This document shows, one piece after another, positions 1 through 64,000 of a stretch of DNA of 64,000 nucleotides; the stretch's first letter is position 1; each line of letters begins with the position of its first letter. The position numbers and the translations under genes are program-made. The notes beneath the pieces were generated by a model, which searched no databases, was not told the DNA's origin, and saw only the letters and a list, made by a program, of their open reading frames with translations. Origin of the DNA: an uncultured Prolixibacteraceae bacterium (GTDB lineage: Bacteria; Bacteroidota; Bacteroidia; Bacteroidales; Prolixibacteraceae); NCBI GenBank assembly GCA_913063265.1, contig CAJXZG010000002.1, positions 1-64,000 on the forward strand, in the 5' to 3' direction.

Positions 1-642
1 TATTCTGCTTCGAAATTATCTGTTGCAGCCAATTACTATTACATGATGTACAAAAACCAATTGGTATTGACCGGACAGATTAACGATGTGGGTGCACCAA
101 TTATGGTAAATGTTGATGACAGTTACAGAACAGGCCTGGAATTACAATTTGGTGTGCAAATAGCAAATAATTTGCAGTGGCAGGGAAACACCACATTAAG
201 TATGAATAAAATAAAAGATTTTACCGAGTATGTCGATAATTGGGATACCTGGGGACAGGAAACTTTTTTTCTTGAGACTACAGACATTGCCTTTTCACCA
301 AATGTAATTGCTAACAGCCAGTTTGTTTATACCCCAACAAAAGGATTTAGTTTTGCTTTTGTTTCACAGTATGTGGGCAAACAATTTATTGACAATACAT
401 CTAACGATGACAGAATCCTTGAAGCCTATTTTATCAATAATCTAAAAGTAGATTATACCTTTGAAACAAAATTGTTTGAAGAGATAACCCTGCATTTTAT
501 GGCTAATAATTTATTCAATCACACATATGAATCTAATGCCTGGGTATACTCATACTTTTATGAAGGAGAAAGGGGTAAAATAGATGGTTATTATCCACAA
601 GCAGGAGCACATTTTATGTTCGGGGTGGATTTTAGGTTTTAA
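1..642 (+). CDS. TonB-dependent receptor, C-terminal part (truncated by window edge)
   Basis: This is the end of an outer-membrane beta-barrel of the TonB-dependent receptor family, which imports large nutrients such as glycans or iron complexes using energy passed on by TonB. The reading frame is open from base 1, so the start lies outside the window. What is visible are alternating hydrophobic/aromatic strands, a segment reading HFMANNLFNHTYES that is typical of the penultimate strands, and a terminal Phe (GVDFRF), the usual end of a barrel recognised by the Bam machinery. The plug domain and TonB box are not visible, so the substrate cannot be inferred. A 120-bp structured repeat begins 13 bases after the stop codon and may serve as its 3' end. 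Confidence 0.85.
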   Translation, partial: YSASKLSVAANYYYMMYKNQLVLTGQINDVGAPIMVNVDDSYRTGLELQFGVQIANNLQWQGNTTLSMNKIKDFTEYVDNWDTWGQETFFLETTDIAFSPNVIANSQFVYTPTKGFSFAFVSQYVGKQFIDNTSNDDRILEAYFINNLKVDYTFETKLFEEITLHFMANNLFNHTYESNAWVYSYFYEGERGKIDGYYPQAGAHFMFGVDFRF

Positions 643-655
643 CTATTTATGTAAA

Positions 656-775
656 TACCCCCCGTTTCGGTCTTGCTCCGTTCAATGGAGTCTGCGGCCT
701 CAACCGTCCCCTTGGGTCAGGGGGACAGTTGAAGCCAAGGGCTTCGAAGAAGACATGGTGGAAACAAGGGGTATA
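656..775. repeat. 120-bp structured palindromic repeat, copy A
   Basis: The element opens with TACCCCCCGTTTCG and closes with AAGGGGTATA, forming imperfect terminal inverted repeats. The interior has nested hairpins, one around CTCCGTTCAATGGAG and a larger one pairing GGCCTCAACCGTCCCC with GGGGACAGTTGAAGCC. A second element of exactly the same length and plan lies at 58721-58840. Both sit directly beyond gene ends. It could be a REP-like or MITE-like element and may terminate transcription. A 64-codon open frame runs through it but is not credible as a gene. Confidence 0.7.
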
Positions 776-804
776 TAATATTTTTTAGATGTTAATTTGA
801 TTTT

Positions 805-1935
805 TCACTCCAGAATTACCTTCCCTTCAATTTCAACCAAAAGGTCTTCGCGACAAATATCTGCAATAATATACACCACAGGTAGATTTCCATAGTGTTT
901 CTTAAAAGTTCTTTTTACAACCGAAAAATCTTTCCGGTTTTTTACATAAACCCTTGCATGGCCATAACGAGGATTAATTTTTTCGTCTGAAAGTTTTTCA
1001 AGAATCTGCTCTGAATAGAGCTGTTTTATATTGTTAATGGTTACTTCGGTCTGTTCTTCCGGATCTCCAACACCTACAGTATTCTCCCCTACAATTGAAG
1101 CAGTTCCCGAAATAAAAACCATCTTTTTTCCATGTAATTCAAGATAACGCGCCCTTTCAAATTTTGGTGTCGTTTTTAGTACACATCCTTCGCCAACCAA
1201 TACCTCATCGCTATAGGTATGTGCCGCAATTTGTTCCGGATTATTTATGGCTGATGAGCTGCAATATTCAGACTGAACTGCAACAAATTCAATCAAAACA
1301 CCACCTTCATTCATTCCAATACCTGTTGCTGCCGGATATCCGTTATTCTCAAACGCGTCGCTGTAAAATATCGTTCGTGCATTGTTGAATTCCTGGTATC
1401 GTTGCTCAGGTCCATCGTATCCTAAAATGTCTTCCAGGTAATTCCACTGACGAACTATCGAACCAACGTGGAATTCTGTTTTTTGAAAAATTTCAGATAA
1501 ATCGGAAAAGGCTTTTTCTGAATTAATCTTACAGTTATCATTGGTATTTGATTGCACATTTCCTATCAGAACCTGACAATCTCCATTTTTAAACAATACC
1601 GCACCATTATTGTCATTCAACAAAAAAGATGCATCCCAGAGTCGTGAATCATAAAAACTTACCTCGGCGATAATTTTGCGTGTTAGCGGAGGTTGTGCTA
1701 TTACACTTAAAAGTATATCGTTATGAACCTTTGACTTTACCTGAGATTTTATTTCTTTTTGGATTTTGAGGTAATCAGATTTTGATTCCGCATCGACAAA
1801 AAAATTTATTTTAAAAACCTTTTTTCCTGAATTAATTTTTAACAACTGATCCAAACAATTCAGTAGTTGTTCGTCCATTGTTGCACAGGAATTTTCCGGG
1901 TTAATAAATATTCTTTCGCCGTCTATAAAATACAT
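805..1935 (-). CDS. Chorismatase-like protein (FkbO/Hyg5/XanB2 type, RidA-like fold)
   Basis: Enzymes of this family hydrolyse chorismate to dihydroxycyclohexadiene carboxylate or to 3-/4-hydroxybenzoate and pyruvate, feeding natural products or pigments. The 376-residue length fits the family. The C-terminal block ADICREDLLVEIEG holds the Glu that I associate with catalysis in FkbO/Hyg5, and the central blocks VGSIVRQWNYLEDIL and YQEFNNARTIFYSD match the family pattern as I recall it. There is no signal peptide, so it should be cytoplasmic. It stands alone: no aromatic-acid, polyketide or pigment genes lie beside it, and deoC upstream is separated by a terminator. A divergent RidA-like protein of other function is the main alternative. 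Confidence 0.6.
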   Translation of the reverse strand: MYFIDGERIFINPENSCATMDEQLLNCLDQLLKINSGKKVFKINFFVDAESKSDYLKIQKEIKSQVKSKVHNDILLSVIAQPPLTRKIIAEVSFYDSRLWDASFLLNDNNGAVLFKNGDCQVLIGNVQSNTNDNCKINSEKAFSDLSEIFQKTEFHVGSIVRQWNYLEDILGYDGPEQRYQEFNNARTIFYSDAFENNGYPAATGIGMNEGGVLIEFVAVQSEYCSSSAINNPEQIAAHTYSDEVLVGEGCVLKTTPKFERARYLELHGKKMVFISGTASIVGENTVGVGDPEEQTEVTINNIKQLYSEQILEKLSDEKINPRYGHARVYVKNRKDFSVVKRTFKKHYGNLPVVYIIADICREDLLVEIEGKVILE

Positions 1936-2018
1936 CGTCCAGTTTTAAATTGGGCTACAAATATGGCAGGATTTTTTGATGTAAAAAAAAGTTGATTCGA
2001 TTTTTTTGGCGTATGAAA

Positions 2019-2043
2019 AATCAGGTTTGCATTTCACCTGATT
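2019..2043 (-). terminator. Intrinsic terminator after deoC
   Basis: An 8-bp perfect stem (AATCAGGT / ACCTGATT) with a loop of about 9 bases is followed on the minus strand by a run of T. It lies 29 bases past the deoC stop and separates that operon from the chorismatase-like gene. Confidence 0.6.
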
Positions 2044-2071
2044 CTTATCTGTCTGTTTACCAGCAAAATTT

Positions 2072-2752
2072 TCAATAATCCCCTTCTGCCTTACTCCCGC
2101 TTAATACAGCCTCTGTTGAGCCAACTCCAAGGCGATCAGCACCCTGTTCCAGAAATGCCACGGCATCTTTCCAGGTTCTTATTCCTCCGGAGGGTTTTAC
2201 CAGCATTCTGTCACCAACAGTTTTTATCATTATCTCAATATTCTCAGGTGTCGCTTTTCCGGGACCAAAACCTGTTGATGTTTTAACAAAATCAGCACCA
2301 CCTTCGTACGACAATTCACATGCTTTTGCAATTTGCTCTGGTGTTAAAAATCCACTTTCCTGTATTACTTTTACTAAAACTCCATGTTGATGCGCAACAT
2401 CAACCACAGCTTTGATATCTGCGATAACGTACTCATAATCGCCTGATAAGAATTTACTGATATTCATTACCATATCAATCTCATCAGTACCATCGTTAAT
2501 AGCCTGTCTGGCCTGGAATTCTTTTACAGGAATGGAATCGGTGCCATGAGGAAAACTCAGAACACAAGATACTTTTACATTACTATCTTTCAAAAGTTCT
2601 TTTGCCAATTTAATATCGCAGGGTTTTACACACATGCTAAATACTTCATTTTCGATACACATTTTAGCATTGGCATGTAAATCCAACTCTGTTTGATCTG
2701 GTTTAAGCACTGCATGATCTATGGTTTGAGCTACTTGTCTTTTTGTGTACAT
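2072..2752 (-). CDS. deoC: Deoxyribose-phosphate aldolase
   Basis: DeoC cleaves 2-deoxyribose 5-phosphate to glyceraldehyde 3-phosphate and acetaldehyde in the catabolism of deoxynucleosides. The 226-residue protein is of normal length. The Schiff-base lysine lies in FVKTSTGFGPGKATPE, the second active-site lysine in MLVKPSGGIRTW, and the catalytic Asp in DEIDMVMNI. The start ATG is 6 bases from the end of the upstream DUF2007 gene, and the gene closes a tight run with xseA and xseB, which suggests one transcript. An intrinsic terminator follows at 2019-2043. No other nucleoside catabolic gene lies nearby, so the association with exonuclease VII may reflect general handling of DNA breakdown products. 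Confidence 0.95.
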   Translation of the reverse strand: MYTKRQVAQTIDHAVLKPDQTELDLHANAKMCIENEVFSMCVKPCDIKLAKELLKDSNVKVSCVLSFPHGTDSIPVKEFQARQAINDGTDEIDMVMNISKFLSGDYEYVIADIKAVVDVAHQHGVLVKVIQESGFLTPEQIAKACELSYEGGADFVKTSTGFGPGKATPENIEIMIKTVGDRMLVKPSGGIRTWKDAVAFLEQGADRLGVGSTEAVLSGSKAEGDY

Positions 2753-2758
2753 TTTATA

Positions 2759-2983
2759 TTATTCAATTATTGCCTTTATAATTTTAATTGCTTCCTCCGT
2801 ATCCGATTCTTTTACATACAAATCGATAGCCGATGGAATTCCTCCACCAAAACCTGCTTCCAATCCCTGACGAAATCCGTCTTTTGTAATGGAAACAATT
2901 CCTTTCTGATCAAGTTCTGATTTTATTCTTTCGATAATAACACTTCCACCCGTGTAAACCAAAACCAGTCTGTCTTTGCTCAT
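2759..2983 (-). CDS. DUF2007-type small signal-transducing-like protein
   Basis: This 74-residue soluble protein has the pattern of the DUF2007 family: an N-terminal strand LVLVYTGGSVIIERIKSEL, a Gly-rich centre (GLEAGFGGGIPSAIDLYV) and a C-terminal helix EEAIKIIKAIIE, suggesting a compact ferredoxin-like alpha/beta fold. DUF2007 members are described as putative signal-transducing proteins, but no biochemical role is settled. It lies 11 bases after xseB and 6 bases before deoC, so it is almost certainly cotranscribed with them. Confidence 0.7.
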   Translation of the reverse strand: MSKDRLVLVYTGGSVIIERIKSELDQKGIVSITKDGFRQGLEAGFGGGIPSAIDLYVKESDTEEAIKIIKAIIE

Positions 2984-2994
2984 AACTATTATGT

Positions 2995-3198
2995 TTATTC
3001 TTCCATTTCTTTTAAAATCTGTTCAACCTGTTCGTTGGTTTTTAATAATTTATCCTTACAGGTTTTTAATAAAACAGAAACACGTTTTACTTTTTCAGCC
3101 AACTCGTCCACGTCCAGTTCTTCATTTTCAATCTTTTCAAGAATTTCTTCAACCTCCGCCATTGCATCGGCATAACTGATGTTTCTTTTATTTGCCAT
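2995..3198 (-). CDS. xseB: Exodeoxyribonuclease VII small subunit
   Basis: XseB wraps several copies around the long helix of XseA to form the single-strand-specific exonuclease VII used in mismatch repair and clearance of damaged DNA. The 67-residue protein is highly charged and helical, with the family pattern SYADAMAEVEEILEKIENEE followed by DVDELAEKVKRV. Its ATG overlaps the end of xseA by 11 bases, an arrangement that favours translational coupling of the two subunits. Confidence 0.93.
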   Translation of the reverse strand: MANKRNISYADAMAEVEEILEKIENEELDVDELAEKVKRVSVLLKTCKDKLLKTNEQVEQILKEMEE

Positions 3199-4633
3199 GA
3201 TTTTCTTTTTTAACGATTTTACTTTTTACTTTACCATCAGCGAAACGGGTTTCAATTTCTTCATCCAGTTCAATTTGTTTTGATGATTTTATAATTTCCC
3301 CATTTTTCAAAGTTAATGTATATCCTCTTTGTAGAACATTTTCAGGATTGATTAATCTTGCTGTATTTTCAAAAAAATGAATTCTATCTTTCTCTTTTAA
3401 CAGAAATTTCTTCGATTGGCCAGACAGGATATCTGTAAAATGATTTATTACTCCGCGTTGTTTTAATATCGATTCATTTATCAAATGATGAAGAGATTCT
3501 TTTTTTTGTGCCAGCCTTGTTTTAATAGCGCTTATTAACATCTTTGATTTTGAATATAATTCATGATGTAATTCGCTTAACTCGTGTTCTTTCTGATAGG
3601 AAAATTGTTTTACGACTCTTTGTACTTCATTACCTTTTTTCGATAATTGAATCTGATTTTTTATTATAAAACCCTCAACTACCCTGCTTAATCCAATAGC
3701 TGCATTTTCCAATTCAGAATTGTGAGAATCGAGCATATTTACTGCAAAGTCTACAATTTCGTTCTCCATTTCCAACAATCTGCTGTAATAAGTTTCAACC
3801 CCTTTTATCAGAAATTCAGCAACTGCAGTTGGAGTTTTTAAACGCGAATGAGCAACCAAATCTATAATTGTGTCATCTTTTTCATGGCCAATTCCTGTAA
3901 TTACCGGTAAGGGAAACTGCGTAATATTAAATGCCAGTTCATAATCATCGAAACTGCTTAAATCGGCAGTTGCCCCTCCCCCGCGAATAATAACCACTGC
4001 ATCAAAAAAATCTTCGAATTGAAAGATTCTTTCCAAAGCAAAGATTATTGAAGAAGGAGCTTCGACACCCTGCATGGTAGCCTGAAACAATTTAGTATAA
4101 AATCTGAATCCAAATTCATTATTCTCTAATTGATCCATGAAATCCTGGTAACCGGCAGCCGTAGCAGAAGAAATTACTGCTATTTTTTGAGGAACAAGAG
4201 GAAGTCCAAGTTCCTTATTCATTTCAAAAACACCCTCATTTTGCAAACGATTGATTATTTCTTTTCGTTGCATGGCCATATCTCCGACCGTGTAAACCGG
4301 ATCGATATCCCTGATATTGAGACTAAGACCAAAAGCCGAATGATATTCAACAGTAACCTGAACAAGAATTTTAATACCCTGAGTAAACAATTGTCCTGTT
4401 GAGGTTTCGAAATAAGGTTTTAACATTCGGTAAGTGTAAGACCATATTGTAGCCCGGGCTCTTGCAATAATTTCATTCTCCTGTTTCTCAACCAACTCAA
4501 GATAACAATGTCCGCTGAAATTTTCCTTTAATTCGCTTATTTCAGCAACCATCCATACCGATGAAGGCAACGATTCTTTAATTGCCTTAGCAATTTGCTC
4601 ATTAAGTTCAGAAAGGGTGATTTTTTGTTCCAT
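3188..4633 (-). CDS. xseA: Exodeoxyribonuclease VII large subunit
   Basis: XseA is the catalytic subunit of exonuclease VII, which degrades single-stranded DNA from both ends. The 481-residue protein starts with an OB-fold (SVWMVAEISELKENFSGHCYLEL), then the catalytic domain with IAVISSATAAGYQDF, the VIIRGGGATADLSSFDDYELA block and GIGHEKDDTIIDLVAHSRLKTP split over the active site, then a long coiled coil that binds XseB, and a C-terminal segment ENVLQRGYTLT. All family hallmarks are present. It starts 5 bases after the S8 protease stop and overlaps xseB, so the run from the protease to deoC appears to be one transcription unit. Confidence 0.95.
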   Translation of the reverse strand: MEQKITLSELNEQIAKAIKESLPSSVWMVAEISELKENFSGHCYLELVEKQENEIIARARATIWSYTYRMLKPYFETSTGQLFTQGIKILVQVTVEYHSAFGLSLNIRDIDPVYTVGDMAMQRKEIINRLQNEGVFEMNKELGLPLVPQKIAVISSATAAGYQDFMDQLENNEFGFRFYTKLFQATMQGVEAPSSIIFALERIFQFEDFFDAVVIIRGGGATADLSSFDDYELAFNITQFPLPVITGIGHEKDDTIIDLVAHSRLKTPTAVAEFLIKGVETYYSRLLEMENEIVDFAVNMLDSHNSELENAAIGLSRVVEGFIIKNQIQLSKKGNEVQRVVKQFSYQKEHELSELHHELYSKSKMLISAIKTRLAQKKESLHHLINESILKQRGVINHFTDILSGQSKKFLLKEKDRIHFFENTARLINPENVLQRGYTLTLKNGEIIKSSKQIELDEEIETRFADGKVKSKIVKKENHGK

Positions 4634-4638
4634 TAATT

Positions 4639-6273
4639 TTATTGCACTTTGCTCAATTTAAGTGTTTCTGTTGAATTAGCTGTACTAATTTTTAAAATTA
4701 ATATTCCCGGTTGAATTGATTGCAAATTATTTAGTTCAATTTGATTGGTTACCTGTTTAATCCATTTACCAACCAATTTTCCATCCATTGAAAATAATTC
4801 GATGCGAACTTCTTCATAGAACAAGTTATTATTTGATTTTAAAATGATTCTGTCTCTTACAGGATTTGGAAAAACAATCCATTGATTTGAATTACTTTTT
4901 TCGGCAACCGAAAGGTGTTTTAGTAAAATATACGACCATCTTAAATCCGGTATTCCATAACCACTTAAAGAATCGGGTTCTTCAAACAAATGTGCACTTA
5001 ATTCCAGGGCACCCTTAATTTGTTTTGCAGTCGCATAAGGAAATGCCTGCCATAAACTTGCTGCTATTCCCGCTACTATTGGACTTGAAAATGAAGTACC
5101 GTTAATATATCCAAATGCTCCGTTTGACCTCTGTGCAACTGCCCTTAAGCCCACCGCTGTTATATTTGGTTTTACTGCCCCTCCGTAAGCCGGGCCATAA
5201 GATGTAAAATATGCAGGAATACTGTCTTTTCCGATTGCCCCAACACCCAAAACATTAGCACCATCTGAAGGTGAAATTATATATTTCCATGGATCATTTC
5301 CTTCGTTTCCTGCACTGGAAACAACAAGAATTCCCTTTGAAGCTGCAATATTTGCTCCCTGAGTTACACGTGTAGTATATCCATCCATATCCTCATAAGT
5401 ATGATTCATTGAAGGATCATCAAATTCATAATATCCCAATGATGAATTGATAATGTCAACTCCTACACTATCAGCAAATTCTGCTGCTGCTACCCAGTTA
5501 TCCTCTTCAATTAAATATTCTGTTTCAGCATCCTCAGAACGAAGCAGCCAGAAGGAAGCTTTTGTTGCAGTTCCAATCAATGTTCCGGGTACATATCCTC
5601 CCATACAGGAAAGTACACTCATTCCATGATAGTGGGTTTGAAAAATATCACTGTAGGGGTCAACAAAGTCGCGGATTCCTAAAATCTGATTATTTGCCCA
5701 CAAACTATCCATGCCACTGTAGATATTGGCATTATAAAAACCGGCATCCAGAACGGCTATTTGAATACCTTGCCCATTGTAACCCTGATTGTGCAGAAAT
5801 TGCCCGTTAAGAGTGGAAGTTTGATAAACCGACGGGCCATAATAAGAAGTATCAATTGGAATGGGTTCAAAACCGCTTTCTGTGAATTTGTTTACAGCAC
5901 TTTTTGTGCCGCTTCCTTTTGAAAGTTGAACTTCTTTTACAAAGTTTAATTTCTGAACTTCGGTTTGAAAACTATCGTTTAAAGCCAAAACTGTTACTCC
6001 GTTTAACCATTTTGAGCTATGTTTAATTTCCGCTCCAATTTTCAATACCTCTTCAATGTAATGTTGATTAACCGGTAAATCAAGAGAATCAATTTTTATA
6101 CGCTGCTTAATTCTTCTTTCAATAGCGCGATCTGAAAGATATTCCTCAGGTTGTGAAAGAGTATAAGGAGTATCATTTTTATCGGTAAAAGCCACCCAAT
6201 AATAATTCTGCGCATTTCCTCTTAAAGAAAAAACAATTAGTAAAAATGTCAATTGGAATAAAACCTGCTTCAT
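4639..6273 (-). CDS. Subtilisin-like S8 serine protease with T9SS sorting domain
   Basis: This 544-residue protein is a secreted subtilase. It begins with a signal peptide ending near RGNAQ, followed by a pro-region and the S8 domain. The catalytic triad is seen as Asp in IAVLDAGFY (about residue 176), His in HYHGMSVLSCMGG (about 216) and Ser in NGTSFSSPIVAGIAAS (about 393). The last ~80 residues (from VFPNPVRDRIIL to the end) form a type A sorting domain for type IX secretion, so the protein should be exported and attached to or released from the cell surface. It lies 60 bases after a MORN-repeat gene and 5 bases before xseA. The link to exonuclease VII is likely positional only. The peptide substrate is unknown. 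Confidence 0.92.
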   Translation of the reverse strand: MKQVLFQLTFLLIVFSLRGNAQNYYWVAFTDKNDTPYTLSQPEEYLSDRAIERRIKQRIKIDSLDLPVNQHYIEEVLKIGAEIKHSSKWLNGVTVLALNDSFQTEVQKLNFVKEVQLSKGSGTKSAVNKFTESGFEPIPIDTSYYGPSVYQTSTLNGQFLHNQGYNGQGIQIAVLDAGFYNANIYSGMDSLWANNQILGIRDFVDPYSDIFQTHYHGMSVLSCMGGYVPGTLIGTATKASFWLLRSEDAETEYLIEEDNWVAAAEFADSVGVDIINSSLGYYEFDDPSMNHTYEDMDGYTTRVTQGANIAASKGILVVSSAGNEGNDPWKYIISPSDGANVLGVGAIGKDSIPAYFTSYGPAYGGAVKPNITAVGLRAVAQRSNGAFGYINGTSFSSPIVAGIAASLWQAFPYATAKQIKGALELSAHLFEEPDSLSGYGIPDLRWSYILLKHLSVAEKSNSNQWIVFPNPVRDRIILKSNNNLFYEEVRIELFSMDGKLVGKWIKQVTNQIELNNLQSIQPGILILKISTANSTETLKLSKVQ

Positions 6274-6333
6274 ATAAAAATCCCTGTTTATTTGGGTATA
6301 AATCCTATCGAAATTACAACAATTTTAAAAACT

Positions 6334-7125
6334 CTAATAAATCTTCTTTTTTAACATGTATTCCGAAGGATCGTTCATATATTTTTCAGGATCGTTGAGC
6401 GTATCTTTTCCATCTTCCATTTGCATGATATTTAAATTGGCGATACTATCTCTAACATTTGGATTTAAAATTTTTCCCTCATCATAAAATAACGAATATA
6501 AATAATCACCATTTTCATTATAGTATTTCCATTCTCCATCATGTAATCCATTTATATAACAAGCTTCCAGTTCTACCCTTTCATTTTGAAAATAGGTAAG
6601 ACAAAGTCCGTTACGTTGATTGTTTTTCATTTTGCATTGGAAAAATGGTTTGCCATTTTTAAAGAATACCTGAAAGTTCCCTTCCTGAACTCCATTTACC
6701 CAATCTGTTTCTTCCCAAATTTCACCGGTATCGTAATACTTTCTCGACTTACCATGTTTTACTCCGTTTTTCATTTGCTCATCAGAAATTTTTCTGTTTG
6801 CGGAATAATATGTCCATAATCCCGACTTTTTCTGATTTAAATAAATGCCATCGGCTACCTTATTTCTCCATTCATCAAAAAGTTGAACATCGGCTGAATC
6901 AGAATCGGTGCGATAAACAATAATTGCTTTTAACTGTCCCCCGGAATGATATCTTTTCCATTCTCCAACAGGCTTTCCATCTTTAAAATTTCCTTCGTAA
7001 ATTAACCTCCCGGTTGCCTGTTTCTTTTGCCAGAAACCCTGACGCAATCCATTGTTATCGGTTTGATTGATTTGCGAGACTGCTAAATATGGCAGAAACA
7101 ATAATATTAATAGTGTTGATCTCAT
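6334..7125 (-). CDS. Secreted MORN-repeat protein (YwqK-like)
   Basis: This 263-residue protein has a signal peptide (MRSTLLILLFLPYLAVSQ) and a chain of about eight MORN-2-type repeats of the form G.W..Y...G with hydrophobic spacing, for example GKPVGEWKRYHSGGQLKA, GLWTYYSANRKIS and GLHDGEWKYYNENGDY. Such repeats build extended beta-hairpin sheets that bind proteins or membranes. Members are sometimes annotated as YwqK-family antitoxin, but no toxin gene is adjacent and the signal peptide argues for a periplasmic or surface role. Function is unknown. Confidence 0.75.
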   Translation of the reverse strand: MRSTLLILLFLPYLAVSQINQTDNNGLRQGFWQKKQATGRLIYEGNFKDGKPVGEWKRYHSGGQLKAIIVYRTDSDSADVQLFDEWRNKVADGIYLNQKKSGLWTYYSANRKISDEQMKNGVKHGKSRKYYDTGEIWEETDWVNGVQEGNFQVFFKNGKPFFQCKMKNNQRNGLCLTYFQNERVELEACYINGLHDGEWKYYNENGDYLYSLFYDEGKILNPNVRDSIANLNIMQMEDGKDTLNDPEKYMNDPSEYMLKKKIY

Positions 7126-7313
7126 GTTTTTATTTCTAAAAACTGCAAAAATATGAAATTATTATTGGCAGATAAGGGATTTACTTATCAAGCTCACTAA
7201 GGATCAAATTAAAAAGATTTAAAATTTATAAAATGTTATATTAGTGAACATATTAAACAATTTTGGTGTATCTGAATTTATGATTATAAAGAAACATTTA
7301 ACAAAAGAATAAT

Positions 7314-7937
7314 ATGTGGGTTAAAAATATTGAAAGCCTGGAAAAAATAACTCCGGCGCAAGCATTGGATATTTTAAAAGAAGGAAATAAACGATTTTTA
7401 CAAAATAAAAATACGAAGCATAATTTGCTGGAACAGGTTGAACAAACTTCAAATGGACAATTTCCTGTTGCTACAATTTTAAGCTGCATTGATTCACGTA
7501 CTTCTTCTGAACTTATTTTTGATCAGGGTATAGGAGGAATATTTAGTGTAAGAATTGCCGGAAATATAGTAAATGAAGATATTTTAGGCAGTATGGAATA
7601 TGCATGTGCGGTGGCTAAATCGAAAGTATTAGTCGTAATGGGTCATACAAAATGTGGAGCAGTTATTAGTGCCTGTAATAATCATAAAAGTGGAAACATA
7701 ACAACATTATTAAACAAAATTCGTCCTGCAATCGAATTAGAGAAAAGTGTAAAATCGGAACGAAACGGACAAAACATATTTTTTGTCAATCGGGTTTGTG
7801 AATTAAATGTTGAAGTTGCTATCCAAAAAATTCGAACTCAAAGCCCTGTTCTTAATAATCTTGAAAAAGAAGGAAAAATAAAAATAGTAGGAGGAATTTA
7901 TGATATTGATAACGGAGAGGTAAGTTTTTTTGATTAA
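7314..7937 (+). CDS. Beta-class carbonic anhydrase
   Basis: The enzyme interconverts CO2 and bicarbonate. The 207-residue protein carries the beta-class zinc ligands Cys58 and, in the second motif, His111 and Cys114 (MGHTKCGAV), with the Asp60-Arg62 dyad in CIDSRTSSE. The segment GIFSVRIAGN following the first motif is also diagnostic. There is no signal peptide, so it should be cytoplasmic. It is transcribed divergently from the MORN gene across a 188-base AT-rich spacer. It is probably a single-gene unit, as 151 bases separate it from the next gene. Confidence 0.93.
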   Translation: MWVKNIESLEKITPAQALDILKEGNKRFLQNKNTKHNLLEQVEQTSNGQFPVATILSCIDSRTSSELIFDQGIGGIFSVRIAGNIVNEDILGSMEYACAVAKSKVLVVMGHTKCGAVISACNNHKSGNITTLLNKIRPAIELEKSVKSERNGQNIFFVNRVCELNVEVAIQKIRTQSPVLNNLEKEGKIKIVGGIYDIDNGEVSFFD

Positions 7938-8057
7938 AAAGAAAAAAAATTGTTTTTCGCAAAATTCTAATTTTCGTACTTATTGGATATCATAAATAAT
8001 CTTCAGCTAAAACATTAATTCTTCTTGTCCGACAACTCCTCAACAAAAAAAATAACC

Positions 8058-8065
8058 TATTTTTG
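8058..8065 (+). promoter_or_regulatory. Putative -7 box for the serine hydrolase gene
   Basis: TATTTTTG matches the Bacteroidota -7 consensus TAnnTTTG and lies 23 bases before the ATG. No well-spaced -33 TTTG is seen, so this is a weak call. Confidence 0.35.
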
Positions 8066-8088
8066 AACTTTAATTTTACCCTTTTCAA

Positions 8089-9615
8089 ATGAAAAAAATC
8101 TCTTCTGTTCTGACATTGTTGTTTGCTTCATTCATTTTTTCTTACTCACAGGAAGTTGATTTACAAAAGTTGGATGAATATTTTGCCCAAACTGCAAAAG
8201 ATTGGGGAATTCCCGGCATGAGTGTTGGAATTGTTAAAGATGGCGAAATAGTTTTTAGTAAAGGTTATGGTGTTATAGAAACAGGTAAGGAGAAAAAACC
8301 TGATGGTAACACATTATATGCAATTGCTTCAAATTCAAAAGCTTTTACATCTGCAATTTTGGCTATGTTGGTTCAGGAAGGAAAAATAAACTGGAATGAT
8401 AAAGTTCAAAAATATATACCCTGGTTTGAATTGTACGATCCTTACACAAGCCGGGAAACTACAATAAAAGACTTGCTTTGTCACAGAGTTGGGTTGGGTA
8501 CATTTAGTGGCGATTTTATTTGGTACAAATCCGATCTTAACTCAGAAGAAATCATACGTAGATTAAAATATCTTCCCAATAAGTTTGATTTTAGAGATGG
8601 ATATGGTTATTCGAATGTAATGTACATTACTGCCGGAGAAATTATTAAAATTGTGACCGGCAAAACATGGGGCGAAAACGTACAGGAAAGAATTCTTGAT
8701 CCATTGGATATGAAACGCTCAGTTTACTCATTATCAAAGCTGGAAGAAAAAGGAAACTTTGCAATTCCACATGCTTTTGAGGAGGAAAAGAATATTCCAA
8801 TACCGTATGAAGACTGGGAAGAAGTTGGTGCACTTGGTGGCATAATTTCATCAGTTAACGATATGGGTAAATGGATGATATTTAATATGAATAACGGAAT
8901 TATTGACAATGACACCCTGTTAACTCCGGCATCAAGAAATATTATTTGGAGAATGCACAACACTTATAATGTTGACCATACACAAGCAAACGATTTTAAT
9001 ACTCATTTTAGAGGATATGGTTTAGGTTGGGGCTTGTCTGATTTCCATGGTCGACTGCGAGTAAGTCATGGAGGTGGTTTTGATGGTATGATCTCTTCAG
9101 TAAATATGATTCCGGATGAAAAGCTGGGTGTAGTTGTTTTAACCAATGGAATGAATGCTCCCACCATGGCAGTAAGCTATTACGCATTAAATGCATTTTT
9201 AGGATTGGAAGAAAAAGACTGGTCAACTGAAATGCTGGAACAAAGAAAAGATAAGCAAAAAAAAGACACCCGGATTTCTGAAAGAATAAGGAAACGAGTA
9301 GAAAATACAAATCCAAGTCTGGCAATTGAAGCGTATTGTGGAAAATATATTTCTGATATTTACGGAACCATTGAAGTAAAAAAGGAAAATAATAAACTCA
9401 GAATTTACTTTGAACATACTCCGGAATTATCTGCTACACTTGAACACTGGCATTTTGATGTTTGGAAAATCGACTGGGATTATACACATGCATGGTTTAG
9501 TTTTGGAACTGTTAAATTTAATATGAATAATAATTTAGATATTACAGGAATTGATTTTGATGTACCTAATAACGATATCTTTTTTGATGAATTAAACCCA
9601 AAAAGAATTGATTAA
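8089..9615 (+). CDS. Secreted beta-lactamase-family serine hydrolase with DUF3471-like tail
   Basis: This 508-residue protein has a signal peptide (MKKISSVLTLLFASFIFSYSQ) and a class C beta-lactamase/DD-peptidase-type domain. The active-site SxxK is Ser81-Asn-Ser-Lys84, the YxN motif is in GYGYSNVMY (about residue 173), and the third motif is VSHGGGFDG (about residue 326, HGG in place of KTG), as in esterase-like members of the family. The C-terminal ~110 residues (AIEAYCGKYISDIYGTIEV onward) resemble the DUF3471 lipocalin-like add-on. Such enzymes act in the periplasm on peptides, esters or cell-wall fragments. The substrate cannot be read from the sequence, and there is no reason to call it an antibiotic-resistance gene. 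Confidence 0.88.
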   Translation: MKKISSVLTLLFASFIFSYSQEVDLQKLDEYFAQTAKDWGIPGMSVGIVKDGEIVFSKGYGVIETGKEKKPDGNTLYAIASNSKAFTSAILAMLVQEGKINWNDKVQKYIPWFELYDPYTSRETTIKDLLCHRVGLGTFSGDFIWYKSDLNSEEIIRRLKYLPNKFDFRDGYGYSNVMYITAGEIIKIVTGKTWGENVQERILDPLDMKRSVYSLSKLEEKGNFAIPHAFEEEKNIPIPYEDWEEVGALGGIISSVNDMGKWMIFNMNNGIIDNDTLLTPASRNIIWRMHNTYNVDHTQANDFNTHFRGYGLGWGLSDFHGRLRVSHGGGFDGMISSVNMIPDEKLGVVVLTNGMNAPTMAVSYYALNAFLGLEEKDWSTEMLEQRKDKQKKDTRISERIRKRVENTNPSLAIEAYCGKYISDIYGTIEVKKENNKLRIYFEHTPELSATLEHWHFDVWKIDWDYTHAWFSFGTVKFNMNNNLDITGIDFDVPNNDIFFDELNPKRID

Positions 9616-9733
9616 ACAGGTAAACTTTATATTGTTGCTGAAACAATAAATATTATTTTGGAAAAAATGGAGATGAGTTAATTTGCAGGCTGTTAGACCA
9701 AAACTTTCGTTTATAATATTTGTTTAAATACCA

Positions 9734-10330
9734 ATGCCTGAATACTTAAAAACTATGGAGTTGAGTCCGCGAATAAAATTTTTGTTAACCAATGGATTAA
9801 AAGGAATTGCCTGGCTGGTTATTTTGCTAGGTGGATTCTTTTTGTTTGAATATTTTGTCATTTCAAGAAATCCGGAACTTTGGCTCGATCGGTTTTATGC
9901 TAATCCCAATGTTATATACTTGATTTATATTGGCTCGGAGTTCTTCTTTGGTATAATACCTCCCGAACTATTTATGATTTGGGCCTTTAATAAGGCTGAT
10001 GTAATACATTACATATTAAATATTGGTTTTTTTGCAGTGGTTTCGTATGCATTGGGTTATGTCAATTTTCTAATTGGTAAATTTTTATATAACCGTGTCT
10101 CATTTCGTTATTATCGGAAAAAAATATTCAAAGATACCTGGCCTCAATTGCGTAAATATGGTTTGTTTTTAATTATTGTTGCTGCAATAACTCCGTTACC
10201 ATGGTCGGCTGTTTGTCTTTTGGTAGGCTCTGCAGACTACCCAAACAGAAAGTTTCTTCTTTATGCACTTGCCCGGATTCTTCGTTTTATTGTTTACGGT
10301 TATATTGTATATCAGTCTCATCAGTTTTAA
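9734..10330 (+). CDS. VTT/DedA-like integral membrane protein
   Basis: The 198-residue protein has four to five hydrophobic segments. The stretch AAITPLPWSAVCLLVGSADY followed by a basic, hydrophobic C-terminus has the shape of the DedA/VTT (SNARE-associated) family, whose members move or scramble lipids such as undecaprenyl phosphate across the inner membrane. The family match is partial and the acidic reentrant-loop residue is replaced by the EFFFGIIPPELF segment. An alternative start is the in-frame ATG at 9755. It lies 54 bases before the next small membrane-protein gene and may be cotranscribed with it. Confidence 0.6.
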   Translation: MPEYLKTMELSPRIKFLLTNGLKGIAWLVILLGGFFLFEYFVISRNPELWLDRFYANPNVIYLIYIGSEFFFGIIPPELFMIWAFNKADVIHYILNIGFFAVVSYALGYVNFLIGKFLYNRVSFRYYRKKIFKDTWPQLRKYGLFLIIVAAITPLPWSAVCLLVGSADYPNRKFLLYALARILRFIVYGYIVYQSHQF

Positions 10331-10384
10331 TTTCATAAAAACATACTTTCAAATCTTTTGTTATTAGTGTAAAATAATTTTAAG

Positions 10385-10708
10385 ATGTTAGAAAAACTAA
10401 AAAAGCGCTGGAATATAGAAAGCAATTTCCAGGTTGTGATAATTCTTATCGTTTTTGCCATTACAGGAAGTACTACGGTTTATATCAAAAAAATAATTTT
10501 TGATTTGATCCAGATAACATCTGAAACACCAATAGTTATTAAAATGCCGGTTTATGTTGTTGTAATAATGACAGTTTACAACATATTGTTATTGATAGTA
10601 GGTTTTTTATTCGGGCAGTTTAAGTTTTTCTGGGAATTTGAAAAAAAATTCTTTTCGCGATTAATGTTTAGAAAAAAACAAACGTCTTCAGAAAGAATTA
10701 AATCATGA
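10385..10708 (+). CDS. Small two-helix membrane protein (DUF6787-like)
   Basis: This 107-residue protein has a basic N-terminus ([13 protein letters not shown]), two transmembrane helices ([18 protein letters not shown] and [19 protein letters not shown]), then a motif [17 protein letters not shown] and a basic tail. Short Bacteroidota proteins of this shape are now placed in DUF6787; some older annotations call them diacylglyceryl transferase, for which I see no support. Its stop overlaps the msrA start by four bases (ATGA), so it is translationally coupled to msrA. Confidence 0.6.
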
Positions 10709-11304
10709 AAATTACAAGAAATTTAGCCATCATATTATTATTGACAATTTCAATGAAAACAACAGCAAAACAATTAGAAAAAGCAACGCTTGGCGGCGGA
10801 TGTTTTTGGTGTACGGAAGCCGTTTATCTTGAATTAAATGGAGTAACCGAAGTAAAACCCGGCTATAGTGGTGGTCATATAAAAAATCCTACATACAAAG
10901 AAGTAACCAGCGAAACAACCGGACATGCAGAGGTTGTTCTAATCCAATTCGATCCGGAAATTATTAGTTATCCAGAAATCCTGGAAGTTTTTTTTGCTAC
11001 CCATGATCCGACTACCTTGAACCGACAGGGAAACGATGTGGGTACGCAGTATCGTTCTGCAATTTTTTATCATAGTGAAAAACAAAAGGAAATCGCCAAT
11101 CAAATTATAGAAGAGTTGGAAAAAGAAAAAGTATTTGATGATTCGATTGTAACTGAAGTAACCAAATTTGATGCCTTTTACATTGCCGAAGATTACCATA
11201 TTAATTACTTTGCCCGTAACAAAAATCAACCTTATTGTCAGTTTGTGGTTGCTCCAAAAGTTGATAAATTCAGAAAGGTTTTTAAAGATAAAATCAAAAA
11301 ATAA
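10705..11304 (+). CDS. msrA: Peptide-methionine (S)-S-oxide reductase, exported
   Basis: MsrA reduces the S form of methionine sulfoxide in oxidised proteins. The 199-residue protein has a hydrophobic leader (residues 1-21), so it should work in the periplasm or as a membrane-anchored form. The catalytic Cys33 is in [10 protein letters not shown], and [13 protein letters not shown] and STHDPTT-like [20 protein letters not shown] follow in the right order. Recycling would need a reductant that reaches the periplasm. No MsrB domain is fused. The ATGA overlap with the preceding membrane-protein gene suggests coupled expression. Confidence 0.93.
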
Positions 11305-11583
11305 CCCAAAGGATATTTATTAAAACCAAAATAAATATATTACATAATATTTATACTCTTAAGTTATTTCGGAATCCATAATAGAAATAAAAAAATAATG
11401 TATTTTACAAACTAAAAATTTATTAAATCTCAAATAACACACAAAATACTCTTTTATAGTGTATTGCAAGTTAGATTGCAACAAGCCAGCATCCATAAAC
11501 AACTCTTAAAATCCTGTTATTTAACCTTTTGTAAATGAATTCATTTTCAAATATTTACTGTTTTTCATAACTTGAATAGAGTC

Positions 11584-13521
11584 ATGAACACTAAATTAAA
11601 GATTATGAAACAAATTTTACTTGTAATTGGAAATTCATTAAAAACAGTCCTGCTCACAATTTTTTTGGCGCTTTTGGCAACAATAGTGGTAAATGCAGGT
11701 GACATAACAATTTCTTTGGGATACCGACTTGAGGTTGCTACCGAAGATTGGGAACAGCCGGTGGTGGCTGAGATTACCAACCTGGAAAGTTTTTCTGTTG
11801 ATGGTGCAACTTTAAAATACTCAATTACCGATCAGTTAAATTTACGGGTAGCTTACGAATGGAATACTGAAATTGGTACTATACCTCCAAAGAGCTCTGT
11901 GAAATTGCAAGCTGAAAATTATTGGCAGCCAAAAGTTGGGTTTTACAAAGTAAGTTACGAGCTTAATTCATGGAACGATATTAATCCTGCCAACGATACC
12001 GCTTCATATTATGTTGAAGTTTTGCCAAACCCGGGATTTTCTTTTAAAATTAACCAACTGGATTTTATTAATCCTTTTCAGCAAGAATATTCAAATAAAG
12101 GAAGAATTGATTTTACCATTCCTCCATCTGAAGAGGTCAAATATGTGAATATGATGTTAACCTTACCTGGATTGGACTTGGATCCCAAGTGGTTGGTTCA
12201 GAATTTTCCGGCCCCGGCATTTCCCGACACACAGGAAGTTTCGTATTGGATCGATTATGGTAAACTTGGAATAAAGAATGGTTTTGATTTAACTCATTTA
12301 AGGTTAGAGTATAAATACAGTACAACTCCTGAATTAAAACCTTTTTCAATCGATAAAATGTACCTGATGGATACTCATTTGGGATTTTATAATGTGGGTG
12401 GTGATAATCCGGTTGAGAAAGAATTTGATTTTTCCCTTGATCTGCCCAGTATTAACTGGAATAACGGATGGAAATTAAAAACGTGGAATTACAGAGGCTG
12501 TAATGTTCCGAATATTGATTTGGATTCATCAAAATATAATCCCCGCGATATGCCGGGTGTAGTTGGTGATTGGAATAGTTGTGCCCCTGCAGGTGCTATT
12601 AATAGTTTACAATGGTTGGAAGATACTCAGGATAAAATTCCTGACTCGGAAACATCACTGAGAGATAAAATCAATATTTTCAATCATGTTTCCGGACGTT
12701 CAAATGAAGGTGGATTAAATACTGCCGGAACAATTATGGGAAAATTAGGATTTATTGATTCTTTGAAACTACCAATTCATGTAAAATGGCAGGGTATTCC
12801 AACCAGTAAGGATACCATAAAATCTCCCAATCCCAGGTACAATCATTTTGCTCTTGGAAAGAATGATTCGGTTGGAGCTTATCCTACTTTTGAATGGTTG
12901 GTTTCAGAAATGGAAAAAGGAGAAGACATAGAGATTAAATTTGGGTGGTACGATTCATTAAATGTAAGACATGGAGGACATTGGGTAGTCGTTTCAGGTG
13001 TTAGCGATGTTACCACGGCCCAGGGAATTTATGTTAAAGACGATGAAGAACAAAGCAAGGCCGGAGGAATGCGACAGACTTACCTGAACTGGGTAACAAA
13101 TGATGCCGGCCGTCCTCGTTTGGTAGGATTTGAAGGGCCAAATAACCGATGCTGGGTTGAAAGTGTTGTTTCAGAAAGCTACGACTCTACCATCGTATTT
13201 GCCTCTCCAACCACATCCTTAAACTTTTTTGATAATAATAATACTCTTAATTTAATGGTATATGAAAACCCAAGTTCAGTTAATAAACCTGTAACAATTA
13301 AGTTCGATATTAATGAACCTGATAACGTTAAAATTCAGATTTACGAAATCACAGGCAGGTTAATTCTATCTTTTGAAAATAGTTATGAAACTGCAGGCAG
13401 TAAGTCGGTTGTATGGAAAGGAAATCAACAAAATGGTAAGATTGCGGGAAACGGAATTTATATTGTAAAAGTTTTTTCAAAAGAAAATAGCGCAACACAA
13501 AAAATAATACGACAGAATTAA
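11584..13521 (+). CDS. Secreted C39-like cysteine-peptidase-fold protein with T9SS sorting domain
   Basis: A large exported protein of about 645 residues. I choose ATG 11584; ATG 11605, which begins MKQILLVIGNSLK, is equally possible, while a TTG at 11572 is less likely. After the signal peptide there is a CARDB-like beta domain (about 20-150), a second beta region, then a papain/C39-like segment with GDWNSCAPAGAINSLQWLED (candidate Cys) and HGGHWVVVSGVSDV (candidate His), followed by a type A type IX sorting domain (NKPVTIKFDINEPDNVKIQ to IIRQN). It probably reaches the cell surface. I do not know its substrate, and whether it is an active peptidase is inference. Confidence 0.75.
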   Translation: MNTKLKIMKQILLVIGNSLKTVLLTIFLALLATIVVNAGDITISLGYRLEVATEDWEQPVVAEITNLESFSVDGATLKYSITDQLNLRVAYEWNTEIGTIPPKSSVKLQAENYWQPKVGFYKVSYELNSWNDINPANDTASYYVEVLPNPGFSFKINQLDFINPFQQEYSNKGRIDFTIPPSEEVKYVNMMLTLPGLDLDPKWLVQNFPAPAFPDTQEVSYWIDYGKLGIKNGFDLTHLRLEYKYSTTPELKPFSIDKMYLMDTHLGFYNVGGDNPVEKEFDFSLDLPSINWNNGWKLKTWNYRGCNVPNIDLDSSKYNPRDMPGVVGDWNSCAPAGAINSLQWLEDTQDKIPDSETSLRDKINIFNHVSGRSNEGGLNTAGTIMGKLGFIDSLKLPIHVKWQGIPTSKDTIKSPNPRYNHFALGKNDSVGAYPTFEWLVSEMEKGEDIEIKFGWYDSLNVRHGGHWVVVSGVSDVTTAQGIYVKDDEEQSKAGGMRQTYLNWVTNDAGRPRLVGFEGPNNRCWVESVVSESYDSTIVFASPTTSLNFFDNNNTLNLMVYENPSSVNKPVTIKFDINEPDNVKIQIYEITGRLILSFENSYETAGSKSVVWKGNQQNGKIAGNGIYIVKVFSKENSATQKIIRQN

Positions 13522-13527
13522 AAAACG

Positions 13528-13574
13528 TTTTATCATAAAAAAACCGGGATTTTCCCGGTTTTTTTATGATAAAA
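13528..13574. terminator. Bidirectional intrinsic terminator with perfect 22-bp stem
   Basis: Between the convergent T9SS protein and DUF1080 genes lies a perfect inverted repeat: 22-base arms (13528-13549 and 13553-13574) round a 3-base loop. The core CCGGGA/TCCCGG is flanked by 7 A and 7 T, so each strand gives a GC-rich hairpin followed by a U tract. Confidence 0.9.
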
Positions 13575-13581
13575 TACTTTC

Positions 13582-14334
13582 TTATAATTCACGAATCCAG
13601 ATATTTCTGAAGCTTACAGGATTACCATGATCTTGTAATACCAAACTACCCGGACCATGTTTTTCAACCGCGTATTCAGGAACACCAATATATACTGTAG
13701 GTCCCCGAACTTCAACATTATTTTGAACCAAAACACCATTATGTAAAACGGTTATTTTTGGAGGAGTAAAATATGTTCCATCCTTATTAAAACGAGGTGC
13801 TGTATAAATTATATCATAGGTTTGCCATTCTCCCGGTGCTTTACATGCATTTACCAGAGGTGGATGTTGTTTATAAACACTACCTGCTTGCCCGTTTCTG
13901 TAAGTACGGTTGTTATAATTGTCCAATACCTGAACTTCATAAATTCCCTGTAAAAAAACTCCACTATTTCCACGTCCCTGGCTTTCACCAGCTACTTCAG
14001 CAGGTGACCGCCATTCAATATGCAGTTGACAGTCTTCAAAAACCCGTTTTGTTTTAATTACTCCTTCGCCTTTTTTTACAGTTACACATCCGTCTTCAAC
14101 TATCCATCCCGGTTTACCACCATCACCATTTGTCCATTCACTTTCAATATCGGTTCCATTAAAAAGAATAATTGCATCCGATGGGGCATCTGTGGGTTTT
14201 TCTCCCGGAGTAATAACCGTTACTTCCGGATCCCATATTTCTGTCATTTCAGGTTTCATCTCCGGCCTTTCCTGCTGGGCAAAAGCCGCTGTTACAGCAA
14301 CCAATAGCAATGCTGTTAGAACTTTAATTTTCAT
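13582..14334 (-). CDS. DUF1080 (3-keto-disaccharide hydrolase-like) secreted protein
   Basis: The 250-residue protein has a signal peptide (MKIKVLTALLLVAVTAAFAQ) and one DUF1080 jelly-roll domain. Typical blocks are IILFNGTDIESEW, a QLHIEWRSP strand, the RGNSGVFLQGIYEVQVLDNY segment, and a final FRNIWIREL. This domain is now linked to hydrolysis of 3-keto-glycosides made by Gfo/Idh/MocA-type oxidation, which is relevant because two such oxidoreductases lie at 49-50 kb and 62-63 kb. It is 37 bases downstream of the phosphomutase gene, and a strong terminator follows it. Confidence 0.85.
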   Translation of the reverse strand: MKIKVLTALLLVAVTAAFAQQERPEMKPEMTEIWDPEVTVITPGEKPTDAPSDAIILFNGTDIESEWTNGDGGKPGWIVEDGCVTVKKGEGVIKTKRVFEDCQLHIEWRSPAEVAGESQGRGNSGVFLQGIYEVQVLDNYNNRTYRNGQAGSVYKQHPPLVNACKAPGEWQTYDIIYTAPRFNKDGTYFTPPKITVLHNGVLVQNNVEVRGPTVYIGVPEYAVEKHGPGSLVLQDHGNPVSFRNIWIREL

Positions 14335-14371
14335 AAAAATTGTTTTAAGGTTTTAATTGATTTAATTTTAG

Positions 14372-16117
14372 TTACAATCCCAATTCTTCCATTATTGAAT
14401 CTATCTTTAACTCCGATTTTTTTTCTGCCTTTTCAAAATCTTCGCGAGACTTTAATTCTCCTTTTACCTCGAAATAGAACTTAATTTTAGGCTCTGTTCC
14501 TGATGGGCGTACAGATATTTTTGTTCCTTCTTTTGTGAAAAACTGCAGTACATTAGAAGTTATTTTCTGATCAATTTTTTTCTTTTCTCCTGTTAATACA
14601 TTCTTTGCTACCAATGAAGAATAATCTTTAATCTCTTCCAAAGACGATCCTCCAAGTTCTTTAGGTGGCTCATTACGGAAACGGGTCATAATTTGTTGAA
14701 TTTCTTCAGCGCCGGATTTTCCCTGACGAACTATGTATTTCATTTTTTCTTTTGAATACCCATATTCAAGATAGATATCCTGTAGCATTTCATATAAAGA
14801 TTTGCCTTTGCTGATTGCCCAGGCAGCTATTTCCGCCATTAATGCACATGAGGATACAGCATCTTTATCACGCACAAAATCAGCAGGCATAAATCCAAAA
14901 CTTTCTTCACCACCTCCAATATATTTTTTCTTTCCTTCCAGATCTCTGATTATTTCAGCAATGAATTTGAATCCGGTGAATACATCAAAATATTCTATAT
15001 TGTTTCTTCTGGCAATTTCAGCAATTAATTCAGTTGTTACTATCGTTTTTACTACATATTCGTTACCTTTTAACGAGCCAGCTTCTTTCATTTTGGTAAT
15101 AATGTAGTATATAAAAAGTAAGGCGGTTTGATTTCCATTTACAATTATAAATTTGCCTTTATCATCTTTTACCACAACGCCAATCCGGTCTGAATCAGGA
15201 TCGGATGCCATAACCAAATCCGCATCAACTTCATATGCTTTTTTAATCGCAAGTTCCATGGCAGCTTCCTCTTCCGGATTTGGAGAAACCACAGTTGGGA
15301 AATCACCACTAACTACATCCTGCTCAGGAACATTTATAATATTTGTGAATCCGAAAGCACGAAGCGCAGCAGGAATCATTTTCACCCCTGTGCCATGAAT
15401 AGGCGTATATACGATTTTTAAATCCTTGTGTTTCGCGACTACTTCTGGTGATATCGAAACAGTTTTTACCATTTCGAGAAATTTCCGGTCCATCTCTTCT
15501 CCCAAAATTTCTATCAAATTTTCCGGCCCGTCAAATTTAATTTCTTCCGCTTTTATATTTAAAACCTCGTCTACAATATTTTTATCGTGAGGTGCCACAA
15601 TTTGAGAACCATCGTCCCAATATGCTTTATAACCATTATATTCTTTAGGATTGTGTGAAGCAGTAAGAATAATTCCACTTTGGCACCCAAGTTCCCGAAT
15701 TGCAAATGATAATTCCGGAGTTGGACGTAGATCATCGAACAGGTAACACTTAATTCCATTTGCAGCAAAAATCTTAGCACTGCTTTCGGCAAACAGACGA
15801 CTGTTATTTCTGCAATCGTGACCAATTGCAACTTTAATTTCATCAAGGTTGGCAAAATTCTTTTTCAAATAATTCGAAAGTCCCTGAGTAGCTGCTCCTA
15901 CTGTATAAATGTTCATTCGATTGGTGCCCACTCCCATAATGCCACGTAATCCTCCTGTGCCAAATTCAAGATTACGGTAAAACGAGTCAATTAAATCGGT
16001 TGGATCTTCATTATCAAGTAGCTTTTGAACCTCTTTTTTTGTTTCTTCATCATAAGTATCAGAAAGCCAGTATCTTGCTTTTTCTCTTACCTCTTTTAAT
16101 AATGCCGTATTTTCCAT
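14372..16117 (-). CDS. Phosphohexomutase (phosphoglucomutase/phosphomannomutase)
   Basis: The enzyme moves the phosphate between C6 and C1 of a hexose. All four family loops are visible in the 581-residue protein: the phosphoserine loop LTASHNPKEYNGYK, the metal loop ASDPDSDRIGV, the sugar loop GGGEESFGFMPAD, and the phosphate loop VRPSGTEPKIKFYFE. Length and sequence fit the PgcA-like branch. It lies downstream of rfbACD on the same strand (80 bases after rfbD), which suggests it supplies glucose 1-phosphate for dTDP-rhamnose. Specificity for glucose versus mannose cannot be read with certainty. Confidence 0.93.
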   Translation of the reverse strand: MENTALLKEVREKARYWLSDTYDEETKKEVQKLLDNEDPTDLIDSFYRNLEFGTGGLRGIMGVGTNRMNIYTVGAATQGLSNYLKKNFANLDEIKVAIGHDCRNNSRLFAESSAKIFAANGIKCYLFDDLRPTPELSFAIRELGCQSGIILTASHNPKEYNGYKAYWDDGSQIVAPHDKNIVDEVLNIKAEEIKFDGPENLIEILGEEMDRKFLEMVKTVSISPEVVAKHKDLKIVYTPIHGTGVKMIPAALRAFGFTNIINVPEQDVVSGDFPTVVSPNPEEEAAMELAIKKAYEVDADLVMASDPDSDRIGVVVKDDKGKFIIVNGNQTALLFIYYIITKMKEAGSLKGNEYVVKTIVTTELIAEIARRNNIEYFDVFTGFKFIAEIIRDLEGKKKYIGGGEESFGFMPADFVRDKDAVSSCALMAEIAAWAISKGKSLYEMLQDIYLEYGYSKEKMKYIVRQGKSGAEEIQQIMTRFRNEPPKELGGSSLEEIKDYSSLVAKNVLTGEKKKIDQKITSNVLQFFTKEGTKISVRPSGTEPKIKFYFEVKGELKSREDFEKAEKKSELKIDSIMEELGL

Positions 16118-16197
16118 TTTTATCTTTTTATACCACGAATAAATTATGTTGAAATCTAAATTACAACTTTATTTGAAATGTAAACGCAAAATTCTAA

Positions 16198-17064
16198 TTA
16201 GCTTAACTTTTGCAAACATTTTTTTAGACTATCCTTCCAGTAAGGAATAGTTATTTCAAATGTATTTTTGATTTTTGCTTTATCCAGGACGCTGTATAAT
16301 GGTCTTTTGGCGGGTGTAGGAAATTCATCCGATCGAACAGGTAAAACATTACAATTGGTATTGGAGATTTCAAATATTGCTTTTGCAAAATCATACCAGC
16401 TGGCAACTCCTTCATTTGAATAATGATAAATTCCTGAAACAAATAATTTTTTGTTGTTTTCAGTTTTTTCAACAATGCTAAGAATCGAATCTGCCAAATC
16501 AGCTGCATTTGTAGGGGTTCCAATTTGATCAAATACCACATTTAAAGTGTCTCTTTCTTTACCCAAACGCAACATTGTTTTTACAAAATTATTCCCAAAA
16601 ACAGAATAGAGCCAGGATGTTCTGATAATTATTGAATCAGGATTTTCTTTGATACAATTTTGTTCACCATTCAGTTTTGTATTTCCATAAACACTCTGCG
16701 GGTTAACTTCTTCCTGCTCATTATATGGATATGAAGCATTTCCATCAAAAACATAATCTGTGGAAATATGAATAAATTTTGCTCCATTCTCTTTTGCATA
16801 TTTTGCAATTATTGCAGGAGCAATTTCATTTACAAGTACTGCTATTTCTTTATCTGTTTCAGCCTTATCAACTGCAGTGTATGCCGCACAATTAATTACA
16901 AAATCAGGAATCTCTTGTTTAAAATAATTCTCTACAGCCTGTTCATCAGTTATATCTAAAGTATCAATATCTGAATATAAAAAATTCCAGAAGGGAAACT
17001 TTTTTGATAGAATCTTTAACTCTTCCCCTAATTGGCCATTTGCACCAGTTACAATAATTTTCAT
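16198..17064 (-). CDS. rfbD: dTDP-4-dehydrorhamnose reductase
   Basis: RfbD catalyses the last step of dTDP-L-rhamnose synthesis, reducing the 4-keto group with NAD(P)H. The protein of 288 residues starts at the ATG giving MKIIVTGANGQLG; a longer frame adds five residues but would overlap rfbC. The Rossmann motif TGANGQLG, the DYVFDG block, the YxxxK catalytic pair in SVYGNTKLNGEQ and RTSWLYSVFGNNF are all present. The ATG is 4 bases after the rfbC stop, showing tight coupling. Confidence 0.95.
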   Translation of the reverse strand: MKIIVTGANGQLGEELKILSKKFPFWNFLYSDIDTLDITDEQAVENYFKQEIPDFVINCAAYTAVDKAETDKEIAVLVNEIAPAIIAKYAKENGAKFIHISTDYVFDGNASYPYNEQEEVNPQSVYGNTKLNGEQNCIKENPDSIIIRTSWLYSVFGNNFVKTMLRLGKERDTLNVVFDQIGTPTNAADLADSILSIVEKTENNKKLFVSGIYHYSNEGVASWYDFAKAIFEISNTNCNVLPVRSDEFPTPAKRPLYSVLDKAKIKNTFEITIPYWKDSLKKCLQKLS

Positions 17065-17068
17065 CAGG

Positions 17069-17623
17069 CTAGTAAACAAAATTTATTTCTGCATCCTTAA
17101 ACAAAGGAGCGTCCTTATCTTTTTCAGAAACTTTCCACTCCGACTCTTTTAATTGCCAATCAATCCCGAGTTGTGGATCAAATGCATTAATTGCCCTTTC
17201 AGAAGCTTTATTGTAAAGATTATCGCATTTATATATAAAAATTGCTGTTTCACTTAAAACAGAAAAACCGTGACCGAAACCGGGTGGAATGTATAGTTGT
17301 TTTTTATTTTTATCGTCAAGTTCCAAACCAAACCACTCTCCGAATGTAGGTGAATTTCTTCTTAAATCTACTGCTACATCATAAACTACTCCTTGCACTA
17401 CGCGTGCCAGTTTCGCTTGAGCATATGGAGCAAGTTGATAATGTATTCCTCTAACTACTCCTTTTACTGATTTTGATTCATTATCCTGAATAAATTCTGT
17501 TTGTATACCCCCTTCGATGTAATTTGATTTTTTATATGATTCAAAAAAATATCCTCTCGGATCTTTAAAAATATCCGGCTCAACAATTAGTAATCCGCTT
17601 AAAGGTGTTTCAAAAATCTTCAT
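17069..17623 (-). CDS. rfbC: dTDP-4-dehydrorhamnose 3,5-epimerase
   Basis: RfbC epimerises dTDP-4-keto-6-deoxyglucose at C3 and C5. The 184-residue cupin starts at MKIFETPLSG; an upstream in-frame extension of 23 residues lacks family similarity. Diagnostic blocks are DPRGYFFESY, VVRGIHYQLAPYAQAKLARV with the catalytic His, and YIPPGFGHGFSVLSE. It sits between rfbA (185 bases upstream) and rfbD (4 bases downstream). The larger spacer before it may hold a promoter, but I see no strong match. Confidence 0.95.
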   Translation of the reverse strand: MKIFETPLSGLLIVEPDIFKDPRGYFFESYKKSNYIEGGIQTEFIQDNESKSVKGVVRGIHYQLAPYAQAKLARVVQGVVYDVAVDLRRNSPTFGEWFGLELDDKNKKQLYIPPGFGHGFSVLSETAIFIYKCDNLYNKASERAINAFDPQLGIDWQLKESEWKVSEKDKDAPLFKDAEINFVY

Positions 17624-17808
17624 TAGTTCAATAAAATGTATTTCTAACTGGAGAATCAAATATCTCCTGCAGTATGCAAAATTGGATCGCATACATTAAT
17701 TATATAAAAAGTATTTTGGTTAATCTGAATATTCTGTTGTTTCATAAACTATAAATCCCCTACAAAAGTAGCTTCTGCAAATTCTTAGAATTAGGAAAAT
17801 TCAATCAA

Positions 17809-18690
17809 TTAAAACAATTCTGATTTTCTTTCTACAAGTTTCAGAAGATATTGTCCATATAAATTTTTGCTTAACGGTTTTGCCAGTTTCAACAATTGAT
17901 CTTTGTCAATAAAACCTTTCTTATAAGCTATCTCTTCAACGCATGAAACTTTGAGTCCCTGACGTTGTTCGATTGTAGCAATAAAATTTGAAGCCTGAAG
18001 CAAACTGTCATGAGTTCCAGTATCCAACCAGGCAAAACCTCTTCCTAAAAGTTTTACATTCAACCTTTCTTCATCAAGGTATAGTTTATTTAAATCCGTA
18101 ATTTCAAGTTCACCTCTTTTTGAGGGTTTAAGATTCTTTGCTTTTTCAACCACATCATTTGAATAAAAGTACAATCCCGTAACAGCATAGTTTGATTTCG
18201 GTTTCTCTGGTTTTTCTTCAATACTTAGAACTTTTCTGTCAGCCGCAAATTCTACTACACCATAACGTTCAGGATCGTTGACGTAATATCCAAAAACTAT
18301 TGCACCATCCTCCAGTCCAGCAGCTTTTTCTAAAATACTCCTAAAATTATATCCATAAAAAATATTATCTCCAAGTATTAAACAAACATTATCATTGCCA
18401 ATAAATTCTTCACCTAAAATAAATGCCTGAGCCAAACCATCCGGTGAAGGTTGAATTTTATAAGAAATCTTAATTCCCAATTGGGCTCCATCTCCCAGTA
18501 AATTCTCGTATAAACTAATGTCCGTTGGAGTTGAGATTATTAGTATTTCCTTTATTCCTGCTAACATCAATACGGAAAGCGGATAATATATCATAGGTTT
18601 ATCGTAAACTGGTAAAATTTGTTTGGATACCGAACGTGTAATCGGATAAAGTCTTGTGCCTGAACCACCAGCTAAAATTATTCCTTTCAT
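17809..18690 (-). CDS. rfbA: Glucose-1-phosphate thymidylyltransferase
   Basis: RfbA joins glucose 1-phosphate and dTTP to give dTDP-glucose, the first step to dTDP-rhamnose. The start is placed at [18 protein letters not shown]; a 21-residue upstream extension in the same frame is not family-like. The nucleotide-binding loop [12 protein letters not shown], the [11 protein letters not shown] segment, the metal-binding DN in [10 protein letters not shown] and the [15 protein letters not shown] block are all seen in a 293-residue protein of standard length. It heads the rfbA-rfbC-rfbD-phosphomutase run. The dehydratase gene rfbB is not in the window. Confidence 0.95.
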
Positions 18691-19011
18691 ATTTGTAGCC
18701 TTTGTTTTTAAATTTACAAATTTCTTTTTGTAATATTCTTTATTTAACAACAATACATAATGTCGTGCAAAATAAACAAAAAGAAACTTTGAAACAACAC
18801 TATTTTAAGGGTTTTATTAATTATCAGATTATTAAAATAACAAACAAATATAATGTTAAATTAAAAATCAATACTTCTTTTAATCCAGCTCTTTTAATGT
18901 TAACTTAAAGAAATAAATCCTCAAACTCTTTGAAATACAGGAATTAAGTTATACTTTTGCGCCCGTTTATAACAAATATAATGTCTAACTTATTAATTTT
19001 ATTAGAATTAC
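18691..19011. other. Divergent intergenic region between rfbA and rpsA
   Basis: This AT-rich spacer of 321 bases separates divergently transcribed genes. It holds a good rpsA promoter at 18930-18960. A CAAATATA at 18845-18852 reads as a -7 box (TATATTTG) on the minus strand and may serve rfbA, although no well-spaced -33 box accompanies it. A 68-codon plus-strand open frame runs through part of it but has no recognisable protein character. Confidence 0.6.
18930..18960 (+). promoter_or_regulatory. rpsA promoter (Bacteroidota -33/-7 type)
   Basis: TTTG at 18930-18933 and TACTTTTG at 18953-18960 are separated by 19 bases, exactly the spacing of the Bacteroidota consensus TTTG-N19-TAnnTTTG. It implies a leader of roughly 45 bases before the rpsA ATG. 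Confidence 0.75.
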
Positions 19012-21135
19012 ATGACTGAAAAGAAAAATGAAAATCTCGAGCCGGAAGCTGAGAAAGCTCCGACGAAAGAGGTAAAAAAAGCGACAAAAAAAGTTGCTAA
19101 AAAAACAGAAGAAATTAAAGCAGAAGCGAAAACTGAAAAAGCTGAAGAAGTAGTAGAAGAAAAAAAGGTTGATGCAGCTGTCGAAACAAAAGAAGAAGTT
19201 GTAGCTGAAGCAAAAGAAGAGGTTGTAGCTGAAACAAAAGAAGAGGTTGCAGCTGAGGCAAAAGAAGAGGATGTAACCGAAACAAAGAAAGAGGTTGCAG
19301 CAGAAGAGAAAAAAGAATCGACAAAAGAAAAAACCAAAGAAAAACCAGCTGAAACTGAAGAATTTGACTGGGCTAGTCTTGAAGTTGGCCAGGATTCCTA
19401 CACAGCTGAAGAAAGAGAAAAACTTTCTGACCTGTACAACAACACATTGAATACAGTATCGGAAAAAGAAGTTTTAACCGGTAAAGTTATTTCTTTAAAC
19501 AAACGTGAAGTTGTTGTCGACATTGGTTATAAATCTGACGGTATTGTTAGTGTTAACGAATTCCGTTACAATCCTGAATTGAAAGTAGGCGACGAAGTAG
19601 ATGTTTACATCGAAAGTCTCGAAGATAAAAAGGGTCAAATGATCCTTTCACACAAACAAGCACGTTCAACCCGTTCATGGGAACGCGTTAACGAAGCCTT
19701 GGATAAAGACGAAATTATAAAGGGATTCATCAAATGCCGCACAAAAGGTGGTATGATTGTGGACGTATTTGGAATAGAAGCTTTCCTTCCTGGTTCACAA
19801 ATTGATGTTAAACCTATTCGCGATTACGATGTATTTGTTGGAAAAACCATGGAATTTAAAGTGGTTAAAATTAACAACGAATATCGCAACGTTGTTGTTT
19901 CTCATAAAGCTCTTATCGAGGCTGAACTTGAACAACAGAAAAAAGATATTATCGGTAAGCTCGAAAAAGGTCAGGTACTTGAAGGAACTGTTAAGAACAT
20001 TACTTCTTATGGTGTATTCATGGATCTTGGTGGTGTTGACGGACTTATCCACATTACCGACTTGTCATGGGGAAGAATTTCTCATCCAAGTGCAATTGTA
20101 GAATTAGATCAGAAATTGAATGTTGTAATTCTTGATTTCGATGATGACAAAAAACGTATTGCTCTCGGACTAAAACAACTTACTCCACATCCATGGGATA
20201 ACCTTGATGCTGAATTAAAAGTAGGCGACAAAGTAAAAGGTAAAGTTGTTGTTATTGCTGATTATGGTGCTTTTGTAGAAATAGCTACAGGTGTTGAAGG
20301 ATTGATTCACGTTTCTGAAATGAGCTGGAGCCAGCATTTACGAAGTGCACAAGACTTCCTGAAAGTAGGTGACGAAGTTGAAGCTTCAATTTTAACGCTT
20401 GACCGTGAAGAGCGTAAAATGTCACTTGGAATCAAGCAATTAAAAGCAGATCCATGGGAAAACATTGAAACTGAATTTGGTGTTGGAAGCAAGCACAATG
20501 CAACTGTACGCAACTTCACTAACTTTGGTGTATTTGTTGAAATCGTTGAAGGAGTTGATGGATTAATTCATATCTCTGACCTGAGTTGGACCAAGAAAAT
20601 TAAACACCCTTCTGAATTTACAGCAATAGGCGAAAAAATTGAAGTTGTTGTTTTAGATATTGACAAGGAAAACCGTCGTTTAAGCCTGGGACATAAACAA
20701 CTTGAAGAAAATCCATGGGATGTATTCGAAACCATTTTTACTCCGGATTCAATCCACGAAGGAACAGTAGTTGAACTGATGGATAAAGGTGCCGTAATTG
20801 CATTGCCATATGGTGTTGAAGGATTCGCAACTCCTCGCCATCTTGTAAAAGAAGATGGAACTTCTGTAAAACAAGACGAAAAATTGGATTTCAAAGTAAT
20901 CGAATTTAATAAGTCTGCTAAACGTATTATCGTTTCTCACTCAAGAATAGCAGAAGATGAAAAACGTGCAGAAGGACAAGCGAAAAGAAGAACTCAATCG
21001 CGTGCCAAAAAATCAGACAAACAAATTTCTGATTCTATCAATATCGAAAAAACTACTTTGGGAGACATCAGCGAATTGGCTGCATTAAAATCTCAGATGG
21101 AAGAAAAAGAAGGAAAAGCAAAAAAAGATAAGTAA
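19012..21135 (+). CDS. rpsA: 30S ribosomal protein S1
   Basis: S1 binds mRNA and helps its entry into the ribosome, which matters in Bacteroidota because they rarely use Shine-Dalgarno pairing. The 707-residue protein has six S1/OB-fold repeats; typical cores are GVFMDLGGVDGLIHITDLSW, GAFVEIATGVEGLIHVSEMSW and GVFVEIVEGVDGLIHISDLSW. The first and last repeats are more divergent, as is usual. It carries an N-terminal extension of about 115 residues rich in Lys, Glu and Ala, including five octapeptide repeats (residues 60-99), and a basic C-terminal tail (AKRRTQSRAKKSDK). It is preceded by a good promoter and followed 40 bases later by a STAS-domain gene. Confidence 0.95.
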   Translation: MTEKKNENLEPEAEKAPTKEVKKATKKVAKKTEEIKAEAKTEKAEEVVEEKKVDAAVETKEEVVAEAKEEVVAETKEEVAAEAKEEDVTETKKEVAAEEKKESTKEKTKEKPAETEEFDWASLEVGQDSYTAEEREKLSDLYNNTLNTVSEKEVLTGKVISLNKREVVVDIGYKSDGIVSVNEFRYNPELKVGDEVDVYIESLEDKKGQMILSHKQARSTRSWERVNEALDKDEIIKGFIKCRTKGGMIVDVFGIEAFLPGSQIDVKPIRDYDVFVGKTMEFKVVKINNEYRNVVVSHKALIEAELEQQKKDIIGKLEKGQVLEGTVKNITSYGVFMDLGGVDGLIHITDLSWGRISHPSAIVELDQKLNVVILDFDDDKKRIALGLKQLTPHPWDNLDAELKVGDKVKGKVVVIADYGAFVEIATGVEGLIHVSEMSWSQHLRSAQDFLKVGDEVEASILTLDREERKMSLGIKQLKADPWENIETEFGVGSKHNATVRNFTNFGVFVEIVEGVDGLIHISDLSWTKKIKHPSEFTAIGEKIEVVVLDIDKENRRLSLGHKQLEENPWDVFETIFTPDSIHEGTVVELMDKGAVIALPYGVEGFATPRHLVKEDGTSVKQDEKLDFKVIEFNKSAKRIIVSHSRIAEDEKRAEGQAKRRTQSRAKKSDKQISDSINIEKTTLGDISELAALKSQMEEKEGKAKKDK
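19189..19308 (+). repeat. Five 24-bp in-frame repeats in the rpsA N-terminal extension
   Basis: The DNA encodes five consecutive octapeptides: KEEVVAEA, KEEVVAET, KEEVAAEA, KEEDVTET and KKEVAAEE. The repeats are close at the DNA level and likely arose by slippage or unequal exchange. The region should be a charged, disordered or single-helix linker. Confidence 0.8.
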
Positions 21136-21175
21136 TCACATTTTGTTTTTTATCAGAAATTCGTAATATTGAAGA

Positions 21176-21535
21176 ATGGCACTTGAGATTACAAACAACG
21201 GAAATCATACCTTGGTTAAGGTAAATTCCGAAAGACTGGACACTCATAACGCACCCGATTTAAAATCGGAGTTCGTTATGATTAACAATAAAGGTGAAAA
21301 AAACATTGTTCTCGATTTAAGCAGTTGTAACTACTGTGATTCTTCGGGCTTACGATCGGTACTGGTTGCCAACCGGTTATGTGAAGATGCAATCGGAACC
21401 TTTATTTTGTGTGGATTGCAACCCGATGTGGAAAATCTTGTAAAAATTTCGATGCTCGACTCAATTTTGTTAATCACAAAAACGGTCGACGAAGCAAAGG
21501 AATTACTTGAAAAAAAAGGTAATTTAAAACAATAA
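21176..21535 (+). CDS. STAS-domain protein (anti-sigma factor antagonist type)
   Basis: This 119-residue protein is a single STAS domain. The strand NIVLDLSSCNYCDSSGLRSV holds the conserved phosphorylatable serine region (D-S-S-G-L), with the GTFILCGLQPDVENLVKISML segment after it. STAS proteins of this type switch partner proteins such as anti-sigma kinases by their phosphorylation state, but no kinase or phosphatase gene lies in the window. Its stop codon is directly followed by the ATG of rnz, so the two are cotranscribed and probably translationally coupled. Confidence 0.88.
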   Translation: MALEITNNGNHTLVKVNSERLDTHNAPDLKSEFVMINNKGEKNIVLDLSSCNYCDSSGLRSVLVANRLCEDAIGTFILCGLQPDVENLVKISMLDSILLITKTVDEAKELLEKKGNLKQ

Positions 21536-22459
21536 ATGCCTTTTGAAGTAACCATACTCGGAAGTAACTCAGCTTTACCAACTTCAAATAGATATCCAAC
21601 CGCCCAGGTACTAAACGTACTTGGGCGGTTTTTTTTAATCGATTGTGGTGAAGGAACCCAAATTCAACTTCGAAGAAATAAAATTGGTTTTGGAAAAATT
21701 AAACACATTTTTATTTCCCATTTGCATGGCGACCACTACTTTGGATTAATCGGACTTATTTCAACTCTTAATCTACTTGGCTTAAAAACAGATATTCATA
21801 TTTATTCAGCATCGGAATTAAAAAACCTACTCCAGCCGCAAATCGATTTTTTTAGAGGTGAAATGAGTGTAAATCTCATTTTTCATCCACTTAATTTTAA
21901 AAAACAACAAAAAATTTATGAAGACAAACGTGTTGAAGTTATTTCCTTCCCGGTAAAACACAGTATTCCAACCTGTGGTTTTCTGTTTCGTGAAACACAT
22001 AAACCTGCCAATATCAAAAAGGAAATGATCGAGAATTACAATATTCCACTAAATAAAATCAAGGATATTAAAAACGGTGCAGACTTTGTTGCTGACGATG
22101 GAAAAGTAATTTTAAACAAACAATTAACAATACCTCCTTCCAAACCAAGGTCATATGCCTTTTGTACCGATACTGCTCCACATTTTCCTAATTTAGAGAT
22201 TATAAAAAATGTAGATCTGTTATATCACGAAGCCACTTTCCCTGAATCTATGAAAGATTTTGCAAATAAAACCTTTCATTCAACAACAATTGATGCCGGA
22301 GAGATGGCAAAACAAGCCAATGCAAAAAAACTTATAATTGGTCATTTTTCAGCAAGATACAAAGATGTAAGTTTGTTTTTGGAAGAGGCCAAAACAGTTT
22401 TTAAAAATACCGTTCTGGCAAAAGATGGAAAAACCTATTCAATTCCGGGAAAAAGGTGA
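21536..22459 (+). CDS. rnz: Ribonuclease Z (tRNA 3' endonuclease)
   Basis: RNase Z removes 3' trailers from tRNA precursors, needed where CCA is not encoded; the tRNA in this window indeed lacks an encoded CCA. The 307-residue metallo-beta-lactamase protein has FFLIDCGEGTQIQLRR, the HLHGDHYFGLIGL metal motif, VKHSIPTCGFLF, the CTDTAPHFPN segment and the final IIGHFSARY motif. The start ATG abuts the stop of the STAS gene. A strong terminator-like hairpin lies inside its first 35 codons (21598-21636). Confidence 0.95.
   Translation: MPFEVTILGSNSALPTSNRYPTAQVLNVLGRFFLIDCGEGTQIQLRRNKIGFGKIKHIFISHLHGDHYFGLIGLISTLNLLGLKTDIHIYSASELKNLLQPQIDFFRGEMSVNLIFHPLNFKKQQKIYEDKRVEVISFPVKHSIPTCGFLFRETHKPANIKKEMIENYNIPLNKIKDIKNGADFVADDGKVILNKQLTIPPSKPRSYAFCTDTAPHFPNLEIIKNVDLLYHEATFPESMKDFANKTFHSTTIDAGEMAKQANAKKLIIGHFSARYKDVSLFLEEAKTVFKNTVLAKDGKTYSIPGKR
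21598..21636 (+). terminator. Terminator-like hairpin inside the rnz coding region
   Basis: Arms at 21598-21611 (AACCGCCCAGGTAC) and 21617-21630 (GTACTTGGGCGGTT) pair over 14 bp with one G-U, around a 5-base loop, and run directly into eight T. This is the full form of an intrinsic terminator, yet the bases encode TAQVLNVLGRFFLI of rnz. It may attenuate rnz or end STAS transcripts. Confidence 0.6.
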
Positions 22460-22490
22460 TTTGTTAAAAATGGAGTTTTTAATAATCACT
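22456..22490. terminator. Imperfect hairpin between rnz and uppP
   Basis: GTGATTTGTTAAAAA can pair imperfectly with TTTTTAATAATCAC across the short convergent junction of rnz and uppP, giving weak U-tracts on both strands. It is a low-confidence bidirectional terminator. Confidence 0.35.
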
Positions 22491-23283
22491 ACACCATTTT
22501 TAAATCAATTCCGGCAAAATACATTATCAGAATCACCAGCCCGACAATAATTCGGTAATAGCCAAAAAGTTTAAAACCATGTTTTGTAAGAAACCCAATA
22601 AAAAATTTTATCGCCAACATAGCTACGATAAATGCCACCACATTCCCTACTGCTAATATTTTTATATCATGTGCAGTAAAACCGGCATCAGACTGAAATA
22701 TTTTCAAAAGTTTATAACAAGTAGCTGCAAACATTGTCGGTACTGCTAAAAAGAAAGAAAACTCTGCTGCTGCTTTACGTGTTAATTTCTGAGTCAATCC
22801 ACCGATTATTGTTGCTGCCGAACGGGATACTCCCGGAATCATGGCGATTACCTGAAAAATCCCAATAATAAAAGAACTTCTGGTGTCGGGTTCTACGTCA
22901 GGATTTGATTCATTTTTTGCAAATATCTTATCAACAAAAAGAAGAAAAATTCCTCCCAGAAGAAGCATTACAGCGACAACGATAACATTTTCAAGTAGCA
23001 AATCAATATAATCACCTGCCAGTAACCCCACTATAGCAGCCGGAATAAATGCAACAAAAAGTTTTATATAAAATTCGAATGATTTAAAAAACCTTTTCCA
23101 ATATAATACCACAACCGATAGAATTGCCCCAAATTGAATTATAACTGTATAATGCTTTACAAATTCGTTTTCTGCAATACCAAGAATTGACGAACCAATT
23201 ATCATATGACCCGTGGATGATATTGGGAGAAACTCTGTAATTCCTTCTATTACAGCCAGTATGAGTGCCTGAAGAATATTCAT
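22489..23283 (-). CDS. uppP: Undecaprenyl-diphosphatase (bacitracin-resistance-type BacA)
   Basis: UppP dephosphorylates undecaprenyl pyrophosphate so the lipid carrier can be reused for peptidoglycan and O-antigen synthesis. The 264-residue protein is polytopic, with the two family signatures: [17 protein letters not shown] near the N-terminus and [16 protein letters not shown] in the middle. Length and topology are standard. It is convergent with rnz, and about 130 bases separate its start from the end of the helicase gene upstream. Confidence 0.95.
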
Positions 23284-23415
23284 TTTTCCAATTTAGTATT
23301 TGGTTTTGTATAATAGCCTTTATTGGAATTTTAAAGTATTTAATGCTGCAAATATAATTTAGGTTTTACAATTACCTAATATTAATACCTGAATTGTACT
23401 AATTTATTCTATATT

Positions 23416-24846
23416 TTACTCTTCTCCTTCAAAAAATCCTTTATCAAAATTTACCAGATATAGTTTTTCGGTAGGACGTGTAAATGCAGTGTATAACCAA
23501 CGGTAAAACTCTGTGTTCAAAGATTCTTCATTCACAAATCCGTGATCAACATACACCGCTTTCCATTGTCCACCCTGTGCTTTATGACAGGTAATTGCAT
23601 ACGCAAATTTCACTTGTAATGCATTAAAATATGGATTCTCTTTTACTTTTTTCCACCTTTCGCGTTTATTTCGAATTTCTGAATAATCTTCAGACACAGC
23701 TTCAAACAAAGCCCGGTTTTGTTCATATGTAAAAGCTGCTGTTTCCAAAGCAAGCGAATCCAAAAAAATTTTGCAATCCAATTCCAGATTTTCGTAATCA
23801 ACAAACCTTAAACAAACATTGGCAAACCTACAACCATACAACTCTTCATACTTGTAAATTTGTATTACCTCTGCAATATCTCCATTGGCAATAAAATCGA
23901 GTTTCATTTCCTCATCGGCCCAATAATAATTGTTTTTTACCACCATAAGCAAATCACCTCTTTCAATTTCATTTTCCCGATATAAAATTGAACCTCGAAT
24001 TCCTTTATTATAAAGATTGGCTCTTTTATTGGAACGAGTAACAACTGTAGTCTCAAATATGCCATATTTATCATGCGAAGAGGTAATACTTTCTATTAAA
24101 TCTCCTCCAGAAATCTTTTCAACATCATCAAAACTTTCAAGTAAGATTTGGAAAAATCCTGATACCAAATTTTGACTTCCTATCTTTTTTCTTAATCCGG
24201 TTGCATTGCTTAAAATTCCTGACCCTTCAGATTGCCGAACTACTTCCGTAAGTTCAACCATCTTAACACTAAATCCATAATATTCCAGTGCATCTACATC
24301 CAAAGCAGGACTAATATCTAATCCAACCGGAGGCAATTGTGCCGTATCACCTACCAAAACCAGTCTGCAATTTTCACCTGAATAAACATATTCTAGTAAA
24401 TCATCTAATACTCTTCCACTTCCAAAAACTGAATTTTCCGAGCTTTCATTTGAAATCATAGAGGCTTCATCAACAATAAAATAAGTGTTCTTGAAAAGAT
24501 TTTTATCCAATACAAACAATCCAAATCCGTCTGAAGAAGATTTTTGCCGGTATATTTTTTTATGAATGGTAAATGCCGGCATTTTTGTGTAACCCGCCAA
24601 TACCTTAGCAGCTCTTCCGGTTGGAGCCATCAAAACTGTTCGAATTTTTAAAGCTGATAAGGCCTGAGTCAATGAATACAGCATGGAAGTTTTCCCTGTA
24701 CCTGCATAGCCCCTTATCAACATAATTTCATCTGGTTCGTTTGAAAAAATGTAATCAGACATTACATCAATCAATTCCAATTGACTCGTTGTTGGAGTAA
24801 AAGGTAAGTTTTGAGAAAGTAAGGTTTTTAAATGATTTTTAATCAT
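23416..24846 (-). CDS. AAA-family ATP-dependent helicase (RecD/Dda-like)
   Basis: This 476-residue cytoplasmic protein is a superfamily 1 helicase. It has Walker A in IRGYAGTGKTSMLYSL, Walker B in FIVDEASMIS, motif III-like VGDTAQLPPVG, a VVRQSEGSGIL block and the C-terminal UvrD-C motif AITCHKAQGGQWKAVYVD with YTAFTRPTEKLYLV. It resembles the short RecD2/Dda type of 5'-3' DNA helicase rather than RecBCD RecD, and no recB or recC lies near. It is divergent from the gene at 24937. The exact repair pathway cannot be read from context. Confidence 0.88.
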   Translation of the reverse strand: MIKNHLKTLLSQNLPFTPTTSQLELIDVMSDYIFSNEPDEIMLIRGYAGTGKTSMLYSLTQALSALKIRTVLMAPTGRAAKVLAGYTKMPAFTIHKKIYRQKSSSDGFGLFVLDKNLFKNTYFIVDEASMISNESSENSVFGSGRVLDDLLEYVYSGENCRLVLVGDTAQLPPVGLDISPALDVDALEYYGFSVKMVELTEVVRQSEGSGILSNATGLRKKIGSQNLVSGFFQILLESFDDVEKISGGDLIESITSSHDKYGIFETTVVTRSNKRANLYNKGIRGSILYRENEIERGDLLMVVKNNYYWADEEMKLDFIANGDIAEVIQIYKYEELYGCRFANVCLRFVDYENLELDCKIFLDSLALETAAFTYEQNRALFEAVSEDYSEIRNKRERWKKVKENPYFNALQVKFAYAITCHKAQGGQWKAVYVDHGFVNEESLNTEFYRWLYTAFTRPTEKLYLVNFDKGFFEGEE

Positions 24847-24892
24847 GTATTAAAATAACTTAAAGTAAAGGAAAGTAATTTATATTTTTTTT

Positions 24893-24900
24893 TAATTTTG
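24893..24900 (+). promoter_or_regulatory. Putative -7 box for the 24937 gene
   Basis: TAATTTTG fits TAnnTTTG and lies 36 bases before the preferred ATG at 24937. No clear -33 box is seen. The box lies upstream of, and argues against, a start at 24898. Confidence 0.45.
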
Positions 24901-24936
24901 CATGCAATCAAAAAGACAAACTATAAAATAATAAAA

Positions 24937-25569
24937 ATGAAAACCGTAATACAAATTCTACTTTTAATTGCAGCTGTAGTAATTTCTTTTTTTATTTATA
25001 AAAGTATCCAGCGCCCAATTGAATTTAAGAAAGCAAAAGATGAACGCTACGAAGTAGTGGTAGAAAGGCTTAAAGATATTCGAGAGGCAGAATTGGCATA
25101 CAAAGATGTTTACAAAAAATTCACCGGCAGTTGGGATACTTTAATCGATTTTATTGTGAACGACTCTGTTATTAATGTTCGTAAAATTGGTGAATTAACC
25201 GATAGCATGGTAGAAGCTGGAATTAGTGAAAGAAAAGCTATCAGAATGGGTTTGATTACCAGAGATAGTATCAAGATTAGTGCATTAGAAGCGGTTTTCG
25301 GAAAAGGATATGACGCTGAAAGTTTGAAATATGTACCGGTTCCCGGAGAACCTACAGAATTCCATTTAGGTGCAACAGTAATTATAACAGGCTCTGGAAT
25401 CGGAGTTCCGGTCTTTGAAGCAAAAGCTCACAATAACGTTATTTTAAGGGGTCTTGACGAGCAGTTGGTGATTAATTTAAATGCTCAACGTAGAATGAAT
25501 GAAAAATATCCGGGATTGAGGGTAGGTTCGCTTACCGAAACTGTTAATAATGCGGGAAACTGGGAATAG
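24937..25569 (+). CDS. Membrane-anchored conserved protein with pseudopilin-like N-terminus
   Basis: The 210-residue protein begins MKTVIQILLLIAAVVISFF, a single transmembrane helix, followed by a long amphipathic helix and the segment LKDIREAELAYKDVYKKFTG and SWDTLIDFIV. That layout of helix, A/E-x-x-Y and then a Trp/Leu turn resembles bacterial pseudopilins and related minor pilins, although no prepilin peptidase site with Gly before the hydrophobic stretch is evident. The rest is mixed alpha/beta. I start at ATG 24937, not 24898, because the longer form would begin inside the likely promoter. It lies 5 bases before a DUF3822 gene and rsmD. Its function is unknown. Confidence 0.65.
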   Translation: MKTVIQILLLIAAVVISFFIYKSIQRPIEFKKAKDERYEVVVERLKDIREAELAYKDVYKKFTGSWDTLIDFIVNDSVINVRKIGELTDSMVEAGISERKAIRMGLITRDSIKISALEAVFGKGYDAESLKYVPVPGEPTEFHLGATVIITGSGIGVPVFEAKAHNNVILRGLDEQLVINLNAQRRMNEKYPGLRVGSLTETVNNAGNWE

Positions 25570-25574
25570 TAAAA

Positions 25575-26393
25575 ATGTTTGACCTTATTAAAGACAATTC
25601 TTTCGATATCCAAAAAACAAAGGATTATATATTATCCATTCAGGTGAGCCTGGATGGATTTTCTTTTTTACTGGTCCAGCCCCAAAAAAACCGTATTGTA
25701 GCTTATAAAAACTCTAAAGTTCAGATTAGTAGTTCGGAATTGCTTTCTCGCCATTTAAAAGAATGGCTGGAAGCAGAAAAACTGCTAACTAACCATTTTA
25801 AAAAAGTACGAATCTTTATACTTACAGAAAAATTTGCACTTATTCCTGGTAATTTTTTTGAGCAGGAAAAACAGAGGATGATAAGCTCTACCTTATTTGA
25901 TAAAAAAATTCATAATAATTATCTTGAATCTAAAATCCAAAATCCTGATTCAAATCTGATATTTCCTGTATCAAAAGACCTAATTGAAGTCTTACAACAG
26001 TTTTTTGGAAAGCGTATAGAAATTAACCATCCAATTGCTAAACTTACAGAATTTAAACCTGACTCCAGGCTTTTGTATCGTTCGATTATACTTCCCGGCG
26101 ATAAATTATTTTACCTTATTATTTTTAAGAAAGATAAGATAATGTCTGCCAACTGCTTCCACAGTGAGCATCAAAATGACATCGTATATAATGTGTTAAA
26201 TACTTTTAACCAACTAAATATTACAAGAAACGAATCTGAGTTATTTTTGGCAGGTACAAGTTCTCAAAATACCGAAGTACGTTCTCTTTTAAAAACTTAT
26301 TTTAATCATATCAATAACTTAAAAACTGCAGAAATAGTTTCAAATTCTGAAATTATATATAATTCTTTACCGCTTTATCTCACAATAAATTAG
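25575..26393 (+). CDS. DUF3822 family protein
   Basis: This 272-residue cytoplasmic protein matches the DUF3822 pattern I know from Bacteroidota, where it is commonly found next to rsmD. Visible blocks are YILSIQVSLDGFSFLLV at the N-terminus, a KVRIFILTEKFALIPGNFF strand, and a C-terminal ELFLAGTSSQ segment. The order of strands hints at an actin-like ATPase fold of the kind seen in PilM, but that is inference and no canonical phosphate loop is seen. It lies 5 bases after the pilin-like gene and 5 bases before rsmD. Confidence 0.75.
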   Translation: MFDLIKDNSFDIQKTKDYILSIQVSLDGFSFLLVQPQKNRIVAYKNSKVQISSSELLSRHLKEWLEAEKLLTNHFKKVRIFILTEKFALIPGNFFEQEKQRMISSTLFDKKIHNNYLESKIQNPDSNLIFPVSKDLIEVLQQFFGKRIEINHPIAKLTEFKPDSRLLYRSIILPGDKLFYLIIFKKDKIMSANCFHSEHQNDIVYNVLNTFNQLNITRNESELFLAGTSSQNTEVRSLLKTYFNHINNLKTAEIVSNSEIIYNSLPLYLTIN

Positions 26394-26398
26394 AATTC

Positions 26399-26932
26399 AT
26401 GAGGATTGTAGGTGGAATATACAAAGGCAGAATATTCAAACCTGGTAAAAATTTTAAAGCAAGACCTACCACCGATGTGGCTAAAGAAGCACTTTTTAAT
26501 ATTCTTGAGAACAGGTATGAATTCTTTGAAAAGAATGTACTGGATATCTTCTCCGGATCAGGAAGTATAGGATTTGAGTTTATTAGCAGGGGATGCAATG
26601 AGGCAGTCCTGGTGGAAAAAGATTTTGGAAACTTCAGGTTTATTAACGATGTTGTAAAAAATCTGGGAATTAACAATATTAGGGTTTTTAAAACTGATGC
26701 CTTTTCGTTTTTAAATAAATATCAGGGAAATTTCAATTTCATTTTTGCTGATCCTCCTTATGATCATCCATATTTTGAAAAAGTACCAGATGCTGTACTG
26801 GAACGGGATATTTTAAAACCTGAAGGACTTTTTATTCTTGAACATCCAAAAGAATTTGATTTTTCTGAACACCGTTTTTTTAAAGAAATAAGAAAGTACG
26901 GGAAGGTTAATTTCAGTTTTTTTGAAAAATAA
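26399..26932 (+). CDS. rsmD: 16S rRNA (guanine966-N2)-methyltransferase
   Basis: RsmD methylates G966 of 16S rRNA in the 30S subunit using S-adenosylmethionine. The 177-residue protein begins MRIVGGIYKGRIF and has RPTTDVAKEALFNIL, the SAM loop LDIFSGSGSIGFE and the catalytic motif FADPPYDHPYF. It is directly downstream of DUF3822, a conserved Bacteroidota pairing, and is convergent with a thioredoxin-like gene. Confidence 0.95.
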   Translation: MRIVGGIYKGRIFKPGKNFKARPTTDVAKEALFNILENRYEFFEKNVLDIFSGSGSIGFEFISRGCNEAVLVEKDFGNFRFINDVVKNLGINNIRVFKTDAFSFLNKYQGNFNFIFADPPYDHPYFEKVPDAVLERDILKPEGLFILEHPKEFDFSEHRFFKEIRKYGKVNFSFFEK

Positions 26933-26960
26933 AAAAGCTCTTGCCAATACGACAAGAGCT
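26931..26960 (-). terminator. Intrinsic terminator of the thioredoxin-like gene
   Basis: AGCTCTTG and CAAGAGCT pair over 8 bp and, on the minus strand, run into six T. It sits 22 bases after the thioredoxin-like gene ends and immediately beyond the rsmD stop. Confidence 0.7.
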
Positions 26961-26982
26961 GTTACAAAACAAATTTGAAGAA

Positions 26983-27591
26983 TTAATCTAACTTTCTTTT
27001 TATACTGCAACCTACTGGTTTTGTCTCGGTAACAGCAATTTTTTCACCAGACGCCAAATTACTGATTGCATCCTTTAAATAAGTGGCTTTAACATCCTCC
27101 GCGCTTTTGTAATTATCATCAATTGCACCTTTGTACACCAAATTCATTTCATTGTCAAAAAGAAATGCATGAGGAGTAGTTTGTCCACCAAATGCATTGG
27201 CAATGGCACTTTCTTTATCAAGCAGGTAGTTAAAATTGTAATTGTTTTCTTTGGCATGCGCTGCCATCGCTTCCAAACTTTCTGAACTTTGATGTTTCTG
27301 ATGGTTTGAATTCAATACCACCATACCTACATCATTTCTGTCTGCCCAGCTTTTCACTTCAAGATATCTGTCTTCCCATTTCAACACAAAAGGACAAGTA
27401 TTACATGAAAACATAACCAACAAACCATTTTCTTTTGCTGCATCTTTAAGTGATACCTTATCACCCGAAATGTCTTCCATTTTCACATCAGTTAGTACTG
27501 CTTTATCACCGATTTCAAGATTTCCTACTTTGGTTTTGGAAAACGCCGAAAAAGAAATCACCATTGTTAAAAGTAATAATAGAATTTTCAT
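26983..27591 (-). CDS. Secreted thioredoxin/peroxiredoxin-like protein
   Basis: The 202-residue protein starts at MKILLLLLTMVISFSAFS, a signal peptide; an upstream ATG adds only six residues. The mature part is a redoxin/AhpC-TSA-like fold with the redox motif MFSCNTCPFVLKWEDRY (Cys63 and Cys66), a VVLNSNHQ segment, and a TTPHAFLFDNEMNLVYKGAID block holding the cis-Pro before strand four. It should work in the periplasm as a thiol-disulfide or peroxide-reducing protein. The exact partner is unknown. It has its own terminator. Confidence 0.85.
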   Translation of the reverse strand: MKILLLLLTMVISFSAFSKTKVGNLEIGDKAVLTDVKMEDISGDKVSLKDAAKENGLLVMFSCNTCPFVLKWEDRYLEVKSWADRNDVGMVVLNSNHQKHQSSESLEAMAAHAKENNYNFNYLLDKESAIANAFGGQTTPHAFLFDNEMNLVYKGAIDDNYKSAEDVKATYLKDAISNLASGEKIAVTETKPVGCSIKRKLD

Positions 27592-27723
27592 GATTTTAAT
27601 ATTTATCAATTAATTTAATACTTTATTGTCTGATTTAACAACAACTAAAGTCAAAATAATGTTTAACCAGTTAATGAATTAAACAATATCGATGCTTCAA
27701 GGTTAATCAGTTTAAAAAGTACA

Positions 27724-28353
27724 ATGAAACTTCAATCTATTCGAAAAGAATATAAATTATCCGTCCTTGATGAAAGCAGTATTTCAAAGAATCCTTTGAA
27801 ACAATTTGAAGAATGGTTAAATGAATCATTCAAAGCAAAAGTACCTGAGCCAACAGCCATGTCTGTTGCATCTATTGGTTTAAATGGATTTCCTGAATCC
27901 AGAATCGTTTTATTAAAAGATTTTAATAGAGATGGTTTTACCTTTTTTACCAATTATAATAGCAATAAAGGAAAATCGATTGCCAAAAATCCATCGGTTG
28001 GATTACATTTTTTTTGGCCAGAATTGGAAAGACAGATAAGAATATCAGGAATTGCAGAAAAGACACCTGATGAAATTTCCGATAAATATTTCATATCACG
28101 GCCGGAACTTAGTCAAATTGCTGCAATTGTGTCAAACCAGAGCAGTAAAATAAAATCGAGGGAGAAGTTGACAAAACTCTTTGATGAAGAAAAGTCAAAA
28201 CTAAAACCATTTAAACGTCCGGATTATTGGGGAGGCTATGTAGTAAAACCAATAAGGTATGAGTTTTGGCAGGGCAGAGAAAATCGTTTACACGACAGAA
28301 TAATTTATGAAAAAGAAAACGGGAACTGGAATATCTCTCGATTAGCTCCATAA
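27724..28353 (+). CDS. pdxH: Pyridoxamine 5'-phosphate oxidase
   Basis: PdxH uses FMN and oxygen to convert pyridoxamine or pyridoxine phosphate to pyridoxal 5'-phosphate, the cofactor needed, for example, by the threonine aldolase at 32.9 kb. The 209-residue protein has AMSVASIGLNGFPESRIVLLKD, TNYNSNKGKSIAKNP, an FFWPELERQIRISG segment and the C-terminal signature EFWQGRENRLHDR followed by ISRLAP. Length is standard. It is convergent with dnaX with only about 20 bases between them, and no terminator is visible. Confidence 0.95.
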   Translation: MKLQSIRKEYKLSVLDESSISKNPLKQFEEWLNESFKAKVPEPTAMSVASIGLNGFPESRIVLLKDFNRDGFTFFTNYNSNKGKSIAKNPSVGLHFFWPELERQIRISGIAEKTPDEISDKYFISRPELSQIAAIVSNQSSKIKSREKLTKLFDEEKSKLKPFKRPDYWGGYVVKPIRYEFWQGRENRLHDRIIYEKENGNWNISRLAP

Positions 28354-28374
28354 AACTTTAAATGGAGGGATTGG

Positions 28375-29010
28375 TTACTGCCCAAAATCAAGATTGAATT
28401 TTTGCCTTAGTAGTTTCAAACTTGGATTTTTTTTAAGTAACTCGTCATATTTTTCAGCATCGGTGTAGATTATTCTTCCTTTTACAGTCGCTGTAATCTT
28501 TGTAGATAATTGTATCCCCGAATTTTTAAGCTCTCTCCGTAACCATGAAACCAATTCGGTTTTAACCTGATTAATTAAATCCTCCTGAACCGTATTTTCT
28601 ATTTCCAGAACAAACTGATAATCCTCTGCAAACGCCGGGAGTCTTGACAATGTGGATTGTAAATTTGGTTTATCGTTAAGCGTTGCCACAAATTCTTTCC
28701 ATTTTTTCTCAAGCTGTTCCGGAGTAAATTTTTCAGAACCCTCATCTTTGGTGTAAATCTCGTGCTGTTCTTTTGCCGACAACTCTTTTTCTTCAAGTTT
28801 ACCTTCCAAAGCATCTTTTATTGATGGTGTTCCAATCTCACTTAATTTTCTGCGGGCAATTCTTTTTTTAGGTGATTTTTCATCTGCTGATTTTGGTCTT
28901 GTCGGTATCTGAACCTTTTTCCGTTGTGGAGTATTTAATTTTTCTTCAGGAATATTCAGTCCGGAAAAAATCGGCTCAAGAATTTCGGCTGCTACCGTAG
29001 GGTCAACTAT
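28375..29010 (-). CDS. dnaX: DnaX tau-specific C-terminal region, read after a frame change
   Basis: This frame lies one base out of phase with the end of the DnaX gamma frame and is open without a stop from the A10 run (29010) to 28375, about 211 residues. It starts IVDPTVAAEILEP, has a Pro/Lys-rich linker (RPKSADEKSPKKRIARRK) and ends in a helical region containing YQFVLEIENTVQEDLINQ and WLRRELKNSGIQLSTKI, as in tau tails that bind polymerase and helicase. Read in sequence with the gamma part it gives a DnaX of about 578 residues, the usual length of gamma/tau. An internal TTG at 28809 is a much weaker start. A homopolymer sequencing error would also give this pattern. Confidence 0.75.
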   Translation of the reverse strand: MVDPTVAAEILEPIFSGLNIPEEKLNTPQRKKVQIPTRPKSADEKSPKKRIARRKLSEIGTPSIKDALEGKLEEKELSAKEQHEIYTKDEGSEKFTPEQLEKKWKEFVATLNDKPNLQSTLSRLPAFAEDYQFVLEIENTVQEDLINQVKTELVSWLRRELKNSGIQLSTKITATVKGRIIYTDAEKYDELLKKNPSLKLLRQKFNLDFGQ

Positions 29011-29021
29011 TTTTTTTTTAA
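29007..29021 (-). promoter_or_regulatory. Candidate dnaX frameshift/transcriptional-slippage site (TT, ten A, TAG)
   Basis: On the minus strand the gamma frame ends LTLKKK with TTA AAA AAA AAA TAG. A shift of one base back on the ten A (or an extra A in the transcript) bypasses the stop and enters the open tau frame at ATA GTT GAC. A shift the other way meets TGA two codons on. I see no strong downstream stem-loop, which favours transcriptional slippage of the Thermus kind over ribosomal shifting. Confidence 0.65.
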
Positions 29022-30110
29022 GGTGAGCTGAGCTATTCTTATCAGCGACAATTCAATTAAAAGTCTTTTATTCATGCTGGCTTTATATTGCATGTCGCAT
29101 TCATTACTAATTTGTAAAGCCTGCAAAAGAAAACCGCTTTCGGCAGATTGCGCCTGCTGTCGGTACCTTTCTTTAGTTTCACCACCCACCTCGAGCAACT
29201 GGGTTGTTTCAGCATTTTTACATACCAGCAAATCACGTAAGTGATTACTTAATCCGGTAATAAAATGATGTCCGTCAAAACCATGATTGAGAATCTCGTT
29301 AAAAGTCATTAAAACATCGGGGACTTCATTTTTCTGAAATTGATCAACTAACTTAAAATAGTAATCGTAATCCAGCACATTCAGGTTAGAAATTACATCC
29401 TGATAGGTAATTTTTTTACCCGAAAAACTAACTACCTGATCAAAAATAGAAAGTGCATCCCGCATTGCACCATCAGCTTTCTGAGCAATTACATTCAGAC
29501 CTTCAATTTCTGCATCCACACTTTCACGTTGTGCAACATATTCAAGGTGCTTAGAGATATCGGAAACTCCAATTCTGTTAAAATCAAAAATCTGACATCG
29601 GGAGAGAATCGTAGGAATAATCTTATGTTTTTCGGTTGTTGCCAAAATAAATATTGCATGATTTGGCGGTTCTTCCAGGGTTTTCAAAAAAGCATTAAAT
29701 GCCTGGGAAGATAACATGTGTACCTCATCGATAATATATACACTGTATTTGCCCATTTGTGGCGGGATACGAACTTGATCTGTAAGATTTCTTATATCAT
29801 CAACCGAATTGTTTGATGCCGCATCCAACTCGTGAATATTAAAAGACCGGTTTGTATTAAATGCTTTACACGAATCACACTCGTTACAGGCTTCTGTTTC
29901 GGCAGATAAATTGGTACAGTTTATTGTTTTGGCAAAAATACGTGCACAGGTTGTTTTACCAACACCTCTTGGGCCACAAAAAAGGTAAGCATGAGCAAGT
30001 TGCCCTCCTTTAATTGCATTTTTTAAAGTATTGGTGATCGACGCCTGAGCCACGACAGTTTGAAAAGTGTCGGGTCTGTATTTTCTGGCCGAGACAACAA
30101 AATTTTCCAT
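29007..30110 (-). CDS. dnaX: DNA polymerase III subunit gamma (DnaX ATPase part)
   Basis: DnaX drives the clamp loader that places the sliding clamp on primed DNA. The 367 residues cover the AAA+ part: Walker A in CGPRGVGKTTCARIF (residues 46-53), a zinc motif with Cys65, Cys75, Cys78 and Cys81, Walker B/sensor in IIDEVHMLSSQAFNAFLKTLEE, and the SRC arginine-finger block TILSRCQIFDF. The collar domain follows and the frame stops at LTLKKK. The tail that makes tau is present in a shifted frame (28375-29010). The gene is divergent from the glutathione peroxidase gene. Confidence 0.95.
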   Translation of the reverse strand: MENFVVSARKYRPDTFQTVVAQASITNTLKNAIKGGQLAHAYLFCGPRGVGKTTCARIFAKTINCTNLSAETEACNECDSCKAFNTNRSFNIHELDAASNNSVDDIRNLTDQVRIPPQMGKYSVYIIDEVHMLSSQAFNAFLKTLEEPPNHAIFILATTEKHKIIPTILSRCQIFDFNRIGVSDISKHLEYVAQRESVDAEIEGLNVIAQKADGAMRDALSIFDQVVSFSGKKITYQDVISNLNVLDYDYYFKLVDQFQKNEVPDVLMTFNEILNHGFDGHHFITGLSNHLRDLLVCKNAETTQLLEVGGETKERYRQQAQSAESGFLLQALQISNECDMQYKASMNKRLLIELSLIRIAQLTLKKK

Positions 30111-30243
30111 TCTTTAGCTTTTCGCAATAAGTGACCAAATATAATTAAATATGCTGTTTATATGGCATTTTTTTATTAACAACAATTGAGTAAATTTATC
30201 GTAATCATCTAAGAAGCTATGCAATTTATTTATAAAACTATTA

Positions 30244-30792
30244 ATGAATATGATAAAACTAAATCTGATAATTTTTACATTGTTATTATCATTTCAGATT
30301 TTTGCACAACATAAAACACTTTACGATTTTAAAGCAAAAACCATTGACGGGGAAATTTTTGATTTTTCTTCGTTAAAAGGCAAAAATGTTCTTATTGTAA
30401 ATACTGCAAGCAAATGTAGTTTATCGCCCCAGTTTAAAAGGCTGCAGGAATTATATGAAGAATATGGTGGAGATGATTTTGAAATCATTGCATTTCCATG
30501 CAACGATTTTGGGAAACGAGAACCCGGAACAAACAGTGAGATAAAAGAGAAATGTATAAGGAAATATGGGGTGACATTCCAATTGATGGAGAAAATTAAA
30601 ATCAAAGGAGAAGATTGCCATCCCTTATATTACTGGCTCACATCAAGCGAAGAAAACGGCAGCCTCCAAGCCAGAGTTACCTGGAACTTCCAAAAATTTC
30701 TAATCGATAAAAACGGAGAAGTAGTTGATGCAGTCGCACCGGTTTCAAGCCCAAAAAATCAACGTATTATGGAATGGCTGATGATGGAATGA
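30244..30792 (+). CDS. Glutathione peroxidase family protein, exported
   Basis: This 182-residue protein has an N-terminal signal peptide (to about FQIFAQ) and the GPx fold. The peroxidatic cysteine is Cys58 in VNTASKCSLSPQFK, in place of selenocysteine, and the catalytic Trp-Asn pair is in VTWNFQKFLID. The usual catalytic Gln of FPCNQFG is replaced by Asp (FPCNDFGKREPG). Such bacterial proteins generally use thioredoxin rather than glutathione. Its stop lies 2 bases from the end of the convergent photolyase gene, so the transcripts should overlap. Confidence 0.88.
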   Translation: MNMIKLNLIIFTLLLSFQIFAQHKTLYDFKAKTIDGEIFDFSSLKGKNVLIVNTASKCSLSPQFKRLQELYEEYGGDDFEIIAFPCNDFGKREPGTNSEIKEKCIRKYGVTFQLMEKIKIKGEDCHPLYYWLTSSEENGSLQARVTWNFQKFLIDKNGEVVDAVAPVSSPKNQRIMEWLMME

Positions 30793-30794
30793 TT

Positions 30795-32096
30795 TTAAGT
30801 CAATGCTTTTTTATAAGCCTGCAAAACTCTTTCGCGGGCAAATTTATGGTCAACAATCGGGGTGATATATTTAACAGTTCCATATTCAGGCACCCACTTT
30901 AAAACATATTTTAAGTCCTTATCAAATTTTTTCATTTGAGTTTCCGGATTAAAAACTCTAAAGTATGGTGCAGCATCGCATCCGCTTCCTGCCGCCCATT
31001 GCCAGTTTCCATTATTTGATGCCAGTTCAAAATCAAGCAGTTTTTCAGCAAAATAAGCTTCACCCCAACGCCAATCAATCAAAAGATGTTTAATCAAAAA
31101 ACTAGCCGTAACCATTCTAACACGGTTGTGCATAAAACCTGTAGCATTTAATTCCCTCATTCCGGCATCTACTAGAGGGTAACCGGTTTCTCCCTTGCAC
31201 CAAAGTTCGAACTCTCTTTCATTGTTACGCCATTGGATAAAATCATATTTGGGTTTGAAAGCTTTTTCAACAACATGAGGAAAATGCCATAAAATATCAG
31301 TAAAAAAGTTTCGCCAGATAAGTTCATTTAAAAATGTTTCTGAATGTGCTAATGCTTTTTTAGTTACCTCTCTTATACTAACCGTTCCAAACCGCAAATA
31401 AATACCAAGTTTTGATGTAGCATTTAATGCAGGCAAATCCCTCCGGGTACCATAATTCTGCAGCAACTCTTCGGAAATATTAAATTCAGGAATTTTTATA
31501 TTGCTTTTATTAAATCCAATTTTTTCCAGGCTTAAAACTTCACAGGTTTTCGTTTTTAAAAAGTGGTCAAAGTATTTGTTTGTTTCGAAACCGTATAGTT
31601 TTTCATTTTGTATTTTCAGCTTCCACTTTTTGCTGTATGGCGTAAAAACAGTATAAGCCGTACCGTCATCTTTTATCACTTCATTATGTTCGAAAATTAA
31701 TTGGTCTTTGAACAAATTAAATTCAATATCATTTGATTTTAATAATTCATCAATTTCTTTATCTCTTTGAATTGTATATGGTTCGTAATCCCTATTGGCA
31801 AAAACCTGTTGAATATCAAATTCATTTTTAAGCATTTTAAAAACCTCTTTGGGTGTACCATGTTCAACCCTTAATGAACTTTTATTTTTTTGGATTTGAG
31901 AATTCAGTTCAACAAGTATTGAATGAATAAAAGTTACCCTGGCATCATCTTTCGATGTCAGTTTTTCCAGAATATTTATGTCGAAAATAAACAGGGGCAG
32001 AACCGGAAAATCTGATTTTAACGCTTGAAAAAGTCCTGCATTGTCTTCAAGTCTTAAATCACGTCTAAACCAAAATATATTTACTTTTTTTTTCAT
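30795..32096 (-). CDS. phr: Deoxyribodipyrimidine photolyase
   Basis: Photolyase repairs cyclobutane pyrimidine dimers using blue light, FADH- and an antenna cofactor. The 433-residue protein begins with FWFRRDLRLEDNAGLF (antenna domain), and the FAD-binding half has LIWRNFFTDILWHFP, GETGYPLVDAGMRELNATG, HNRVRMVTASFL and the NGNWQWAAGSGCDAAPYFR signature split around the active site. All CPD class I marks are present. Its ATG overlaps the stop of the GOLPH3-like gene (TAATG), showing translational coupling. Confidence 0.94.
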   Translation of the reverse strand: MKKKVNIFWFRRDLRLEDNAGLFQALKSDFPVLPLFIFDINILEKLTSKDDARVTFIHSILVELNSQIQKNKSSLRVEHGTPKEVFKMLKNEFDIQQVFANRDYEPYTIQRDKEIDELLKSNDIEFNLFKDQLIFEHNEVIKDDGTAYTVFTPYSKKWKLKIQNEKLYGFETNKYFDHFLKTKTCEVLSLEKIGFNKSNIKIPEFNISEELLQNYGTRRDLPALNATSKLGIYLRFGTVSIREVTKKALAHSETFLNELIWRNFFTDILWHFPHVVEKAFKPKYDFIQWRNNEREFELWCKGETGYPLVDAGMRELNATGFMHNRVRMVTASFLIKHLLIDWRWGEAYFAEKLLDFELASNNGNWQWAAGSGCDAAPYFRVFNPETQMKKFDKDLKYVLKWVPEYGTVKYITPIVDHKFARERVLQAYKKALT

Positions 32097-32770
32097 TATC
32101 TTGAAACACCCGAGGTACTTGCATTTATTACGCTCACAGAGGCAATAACCGCGTTAGAAGCTGCAATGGCATTGTTAACAGCAACCGACAATTGATTTTT
32201 GTTCATTACTGCATTTATTTTTTTCCCGGCAAGCCTTCTCTTTTGTCTGTCAGGGAAAAGTCTTTTTAATAGTCCTGAAGGTTTTAAAAAAGAAAGCATG
32301 ACCAAATCCACAGGATTTTCTGTTCCTTTTAAAATTTGAGTTTCAATATTTGCAACCAATTTGTATAAGAACTGAAAATTCACAACTTCAGGACTGTGCC
32401 AGCTAAAAATCAAAAATCGTTTTTGAGTCATCCTAATGATTCTTTTTTTGACCAGTGATTTTTGTATCTCCTTTTTTATGTGTTTAACAGAAAATGTGAG
32501 TTTGCTTATCCAGGTCGAAATTTTTAATTGTTTTTTTGTATTTGAAAACTTGTTAAGCACAAACTGATGCAAAGGATTTTCCGATTTATCGCTCTTTACT
32601 TTAATCCTGTTGTTTTCAAATTCGATTTTATTCTCTAGGGAAAGTTCAAGTAAAACCGAACCTATAAGTACATAATTCATGGCCGATTGTGCAGAAGCAA
32701 CTATTCCCCCTTTTTTAGGATGTATGCCTAATAAATAGATTTTTTGAGATAAAGAAACGGGTTCCGTCAT
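32096..32770 (-). CDS. GOLPH3/VPS74 (GPP34)-like protein
   Basis: The protein of about 224 residues has the GPP34 layout: SLSQKIYLLGIHPKKGG near the N-terminus, AMNYVLIGSVLLELSLENKIEFENNRI, then helices and a region LIWSL-like reading DLVMLSFLKPSGLLKRLFP. Eukaryotic members bind phosphoinositides and retain Golgi enzymes; bacterial members are of unknown function. I start at MTEPVSLSQ (32770), since an upstream ATG at 32794 would lie in the likely promoter. The end is Ala/Val/Ser-rich. It is coupled to the photolyase by a TAATG overlap and may share its regulation. Confidence 0.7.
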   Translation of the reverse strand: MTEPVSLSQKIYLLGIHPKKGGIVASAQSAMNYVLIGSVLLELSLENKIEFENNRIKVKSDKSENPLHQFVLNKFSNTKKQLKISTWISKLTFSVKHIKKEIQKSLVKKRIIRMTQKRFLIFSWHSPEVVNFQFLYKLVANIETQILKGTENPVDLVMLSFLKPSGLLKRLFPDRQKRRLAGKKINAVMNKNQLSVAVNNAIAASNAVIASVSVINASTSGVSR

Positions 32771-32791
32771 TTTTTGTATTTTCGGTTTTTT

Positions 32792-32799
32792 CAAAGTTA
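32792..32799 (-). promoter_or_regulatory. Putative -7 box for the GOLPH3-like/photolyase operon
   Basis: CAAAGTTA on the plus strand reads TAACTTTG on the minus strand, a fit to TAnnTTTG, 22 bases before the ATG at 32770. No well-spaced -33 box is seen. Confidence 0.4.
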
Positions 32800-32856
32800 A
32801 AATTGAAAGTTACAAAGAATCTAAAAACTCTCTTTAAAAAACAACTAATATTATAT

Positions 32857-33888
32857 ATGAAAAAAGGATTTGCAAGCGATAACAATTCAGGAGTTCACCC
32901 ACTCATTTTTAAATCGATGGAAGCAGCCAATTCAGGACACGTAGTTGGATACGGCAATGATCCGTTTACTGAAAAAGCAATCAAAATTTTTAAAGGAATA
33001 TTTGGTGAGGAAACGGAAGTATTTTTTGTTTTTAACGGAACCGGGGCCAATGTACTTGGATTATCAACCGTAACCAATAGTTTTCATTCAGTAATATGCG
33101 CAGAAACAGCACATATCCAGGAAGACGAATGTGGAGCACCTGAAAAATTTACAGGTTGTAAATTGTTAGCGGTTGAACCTGTAAACGGGAAAGTAACGCC
33201 GGCAAAAGTTTTACCGCATTTAAAGGGATTTGACTTTGAGCATCATTCACAACCACGTGTAATTTCGATTTCTCAGGTAACCGAAATGGGAACAGTTTAT
33301 CAACCCGATGAGATTAAAAAGTTGTCTGATTTGGCACATAAACACAATATGCTATTACATATGGATGGCGCCAGAATTGCCAACGCTGCCGTCTCTTTAA
33401 ATCTGGATTTTAAAAGTTTTACAAAAGATTGTGGAGTAGATATTCTTTCTTTTGGAGGGACAAAAAACGGGATGATGATGGGTGAAGCTGTTTTGTTTTT
33501 TAATCCTGAACTGACATCACTAACAAAATATATTCGTAAACAAAGTATGCAACTCTATTCAAAAATGCGTTTTGTTGGTGCACAGTTTATTGGATATTTT
33601 AAAGATGATTTGTGGAAAAAAACAGCAAATCATGCCAATGCCATGGCCAAACTTTTGGAATCGGAAGTTGCAAAAATACCGGAAATTAAAATCACTCAAC
33701 CTGTTAAAGCCAACGGTGTGTTTGCTATTGTTCCCAAAAAAATAATTGAGCCTCTGCAAAACCAATTCTTTTTCTACGTTTGGGATGAAATTAATTCGGA
33801 AGTAAGATGGATGACCTCATTTGATACAACTGAGGAAGAAATATATGATTTTGTGAAATTGATTAAAGAATTACTTGTAAGCAAATAA
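32857..33888 (+). CDS. ltaE: Low-specificity L-threonine aldolase / beta-eliminating lyase
   Basis: This PLP enzyme cleaves threonine or allo-threonine to glycine and acetaldehyde. The 343-residue protein is started at MKKGFASDNNSGVHP, since 18 residues of upstream in-frame sequence do not look like the family. The fold-type I features are HPLIFKSMEAANSGHVVGYG, LHMDGARIANAAVSL with the PLP-binding Asp and Arg, and the Schiff-base Lys in LSFGGTKNGMMMGEA. It is divergent from the GOLPH3-like gene and has 42 bases to the next gene on the same strand. Confidence 0.9.
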   Translation: MKKGFASDNNSGVHPLIFKSMEAANSGHVVGYGNDPFTEKAIKIFKGIFGEETEVFFVFNGTGANVLGLSTVTNSFHSVICAETAHIQEDECGAPEKFTGCKLLAVEPVNGKVTPAKVLPHLKGFDFEHHSQPRVISISQVTEMGTVYQPDEIKKLSDLAHKHNMLLHMDGARIANAAVSLNLDFKSFTKDCGVDILSFGGTKNGMMMGEAVLFFNPELTSLTKYIRKQSMQLYSKMRFVGAQFIGYFKDDLWKKTANHANAMAKLLESEVAKIPEIKITQPVKANGVFAIVPKKIIEPLQNQFFFYVWDEINSEVRWMTSFDTTEEEIYDFVKLIKELLVSK

Positions 33889-33930
33889 TCCTGCTTTTAG
33901 ATTTCAAGCAGCAACTAAGGAATATTAAAT

Positions 33931-34677
33931 ATGGGGCTTTTCAAATATTATCCCAGCAATCCCAAAAAACTGGATCCGGAAATGGAGAAGCGAATTTTTC
34001 TTCATAGCCTGATATTTCCGGCGGCAATGGTGCTGATTTTCTGGATTGTTGAAATATTTGAACAAACTACCGGGATAAGTTTAGTACGACTTGGAGTTTA
34101 TCCACTCCATGCCAAAGGATTACCCGGAATTTTATTCTCCCCGTTTATTCATTCTGATTTTGAACATTTAATTTCAAACTCAATTCCTTTTTTTATACTG
34201 ATGTTCGCCCTAATATATTTTTACAGGCGGATTTCTTATCAAATCTTTCTGCAACTCTTCTTCCTGTCAGGAATATGTGTTTGGTTTTCAGGACGAGAAG
34301 CCTGGCACATTGGAGCAAGTGGAGTTGTATATGCCATGGCAGCATTTCATTTTGTAAGTGGAATTATAAGAAGTGATACCCGATTACTTACACTTTCAGT
34401 AACAGTTGTATTTCTATATGGCGGAATGGTTTGGGGCATGTTTCCAATAAATCCTGATGTTTCATGGGAAGGCCATCTGTGGGGCGCAATTTCAGGTGTG
34501 GTGATTGCCTGGCGATATAGAAAATACATCATCAGACGTGACAAATTTGACTGGGAAGAAGAAGAGGATGAAGAGGATTTGGATAAAGATGACGCAGAAA
34601 CATCAGAAGAAAAAGAAAATTCAGGATCAACTGAAAATCAAACACCTGACAACATAAGTCACACCGGACAGTTTTAG
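33931..34677 (+). CDS. Rhomboid-family intramembrane serine protease
   Basis: Rhomboids cut transmembrane helices inside the membrane. The 248-residue protein has about six hydrophobic segments, the FSPFIHSDFEHLISN segment of the first loop, the catalytic Ser in WHIGASGVVYAMAAF (GxSG) and the catalytic His in SWEGHLWGAISGV. The tail after DKFDWEE is a run of acidic residues ending in a polar segment and is probably cytosolic. Substrates are unknown. It is not clearly part of an operon with nusB, which lies 121 bases on with its own -7 box. Confidence 0.92.
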   Translation: MGLFKYYPSNPKKLDPEMEKRIFLHSLIFPAAMVLIFWIVEIFEQTTGISLVRLGVYPLHAKGLPGILFSPFIHSDFEHLISNSIPFFILMFALIYFYRRISYQIFLQLFFLSGICVWFSGREAWHIGASGVVYAMAAFHFVSGIIRSDTRLLTLSVTVVFLYGGMVWGMFPINPDVSWEGHLWGAISGVVIAWRYRKYIIRRDKFDWEEEEDEEDLDKDDAETSEEKENSGSTENQTPDNISHTGQF

Positions 34678-34763
34678 ATTTTTTTTATAAAAAAAACAGT
34701 AATTTAACTTAGTTGAGAAATTGCTTTAAAATGATTCGAATTCTCGGTGGTTGTCAAAAAAAG

Positions 34764-34771
34764 TGTAATTT
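34764..34771 (+). promoter_or_regulatory. Putative -7 box for the nusB operon
   Basis: TAATTTTG matches TAnnTTTG and lies 28 bases before the nusB ATG. The nearest TTG upstream is too close for the usual 19-base spacer, so only the -7 element is supported. Confidence 0.45.
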
Positions 34772-34798
34772 TGCCAAAAAATAAGAAGTTCATTATAA

Positions 34799-35749
34799 AT
34801 GATTAGCAGAAGGATTATCCGCACGAAGGTGTTACAAATATTATACGCCTACTATTCCTCAGAGGAGAAATCAATCAACAATACCGAAAAAGAACTCTTT
34901 TTCTGCATCCAAAAAACATACGATCTTTACCATCATCTTTTGGCTTTGGTCATTGAGATTGCAAACTATGCAGAAAAACGTATTGAAATTAAACGAAATA
35001 AACACCAACCTACCCACGAAGATTTACATCCAAATACCAAGTTTGTCAATAACCTTTTTATTCGTCAATTGAGAGAAAACAGACAATTGAATGTTTATCT
35101 CGAACAAAAAAAACTAAGTTGGATAAATCATCCAGAATTAATTAAAGAACTCTATTTATTAATGATGGATTCTGAAATTTATCAGCATTACGTTCAAAAT
35201 GATAACCTGTCGTATCTGGACGACAGAAAATTTATTGAAAAACTTTTTAGTAAAGTCATCCTGGTTTCAGAAGAATTGTATCAGGTTTTGGAAGAACAAA
35301 GTATTTATTGGAACGATGATGTTGATTTTGTAATTTCTGTAATTGTTAAAACCATTAAAAAGTTTAACGAATTAAGTGAATCCGACCAAAGCTTAATGCC
35401 CTTGTATAAAGATCAGGAAGACAGAGATTTTGCAAAAGAGCTTCTTAGAAAGGCAATAATTAACCACGATGAATTACATGGTTTAATTAAAGTGCATTCG
35501 AGTAATTGGGATGTGGAACGCATTGCATTTATGGATATACTAATGATGCAACTGGCAATTACAGAATTTTTGTATTTCTCCACAATTCCGACAAAAGTTA
35601 CTATGAATGAATACATTGAAATTTCGAAGTTTTACAGCACAGAAAAAAGCCGGAATTTTATCAATGGTATTCTTGACAAAACTTTGAAAGATTTGAAAAA
35701 AGACGGCAAGGTTGTTAAATCAGGCAGAGGATTGGTTGGCGAATCATGA
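34799..35749 (+). CDS. nusB: Transcription antitermination factor NusB, long form
   Basis: NusB with NusE starts antitermination on rRNA operons. The protein of 316 residues is about twice the E. coli length, as in other Bacteroidota. It begins MISRRIIRTKVLQILYAYY, the normal NusB N-terminus, has an extended helical insertion, and ends with the NusB core MDILMMQLAITEFLYFSTIP, PTKVTMNEYIEISKFYS and FINGILDKTLKDL. It overlaps the DUF1573 gene by four bases (ATGA), and yajC follows, an arrangement I know from other Bacteroidota. Confidence 0.94.
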   Translation: MISRRIIRTKVLQILYAYYSSEEKSINNTEKELFFCIQKTYDLYHHLLALVIEIANYAEKRIEIKRNKHQPTHEDLHPNTKFVNNLFIRQLRENRQLNVYLEQKKLSWINHPELIKELYLLMMDSEIYQHYVQNDNLSYLDDRKFIEKLFSKVILVSEELYQVLEEQSIYWNDDVDFVISVIVKTIKKFNELSESDQSLMPLYKDQEDRDFAKELLRKAIINHDELHGLIKVHSSNWDVERIAFMDILMMQLAITEFLYFSTIPTKVTMNEYIEISKFYSTEKSRNFINGILDKTLKDLKKDGKVVKSGRGLVGES

Positions 35750-36177
35750 AAATTACATTACTGGTTTTAATATCGGTCGCAATACTCTCATGTTCCGGTA
35801 AAATGTCTGAAAATAAGCACAAGACCATTAATAAGAATAAGGATGAATTACCGGAATTTAATTTTAAAAAAGAAGCCCATGATTTTGGCACAATTAAATC
35901 CGGGGAAAGATTAATTTATTCATTTTTATTTACGAACGAGGGAAATTCTGAATTAGTAATAAACAGTGCCAAAACAGATTGTAGTTGTATCAATGTAATA
36001 TTTCCACAAAAAGCAATTTCTCCGGGCGAAAAGGGAATTGTTGAGGTAGAATTTAATTCAGTTGGAATGTATGGGAAACAATTAAAAACTGTTGAACTTC
36101 AATCAAATTGTAAAGAACCAAAACATTTAGTTATTTTTGCGCAGGTTGAAAACGAACAAATAGAATTTAAATATTAA
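35746..36177 (+). CDS. DUF1573 lipoprotein
   Basis: This 143-residue protein has a lipoprotein signal (VAILSCSG, with the lipidated Cys near residue 16) and one DUF1573 immunoglobulin-like domain. The family blocks are HDFGTIKSGERLIYSFLFTN, KTDCSCINVIFPQKAISPGEKG and VEFNSVGMYGKQLKTV. Members are outer-membrane or periplasmic and of unknown role. Its ATG overlaps the nusB stop by four bases and yajC starts 12 bases on, so these genes form one operon. Confidence 0.88.
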   Translation: MKITLLVLISVAILSCSGKMSENKHKTINKNKDELPEFNFKKEAHDFGTIKSGERLIYSFLFTNEGNSELVINSAKTDCSCINVIFPQKAISPGEKGIVEVEFNSVGMYGKQLKTVELQSNCKEPKHLVIFAQVENEQIEFKY

Positions 36178-36189
36178 AAATTTATAGTT

Positions 36190-36507
36190 ATGATGAATAT
36201 TATTTTAATGGCTCAGCCTTCAGGTCAGGAAGGAAATCCTTTAATGAGCATGTTACCGCTGCTTTTAATTGTAGTGGTTTTTTACTTTTTTATGATTCGC
36301 CCGCAAATGAAACGTCAGAAAGAAACCCGTAAATTCAGGGAAAGTCTGGCCAAAGGCGATAAAGTAGTAACTACAGGTGGTATTTATGGAAAAGTTGTAC
36401 AGGTTAAAGAAACTACCATTATTCTCGAAATTGCAAAAGATGTTCAAATTACAGTTGATAAAAATGGTATTATCAAAGATATGAGCGATGCTCAACCACA
36501 ACGCTAG
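36190..36507 (+). CDS. yajC: Preprotein translocase subunit YajC
   Basis: YajC is an inner-membrane accessory of the SecDF complex and also binds AcrB-type pumps. The 105-residue protein has one transmembrane helix (LPLLLIVVVFYFFMIRPQMKR) with the family's FFMIRPQ motif, and a cytoplasmic domain with LAKGDKVVTTGGIYGKVV and the final VDKNGIIKDM. It ends the nusB-DUF1573-yajC run. Two hairpins follow, the second a strong bidirectional terminator. Confidence 0.94.
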   Translation: MMNIILMAQPSGQEGNPLMSMLPLLLIVVVFYFFMIRPQMKRQKETRKFRESLAKGDKVVTTGGIYGKVVQVKETTIILEIAKDVQITVDKNGIIKDMSDAQPQR

Positions 36508-36526
36508 AAAGCAAAGCCCCTCCTAA

Positions 36527-36542
36527 CCTCCCCAAGGGGAGG
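36527..36542. repeat. Short C/G-rich hairpin CCTCCCC-AA-GGGGAGG
   Basis: A perfect 7-bp stem with a 2-base loop lies 20 bases past the yajC stop, just before a larger palindrome. The surrounding text, CCCCTCCTAACCTCCCC, looks like one of the intergenic repeats common in Bacteroidota. Confidence 0.55.
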
Positions 36543-36545
36543 AAT

Positions 36546-36586
36546 AAAGAAACGAGGCAGGAAAAATTTTCCTGCCTCGTTTCTTT
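36546..36586. terminator. Bidirectional terminator, 20-bp perfect palindrome
   Basis: Arms at 36546-36565 and 36567-36586 match perfectly (AAAGAAACGAGGCAGGAAAA and its reverse complement) with one unpaired central base. It lies between the convergent yajC and ychF genes; a polypyrimidine tract follows on the plus strand. Confidence 0.75.
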
Positions 36587-36621
36587 TACTTCGGTCTTCC
36601 GACTTCTGACTTCATGCTTTC

Positions 36622-37725
36622 CTAAACATTAAACCTAAAGTGCATAATATCTCCGTCTTTAACAACATACTCTTTACCTTCAACTGCTATTTTACCTGCA
36701 TTGCGACAAGCACTTTCCGAACCAAGACTCACATAATCATCGTACTTTATAACTTCTGCCCTGATAAATCCACGCTCAAAATCTGAATGAATTATACCTG
36801 CGGCCTGAGGTGCTTTTGTTCCTTCAGTAAAAGTCCATGCACGCGATTCATCGGGTCCGGTAGTAAAATAAGTTTTCAAATTGAGCAATTGGTAAGCCGC
36901 ATGAATCAGTTTATTAACACCTGGCTCATCCAAGCCTAGTTCTTCAAGAAACATCTGTTTTTCATCATAGGTTTCCAACTCTGCAATATCAGCCTCGGTA
37001 GCAGCTGCAATAATCAACATTCCTGCATTTTCTTCTTTGACCGCTTCTTTAACAGCTTCAACATGGGCATTACCGGATTTTGCTGAAGCTTCATCGACAT
37101 TGCAAACATACATAACAGGTTTATTTGTAAGTAAAAAAAGTTCTTTGGCTACTTTCTTTTCCTCAACATCCAATTTCAGAGTTCTTGCTGATTTACCCTG
37201 CTCCAAAACTTCCCTATACTTTTTTGCTACATTAAAAAGCAATTTTGTATTATGGTCGGCACCCCCGTGTTTAACCTGTTTTTCAAGTTTTTCAATACGA
37301 CTGGTTATGGTTTCCAAATCTTTCAGCTGCAACTCGTAATCAATTACTTCTTTGTCGCGAACCGGATTAATGGTGCCATCAACATGGGTAATATTATCAT
37401 TTTCGAAACATCGCAAGACATGCAAAATTGCGTCAGTTTCGCGAATATTTCCCAAAAACTGATTTCCCAATCCTTCACCTTTACTTGCACCCTTTACAAG
37501 CCCGGCAATATCAACAATTTCAATTGTTGTCGGAACTACTTTTTTGGGATTATCAATTTCCGTTAATTTTATCAGACGGGGGTCAGGAACCGTAATTACG
37601 CCAACATTGGGCTCAATCGTACAAAAAGGGAAATTTGCCGACTGTGCTTTTGCGCTTGATAAACAGTTGAAAAGTGTTGATTTACCAACATTTGGCAAGC
37701 CAACTATACCACATTTTAAAGCCAT
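36622..37725 (-). CDS. ychF: Redox-regulated ATPase YchF
   Basis: YchF is an Obg-family P-loop protein that prefers ATP, binds ribosomes and damps the oxidative-stress response. The 367-residue protein has G1 in IVGLPNVGKSTLFNCL, G3 in IVDIAGLVKGASKGEGLGN, the altered G4 site YVCNVDEAS (in place of NKxD) and a C-terminal TGS-like domain with LKTYFTTGPDESRAWTF and GIIHSDFERGFIRAEVI. All the YchF marks are present and length is standard. It is divergent from the sigma factor gene. Confidence 0.95.
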   Translation of the reverse strand: MALKCGIVGLPNVGKSTLFNCLSSAKAQSANFPFCTIEPNVGVITVPDPRLIKLTEIDNPKKVVPTTIEIVDIAGLVKGASKGEGLGNQFLGNIRETDAILHVLRCFENDNITHVDGTINPVRDKEVIDYELQLKDLETITSRIEKLEKQVKHGGADHNTKLLFNVAKKYREVLEQGKSARTLKLDVEEKKVAKELFLLTNKPVMYVCNVDEASAKSGNAHVEAVKEAVKEENAGMLIIAAATEADIAELETYDEKQMFLEELGLDEPGVNKLIHAAYQLLNLKTYFTTGPDESRAWTFTEGTKAPQAAGIIHSDFERGFIRAEVIKYDDYVSLGSESACRNAGKIAVEGKEYVVKDGDIMHFRFNV

Positions 37726-37874
37726 TTTCTTTTCTTAAGAATTTTGCGCAAATGTAATTCTTTTTAAATGATACAGATAAGTTTTACATTTCTGATTACA
37801 ATTTGATCTTCTAAATTTTTTATTTGCTTTCCGAAATAATTGAACGATTCTGGAAGTCCTATTCATTCTATGTG

Positions 37875-37882
37875 TAAATTTG
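37875..37882 (+). promoter_or_regulatory. Putative -7 box for the ECF sigma operon
   Basis: TAAATTTG matches TAnnTTTG and lies about 80 bases before the sigma factor ATG. No -33 box at the proper distance is evident, so a second promoter type (for example an autoregulated one) may also exist. Confidence 0.4.
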
Positions 37883-37961
37883 CATATAAATCAACTTTTT
37901 ATGATCGTTTTAATTAAACCTTCATAGCTAAAAGTTGTCATATTGAAAACTGTTTTTTTTG

Positions 37962-38510
37962 ATGAGTAAAAACGAAATCAATTTAATTGCCAATCTAAAA
38001 AATGAAAAAACAAGGGAGCTTGCTTTTCAGAATCTGGTGCAACAATACCAGGAAAGATTGTATTGGCACATCAGAAAAATAGTTATTAATCACGACGATG
38101 CTGATGATATTCTACAAAATACTTTTGTGAAAATTTGGAAGGGTATTGATAAATTCAGAGAAGAGTCGGGATTGTACACCTGGTTATACAGAATCGCAAC
38201 AAATGAATCGCTTACTTTTATTAATTCGAATAAAAGGCGCAGTTTGATTCCGATGAACGATACCAGTGAATTTTTAATGAATAATCTTGAAACTGACACC
38301 TACTTTGACGGAGATGAAATTCAGCTTCGCCTGCAGCAGGCTATACTTCTGTTACCGGAGAAACAAAGAGTTGTTTTTAATTTGAGATATTTTGAAGAGA
38401 TGAAATATGAGGATATGTCGAAAGTGCTTGAAACCTCTGTGGGAGCGCTTAAGGCATCTTATCATCATGCAGCAAAAAAAATTGAAGAGCATTTAACTAA
38501 ATACGATTAA
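37962..38510 (+). CDS. RNA polymerase ECF-type sigma factor
   Basis: This 182-residue sigma factor has region 2 (LYWHIRKIVINHDDADDILQ and TFVKIWKGIDKF, with the WLYRIATNESL melting helix) and region 4 (LLPEKQRVVFNLRYFEEMKY, then a helix-turn-helix VLETSVGALKASYHHA). The ATG at 37962 is preferred to the TTG just before it. The two genes that follow, a membrane protein and a Spy-like periplasmic protein, are on the same strand within about 60-110 bases and may be its regulator and target. No classic zinc anti-sigma HxxxCxxC motif is present. Confidence 0.92.
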   Translation: MSKNEINLIANLKNEKTRELAFQNLVQQYQERLYWHIRKIVINHDDADDILQNTFVKIWKGIDKFREESGLYTWLYRIATNESLTFINSNKRRSLIPMNDTSEFLMNNLETDTYFDGDEIQLRLQQAILLLPEKQRVVFNLRYFEEMKYEDMSKVLETSVGALKASYHHAAKKIEEHLTKYD

Positions 38511-38568
38511 ACATTTGAAATTAAACCTTTAGCGAATAAATATGTCTAACGTTTAAATTTAAGTATTG

Positions 38569-39018
38569 ATGGATGAATTAAATAACATAGCACCTAAATT
38601 ATCAAAGATTAAAAAGGATAATCCGTTCAAGGTTCCTGATAATTATTTTGATGATTTTTCTGCAAGGTTGCAAATGAAAATTGATGCCGAAAATGCTGAA
38701 CCTAAGAAAAAAGAAAATAAAATCATTCAGCTAATTAAACCGGCATTAGGTTTAGCTGCCGGATTTGCATTAATTTTTATGCTTGCGTACTGGCCATTAA
38801 ATACTTTTACTAAAAAACAAATGGCAAAGAACAATGATACAGAATTAGAAACTAATGAAATGCTTTATGCATCTATGGTAGAAGGAATAGATTTGAATTC
38901 ATTTTATGTATTACTCGACGACCAAAATGGCGAAGTACATTTTGACGATGATGATTTGGTTGATTTTGTAAATACGTATAGTTCAGATTACGAAATATTT
39001 TCAGAAACAAATAATTAA
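38569..39018 (+). CDS. Single-pass membrane protein, possible anti-sigma factor
   Basis: The 149-residue protein has a cytoplasmic N-terminus with the Bacteroidota motif NPFKVPDNYFDDFSARL, one transmembrane helix (IKPALGLAAGFALIFMLAYW) and an acidic extracytoplasmic part ending DDDDLVDFVNTY. Its position just after an ECF sigma gene and its topology, a short cytoplasmic segment joined to a periplasmic one, suit an anti-sigma factor or sensor. It lacks a zinc-binding motif, so this remains inference. The ATG at 38569 is used. Confidence 0.65.
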   Translation: MDELNNIAPKLSKIKKDNPFKVPDNYFDDFSARLQMKIDAENAEPKKKENKIIQLIKPALGLAAGFALIFMLAYWPLNTFTKKQMAKNNDTELETNEMLYASMVEGIDLNSFYVLLDDQNGEVHFDDDDLVDFVNTYSSDYEIFSETNN

Positions 39019-39047
39019 ATAAAAAGAAAAAACAAATAGTAATGAAA

Positions 39048-39097
39048 CGAGTTCCGAAAACTCGGGACGAGTTCCCTGTCTGCCGACAAGGCAGGCA
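39048..39097. repeat. Intergenic double-hairpin repeat
   Basis: Two hairpins lie close together: CGAGTT/AACTCG (6 bp) and TGTCTGCC/GGCAGGCA (8 bp with one G-U), with a direct repeat ACGAGTTCC at both sides of the first. The sequence resembles the short CTGCCTGCC...GGCAGG elements seen between Bacteroidota genes. It lies between the putative anti-sigma gene and the Spy-like gene and could shape their relative expression. Confidence 0.55.
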
Positions 39098-39131
39098 TCT
39101 TATACAATAGAAAACAAACAATTTTAATAAG

Positions 39132-39605
39132 ATGAAAAAACAGATTATAGTAATTCTAACAGGGATTTTTATTGTTCTTAATCTTTCGGTAAGTGCACAA
39201 AAAAAAGAAGGACACAAAGAAAGAATGGAAAAATACCGGGCAGAAAAAGTTTCGTTTATAACCACAAAACTGGATTTCACACCGGATGAAGCTGAAAAAT
39301 TCTGGCCCATTTATAATCAGATGGAAAAAGAACGATGGGAAGCTCAAAAGTTACGTCGCGAACTTGAACTTAAAGTGGGAGATGCAGAAGAAAATCTTTC
39401 AGAAAAGGAAATAATAAAATTAACCCGTGAGTTTTCAGGTAGTTTACAAAAGGAGGGTGAGCTTTTGGTAGAATATAACGAAAAACTTCTAAAGGTTCTT
39501 TCTCCAAAAAAGGTCTTAAAACTTTATAAAACAGAGAACGAATTTAGGATGTATATGATAAAAAAATACCGTGACAGCAGGGGAAAAGGAAACGGGCATC
39601 CATAA
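39132..39605 (+). CDS. Periplasmic Spy/CpxP-like helical protein
   Basis: This 157-residue protein has a signal peptide (MKKQIIVILTGIFIVLNLSVSAQ) and a highly charged, all-helical mature part. TTKLDFTPDEAEKFWPIYNQ and the later VLSPKKVLKLYKTENEFR are the paired LTxxQ-like segments seen in Spy/CpxP-type periplasmic chaperones or stress sensors of Bacteroidota. It follows the sigma and membrane genes and has a terminator after it, so it closes the unit. Confidence 0.78.
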   Translation: MKKQIIVILTGIFIVLNLSVSAQKKEGHKERMEKYRAEKVSFITTKLDFTPDEAEKFWPIYNQMEKERWEAQKLRRELELKVGDAEENLSEKEIIKLTREFSGSLQKEGELLVEYNEKLLKVLSPKKVLKLYKTENEFRMYMIKKYRDSRGKGNGHP

Positions 39606-39615
39606 TTGGCTAAAG

Positions 39616-39647
39616 AAAGAGACAAATTCAATATTGTCTCTTTTTTT
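39616..39647 (+). terminator. Intrinsic terminator after the Spy-like gene
   Basis: A 10-bp perfect stem (AAAGAGACAA / TTGTCTCTTT) with an 8-base loop runs into seven T on the plus strand. On the minus strand the tail is less pure, but it may also serve the convergent DUF4870-like gene. Confidence 0.85.
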
Positions 39648-39663
39648 GGCTCATATCTAAAAA

Positions 39664-39954
39664 TTAAAGCCCTTTAAACCAATCCTGAAAATATTTTCCT
39701 ATTACAGGAATTTCTTTCATTTCGCCATTAACTGCTCCAACCAGGCTTATTATCCAGCAAATCAATACTAAAATCCAGCCTATAAAGTTTAAAAGTGGGA
39801 TAAAACTTACTACTATGCTAAACAGGTACAACCCCAAAAGCTGTCTGATGTAAAAACTTGTTATTTCGTCTTTTTCGCTTGAATTAATAACCAAGGCAAT
39901 AATCCATCCGATATAAGTAATGTGAGCAACGATTGCTTTTGTTTTTCCATCCAT
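39664..39954 (-). CDS. Small polytopic membrane protein (DUF4870/Tic20-like)
   Basis: The 96-residue protein has three hydrophobic segments. The pattern TKAIVAHITYIGWIIALVIN, then SFYIRQLLGLYLFSIVVSFIP and ILVLICWIISLVGAVNGE with an ending VIGKYFQDWFKG fits the DUF4870-type family, found widely in bacteria and related to Tic20 in topology. No function is known. It appears to be a single-gene unit. Confidence 0.7.
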   Translation of the reverse strand: MDGKTKAIVAHITYIGWIIALVINSSEKDEITSFYIRQLLGLYLFSIVVSFIPLLNFIGWILVLICWIISLVGAVNGEMKEIPVIGKYFQDWFKGL

Positions 39955-40064
39955 TTTATTCCGATTTTTTGTTCTTCGAAATTTACATAATAATTCTTGA
40001 AATGATTTGATTAATCCTGTGAAACGTTTAATAAATTAAAGAAAAAAAATGATAATCTGTTCAT

Positions 40065-41606
40065 TTATCTATCCAATGCAGTCATTCGAAATTTTTCTAA
40101 TTCAGCAATCTCATGTTCATTTTTGAATATGGTTTCTATTGCTTTAACAATTTGAGGATTTTGAGAAGATACGTCATTTAATTCTCTTATGTCTTCTTCT
40201 AGATTATACAGCTGTATTCTTAGACTATCTTTTTTTATATTTTTTCTTATTCCTTTCCATTTTCCCATTCTGACTGCCTGTTGTCCTCCGGATTCCGGAA
40301 ATTCCCAATACAGAAAATCGTGAAATTGTTGGTCTTCTTTACTCAACAGTGTTGGCAAAAAACTTATTCCATCAATATCTGAGGGTTTATTTATCCCGGC
40401 TATGTCACACAATGTTGGTAAAACATCGTAAAATGCAGAAATAAGATTTGTCTCTTTCCCTTTTTCAATTTTTCCGGGCCATTGCACAATCATTGGAATA
40501 CGAATACCTCCTTCTGTTAGATTTCCTTTGCCCCAGCCAGCTTCGCTTTTAAACGGTTTTGCACTATCGAACCAGGGAGAATCTGTTCCTCCAACATAAG
40601 AAGGACCATTATCACTGCTAAACATGATTATTGTATTTTCATACAATCCAAGGTCTTTTAACAAACCAACTATTTCTCCAACCTGTTCGTCTAAATAACT
40701 CACCATTGCAGCATATCCTGCATGAGGATAACGATGAGGAAAATACCCTTTATCCCCGACATAAGGATCTTCATCGCCAAATTTTTCGAGATAATAATCG
40801 ACCCATTTTGGGGGAGCTTGTATGGGAACATGTGGAACAGGACTGGCGTAATACATAAAAAATGGCTGGTCTTTATTGTCCCTGATAAAGTTTAAAACTT
40901 CCTTCTGCATCAATTCAGCAGAATAATCAGTTAACCAGAAATCCTTGTAAGAATCGGAATCAAAGATATTTGCATTCTTTGGTAATTTGGTACGCGGAGG
41001 AACCATTTTATTATTTAGCAGTATTTTGGTGGTGTCTTTCCATAAATGAACAGGGAAAAAAGTATGAGCCTGACGCTGGCAGTTATAACCAAAAAAGAAA
41101 TCAAATCCCTGTTTATTGGGTATACCTTCCGTAAGTGGTGCACCCAGTCCCCACTTTCCGACAATTGCGGTTTCGTATCCGGCACTTTGTAGTAGACGTC
41201 CTATGGTTTTAGTCCCTGGTTTTAATGGCCTCTGACCTTCAAGATTCGGATTTTTTGCCATAGCTTCAAAATTCCAAACATCACCTCTTTCTTTCCATTC
41301 ATCATTTCCCCTAATTTGTGCATGACCTAAATGTTTACCTGTAAGCAAAACGCATCGCGATGGGGCACAAACCGGTGCTCCCGAATAATGTTGAGTAAAA
41401 AGCATTCCATTGCTTGCCAAAGCATCTAAGTTGGGAGTTTCAATTTTTTCCTGTCCATAACAACCGAGTTCGGCATACCCCAAATCATCGGCCAATATGT
41501 AAATAATATTTGGGCTGTCTTCTTTTTTCTGATCTTTACAAGCTACCCAGAGGATGACGGAAAGACACAAAAGTGAAGTATTGAATAGAATTTTTAAGGT
41601 TTTCAT
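40065..41606 (-). CDS. Sulfatase, lipoprotein (arylsulfatase A-like)
   Basis: This enzyme removes sulfate esters, probably from a glycan. The start MKTLKILFNTS gives 513 residues with a lipoprotein signal (lipobox WVAC). The active-site motif is CAPSR in HYSGAPVCAPSRCVLLTG, with the Cys that must be oxidised to formylglycine by a maturase not seen here. Metal-binding blocks IIYILADDLGYAELGCYG and FSSDNGPSYVGG are present. The downstream gene on the strand is separated by about 100 bases from the PQQ-type gene upstream. Sulfated substrates such as fucans or carrageenans fit the fucosidase at 59 kb, but the link is inference. Confidence 0.92.
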   Translation of the reverse strand: MKTLKILFNTSLLCLSVILWVACKDQKKEDSPNIIYILADDLGYAELGCYGQEKIETPNLDALASNGMLFTQHYSGAPVCAPSRCVLLTGKHLGHAQIRGNDEWKERGDVWNFEAMAKNPNLEGQRPLKPGTKTIGRLLQSAGYETAIVGKWGLGAPLTEGIPNKQGFDFFFGYNCQRQAHTFFPVHLWKDTTKILLNNKMVPPRTKLPKNANIFDSDSYKDFWLTDYSAELMQKEVLNFIRDNKDQPFFMYYASPVPHVPIQAPPKWVDYYLEKFGDEDPYVGDKGYFPHRYPHAGYAAMVSYLDEQVGEIVGLLKDLGLYENTIIMFSSDNGPSYVGGTDSPWFDSAKPFKSEAGWGKGNLTEGGIRIPMIVQWPGKIEKGKETNLISAFYDVLPTLCDIAGINKPSDIDGISFLPTLLSKEDQQFHDFLYWEFPESGGQQAVRMGKWKGIRKNIKKDSLRIQLYNLEEDIRELNDVSSQNPQIVKAIETIFKNEHEIAELEKFRMTALDR

Positions 41607-41702
41607 TTTATCAGGATTATTTGAATGATAGTAAGATATCAGCAAAACTCACGAAAATTTAATTCATTCCCGAAAAATGAGAAAATATTTTCTAAATAAT
41701 TT

Positions 41703-42986
41703 TTATTGCTGAGTTAAATCCACACTTACCAGTTCATTATCATTTCTGATAAAAACATGTTTATTGGCAAATGCCGGATGCGACCATGTTACTCCTCTGG
41801 GTAATTGTTTACGGGTTGGTTCAATGATTTTTGTTCTGCTGATTTCCTTAAACCCATCAGGCGAAAGTTCTGAGATTATCAATTCTCCGTGCTCGTTAAA
41901 CATCCATGTCTGATTCCCATTTTGCACAAAATGAATATTTGCCCAACGTCCTTTTTTAACTGCGCTTAAATCTTCCCAGATTCTATCCCCTGTGGCAAAC
42001 TCCAGACAACGCAATTCACCATAACTATCTACCCCATAGATATAATCTTCTAATATTACCGGGGTATTCATTACACAATGTAACGCATCGGTTTTTCGTT
42101 CACTTTCCCCGCTTCGTTGCCAAACAATTTCTGCACTTTTATAATCTTCTCCCAGCTTAACTAACAACGAGCCACTGTAAAATGCACTTACAAAAATATG
42201 GTCCTTAAATAAGACAGGTGTTGCAATACTCATTCCTGATCCCACATCCCATGGGAATCTCCAATATACTTCACCGGTTTCCGGACTTAACCCGGAAAGA
42301 CTGTTTTCTGTCCAGACGACTACAGCTTTTAAATTGTTTTTTTCTATCAGCACAGGTGCCGAATAACCTGCTATGTCATCCAGGTTTCGCCATATTTCCT
42401 TACCATTATTTTTGTTTAGCGCAATTACCCCGGCATTATCACTTCCGCTAATTTGAATTATAATTTTGTCATCAACAATTAAAGGTGCTGCTGAAATACC
42501 CCATATGGGCATCCTGATTTCATATTCTGTATTTAAATCCCTATCCCAGATAACTTTGCCGGTTGTTGCGTTTAAACAATAAAGGTTTCCCATGGTCCCC
42601 AAAGAATATGCTTTGCCATTATTAATGACGACAGAAGCTCTTGGACCTGCCGGGTAACCCACACTGATATAATCGCATTCATACCGCTGTTCCCATATCT
42701 TTTCACCGCTTTTTTCATCAAAACACAAAATCCCTTCTGTTTGAATTGAATCATTTTTTAGATCGGTCAAATAAACTTTCCCTTTTGCAACGGTAGGCCC
42801 GGAATAACCAGAACCAACCGGAACAGACCATTCCGGTTGTAAAACATCTGAATCAAACATTTTGACAACACCTGTATCTGACCAAACTGCGTCCCTGTTA
42901 ACACCTCTCCAATCGGGCCAGTCCTGCGCCCGACAATCTATTGAAATTAAGATTATTATGATAAGTAAAAGTCCCTTTGGGTTCAT
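41703..42986 (-). CDS. Secreted PQQ-type beta-propeller protein
   Basis: The 427-residue protein has a signal peptide (to about CRAQ) and a chain of seven to eight beta-propeller blades of the PQQ/BamB type, each with an AxDxxTGxxxW-like turn; examples are CLNATTGKVIWDRDL, ALNKNNGKEIWRN and SPETGEVYWRFPW. No dehydrogenase catalytic loop or quinone-binding Cys pair is evident, so it may serve as a binding scaffold and not as an enzyme. It lies upstream of the sulfatase on the same strand. Confidence 0.8.
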   Translation of the reverse strand: MNPKGLLLIIIILISIDCRAQDWPDWRGVNRDAVWSDTGVVKMFDSDVLQPEWSVPVGSGYSGPTVAKGKVYLTDLKNDSIQTEGILCFDEKSGEKIWEQRYECDYISVGYPAGPRASVVINNGKAYSLGTMGNLYCLNATTGKVIWDRDLNTEYEIRMPIWGISAAPLIVDDKIIIQISGSDNAGVIALNKNNGKEIWRNLDDIAGYSAPVLIEKNNLKAVVVWTENSLSGLSPETGEVYWRFPWDVGSGMSIATPVLFKDHIFVSAFYSGSLLVKLGEDYKSAEIVWQRSGESERKTDALHCVMNTPVILEDYIYGVDSYGELRCLEFATGDRIWEDLSAVKKGRWANIHFVQNGNQTWMFNEHGELIISELSPDGFKEISRTKIIEPTRKQLPRGVTWSHPAFANKHVFIRNDNELVSVDLTQQ

Positions 42987-43073
42987 CCCTTTAAAAATTT
43001 TCCCAAATATATAAACCCCCTGATTTTTTCAATATAATATTGAAATTATTTACCGAAAGACAGTAAATGATTT

Positions 43074-44300
43074 TTATTCGTCGTAATTAAAATCATTTAA
43101 ATGGTGTCCCATCCGATCGCGTTTGGTTTTCATATAACGCTGGTTATGCTTATTGGGAGCAATCTCCATAGGCACTATTTCAGAAACTTCAAGACCATAC
43201 CCTTCCAACCCGATTCTTTTTACCGGATTATTGGTAAGCAACTTCATTTTTGTAACACCAAGGTTTCTTAATATCTGTGCACCAACTCCATAATCACGCT
43301 CGTCGGCTTTAAATCCTAAATGCAGGTTTGCATCAATAGTATCCAATCCCTGATCCTGTAATTTGTAAGCAGCAATTTTATTTACCAAACCAATTCCGCG
43401 TCCCTCCTGCATAATATAAACGATAACACCTTTGCCGGCATTTTCAATCATTTTCATCGACTCGTGAAGCTGGTCGCCACATTCGCAACGCATAGATCCA
43501 AATATATCTCCGGTCATGCACGATGAATGAACGCGTGTAAGTATAGGTTCGTCAGGTTTCCAGGTTCCTTTAACCAAAGCAACATGTTCCACACCATTTG
43601 AAATCTGTTTGTAAGGAATTATTCTGAAATCGCCAAAATGTGTAGGAAGATCTACTTCATCTCCTCTTTCTATTAAACTTTCACCATGATATAAGTACGA
43701 AATTAAATCTTTGATGGCAACAAGTTTCAGGTTGAATTTTTTTGCAATCTCGAAGAGTTCGGGTAAGCGGGCCATCGAGCCATCTTCATTCATTATTTCA
43801 ACCAATACACCTGACGGACTCAGACCTGCCAAACGTGCTAAATCAACGGCGGCTTCGGTATGCCCGCTTCTGCGGAGTACTCCCCTGTCTTTAGCTTTAA
43901 GCGGGAATATATGACCCGGTCGTCCCAGTTGCTCCGGCCTTGTTTTGGGATCAACCAGCATTTTTATAGTTATTGCCCTGTCCGGTGCAGAAATTCCGGT
44001 GGTTACTTCGGGATGTATGGCATCTACCGAAACAGTAAACTGCGTTTCATTGGAGGAAGTGTTTTTTCCAACCATCAACTCAAGGTCAAGTTCTTTGCAT
44101 CGTTCTTCGGTAATTGCCACACAAATCAATCCACGGCCATGGATTGCCATAAAATTGATAATTTCCGGGGTTACCAATTCTGACGCACAAATAAAATCAC
44201 CTTCGTTTTCTCTGTCTTCATCATCTACAACAATCACCAATTCCCCTCTGCCAATCGCTTCAACTGCCTCCGGAATAGTATTTAGAACAATATCAGTCAT
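43074..44300 (-). CDS. ribBA: Bifunctional DHBP synthase / GTP cyclohydrolase II
   Basis: The protein makes both precursors of riboflavin. It starts at [16 protein letters not shown] (408 residues); a longer frame adds ten residues lying in the promoter region. The N-terminal RibB half has [18 protein letters not shown] and [18 protein letters not shown]. The C-terminal RibA half has the zinc ligands in [20 protein letters not shown], the [11 protein letters not shown] loop and the [18 protein letters not shown] end. Residues for both activities are present. A -7 box lies upstream, so it may be expressed apart from the glycosyltransferases that precede it. Confidence 0.95.
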
Positions 44301-44327
44301 TTCCAACTCAACCTTTAAAATCAGCTG

Positions 44328-44335
44328 CAAAATTA
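44328..44335 (-). promoter_or_regulatory. Putative -7 box for ribBA
   Basis: CAAAATTA on the plus strand reads TAATTTTG on the minus strand, 27 bases before the ribBA ATG. A TTTTG lies about 22 bases further upstream (44358-44362), a little over the usual spacing. Confidence 0.4.
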
Positions 44336-44436
44336 CAATAAATAATGGACTTTAGGACAAAACATTTATCATTGAAAATTTGAATTGAAACAATAGACAA
44401 TCTAATAAAAATTAAATTTTGCAGAAATTTTAATTC

Positions 44437-45633
44437 TTACTGTTCCGCACGTTTCGATTTTTCCCAGTTAACTGACTGTTTCCCTTTAAAATAGCGACGA
44501 ATGCCAAGGATAGATGCATAATTGATTGAGGCAAAATAGTAAGGAACAAATAGCAATTTAAACCTTAACTTTCTATTTTCGAAATACCAGCCTATTAATG
44601 CCAAAACATAACATAAAATCTGGACGTAAAATGCTATGGTATAAAAGTTAAAACCTGTCCATATATTTTCTTGAGCCACAATCAACAAATTTACCGGAAA
44701 TATTAAAAATAAGGAGATTGGAGCTAAGGTCCAACGCAATACCTTATGTGAGATATATTGCCAGGATAACAATCCGGACTTAACAGGATTTAACAATCCT
44801 TTTAGCCTAAAAATGGTTTGAATACCTCCGGCTGCGATTCTGATTTTTCGTTTTAATTCTTCTTTAACATTTAGGGAAGCTGTTTCTTCGGCATAAGCAT
44901 TTGGTGTGTATGCAATTCGATATCCTTTTTGTGCAATTCGAAGCGAAATCATAAAATCATCTAACAAAGCATCCTCTTCAACATCCTCAAACAGTTCTGT
45001 TCTGACAGCAAATAACTCGCCTACTGCTCCCACGGCCGTATTTAATTCAGAATCCATTTTCTTCACCCACGATTCAAATTTCCAGTATAATCCTTCTCCT
45101 GCCCCGGCTGCTGAATCTTCTTCCTTTTCTACAATTCTTTTTTCGCCTGCGACACACCCGGTTTTACTGTTGCTAAATTTTGTCACAATTTCCCGAATCG
45201 ATTGATTTCCTAAAATAGTATTGGTATCAGAAAAAATAATAATCGGTGCTTTTACAAACTTCACACCCCGATTCATGGCATGCATTTTTCCCCTTCTTTC
45301 GGGTAAATGGTGAACTTCCAATTCCTGATATTTTTTTAGCAAGTCCGGGGTTCCGTCATCAGATCCGTCAGTAATCCATAAATACTGTATTTTTTCTTTT
45401 GGGTAATCCAGGGAAAATGAATTTTCAACTTTTTGTTTTACATAATCTTTTTCGTTAAATGCAGTAACAAACAGGCAAACCTCAGGTTCGTAATTATAAT
45501 CGAAAGTCAAAGTTCTGCCCGGGAAAATGAGTTTTTTTAAGCGGACAAAAAAATACAATGTTATGGCATAACCCACATAGGTATAAAATAAAATAAACGC
45601 CAGTACCCAGAATATGATTTTCAAAATCATCAA
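44437..45633 (-). CDS. Membrane-bound family 2 glycosyltransferase
   Basis: This 398-residue protein has an N-terminal transmembrane helix, a GT-A domain and two or three C-terminal transmembrane segments. The GT2 features are VCLFVTAFNEKDYV, LWITDGSDDGTPDLL and IIFSDTNTILGNQS (the DxD-type site), and a later acidic EDALLDDFMISLRIAQKG. The layout suits synthesis of a cell-surface polysaccharide on the inner membrane. It overlaps the GT4 gene by four bases, so the pair is translationally coupled. The product is unknown. Confidence 0.88.
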   Translation of the reverse strand: MMILKIIFWVLAFILFYTYVGYAITLYFFVRLKKLIFPGRTLTFDYNYEPEVCLFVTAFNEKDYVKQKVENSFSLDYPKEKIQYLWITDGSDDGTPDLLKKYQELEVHHLPERRGKMHAMNRGVKFVKAPIIIFSDTNTILGNQSIREIVTKFSNSKTGCVAGEKRIVEKEEDSAAGAGEGLYWKFESWVKKMDSELNTAVGAVGELFAVRTELFEDVEEDALLDDFMISLRIAQKGYRIAYTPNAYAEETASLNVKEELKRKIRIAAGGIQTIFRLKGLLNPVKSGLLSWQYISHKVLRWTLAPISLFLIFPVNLLIVAQENIWTGFNFYTIAFYVQILCYVLALIGWYFENRKLRFKLLFVPYYFASINYASILGIRRYFKGKQSVNWEKSKRAEQ

Positions 45634-46829
45634 ATATGTTTTTTGTAAAATTCGATTAATGAACCTGCAGAAGAAAGATTATCAAAGTTTTCGTTAATAT
45701 ATTCTATTGCATTTTTACCAATCGAATCAAAATATTCCCTGTCTTCAATCAATTGAGAGATGGAATCAACAAATCCATTTACCCCATTTGTGATAATTAT
45801 GTTTTTATCTGAAGTAGTTGAAATTCCTTCTGTTCCAACCGGAGTTGTTACTATGGGTTTACCGAGTGCCATTCCTTCGATAATCTTTATACGCATACCA
45901 CTGCCCGAAAAAAGAGGTACTATCATAATTGATTTCGAGTTAATAAATTCATAAGCATCCTCAACCTCTCCTATAAAAACAACATTAGGAAGGTCCAGTT
46001 TTTTCTGAAACCAGGCGGGAGCATTTCTTCCGGCTACAAAAAACTTTAAATCCGGATATTTTGCAATGATTTTATCCCAGCAATTTTCAAAAAACCAGAT
46101 TAATCCCTCCTGGTTAGGAGACCACTCCAATGAACCAATGTGAAACAATGTTGGGTGTTCCAGGTTTTTGGAATTGGGAATTAATACAGAAGAATCAATC
46201 CCGGTTTGTGATACATGGATTGGCTTTTTGTTTCCCAATCGTTTTAAAATTTCACCATCACGTTCTGTAATCGGTACAAGTAAATCGTATTTATTGAGAA
46301 CTGAAATTTCAAATGCTTTAATTCTTCCTGACAAATTTTTGAGATACCATTTCTGTACTCCTTTTGCCATAATTGCTGTCCTGCTCCATATTTCGTGTTC
46401 TATATTATGGGCCCGATAAACAATTTTTGCTTTCGAATTGGCCCTGATTAAAGGGATATACGGGCAAACATACAAACCTTCCAACTGAATGATATCAAAG
46501 TCATTTTCAAGTAATACTCTTTGCAATTCGCGTGAGAACGTGCGTGAAACAAACCTGACTGCATTATAAGGTTTATTCGAAAAAAGCAGGTTAAACATTG
46601 CAGGAATCGGTGATATACGTGCAGGTACCCTGACCAGTTTAAATTCGGCCAGTTCTTTTATTGATTCAGGAATTTCACTTAAGCTGACATTATGTTTTAC
46701 AGTATTCATTGCCAGAATAGTTACCTTATGCCCTAAATGCGAAAATCCACGTGCCAAATTCATACATGCAATGGCTCCCCCGTCAATAACAGGGTATGGA
46801 ACTTTATTTGTAACCTGAAGAATCCTCAC
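45630..46829 (-). CDS. Family 4 glycosyltransferase
   Basis: The 399-residue protein is a GT-B-fold enzyme. It begins with the nucleotide-sugar-transferase pattern KVPYPVIDGGAIACMNLARG and has the GT4 donor-binding motif in VPLFSGSGMRIKIIEGMALG (with the catalytic E-x7-E pattern) followed by KPIVTTPVGTEGI. There is no membrane anchor. The gene is coupled to the downstream GT2 gene (ATG overlap) and follows the LptF/G permease, so it likely adds a sugar to a surface polysaccharide. Confidence 0.9.
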   Translation of the reverse strand: MRILQVTNKVPYPVIDGGAIACMNLARGFSHLGHKVTILAMNTVKHNVSLSEIPESIKELAEFKLVRVPARISPIPAMFNLLFSNKPYNAVRFVSRTFSRELQRVLLENDFDIIQLEGLYVCPYIPLIRANSKAKIVYRAHNIEHEIWSRTAIMAKGVQKWYLKNLSGRIKAFEISVLNKYDLLVPITERDGEILKRLGNKKPIHVSQTGIDSSVLIPNSKNLEHPTLFHIGSLEWSPNQEGLIWFFENCWDKIIAKYPDLKFFVAGRNAPAWFQKKLDLPNVVFIGEVEDAYEFINSKSIMIVPLFSGSGMRIKIIEGMALGKPIVTTPVGTEGISTTSDKNIIITNGVNGFVDSISQLIEDREYFDSIGKNAIEYINENFDNLSSAGSLIEFYKKHI

Positions 46830-46872
46830 TTAATTTTTTTCTTATTTCTGATAATATCAAATTTACTGTGCA

Positions 46873-48366
46873 CTATTCCTTTTTACCCACTTTATTTTTT
46901 TTAATCATTTTTGCAATTCCGGACAAACCTACTTTGTTCAACAACTTAATATAAGTTTCTGCCGACATAATTGCAGAATCGGTTCCAGCCATGTACGACA
47001 ACCATACTCCGATAGGTAAAAAAATAAATGTTGAAAACCACATTCCTGTTATCATTTGCCAAATATCTTCACGCGCTGATTTTTCACCGGTCATTGAAAC
47101 AATGTAATAGGCAATAAACAACAGGATAGATACTACAACCGGCATTCCCAATCCACCTTTTCTGATAATAGCACCAAGTGGAGCTCCAACAAAGAAAAAG
47201 ATAAACACCGCAACCGACAAAGTAAATTTCCGGTGTTTTTCCATATCGTACTTGTTAATATGTCTTTTTCGGGCAGTAATTTGCCCCTGATACAAATTCA
47301 GATTTTGCATGTTGCTTCTTGCCTTGTCAAGTGCAGTCATAGCAATTTCAGCTTTTACCCATTTATCAAGCGTTTCAAAATAATTTTCGACAACAAAAGT
47401 TGAATCTGCACCCGGTAAGGGTTTCTGCTTCAACGAGTCGTGCGGAACAGTATGGTTGTGTACGTGTCTTGCTATGGTTGGATTAATATCAATTTGAAAG
47501 AGATAATTACGCACCTGCTCATAAAACTGACCATAAAGTGTATCCGACATTAAATTAAGTTGATTTATATTCAGCATACGGTACATGTTTTTATATATGC
47601 CTTCATCTTTTCTGTTAAAGTCGAAATTGTTCACTCTAACCCTTATGGTTTGTTCCTCAAATTTATCTCTTCTGAATGGTCGTTTAGCTTGTTCTCTTCT
47701 TTCTTTTGGTCTTTGTTCCGTATAATTTACTCCGTTAAACAGTGTAAGCACCATGTATTTTTTGTCTTCAGTAATTTTCAGATATCCTGAATCGGCTACT
47801 GTAACACTTTCATTCAGACTGTTTTTTGTATGATCGTAAATTAACAGGTCATACAACACATTTGTTTTTTTGTCTTTCCTTCCAACTTTAATATTGTAAC
47901 CATCAATTTCATTGGTAAAGACACCTTCCTGCAACACAAGTTCAGGTCTTTGTTGTTTAACACTGACCATTAATGTGGTAAATTTAAGATTGGTTTTTGG
48001 CAGAATATTATTGGAAAAATAAAAGGCAAGAAAAGCGATTACTGCTGCAATAACAATTAATGGCCGCATTATTCGGAATAAGGAAATTCCTGCTGATTTC
48101 ATGGCTACCAGTTCGTAATTTTCACCCAGTGAACCAAAAGTCATTATAGAGGCCAGCAACATCGCCAACGGAAAGGCATAAGGTAAAACACCAAATGATG
48201 CATAAAAGAACATCTCACCTAAAATACTGAGCGACAAACCTTTTCCTACCAAATCGTCAACATACCGCCACAAGAATTGCATAAGCAGCACAAACACAAC
48301 GATAAAAAAGGTCATAAAAAATGGCCCTAAAAAAGATTTTATTACATAGAGGTGTAAGCGCTTCAT
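46873..48366 (-). CDS. LptF/LptG-family permease (YjgP/YjgQ)
   Basis: These permeases extract lipopolysaccharide from the inner membrane with the LptB ATPase. The 497-residue protein has the usual six-transmembrane plan: a first helix pair starting LHLYVIKSFLGPFFMTFFIVVFV, the segment GVLPYAFPLAMLLASIMTFGSL, a large periplasmic beta-jellyroll in the middle, and terminal helices with FFVGAPLGAIIRKGGLGMPVV. The charged insertion of about 150 residues in the jellyroll is typical for Bacteroidota. It lies upstream of the two glycosyltransferases and ribBA on one strand. Confidence 0.92.
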   Translation of the reverse strand: MKRLHLYVIKSFLGPFFMTFFIVVFVLLMQFLWRYVDDLVGKGLSLSILGEMFFYASFGVLPYAFPLAMLLASIMTFGSLGENYELVAMKSAGISLFRIMRPLIVIAAVIAFLAFYFSNNILPKTNLKFTTLMVSVKQQRPELVLQEGVFTNEIDGYNIKVGRKDKKTNVLYDLLIYDHTKNSLNESVTVADSGYLKITEDKKYMVLTLFNGVNYTEQRPKERREQAKRPFRRDKFEEQTIRVRVNNFDFNRKDEGIYKNMYRMLNINQLNLMSDTLYGQFYEQVRNYLFQIDINPTIARHVHNHTVPHDSLKQKPLPGADSTFVVENYFETLDKWVKAEIAMTALDKARSNMQNLNLYQGQITARKRHINKYDMEKHRKFTLSVAVFIFFFVGAPLGAIIRKGGLGMPVVVSILLFIAYYIVSMTGEKSAREDIWQMITGMWFSTFIFLPIGVWLSYMAGTDSAIMSAETYIKLLNKVGLSGIAKMIKKNKVGKKE

Positions 48367-48496
48367 GCTAATGTTTTCTATAGAAACATGTGCAAAACTA
48401 AATTATTTTAGGAATTTGTAAAGCAAAAAAAGGTTAAGAAAGCAACGATTTAATGTAAAAAAAGTTGAATTTACCAATGAACCAAAACTTTGGATA

Positions 48497-48874
48497 TTAT
48501 GAACCAAGAATATGTTTTAAATCTGACACCTGTGTATCCCATAATCCTTTTACCTCATCATACTCGTTACCTTCGCTCACATCGATAATGATTAATGAAA
48601 CATCACCGGTAAGCTCATCCTGTGTTATTCTGAATTCGAAATAACTGTCCTCCTCATCAATCCACGAAAACCGAACCAATCTGTTTTCTTTGTGCAATGT
48701 CATTTCTGCAGTTTGTTCAGAATCGTCCCAGATAAATGTGTATTTTTTGCCTTTAACTTTTACATCATCGGCAAACCACTCTGTAAGGCCGGAAGCGGTA
48801 CTAAGCCAGTTGTATAATACTTTGGGTGAGCAATTTACAACATACTCGAGTTGAACTTTATTAATGTCAGTCAT
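48497..48874 (-). CDS. START/SRPBCC-like domain protein
   Basis: This 125-residue cytoplasmic protein has the helix-grip pattern of START-like (AHSA1/SRPBCC) proteins: VQLEYVVNCSPKVLYNWLST, LTEWFADDVKVKGKKYTFIW and a C-terminal helix EVKGLWDTQVSDLKHIL. Bacteroidota carry such a gene upstream of the LptF/G permease, as here. The ligand, presumably hydrophobic, is unknown. Confidence 0.82.
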   Translation of the reverse strand: MTDINKVQLEYVVNCSPKVLYNWLSTASGLTEWFADDVKVKGKKYTFIWDDSEQTAEMTLHKENRLVRFSWIDEEDSYFEFRITQDELTGDVSLIIIDVSEGNEYDEVKGLWDTQVSDLKHILGS

Positions 48875-48992
48875 TTAATCGATTTTTCCCCAATATATAT
48901 ATTATGATTGTAACATACAACATAAAAAACAAGACTTATTTTAAGTTCTCTCAATTTTTAATTAAAAAACAAAGCAGAATAAAAATAAATAC

Positions 48993-49000
48993 TATATTTG
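48993..49000 (+). promoter_or_regulatory. -7 box of the tRNA gene
   Basis: TATATTTG fits TAnnTTTG and lies 22 bases before the tRNA 5' end. No clear -33 TTTG is visible at the usual distance. Confidence 0.5.
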
Positions 49001-49022
49001 CACCGCAAAAATCGCAGGATAT

Positions 49023-49096
49023 GGCGAGGTAGCTCAGCTGGTTAGAGCGCGTGATTCATAATCACGAGGTCGGCGGTTCAAGCCCGCCTCTCGCTA
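49023..49096 (+). tRNA. tRNA with CAT anticodon (Met elongator, or Ile2)
   Basis: A full cloverleaf of 74 nt: acceptor GGCGAGG pairs with TCTCGCT (G-U at both ends of the stem), D-arm GCTC/GAGC, anticodon stem CGTGA/TCACG with loop TTCATAA, variable AGGTC, and T-arm GGCGG-TTCAAGC-CCGCC. The CCA end is not encoded. The G1 start argues against initiator fMet. CAT reads Met, or Ile if C34 is changed to lysidine; the sequence alone does not settle this. Confidence 0.93.
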
Positions 49097-49099
49097 CAA

Positions 49100-49127
49100 A
49101 AAAAGGATAGCAAATGCTATCCTTTTT
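49100..49127. terminator. Terminator shared by the tRNA and the Gfo/Idh gene
   Basis: A 13-bp perfect stem (AAAAAGGATAGCA / TGCTATCCTTTTT) with a 2-base loop lies 4 bases after the tRNA. T tracts follow on both strands, so it can end both the tRNA and the convergent oxidoreductase transcript. Confidence 0.88.
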
Positions 49128-49146
49128 CTTTTCAAATTTCTTCCAA

Positions 49147-50469
49147 TTACAATTTCCATGGTTTGCGGTAATCGTAGTGCATCAGTTTTACAGCTTCTTT
49201 GTCTTTTCCAAATGATTCTGCAATCGGATCCCATTTTACAGGCCGGCCCAATTCACATGCAATGTTTCCTACAGTGCACATTGTACATGAGCTGTGACCA
49301 ATTTCTGCAGGAACCACAGGATCGAGACGACTTCTTACCGACTCAATAAAATTAATCTGGTGTGGAATTTTTGTTTCATAAGGAGTATCATCTTTTTCTC
49401 CGCTTTCAGGTGGAAGTAATGAATCATCAGAAGCTTTGTAGTGGCCACGGGAAACTTCTAACCAGCCTTTATCTCCCTGGAATTTTACTCCTTTTGTTTT
49501 TCCTGAATCAAATGGTTCTGAAGTGAGAACTACACCATTGGCATATATAAATTTCATAAATTCTGTTCCATCTCCAATCGGAGCAGCTTCTACCGGACCG
49601 TTTCTGTCCATTCCAAGTCCCCATTGTGCAATGTCGTACATGTGAGCTCCCCAGTCGGTAGTAAAACCACCGCCCATTTCCTTGTACCAGCGCCAGGCGC
49701 CCCACATGGTTTCATCTTTTGGTGGATCCAACGATATTGGTGGATTCAGCTCCTTATTAAAATGAATATCTCCCGGAAGTGGCCCTAACCAAAGATCCCA
49801 GTTTAAATCCTGAGGTACGTCTTCTTTTGGTAAATCATAAGGCCTTGGAGGTGCTCCGATATAAGCATTTACTTTTTCTATTTTACCTAAATGACCATTT
49901 TGTACCATACGGACTGCATACTGGAAATTCGGATCAGAACGTTGCTGACTTCCAATACCCAAAATACGATTGGTTGCTCGCACTGTTTTCACCAGTTCCT
50001 GACCTTCAAGAATTGTGAAAGTCATAGGTTTTTCAAGATACACATCTTTACCAGCTTTACATGCTTCAATTGCAATTACCGCATGCCAGTGATCCGGCGT
50101 AGCTATCACTACGGCATCAATATCTTTACGTGAAAGTAATTCTTCAAAACGTTCGTATGTTTTTACTTCAACTTTCTTGTTGTTTTTTGCATAGTACTCA
50201 TTTACCCTGTTTTCGAAACGGGTTCGTTTACGTCCGTAAACATCACATCCGGCCACAACTTCAACACCCGGTATCTGAATAAATCCGTTTAACAGGAACA
50301 TCGCCTGACGTCCCATCCCTATAAATCCCAAACGGATTGTATTACCTGTTGCAGCAGCTGTGGCTGCTTTCTCAGCACCAAAACTCATTGATGGCAGGAT
50401 TGTAATACCTGCCAATCCTGCAGCGGCTGCACCAAAGAACCGCCTTCTTGAAAAATCATTTTTACTCAT
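49147..50469 (-). CDS. Gfo/Idh/MocA-family oxidoreductase, Tat-exported
   Basis: This 440-residue protein has a twin-arginine leader (SRRRFFGAAAAGLAG) followed by the NAD(P)-binding domain (IRLGFIGMGRQAMFLL) and the C-terminal alpha/beta domain. The catalytic EKP is in VYLEKPMTFT and the active-site region reads GGGFTTDWGAHMYDIAQWGL. Tat export suggests a folded protein with bound cofactor works in the periplasm, as in 3-keto-glycoside chemistry. It is the last gene of the accessory block on this strand and has its own terminator. The substrate is unknown. Confidence 0.92.
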   Translation of the reverse strand: MSKNDFSRRRFFGAAAAGLAGITILPSMSFGAEKAATAAATGNTIRLGFIGMGRQAMFLLNGFIQIPGVEVVAGCDVYGRKRTRFENRVNEYYAKNNKKVEVKTYERFEELLSRKDIDAVVIATPDHWHAVIAIEACKAGKDVYLEKPMTFTILEGQELVKTVRATNRILGIGSQQRSDPNFQYAVRMVQNGHLGKIEKVNAYIGAPPRPYDLPKEDVPQDLNWDLWLGPLPGDIHFNKELNPPISLDPPKDETMWGAWRWYKEMGGGFTTDWGAHMYDIAQWGLGMDRNGPVEAAPIGDGTEFMKFIYANGVVLTSEPFDSGKTKGVKFQGDKGWLEVSRGHYKASDDSLLPPESGEKDDTPYETKIPHQINFIESVRSRLDPVVPAEIGHSSCTMCTVGNIACELGRPVKWDPIAESFGKDKEAVKLMHYDYRKPWKL

Positions 50470-50612
50470 TGTCGAATTTTAAATATTTATATATTTCAAA
50501 ATAATTGTCTTTCTATAAATCTAATGTTCAATTTCCGCCTTCAAAACTATTAAAACTATTTCTGACAGAAAACCCTTTTTTCATTATTTAACTCAACTTA
50601 ATAAACAACATT

Positions 50613-53441
50613 CTATCTTACTATTTTTTTCATTTCTTCTGAACCCAAGTTAATTTCCGGATTAAATTCTTCGCTGGTCATGTATGATGTTAAACTTGTT
50701 AAAAGCTGATTTGCCTCTTTTCTTTCCTCCAGATTATTAATCAAATCGACTCCACTCACCAAAATTTTTCCATTACCAACTTTTGCTTCAAAAAGCATTG
50801 CAAGTCTGCGATTTGTAACCCAGTCATCAATTATCCGAACAATCGGTTTTAACTCCACCGGAAAATCATTAAGTTTTATCGCATCGCATTGACTCATGGC
50901 ATCCCACCACTGCCAGTTGCTATGATATTCTGTTGGAAATTTTGCCAATGCCGGATGTTCAGGATTACATAAAATTCCTAAAGTATGAGGTTTTTGTCCA
51001 CCCGTCCAGGCTGTATTCCAGAAGATACTTGAAAAACCTACGCCAATATCTCCACCCATTTCCGGTGCAACTTTTCCCTTACCAAGGCTAAGTAAAACCG
51101 TTCCGCCATTTTCCAGGTATTTTATTGTTGAAGGCGAAAGTTTTTGTACTATTCTGATTTCTGAATTTTGTTTAATCTGATTTTCAGGATATACCCAAAC
51201 ATCCCATAAATTTTGAAATGAATCCACCGATACTTCCAGCCTTAGTTTTCTGGCAAAGTTTTCTTTTTGAAACTGATAAACAACTTCTCCCAGATGTATT
51301 GCATTTCCGATATGAATTTCCCTGTCTCCCAGCGTGCCTTCAGCCAGAACTTTCTGTCCATGAAATATTTTCCATGATGGATTTGTTTTAATCGGAGCTA
51401 TACCAAAATGAGCTACTTCTATTGCTGCCGACATGCTTTCTCCTTCAGTAAATATTCTCTTTTCCAATCTTGCCAAAGGAACTGTAGTATTACAAAACCG
51501 TCTGTATTCTTCCGGTGAGATATATCCCTTTTCTTCCCAAAAAGCATCTAGAACACCGACCAATGCCGTTCCCTGTCCTGGGAAATCATGAAGATCCAAA
51601 AGCTGAAATCCGCCAAAGTCTGGTGTACGCAAAGCTGCTTCAATATCAGCTTTATAACAAAGTGCCTGCAATTTACCCGAGGCCATTAGAAAATCTTCAG
51701 CCAAATCACCCATGTGGTTTGCTTTTAAACTTTCGCGAAACAACTCAAAGTTTTTGGCTTTTAAGGGGCCGGTATATTTCTCAATTTCTTTAAAATTTGG
51801 GTAAACACACCATTGACCAATTTCATGACTTACCATCGGAATACCATCTTTTGTTAATCTTGCAGTCCAATCAAAATCGGTTCGTGGAGGCTGCGAATTA
51901 ATAATGCTGTTTAATTCTTCCGCCCAAAGCTGAATCCGGGGTCCGGGAAGATTATGGTATTCGTTTACTTCCAATGCAGGCCAACCAGCCGCACTTGTAT
52001 AAATTCTTCTCTTATCTTTTTCTTTCCAGTAATTTACAAACTCAGTAAGATAAGTTCTATAACCGGGGCCACCCGGTTCGTTACCATATGCCATCATTAC
52101 AAAAGAGGGATGGTTTCCATATTCTTTAACAATTCCCTCGCTTTCCTTATAAATATATTGGTCTACCGGAAAACCACTTCCCAACTCCGTACTTTGATTT
52201 GCCCAACTTGAACATTCTACCTGAAGATAAATGCCCATCGCATCGGCTGCAACAAATGCAGCTTTTGGAGGACACCATGAATGAAAACGCACATGGTTTA
52301 ATCCATGTGCTTTAACTGCCTTATACACCTTTTCCCATTCTTCAACGTTACACGGTGGATATCCGGATTTTGGAAATATAGCACACTCTAATGTTCCCCT
52401 GAAGAAAACTCTTTTACCATTAATTTGAATCTGTTGATCTTCGACTTTAATTTCCCGAAGTCCAAAATCAATCCTTTTTACTTCTTCTCCATTTTCATGT
52501 CGTAGTTCAAGTAAAAGCTCATAAACATTTGGATTAAATTCGTCCCAAAGTTTTGCATCACCTCCAAGTGGGTAAGAAAAATTTACAATATTTCCTCCGG
52601 GAGATAGTGTAAACTCATAATGCTTTTCTGGAGTTTCTATTTCAGTGTTGTGATGTTCGGCTTCCACTTCAATATTAATTTCGGCCTCAATAGTTTGAGT
52701 ATTTTGTATGATTGCTTTTATCTCAACTGATTTGGTTTTAACATCCGGATATATCCTTACATCGCTAAAATAAATCGGGTCAAAACTTTGCAAAGAAAGT
52801 TCCCCAACTATTCCATTCCAGTTCGATTGTGTATTGTCCGAAATACTGTGCGATTCCCACCCAACATCAATATCCTTAATCCTGTTGTCTATTTTTACAG
52901 CGATATAATTTTCACCTTCAGTCAGAAAAGGAGAAACATCAAAATAGTGTGGGGTGGCCAGGCTGTTTTGCAAGCCAACTTCAACTCCATTCACCCAAAC
53001 TTTCGATTCCCAATGCGGCCTTTCAAGGATAAGCTGTATAATTTTCTTTTGCCAGTTTTCAGGAACCGTAAAGGTCTTTCGATACCATGCAGCCCCGGTA
53101 TATTTTTTTTCGGGTTGAAGCCAAAACGGAAATCTAATTCCGTCATTCCCCTGGTAAGGTTTGTATCTTGGATCTTCCGGCCACTCCTTATTTTTTATCG
53201 AACCCGTCCATTCCGTATCAAAAGTAACGTCAAAACCTTTCCCATTTTCGACCATTGATCCCGGTAGATTTACAGTTTCAGGCAAATCTGTATTGTACCA
53301 TTTTTCTTTTTCTCCAATATCTTCCACATCCATTTGGAATTGCCATTCTCCTGACAAATCAATTCTATTGATTTCTTTTTTTGAACAGCTTAAAATTGTA
53401 CAGGCTAATAACAACAATATCAGTTTGATACTTAAATTCAT
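50613..53441 (-). CDS. Glycoside hydrolase family 2 enzyme, lipoprotein
   Basis: This 942-residue protein has a lipobox (TILSC, Cys near residue 19), an N-terminal sugar-binding jellyroll (GAAWYRKTFTVPENW), an Ig-like domain and a TIM-barrel catalytic domain. The general acid/base Glu lies in MMAYGNEPGGPGY (about 453) and the likely nucleophile in MVSHEIGQWCVYPNF (about 537). A RFHSWCPPKAAF segment marks the barrel. C-terminal ~300 residues are an added domain. Family 2 includes beta-galactosidases, glucuronidases and mannosidases; specificity cannot be read here. It is 143 bases downstream-side of the Gfo/Idh gene and 45 bases from the FAD oxidoreductase gene. Confidence 0.9.
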   Translation of the reverse strand: MNLSIKLILLLLACTILSCSKKEINRIDLSGEWQFQMDVEDIGEKEKWYNTDLPETVNLPGSMVENGKGFDVTFDTEWTGSIKNKEWPEDPRYKPYQGNDGIRFPFWLQPEKKYTGAAWYRKTFTVPENWQKKIIQLILERPHWESKVWVNGVEVGLQNSLATPHYFDVSPFLTEGENYIAVKIDNRIKDIDVGWESHSISDNTQSNWNGIVGELSLQSFDPIYFSDVRIYPDVKTKSVEIKAIIQNTQTIEAEINIEVEAEHHNTEIETPEKHYEFTLSPGGNIVNFSYPLGGDAKLWDEFNPNVYELLLELRHENGEEVKRIDFGLREIKVEDQQIQINGKRVFFRGTLECAIFPKSGYPPCNVEEWEKVYKAVKAHGLNHVRFHSWCPPKAAFVAADAMGIYLQVECSSWANQSTELGSGFPVDQYIYKESEGIVKEYGNHPSFVMMAYGNEPGGPGYRTYLTEFVNYWKEKDKRRIYTSAAGWPALEVNEYHNLPGPRIQLWAEELNSIINSQPPRTDFDWTARLTKDGIPMVSHEIGQWCVYPNFKEIEKYTGPLKAKNFELFRESLKANHMGDLAEDFLMASGKLQALCYKADIEAALRTPDFGGFQLLDLHDFPGQGTALVGVLDAFWEEKGYISPEEYRRFCNTTVPLARLEKRIFTEGESMSAAIEVAHFGIAPIKTNPSWKIFHGQKVLAEGTLGDREIHIGNAIHLGEVVYQFQKENFARKLRLEVSVDSFQNLWDVWVYPENQIKQNSEIRIVQKLSPSTIKYLENGGTVLLSLGKGKVAPEMGGDIGVGFSSIFWNTAWTGGQKPHTLGILCNPEHPALAKFPTEYHSNWQWWDAMSQCDAIKLNDFPVELKPIVRIIDDWVTNRRLAMLFEAKVGNGKILVSGVDLINNLEERKEANQLLTSLTSYMTSEEFNPEINLGSEEMKKIVR

Positions 53442-53486
53442 AAGTTTAAATTTTATTTTTTAACCAATCATTGTATTTCCATTTTT

Positions 53487-56400
53487 TCACAAAACAATTT
53501 TCTTTTCTTTTGGTTTTGGTTGAGACTGTAGCACTCCACTCGAATGACGATAGTAATGCCCACGCAAATCTTTTGAATATTCTTCCAGAATACCTTTACC
53601 GATATCGTTATAATCGCCACATTTAAACAAGGCACGCCCAAGAATTAATTCACGCAAGGAATTATTTCTTGTACTTACATCGTTTTTAAATTTAGGAGCC
53701 AGTCTTTTTGCAGTTTGAATATCCGGCATGGCATGTCCACGAACTCCGGGCATTTGTATCAATTTAAACAATGGTTCCGCAGCATCCTGATCGGCTATTG
53801 TTTCCAAAGCAATGGCCACCGCTCTGAAATGTGAGAATTCACTATCCGGGGTAAGTTTATCCATCAGCCTGAATATGGATGGCAAGACTTCTGTTTTTTG
53901 GGTGCGCCCTGCGGCAATTATTAAACTGTCCAGATAACTGATACTTCTGCCAAACTGTCCCATTCCACGGAAGTTCCATCCCTCATCCCAGTCTTCAAAA
54001 CCGTCAATCGCTTTAATCAGTTCTTTCCAGCCATCAGCGATTCCAAGCATACCAAGTATTCTTGCATAAACTAATTTATATTCTTCATTTTGAGTCAGGT
54101 AAAATTGATCCTGCAAAGCAACAATTCCTTTTTCCTTATCCCATAATATAGTTTCCAATCCTTCCAAATTGTTAACTACGGTTATTGAAGCTTGCTGTAC
54201 CTGCTCCATTGATGGCGGATAATTGTCAACATCGGTAAGTACCGATTCGGGCAAACTTCCCAGTTTAACCAAATCTTTTTGCAAGGACTTGATATCAATA
54301 TATCTGATTCGCTGATCATTCTGAGCAGCAATTGCAGCTGCCCATCCTACGGCATATCCCTGGTTTTGCAGACAAGGTTGCATACGAATTACCGGCATGG
54401 CATCGCGATGCGCACTGGCACCCAGACCTGTTACAGCTATTCCTTCCAATCCTTTTGGTAATAAGGCCCTGAAAGGTACATAAGCCAACACGTCAACACC
54501 ACTATGCTCCGGTGGTTTTAGTGAAAAGAACGGATCTTCGGTAAATCCGTGAGTGTCAAATGAACTTTTATGCAAGGAAATTGCATCGGGATAAGTTCGA
54601 CCATTATAAACATCCAGAACTGAAACTGTAAAATCGCCTACCATTCTTCTTCTTTCCCGTGTTTGTGGTAGCTTCCCAATATCGTATTGTTCCTCATATT
54701 TGTCTTTGGCAACGACCATTGCCCGCCACACGTCCAACATATCCGAATCGTTGATAAAGGTCCAGTCGCTGTTGTTATAAAAGTCGTTTGGATTTTTATG
54801 CGGAAATCCGGCTCCCTGCACTGCGACAGATTTCCCATCGGTGTAATGGTATTCGGCACCTGCAGAAACGGCAGTATCGGCACTCCCGGTAGAGTCGATA
54901 ATTGTATGACCAAGCACTACTCCTTTCCCTTCCGGGGTCGCAACTACAATTCCTTTTACATGGCCATTTTCAACAAAGGCACCACATCCTATTGCACCAA
55001 ACCAGATATCCCCACCGGCTTTTCTGATCTCCTTTCTGAAGTATTCCGTTTTCCAGTCAAAAACCCACCATTCCAGTTTATCCTTTTTTCGCGGATTATC
55101 CGGCCCCATATTTTTTACACCACGATCAACAATATTTGTGTATCCTTCACGATATCCATGATAATACTTTCCAATCATTCCAATGGTTCCCATTCCTCCA
55201 AGGCCATGCATATAGTCAATTACCAATGTTTTTGCTCCATGTTGAGCAGCACCCACACCTGCAGGTGCTCCTGCCGTTCCTCCACCAAGAACTACAACAT
55301 CGTATTCCGCCAAAATGGGTAAGGAAGTATTTTCTGAAACGACTTCACCCAAATTAAGGGACGGGCGCAAACCATCCAACAATTCTCCTACATCTCCATT
55401 TTTATTATCCGGAATTGAACTGCTTTTAACTTTTGGAATTTGAGACTCCGGACTTAAACTTGCCAGTATTGCAGCTTTTTCACCTACTCTTTCTCCAATC
55501 CTGATCATTTTGCCCGGTTCCAGCAAAGTTTCAGCAGCTAAATCGCTCATATTAGCACTTCCGCTAAGCACAAAAATATTTTCAATTTTTCGGGGTTGAA
55601 AAACTTTCAGGTTGATATTTTCGAGATCTACTATTTCGTTGTTCCACCTTTTTTGTCCAACTAATTTATCAGGAGGATTTTGAAACAAAATGTCCGAGGA
55701 TTCCACCTGATCGGCATCCCATGTCATATCCCGGGCAATCTGTTCTGCATGTGCAAAAGATGCAAAGCTACCATCCTTCATATCGATTTGAATGGAATAC
55801 TCGATTGCTTTATACTGAATATCGGCTTTTTGAAAACTCCCGTCATTCGCATCTCCCTTTGATGAAAAATGAATTTGCAAAGGTTCTTCATGAATTTTTC
55901 CTACAAGACCTTCTGCATTCTTAATCTGATTCCCAACTACTGTAAATTTGAATTCCTGTTTTCCTTCAGGATACTTTTCAAAATTTGCCCCGGCCATTCG
56001 GGCCACCAAAGCCCGTGGAGTAGCATCGATAATTGTTTTTGCCACAATTGCCTGACGGCCGGAACGGTTTGCCATTACTATCCCGGCAGGATTTCCCTTC
56101 GAATCCGTTAAAATATCAGTAGCAAAACAGGAGTATAAAAAGTTTATTTTATTATCGATTAAAGCTTCGTCGAGCGCTTTTTTAACTTTTAATTGAGAGG
56201 GTAAGCCTTCTCCCCATATCGTTTTCCCCAATTTCGTATTGAGGATTGAACTGTCTTTAGTCCATAAACGAAATGTACCACATACATCTTCACCCAAATA
56301 AGGTTCCTGAGCCAACAGAAAAACTGAAGCTCCTGCTTTAGCTGCTTCCACCGCGGCAGCAACTCCTGCAGTTGAACCCCCTACAACTACAACGTCAACT

Positions 56401-56543
56401 TCATAAGCAAGCGGAATTTTTCTTTCAGATTGAAAGGCATATTTTGGATTTTTATTTTTTTCAGCATTAAATGCATATGCACCGGAAGAAAGTAAAAATG
56501 CAGAACCGGCAGCTGTTGTTTTGATAAAGTTTCTTCTTTTCAT
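53487..56543 (-). CDS. Double FAD-dependent oxidoreductase (two FAD_oxidored domains)
   Basis: This 1018-residue protein begins with a Tat-like leader (MKRRNFIKTTAAGSAF), then carries two FAD-binding units in tandem. The first has VVVVGGSTAGVAAAVEAA near residues 51-68, the second VVVLGGGTAGAPAGVGAA near 415-435, each followed by the family's Gly-rich and GxGE-like segments. The second unit holds the longer FAD_oxidored continuation with TRERRRMVGDFTVSV. The last ~230 residues are helical repeats resembling a HEAT array. Such proteins are found in polysaccharide loci and presumably oxidise a sugar or sugar acid outside the cytoplasm. Whether both units are active is unclear. Confidence 0.85.
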   Translation of the reverse strand: MKRRNFIKTTAAGSAFLLSSGAYAFNAEKNKNPKYAFQSERKIPLAYEVDVVVVGGSTAGVAAAVEAAKAGASVFLLAQEPYLGEDVCGTFRLWTKDSSILNTKLGKTIWGEGLPSQLKVKKALDEALIDNKINFLYSCFATDILTDSKGNPAGIVMANRSGRQAIVAKTIIDATPRALVARMAGANFEKYPEGKQEFKFTVVGNQIKNAEGLVGKIHEEPLQIHFSSKGDANDGSFQKADIQYKAIEYSIQIDMKDGSFASFAHAEQIARDMTWDADQVESSDILFQNPPDKLVGQKRWNNEIVDLENINLKVFQPRKIENIFVLSGSANMSDLAAETLLEPGKMIRIGERVGEKAAILASLSPESQIPKVKSSSIPDNKNGDVGELLDGLRPSLNLGEVVSENTSLPILAEYDVVVLGGGTAGAPAGVGAAQHGAKTLVIDYMHGLGGMGTIGMIGKYYHGYREGYTNIVDRGVKNMGPDNPRKKDKLEWWVFDWKTEYFRKEIRKAGGDIWFGAIGCGAFVENGHVKGIVVATPEGKGVVLGHTIIDSTGSADTAVSAGAEYHYTDGKSVAVQGAGFPHKNPNDFYNNSDWTFINDSDMLDVWRAMVVAKDKYEEQYDIGKLPQTRERRRMVGDFTVSVLDVYNGRTYPDAISLHKSSFDTHGFTEDPFFSLKPPEHSGVDVLAYVPFRALLPKGLEGIAVTGLGASAHRDAMPVIRMQPCLQNQGYAVGWAAAIAAQNDQRIRYIDIKSLQKDLVKLGSLPESVLTDVDNYPPSMEQVQQASITVVNNLEGLETILWDKEKGIVALQDQFYLTQNEEYKLVYARILGMLGIADGWKELIKAIDGFEDWDEGWNFRGMGQFGRSISYLDSLIIAAGRTQKTEVLPSIFRLMDKLTPDSEFSHFRAVAIALETIADQDAAEPLFKLIQMPGVRGHAMPDIQTAKRLAPKFKNDVSTRNNSLRELILGRALFKCGDYNDIGKGILEEYSKDLRGHYYRHSSGVLQSQPKPKEKKIVL

Positions 56544-56615
56544 GATAGGAAAGTTGGAAGCACGAAGCCCGAAGATGGTTTTAGTTTAAATTTCTTAATT
56601 CATTAAAAATAGGTA

Positions 56616-58703
56616 TTATTCTTTACTCACGGAATTCAAATATTCCGGTCCCGCGTTTTCTCCTGCTTTTTGCGCTTTTGAAATATCGATAGTTTTAAAT
56701 CCCAGTTGAAATGCCGGAGAATTTTCTTTTAGTTTGAAATTAAAATTATCCGGATCTGCAAATAAAGGATCTGCAAAAACAGAGTGGATGTCCTTTCCAG
56801 ATGCTTGCCATTCTTCCCAACTCTTGCCAGCCCAGTTCAACGATTCGATTGATTGTTCCGGATTATACCATAGATTGTAATCCATATCAAATGATTCGCT
56901 TACTTCTTTTGTTCCAGTCTCATTTTTTGGATGAAAATAAAACTCGTAAGGTTTGTCATTCCATTGACCATCCAGTAGTTTTCCTTCTTTCCAATACACA
57001 ATATTTTGTTCGAAATAAACACTTTTGTGCGGCTCCATTCTTGTACGGTTCAATTGTTGCAATCTTCCCATTGCAAAAATGTTGTTTCGAACCGTCACTT
57101 CTTTGGCAAAGTGCATATTGAAAGCTGCAAATTTGGTGTTGTAAACAATGTTGTTTTCAACCAAAATATGTGTTGAACCTTCATCGTGATAAATTCCCCA
57201 ACCCCCGTAATGATTGGCATCCACATCGTGAATCAGGTTATTTCTAATCACTGTTCCTGGGGATACACCCAGCGTATAAATTGCTCCCATATCAGAAAGC
57301 AAACCTTGCCCTATATGGTGGATATGATTGTGTTCGATAATATTGTCGCGACTTACACTCCTCTGGTAACCCCACTCCCAACCTATTGAAATACCCGTAT
57401 AATAACCATGGTGAATGTGGTTCTGAGAAACCAGGTTGCCTTCTGTTTTTTGTAATAAAATTCCAACTGCAGACGGATAAACCTGACCAAAATGATGGAT
57501 GTGATTATTGATGATCCGGTTTTTTGAGGTTCTTAGAAAAATATGGTCTTTGTAATCGCCTCCATTTACCCGGAAACCTCCGGCTGCAATATTTCCAATT
57601 TCATTCAACGAAAAAGTATTGTTACTGCATCTTTCATTGATTTCAAAAGCCCAGGTTCCCAGGTTCTTAAATGCACATTTGGCAAAGGAACAATTTTGAA
57701 CACCTGTTAAAGAAATCGCAGCAGGCACTGAAGCTGAGCCTTGCCTGTCGTTTGAATTTCCCGGTGGCAATTCCCAATTCGTATAACAAAACTCCAGGTC
57801 ATAAAATTGAATCCCTTTAATAAACTCTCCCTTTTCCGGATCTCCATCGAAACGCACAAGCTGGTCAATTACCGGAGCATAAATTTCAGTTTGGTTTATT
57901 TTCTCATCAGGAAACGGATAATAATAACATTTGCCTTGTTTTCTGTCCAGATACCATTCACCCGGCACATCAAGTTCTTCAAAAACATTTTCGACAATAT
58001 AACGGGCACCATCTTCCGAAAAATCATCGGTAAAAGTTTTGCCGGCCTTGTGTTTAAATGTTACTATGTTGGTTTCTTGATCTATCGATTTTATAGGTAA
58101 ATGAGAATCTGTCCAGAAATGATAGACAATTACTTCCACATCATCCATATTTTTCCATTGTGGATTAATGGCGCCTTCAGCAAACTCAAAACTCTGACAA
58201 TCGGTATGATAATTAACGGTTTTGGGAGTTCCCTCGGGCATGCCTTTTACCCGAAGAAATCCTGAATTTGGTTTTCGTGCACGATGTCGTAATTCGCCGT
58301 TTACATAAATCTGACGAAATTTCCATTCACCGGATTTTACCTCAGGAATATCACAAGCCCACCAGCCGTTTTTTTGCTTCTTCCAGTCTTCGAGCTTTTT
58401 GCCACCGCTGACGCATACTTTCTCATTACCAAAATTCTTAATTTTTAAATCGGTTCGATTTGTACCGGAATGTTCAGGCCTCAAAACAAGTGGTTTATTT
58501 AACTGATAAACTCCTTCTTTTATCAAAATAAAATCAACTTCTTTCCCAACACTTTCATTAATGGCTTTTTGAATGGTTTGAAAAGGTTGTTTTTCTGTTC
58601 CGGGATTGGAATCATCGCCATTTAAAGAAACATAAAAGTTTTGTGGTTGTGCGAATATGAAAGTAGTAAAAAATAAAAATGAAGTGGTGATAATGATTTT
58701 CAT
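56616..58703 (-). CDS. Secreted right-handed parallel beta-helix protein
   Basis: The 695-residue protein has a signal peptide (MKIITTSFLFFTTFIFAQ, allowing one residue) and the N-terminal pattern FYVSLNGDDSNPGTEKQPFQ followed by TIQKAIN that opens many Bacteroidota pectate-lyase-like and alginate-epimerase-like proteins. The middle carries beta-helix turns with NNHIHHFG, NHIHHGYYTGISIG and NHIHHIGQGL repeats. A catalytic Asp/Lys set cannot be named. It is probably a polysaccharide lyase, glycosidase or binding protein acting on the same glycan as its neighbours. It lies between the FAD oxidoreductase and the fucosidase, behind repeat copy B. Confidence 0.82.
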   Translation of the reverse strand: MKIIITTSFLFFTTFIFAQPQNFYVSLNGDDSNPGTEKQPFQTIQKAINESVGKEVDFILIKEGVYQLNKPLVLRPEHSGTNRTDLKIKNFGNEKVCVSGGKKLEDWKKQKNGWWACDIPEVKSGEWKFRQIYVNGELRHRARKPNSGFLRVKGMPEGTPKTVNYHTDCQSFEFAEGAINPQWKNMDDVEVIVYHFWTDSHLPIKSIDQETNIVTFKHKAGKTFTDDFSEDGARYIVENVFEELDVPGEWYLDRKQGKCYYYPFPDEKINQTEIYAPVIDQLVRFDGDPEKGEFIKGIQFYDLEFCYTNWELPPGNSNDRQGSASVPAAISLTGVQNCSFAKCAFKNLGTWAFEINERCSNNTFSLNEIGNIAAGGFRVNGGDYKDHIFLRTSKNRIINNHIHHFGQVYPSAVGILLQKTEGNLVSQNHIHHGYYTGISIGWEWGYQRSVSRDNIIEHNHIHHIGQGLLSDMGAIYTLGVSPGTVIRNNLIHDVDANHYGGWGIYHDEGSTHILVENNIVYNTKFAAFNMHFAKEVTVRNNIFAMGRLQQLNRTRMEPHKSVYFEQNIVYWKEGKLLDGQWNDKPYEFYFHPKNETGTKEVSESFDMDYNLWYNPEQSIESLNWAGKSWEEWQASGKDIHSVFADPLFADPDNFNFKLKENSPAFQLGFKTIDISKAQKAGENAGPEYLNSVSKE

Positions 58704-58720
58704 AATGGTTTAGGTTTTTC

Positions 58721-58840
58721 TACCCCCCGTTTCGTTCGGAATCTCCTTCGGAGTTTCCTGCCTCAACTGTCCCCCTAAATTTAGGGGAACAGTTTGAGCC
58801 GGTGGTTTCAAAGAAGGAACCGGTGATATCGGGGGGTATA
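58721..58840. repeat. 120-bp structured palindromic repeat, copy B
   Basis: The element starts TACCCCCCGTTTCG, the same 14 bases as copy A, and ends GGGGGGTATA. It has the same inner hairpins: CTCCTTCGGAG and a long one pairing GCCTCAACTGTCCCCC with GGGGAACAGTTTGAGCC. Length is 120 bp, equal to copy A at 656-775. It separates the fucosidase gene (ends 58848) from the beta-helix gene (starts 58703) and could end the fucosidase transcript. Confidence 0.75.
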
Positions 58841-58847
58841 AATATTC

Positions 58848-59894
58848 TTATTTCAACATTTTTCCAACTTTCAACAAAATATCAGCCGAAACTTTTGGCA
58901 CTTCACCATTTCCGTCCGGACCAACATTTAAAAGGAAGTTTCCACCTTTTCCATTAATATCCTGCAATTTTTCGTAAACTTCTTTAGGGCTTTTCCAATC
59001 TTCGTCAATGATTTTATAACCCCACGAATCATTCATGGTATAACATGCTTCCCAATAATGTTTTAATTTAGAATCAGGATGAAACTGCTCGGGTGTTCCA
59101 AAATCCTTTTTAAATATTTTTCTTTTTGAAACCCTGTTATTTATAATAATATCAGGCTTTAATTCGCGAATGTATTGATACAAATCATCACCATCTTCCA
59201 ATGTCCAGTAATCTGCCCAATCACCATCAAACCAAAGAATTTCGGTATCATATTTTTCAATCAACTCTTTTACCTGGTTTTTCATGTATTGTACATATTC
59301 TGCTTTTTTACCTTCTATCATTTTTGGATTCCGCCATCTTTCCCTGTCCTGTTCAGAAGCGTTTTCATCAGGGATATCATGTGACGGATGATTCCAGTCG
59401 ATAATACTGTAATAAGTTCCAAAATGTAATCCGTGTTTTTTACAGGCATCAGATAATTCCTTAATAAAATCCCTCCCTTTCATTGGAGAGCTGGCTATAT
59501 CGTACTCCGTAAATTCCGACTCAAACAAACAAAAACCTTCGTGATGTTTACTTGTAATTACAATATATTTCATTCCGGATTTTTTGGCCAGTTTTGCAAT
59601 TTTATCAGCATTATATTTTTTAGGAGTCCAGGTTTTAATCAGTTTAATATACTCTGATTTTGGTATTTTCTGATTGCACTGAATCCACTCTGCATAACGC
59701 CCTTCATCGTTTCCTTTGTAAATTCCTCCCAACTGGCTGTACAATCCAAAATGGATAAACATTCCGTATTCGGCATCAGTAAACCATTCCATTCTCCTGG
59801 CAAAATCCGCTTCCGATTCTTCAAGATAATTTACTTGTGCGAAACCTGAAAATGTTCCTAATAATAAAGTGATTAATAAAATGTAGTTTTTCAT
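58848..59894 (-). CDS. Alpha-L-fucosidase, family GH29
   Basis: This enzyme releases L-fucose from glycans. The 348-residue protein has a signal peptide (to about SGFAQ), the family's start WFTDAEYGMFIHFGLYSQ, then YIVITSKHHEGFCLFES and the nucleophile Asp in EILWFDGDWADYW (about residue 222). The C-terminus ends after VGPDGNGEVP, so it has the catalytic domain only and lacks the usual C-terminal beta domain. It is followed downstream by repeat copy B and the beta-helix gene. A long non-coding stretch lies upstream. Confidence 0.92.
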   Translation of the reverse strand: MKNYILLITLLLGTFSGFAQVNYLEESEADFARRMEWFTDAEYGMFIHFGLYSQLGGIYKGNDEGRYAEWIQCNQKIPKSEYIKLIKTWTPKKYNADKIAKLAKKSGMKYIVITSKHHEGFCLFESEFTEYDIASSPMKGRDFIKELSDACKKHGLHFGTYYSIIDWNHPSHDIPDENASEQDRERWRNPKMIEGKKAEYVQYMKNQVKELIEKYDTEILWFDGDWADYWTLEDGDDLYQYIRELKPDIIINNRVSKRKIFKKDFGTPEQFHPDSKLKHYWEACYTMNDSWGYKIIDEDWKSPKEVYEKLQDINGKGGNFLLNVGPDGNGEVPKVSADILLKVGKMLK

Positions 59895-60098
59895 AGTTCA
59901 GTCTGATTTTATTAGTAAAAGATTATTTTTAGTATTGATTGTTGCCTGGTTATTTTGACTTTGTATCCAAATTGATTGGCTTCTTTAGTTTTTTAGGTTA
60001 TTAAATGTTCTTACAAATATATTGAATTAAACAAATGAGTGTTTGTTTATTCAGTGCCACTTTTCGTGATTAAGTGTTAATGGTATTTTGTTTTTTGC

Positions 60099-60122
60099 CA
60101 CTAAAGCACTAAAACACTAAAA
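60099..60122. repeat. Tandem repeat, three 8-bp units
   Basis: CACTAAAG, CACTAAAA and CACTAAAA follow one another without a break. The phrase is of a kind I have seen between Bacteroidota genes and may be a decayed repeat element. Confidence 0.6.
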
Positions 60123-60237
60123 TTCATTAAAAAGCCAAAGATTGAGTCCGGTAATAATCAACAAAGAATCATCAGCTTGAAAACAATTTCATCATTAAAA
60201 TCCTTTAGCCCGTTGATTTGAGCAAGGAATTAAACCC

Positions 60238-60277
60238 GGCTTTAGCATTAAAGATTCGCTCTTTAACGGCTTAAGCC
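60238..60277. repeat. Imperfect inverted repeat
   Basis: GGCTTTAGCATTAAAGA pairs with TCTTTAACGGCTTAAGCC over about 16 positions with two mismatches or bulges around a short loop (TTCGC). No U tract follows on the plus strand, so it does not look like a terminator. It is probably a remnant of a dispersed repeat. Confidence 0.5.
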
Positions 60278-60356
60278 AAGGTGTTCTGAGTCACCAAACG
60301 CCAAGCAAAAGCATGGTGAAAACAATGCTATCCAACTCTTCTAATGCATCAAAAAT

Positions 60357-61877
60357 TCAAAGTGCCCAATCAGGTACAACATTCATTGCTACACCAAATA
60401 GTTTACCAATAAGCAAGTAAGTCATCAATGTAATGATTATTATTCCCAGCATATTTAGTCTAAAACCTGCCCGAATCATATTTTCGATACTCACTCTTTC
60501 GGTCCCAAAAATAATAGCGTTTGATGGTGTTGCTGTAGGAAGCATAAATGCCAGCGATGATGCTATGGTTGCCGGAATCATAAAAAGTAAGGGATTATCA
60601 CCGGTAGCCACTGCAATTGCAGCAAAGGCCGGAAGCAACATTTGTGTTGATGCTACATTGGATGTAAGTTCGGTTAAAAACGACATCATTGCAACTATTG
60701 CCAGCACAAAAAGAATTGATGGAATTTGATCTCCCCAGGAAAGTTGTTCGCCAAACCAAAGTGCCAGTCCCGATACTTCAAATCCTTTTGCCAACGCAAA
60801 ACCACCACCAAACAACAAAACAATATTCCATGGTAAGCGGTGGGCCGTTTTCCAGTTCATGATTCTCTCTTTCTTCCCGTTTTTTGTAGGTATGATAAAA
60901 AGTAACAGAGAAATAAAAATTGCAGTGGTTCCGTCATTAATATATTTTGGATTTTCAAACAAAGATGACCAACCGGGAATTTTAAATCCATTGTAGCTAA
61001 ATCCAGAACGTGACATCCATAAAAAAGCCAAAACCAAGAATAGTATAAATACTATCTTCTCTTCATAGCCGGTTGCGCCAAGGTTTTTTAATTGGTTTTT
61101 AAAAGCATCAGACGAAATCCCCTCCCATTTTTCTTTTGGTTTAAACAAAAAGAACAGTAATGAGAATGCGGCTATAAACATGATAAGGGTAATTGGAAAG
61201 GCAAAAACAAACCATTGGCTAAAACTAATCTCCGGAGCTTCCGGATATAATACGGATAGTATGCGAACACAAATTAAATTAGTAGGAGTTCCGACCAATG
61301 TTGCATTTCCGCCAATCGAAGCACTGTAGGCTATACCAAGCAACAAACCCAAAGCATATCGCGATATTTTCTTTTTCCCGATATTCTTTTCCAATTCAAG
61401 AATTATGGAAAAAACAATAGGAATCATCATCATGGTGGTTGCGGTATTTGAAATCCACATTGAAAGTAAAGCGGTTGCCAGCATAAATCCCAAAAGTATT
61501 CTGCCGGGACTGACTCCAACCCACTTTAAAATATGAAGAGCAATTCGGTTATGTAATCCCCATCGCTCCATTGCCAAAGCCATAATAAACCCACCGATAA
61601 AAAGAAAAATGATGTGATTGATATAGGATTCGGATATCTCTTTCCCATCAATAATACCCAGAAATGGAAATGCCACCAAAGGTACTAATGCAGTGACTGC
61701 CAATGGCAATGCTTCAGTTACCCACCATATAGCCATTAAAACTGCTACTGCAGCGGTTTTTGTAATTTCCGGCCTACCGGGTTCCAAATCTCCAAAAAAC
61801 AAAAGGATAAGAGAAACTACAGGACCTAGTATCAGACCAATTCTCTTTTTGTCAAACTTTGGTTTTTCGATTTTCAT
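60357..61877 (-). CDS. DASS/SLC13-family sodium:carboxylate symporter
   Basis: This 506-residue, twelve-segment membrane protein belongs to the DASS family, which imports dicarboxylates, tricarboxylates or sulfate with sodium. The markers are VTEALPLAVTALVPLVAFP, the first SNT motif in WISNTATTMMMIPIV, and the second half's ELTSNVASTQMLLPAFAAIA and MLPTATPSNAIIFGTERV. Substrate cannot be told from sequence. In this cluster a sugar acid or sulfate released from the glycan would be plausible, but that is inference. It lies upstream of the fucosidase gene across a 460-base gap, and so may not be cotranscribed with it. Confidence 0.92.
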   Translation of the reverse strand: MKIEKPKFDKKRIGLILGPVVSLILLFFGDLEPGRPEITKTAAVAVLMAIWWVTEALPLAVTALVPLVAFPFLGIIDGKEISESYINHIIFLFIGGFIMALAMERWGLHNRIALHILKWVGVSPGRILLGFMLATALLSMWISNTATTMMMIPIVFSIILELEKNIGKKKISRYALGLLLGIAYSASIGGNATLVGTPTNLICVRILSVLYPEAPEISFSQWFVFAFPITLIMFIAAFSLLFFLFKPKEKWEGISSDAFKNQLKNLGATGYEEKIVFILFLVLAFLWMSRSGFSYNGFKIPGWSSLFENPKYINDGTTAIFISLLLFIIPTKNGKKERIMNWKTAHRLPWNIVLLFGGGFALAKGFEVSGLALWFGEQLSWGDQIPSILFVLAIVAMMSFLTELTSNVASTQMLLPAFAAIAVATGDNPLLFMIPATIASSLAFMLPTATPSNAIIFGTERVSIENMIRAGFRLNMLGIIIITLMTYLLIGKLFGVAMNVVPDWAL

Positions 61878-61976
61878 TCTGGTTTAGCTAAAAGATTAGA
61901 ACTTTATTATGTGTCGATAAACTTAATGAATATTGATTAAAGATTCTAAGGGGATTGGTTATTTCTTAATAAACAA

Positions 61977-62006
61977 AAACCCGGAAATAAAATATTTTCC
62001 GGGTTT
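61977..62006 (-). terminator. Intrinsic terminator after the second Gfo/Idh gene
   Basis: AAACCCGGAAA and TTTCCGGGTTT pair over 11 bp with a short AT loop. On the minus strand a T tract follows, 29 bases past the stop of the Gfo/Idh gene at 62036. Confidence 0.8.
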
Positions 62007-62035
62007 CATATTTATTTATTTTTAATCTTTACCGA

Positions 62036-63436
62036 CTAAATTCTTTTTGCTCGGGGCTCCAAATCCGTTAAACTTGCAATACGAACCGGTTGTCCCGACT
62101 CGATACTTTTTCGGGCAGCAACACCTATTAAAACCGACATTGCACCATCTCTGGTGCCGGCCATATGTTTGTAGATATCTTCTTTTTCAGGATTTTTGAA
62201 AATCTGATCGTGAAGCCTGACATCTCCGCCACCATGTCCGGCTCTGCTATAACCAACATTAATAACTTTCTGGTCTTCCCAAAGTTTATGATGGATGATT
62301 GGTTTATATGTCATATCGCCTCCTTCCTGGTTCATTTCCTGTGCATGTAAATCTTCCTGCGATAATTTTTCTGTTTCCATAAACGGCACATCAAGGAATG
62401 CATCAATACGGCCTTTTGTGCCGTTAAATGCTACACGCCAGCCCTCCCACGGAGAGTATGTTGTAAGCATATAATTTACATATACATTATTGGCATATTT
62501 AATATTTACATTCATTTTATCGTAAATATTTATTTCAGGACGGAACAAACAATTGTCGCGAATGTAACCGTCATGTTTTTCGTTATCTACATAAAGTTTT
62601 TTATCCCAGTCACTCTTTAAAATATCCCAATAAAATTTACATGTATTCTTCTCATCACAGTTTCGGCAATTCACTCCTTTTTTCTCGGGTCGTTGTCCGT
62701 AAAATTCCAAATCACCAAAAGCAAATACTTCTTTTGGATCAGAATCCAGCCACCAGTTTATCAAATCGAAATGATGGGTTGCTTTATGTACAAGCAAAGT
62801 TCCGCTGTGTTCACGTTGTCCGTGCCAGCGACGGAAATATGAGGCTCCATGACTTGTATTTAGCATCCATGAAAAATCAACAGAAACAATATCTCCAATT
62901 TCTCCGTTGGTTAGCATCTCCTTGATTTTTGTATTGTAAGGACTCCAACGATAGTTAAATCCAACAATTACCTTTCTGTTATTTCTTCTTTCAGCATCAA
63001 GTATTTCCCTGCATTTATCCTCATCAGTGGTCATTGGTTTTTCTGTTAAAACATCAATTCCATTATCAAGCGATTTTACGATGTACTGGTGATGTGTTGC
63101 ATCTGTAGTAGTGACCATTATCAGATCTGGCTCATGGTTTTCCAACATTTCATCAAAACTGGTATACAAGCCACATTTATCCCCAACACCTATGTGACTT
63201 TTTGCCAGTTCCAATCTTCCCGGATTGATATCCACTAATGCATCAAATTCAAGAATATCGCTGTATGCATCTACCAAACGTTTTCCCCAGAAACCTGTTC
63301 CTCTGATCCCTGTTCCTACCAAAACGACTTTTAACTTTTCACCCTGAGCTAGTATTGATGCTTTTAATGGATTGGTTACGGCTGCTCCTGCTGCAATGGT
63401 TCCGATGGTTGTCAAAAATTTCCTTCTGTCCAGCAT
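62036..63436 (-). CDS. Gfo/Idh/MocA-family oxidoreductase with cysteine cluster
   Basis: I start at the ATG giving MLDRRKFLTTIGTIAAG, a Tat-like leader; a longer frame adds 26 residues of no family character. The 466-residue protein has the dinucleotide fold KVVLVGTGIRGTGFWG, catalytic EKP in VLTEKPMTTDED, and the active-site region with HKATHHFDLINWWL. A cysteine cluster reads GVNCRNCDEKNTCKF with a further Cys in RDNCLFRP, the pattern I know from Gfo/Idh members acting on glycan-derived sugars, possibly binding a metal. It lies next to an enolase-superfamily gene and has its own terminator. Confidence 0.92.
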   Translation of the reverse strand: MLDRRKFLTTIGTIAAGAAVTNPLKASILAQGEKLKVVLVGTGIRGTGFWGKRLVDAYSDILEFDALVDINPGRLELAKSHIGVGDKCGLYTSFDEMLENHEPDLIMVTTTDATHHQYIVKSLDNGIDVLTEKPMTTDEDKCREILDAERRNNRKVIVGFNYRWSPYNTKIKEMLTNGEIGDIVSVDFSWMLNTSHGASYFRRWHGQREHSGTLLVHKATHHFDLINWWLDSDPKEVFAFGDLEFYGQRPEKKGVNCRNCDEKNTCKFYWDILKSDWDKKLYVDNEKHDGYIRDNCLFRPEINIYDKMNVNIKYANNVYVNYMLTTYSPWEGWRVAFNGTKGRIDAFLDVPFMETEKLSQEDLHAQEMNQEGGDMTYKPIIHHKLWEDQKVINVGYSRAGHGGGDVRLHDQIFKNPEKEDIYKHMAGTRDGAMSVLIGVAARKSIESGQPVRIASLTDLEPRAKRI

Positions 63437-63569
63437 ATTTTTTAAGTTTTTGATTACAAAATTATATGGTTCAAATGATGAAGTAAAACTACCAACTTTT
63501 TTCCGTTTACGCACACGAAATGAATTAAAAAATTAAGTCAGGCACCTTAAAAAACTACCGGAATAAACT

Positions 63570-64000
63570 TTAAAGCTTTACCGGTTTATGTTTACGAATA
63601 AAATCAACATCTAATTCTACTCCCAGTCCCGGTCCGGTTGGAACCTTTACAACTCCATTGTTACTTTTTAAATCTGATGTAGGACACTCAAGCGGAATTT
63701 CAGAATTAAAACCTTTAAACTCGTGAAATGGTCCTGCGTTTGCTATTGCCGACACAAAATGCATCATATATAAATAACCCAGTCCTGAACCGGAAATATG
63801 AGGAACACAATCCATTCCTTTTGATGCTGCCATCCGTGCAACCTTCATCGAACGAATCATTCCTCCAAAATAGAAAATATCGGGTTGTACAATTTGTAAT
63901 GCATTATTCTGAATCAACCACCTGAAATTGTGCATACCTGGTTCCTGTTCACCACCGGCAATCGGAATTTTTAAAGCATCCGCAACTTGTTTGGTTTCTT
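63570..64000 (-). CDS. Mandelate racemase/muconate lactonising enzyme family protein (truncated by window edge)
   Basis: This is the C-terminal part of an enolase-superfamily enzyme, open to the window end (read from 63998). Visible are LKIPIAGGEQEPGMHNF, QIVQPDIFYFGGMIRSMKVA and VPHISGSGLGYLYMMHFV with the catalytic His, then a C-terminal block ending HKPVKL. Members abstract a proton alpha to a carboxylate, and sugar-acid dehydratases such as L-fuconate, D-galactonate and related enzymes fall here. Next to a GH29 fucosidase and a Gfo/Idh protein, a dehydratase for an oxidised fucose or related acid would fit, but this is inference. The N-terminal metal-binding half is outside the window. 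Confidence 0.85.
   Translation of the reverse strand, partial: ETKQVADALKIPIAGGEQEPGMHNFRWLIQNNALQIVQPDIFYFGGMIRSMKVARMAASKGMDCVPHISGSGLGYLYMMHFVSAIANAGPFHEFKGFNSEIPLECPTSDLKSNNGVVKVPTGPGLGVELDVDFIRKHKPVKL

Follow-up and report, generated by a model that had tools for sequence, protein, structure and literature searches.

The dnaX gene of an uncultured Prolixibacteraceae bacterium very probably gives rise to both gamma and tau from one locus through programmed transcriptional slippage, judging from its sequence and those of its relatives. The gene lies in the window, by which we mean the whole 64,000-nucleotide stretch analyzed here, located on contig 2 of a 5.49-Mb genome assembled into 190 contigs. 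In the proposed mechanism, RNA polymerase would slip on a tract of ten A's (A10), releasing mRNAs with fewer or more A's. Messages with ten A's, or with lengths differing from this by a multiple of three, would lead into a TAG and yield gamma, while messages one base longer (A11, also A8 or A14) would join the downstream tail and yield tau; the remaining frame would reach a TGA two codons on, yielding gamma again. What we observe is the anatomy of the gene, the conservation of the run among relatives, constraint both on its length and on stop codons in the two frames that do not encode tau, and repeated switching of the directly encoded product.

Anatomy of the dnaX locus

The gamma reading frame of the window dnaX ends in TTA AAA AAA AAA TAG, with exactly ten A's, and the tail frame starts as ATA GTT GAC CCT and remains open for 211 codons up to a TAA at 28375-28377 (Table 1). 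The sequence-only reading had described this arrangement, namely an A10 run with a frame-0 stop at LTLKKK, an open frame of 211 residues one base back, a TGA reached after two codons by the opposite shift, and a joined product of about 578 residues, normal for tau. Each of these is borne out, the last by the sum of 367 and 211 residues and by the fit of both parts to PRK14971, the NCBIfam gamma/tau model. As the third frame meets TGA so soon, both non-tau frames end in gamma. Within the family, the seven bases following the run read TAGCTGA in 54 of 88 loci and TAGTTGA in 10 of 88.

Table 1. Features of the dnaX locus, with window position, strand and basis or remark
Gamma subunit, dnaX frame 0, 367 aa	29007..30110	minus	ORF call; ends LTLKKK then TAG
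A10 slippage run (putative)	29010..29019	minus	A9-A13 (mode A10) at the same boundary in 226/262 usable dnaX loci
Tau-specific tail, -1 frame, 211 aa + TAA	28375..29010	minus	Linker, then folded C-terminal domain
TAG, gamma terminator in the DNA-encoded frame, directly 3' of the run	29007..29009	minus	Sequence
TGA in the third frame	29003..29005	minus	Sequence; near stops in both non-tau frames enriched across relatives

Residues 1-365 of the window gamma match TIGR02397 with 442 bits and PRK14971 with 732 bits, and the gamma frame carries the Pfam domains DNA_pol3_delta2, DNAX_ATPase_lid and DNA_pol3_gamma3. The tail matches PRK14971 at positions 428-612 of 614 (E 2.4e-24), scoring 86 bits on its own against a whole-protein cut-off of 685, a shortfall expected for a part. 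The two frames thus cover positions 1-365 and 428-612 of a single gamma/tau model, indicating that together they encode one ordinary tau. The tail is moreover homologous to tails fused in frame in relatives that encode tau directly. The best named dnaX match to the window comes from a Sunxiuqinia MAG (79% identical; L039).

The predicted structure of the tail has a mean pLDDT of 78, rising to about 94 over residues 91-170. A Foldseek comparison with solved structures returned no match at E ≤0.001, the E. coli polymerase-complex chains 5fku_E and 5fkv_E being weak matches (E 0.78 and 0.94). A second structure comparison gave moderate Z scores with chains of a ribosome factor, DnaA domain I and DciA, the best match having a Z of 8.6 and an rmsd of 2.3 A over 77 aligned residues; we take these chains to share a KH-like fold. 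We draw no claim from these model-based matches as to a structural family for the tail. A profile search of solved structures with the tail gave a single chance-level match (E 0.081), and its only Pfam hit, to Trehalase (E 0.11), falls under the cut-off and is rejected.

A long A run at the gamma/tau boundary of relatives

The comparison comprises 270 dnaX loci, 262 of them usable after eight were set aside. Within the genus, 36 of 37 genomes matched, of which two have a continuous gene, one is cut by a contig end and 33 are short by open-frame length; within the family, 131 of 140 genomes matched, the sequence was read for 90 of those 131, and 88 were resolved. A further 80 named loci are the best 80 among the window protein's matches, of which there are at least 594, and this set therefore leans to near relatives. 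A phylum sample was drawn evenly, and from the matches listed it contributes all 72 order and class loci together with 28 phylum-level loci hand-picked for spread over families. The named and other sets may share species, which counts thinned to 78 loci are meant to address.

Among the loci set aside, two have contigs that end soon after the run (L036 with A10, L073 with A9), three run off their contigs (L124, L081, L267), and in L055, from a public MAG, dnaX is cut by adapter-like sequence at the contig end, which we presume to be a library adapter. The last two, L095 and L117, have short ORFs that lack any long A run, and both speak against a simple picture. In L117, from a Bacteroidales MAG (match 1690-2775), an in-frame TAG follows residue 366 in the absence of an A run, and past it the same frame is open into a tau-like tail, which could reflect read-through of the stop, an altered code or an error. 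In L095 (match 2501-3577), the dnaX ORF ends at 383 residues with no long A run and with the tail in another frame, reflecting either another recoding site or an error.

At least nine A's occupy the gamma/tau boundary in 226 of the 262 usable loci, with ten A's in 184, eleven in 20, nine in 19, twelve in two and thirteen in one. Conservation of the run in close relatives, a check that the sequence-only reading had proposed, is complete, with 88 of 88 genus and family loci carrying it; the order and class loci follow with 68/72, the named loci with 61/75 and the phylum-level loci with 9/27. Anywhere in the searched stretch, at least nine A's are found in 228 of all 270 loci, while the longest run there is eight in none and seven in five.

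Runs of this length are rare elsewhere. Outside the boundary, the coding sequence of the 262 genes (462,774 bases) contains six homopolymers of at least nine bases (five of A, one of C), and both strands of the 5.49-Mb genome together hold 21 distinct runs of at least ten A's (23 partly overlapping matches), 14 of which lie outside any ORF of at least 100 codons. This rarity suggests that the A10 of dnaX is more than chance. The run also persists in genes of high GC content: exactly ten A's are present in 14 of the 18 run-bearing genes above 50% GC, in which AAA accounts for 47% of the lysine codons elsewhere, and one locus (L084) retains the run while using AAA at 0 of its 27 other lysine codons. 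This pattern marks the run as conserved at the nucleotide level.

Besides dnaX, six runs of at least ten in the window's own genome overlap ORFs of at least 100 codons (L292, L287, L296, L291, L298, L302). The first three comprise an A10 in a nucleotidyltransferase-like ORF (FRKKKQ), a second A10 close to where a desaturase-like ORF starts and a T10 in a flippase-like ORF, all named by eye; in the other three, the run falls within a few codons of where the open frame begins and may precede the true start. Within the window itself, an A9 at 32085-32093 on the minus strand directly follows the ATG of a photolyase-like ORF (30795-32096; MKKKV..., by eye) and is a slippage-prone tract at that start codon.

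The run is absent from 36 of the 262 loci, made up of 18/235 in the genus, family, class and named sets and 18/27 at the phylum level, which implies that a slippage route to gamma is not universal. Run-free loci include L045, L054, L065, L179 and L180, the last two being both of the same-order loci in the phylum sample, and all three named Bacteroidaceae loci lack the run. On the tree, run and no-run states change 14 times. Counting from residue 362, 7 of the 36 run-free loci meet a stop within six codons in each of the other two frames, two of the three Bacteroidaceae loci (L045, L054) among them. L054 also carries a G7 near the boundary, together with a near -1 stop.

Reading frame, near stops and competing mechanisms

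Across the 226 run-bearing genes, the tau frame is frame 0 in 89, -1 in 133 and +1 in four, such that the unslipped product would be gamma in 137 genes (gamma-standard) and tau in 89 (tau-standard). The run starts in all three codon phases. Within the window's own family, the 88 resolved loci have tau in -1 in 82, in +1 in two and in frame 0 in four. Mapped onto a tree of the gamma part built with FastTree, the directly encoded product switches at least 22 times; this falls to 13 changes with the 184 A10 rows alone, to 12 without 11 lone leaves and to 11 with both restrictions, counts that rest on one tree method and that miscalled bases could inflate. Relatives in opposite states may both carry A10, for example L199 and L207, the difference sitting in the flanks. 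On this sequence evidence, genes retain the run no matter which frame encodes tau, and the frame itself is not conserved.

We lean slightly towards a joint reading of these patterns, in which the A10 length is selected across Bacteroidota and the frame is not, and in which the directly encoded product would have drifted between gamma and tau at least about 11 times with both proteins made throughout. Because slippage by RNA polymerase would be efficient enough to fill all three frames, single-base insertions and deletions beside the tract would be close to neutral. According to a review, a single-base change can swap the roles of both products when efficiency is near 50% (PMC5009743). If the joint reading is true, the gamma:tau ratio would be set by tract length, roughly independently of the frame in the DNA, and a frame that drifts because transcription randomizes it would be an unusual and testable case of a weakly selected reading frame.

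Stops in the non-tau frames bear on the machine that slips. Both non-tau frames are closed within six codons in 88% of the 226 genes, compared with 13% further down the same genes and with 35% expected under synonymous recoding; in the window's own family alone the contrast is small (98% vs 64% under recoding). After thinning by tree distance, 65 of 78 loci have both stops against 17.7 expected. In the frame that a -1 ribosomal shift could not reach, 36 of 45 tau-standard genes (16.8 expected) and 29 of 32 gamma-standard genes (17.5 expected) meet a near stop. The thinned tests give p values of 4e-14 and 5e-8, assuming an independence that thinning can only approximate. Near stops even in a frame beyond -1 ribosomal reach favor slippage by RNA polymerase over ribosomal frameshifting, and the preference of the sequence-only reading for slippage thus finds support in the comparative evidence of run length and both-frame stops. 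In four of the 226 genes (L032, L105, L152, L202), tau would be reached by slippage and not by a -1 ribosomal shift, although the +1 position of tau in these genes, as well as some of the frame changes, could reflect homopolymer miscalls. We infer that RNA polymerase is the slipping machine, and likewise its efficiency and the production and use of both proteins.

The strongest competitor, itself improbable, is programmed -1 ribosomal frameshifting on A_AAA_AAA ahead of the TAG, with tau translated from a homogeneous A10 mRNA. The heptamer is present, and since A10 contains it in every phase the shift is physically possible; it also agrees with tau lying in -1 in 133 of the 137 gamma-standard genes. 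Seven A's would suffice for this route, yet at least nine are found in 228 of 270 loci and none has eight as its longest run, and both the near stops in the frame beyond its reach and the four genes with tau in +1 would be left unexplained. In E. coli, moreover, A_AAA_AAA ranks well below A_AAA_AAG according to a review (PMC5009743), and this E. coli heptamer is absent at the window site, where a T follows the run.

Upstream signals divide by lineage. None of the 88 own-family loci has a Shine-Dalgarno-like 5-mer (GGAGG, AGGAG or GAGGT) in the 18 nt before the run. Outside the family (n=138), these 5-mers occur in 11% of loci vs 2% at control positions, and GGAG or GAGG within 18 nt in 49% vs 6%, and a ribosomal route may contribute in the loci that carry them. 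By eye, the upstream GGAG/GAGG often stands in a GATGGAG context in Flavobacteriaceae. Shorter runs also suit a ribosomal route: L050 and L230 carry an A7 near the boundary along with a near -1 stop, and Chlorobium dnaX genes are described with eight and seven A's, for which a ribosomal shift would do (PMC3711429). Section 21 of the review also mentions unpublished work on Chlorobium in which the signals resemble those of E. coli (PMC5009743).

RNA structure discriminates less. The 45 nt following the run fold at -4.2 kcal/mol in the window compared with -19.1 in E. coli (L279), on a measure whose shuffle z-scores discriminate poorly. Across loci, the post-run stretch shows a little more structure than a control site does (mean z -0.52 vs -0.13; z < -2 in 14% vs 6%). 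As the genuine stem-loop of E. coli dnaX itself scores a z of only about -1.2 by the same shuffle method, absence of structure is weak evidence. E. coli reporters built on another gene are described with frameshifting of 10% at A7, 40% at A9 and 63% at A11 (PMC3711429), a length dependence compatible with either the transcriptional or the ribosomal level.

Less probable again is a second translational route, in which ribosomes slide on consecutive AAA codons and fill all frames without a programmed heptamer. Such sliding, reported for E. coli ribosomes on poly(A) (PMC4363877), would fill three frames and hence also account for stops in both. In the in vitro experiments described there with E. 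coli components, however, three-lysine inserts of A9 or A10 give little truncated product and A11 much (PMC4363877), whereas the length kept in dnaX is mostly A10, with 19 further loci at A9.

A sequencing or assembly error in the homopolymer, or a broken gene, is conceivable for a genome in 190 contigs, homopolymers being error-prone, but is very improbable: the gene breaks at the run in 84 of the 88 loci resolved within the genus and family, A10 is also found in the single-contig genomes G003, G033, G034 and G036, and the tail frame stays open and matches PRK14971. The shared break and the intact tail rule out assembly error or a pseudogene as a general explanation. The sequence-only reading had named two observations that would count against slippage. 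An uninterrupted dnaX in close relatives proves to be the exception (4/88); the four continuous family loci (L029, L037, L155, L159) have eleven A's instead of ten, while five others in the family (L127, L156, L158, L171, L178) have eleven and are split nonetheless because their flanks differ. A miscalled run that in truth holds eleven A's is excluded as a general explanation by the single-contig A10 genomes. Finally, production of the tail as a separate protein by reinitiation after the TAG, for which the proximity of the open tail to the gamma stop might speak, is rejected as equally improbable on account of a missing conserved start (the tau frame has its first ATG, GTG or TTG at a median codon of 47, and within 10 codons in 9 of the 133 genes with tau in -1) and of the 89 relatives in which the tail is fused in frame.

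Comparison with known systems

In the evenly drawn order and class sample, 68 of 72 loci carry the run, suggesting a likely slippage site in most clamp-loader genes of the class, where the two-ORF form is easily misread as a truncated or frameshifted gene. The natural series from A9 to A13, in varied frames and at varied GC content, offers a handle on why gamma is made, with run-free lineages available for comparison. Our literature search returned no report of the run across Bacteroidota, which is weak evidence since subscription papers and the supplement of the 2013 study described below were thinly covered.

The window dnaX belongs to the two-ORF poly-A dnaX type described in 2013 and probably works like the dnaX of Thermus. 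Antonov et al. presented two-ORF dnaX as a new structural type (PMC3711429, section 23), with a gamma ORF that ends at poly-A and a tau that would need -1 recoding, a layout shared by the window gene. Their cluster holds 17 genes from 12 genera, with a poly-A of seven to ten A's at the transition in 12 of the 17 and ten A's in 9 of the 17; transcriptional realignment was proposed by analogy with Thermus, and the tested constructs, in the sections of the paper drawn on here, belonged to other clusters (PMC3711429). Chloroherpeton and Chlorobium are named in those sections, and the A10 species may already include Bacteroidota. Here, by comparison, the run is followed through both two-ORF and single-ORF dnaX genes, with tests of its length, of frame changes and of stops in both frames. 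What seems new relative to the 2013 description is how far the run extends across Bacteroidota and that the frame drifts, along with the presence of the run in single-ORF genes, the distribution of its lengths, the recurrence of reversals and the both-frame statistics.

E. coli dnaX (A_AAA_AAG, L279) shares with the window the principle of one gene with two products and a common N-terminal part. The frame roles are reversed, the window lacks the AAG heptamer, and its family lacks the Shine-Dalgarno-like 5-mer. Shigella flexneri mxiE resembles the window in that its longer product needs slippage; it differs in slipping on U's and in being another gene with another purpose (PMC1088944).

A further parallel is Thermus thermophilus dnaX, for which mixed-length RNA is reported and gamma and tau are described as arising from slipped and unslipped mRNAs (PMC1088944, PMC5009743). 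Both genes have a poly-A of at least nine at the gamma/tau boundary and near stops in both non-tau frames. Thermus has A9 and encodes tau directly, whereas the window has A10, encodes gamma directly and would need a slip for tau. The Thermus trait of tau in one uninterrupted ORF, absent from the window, is found in 89 of the 226 run-bearing loci.
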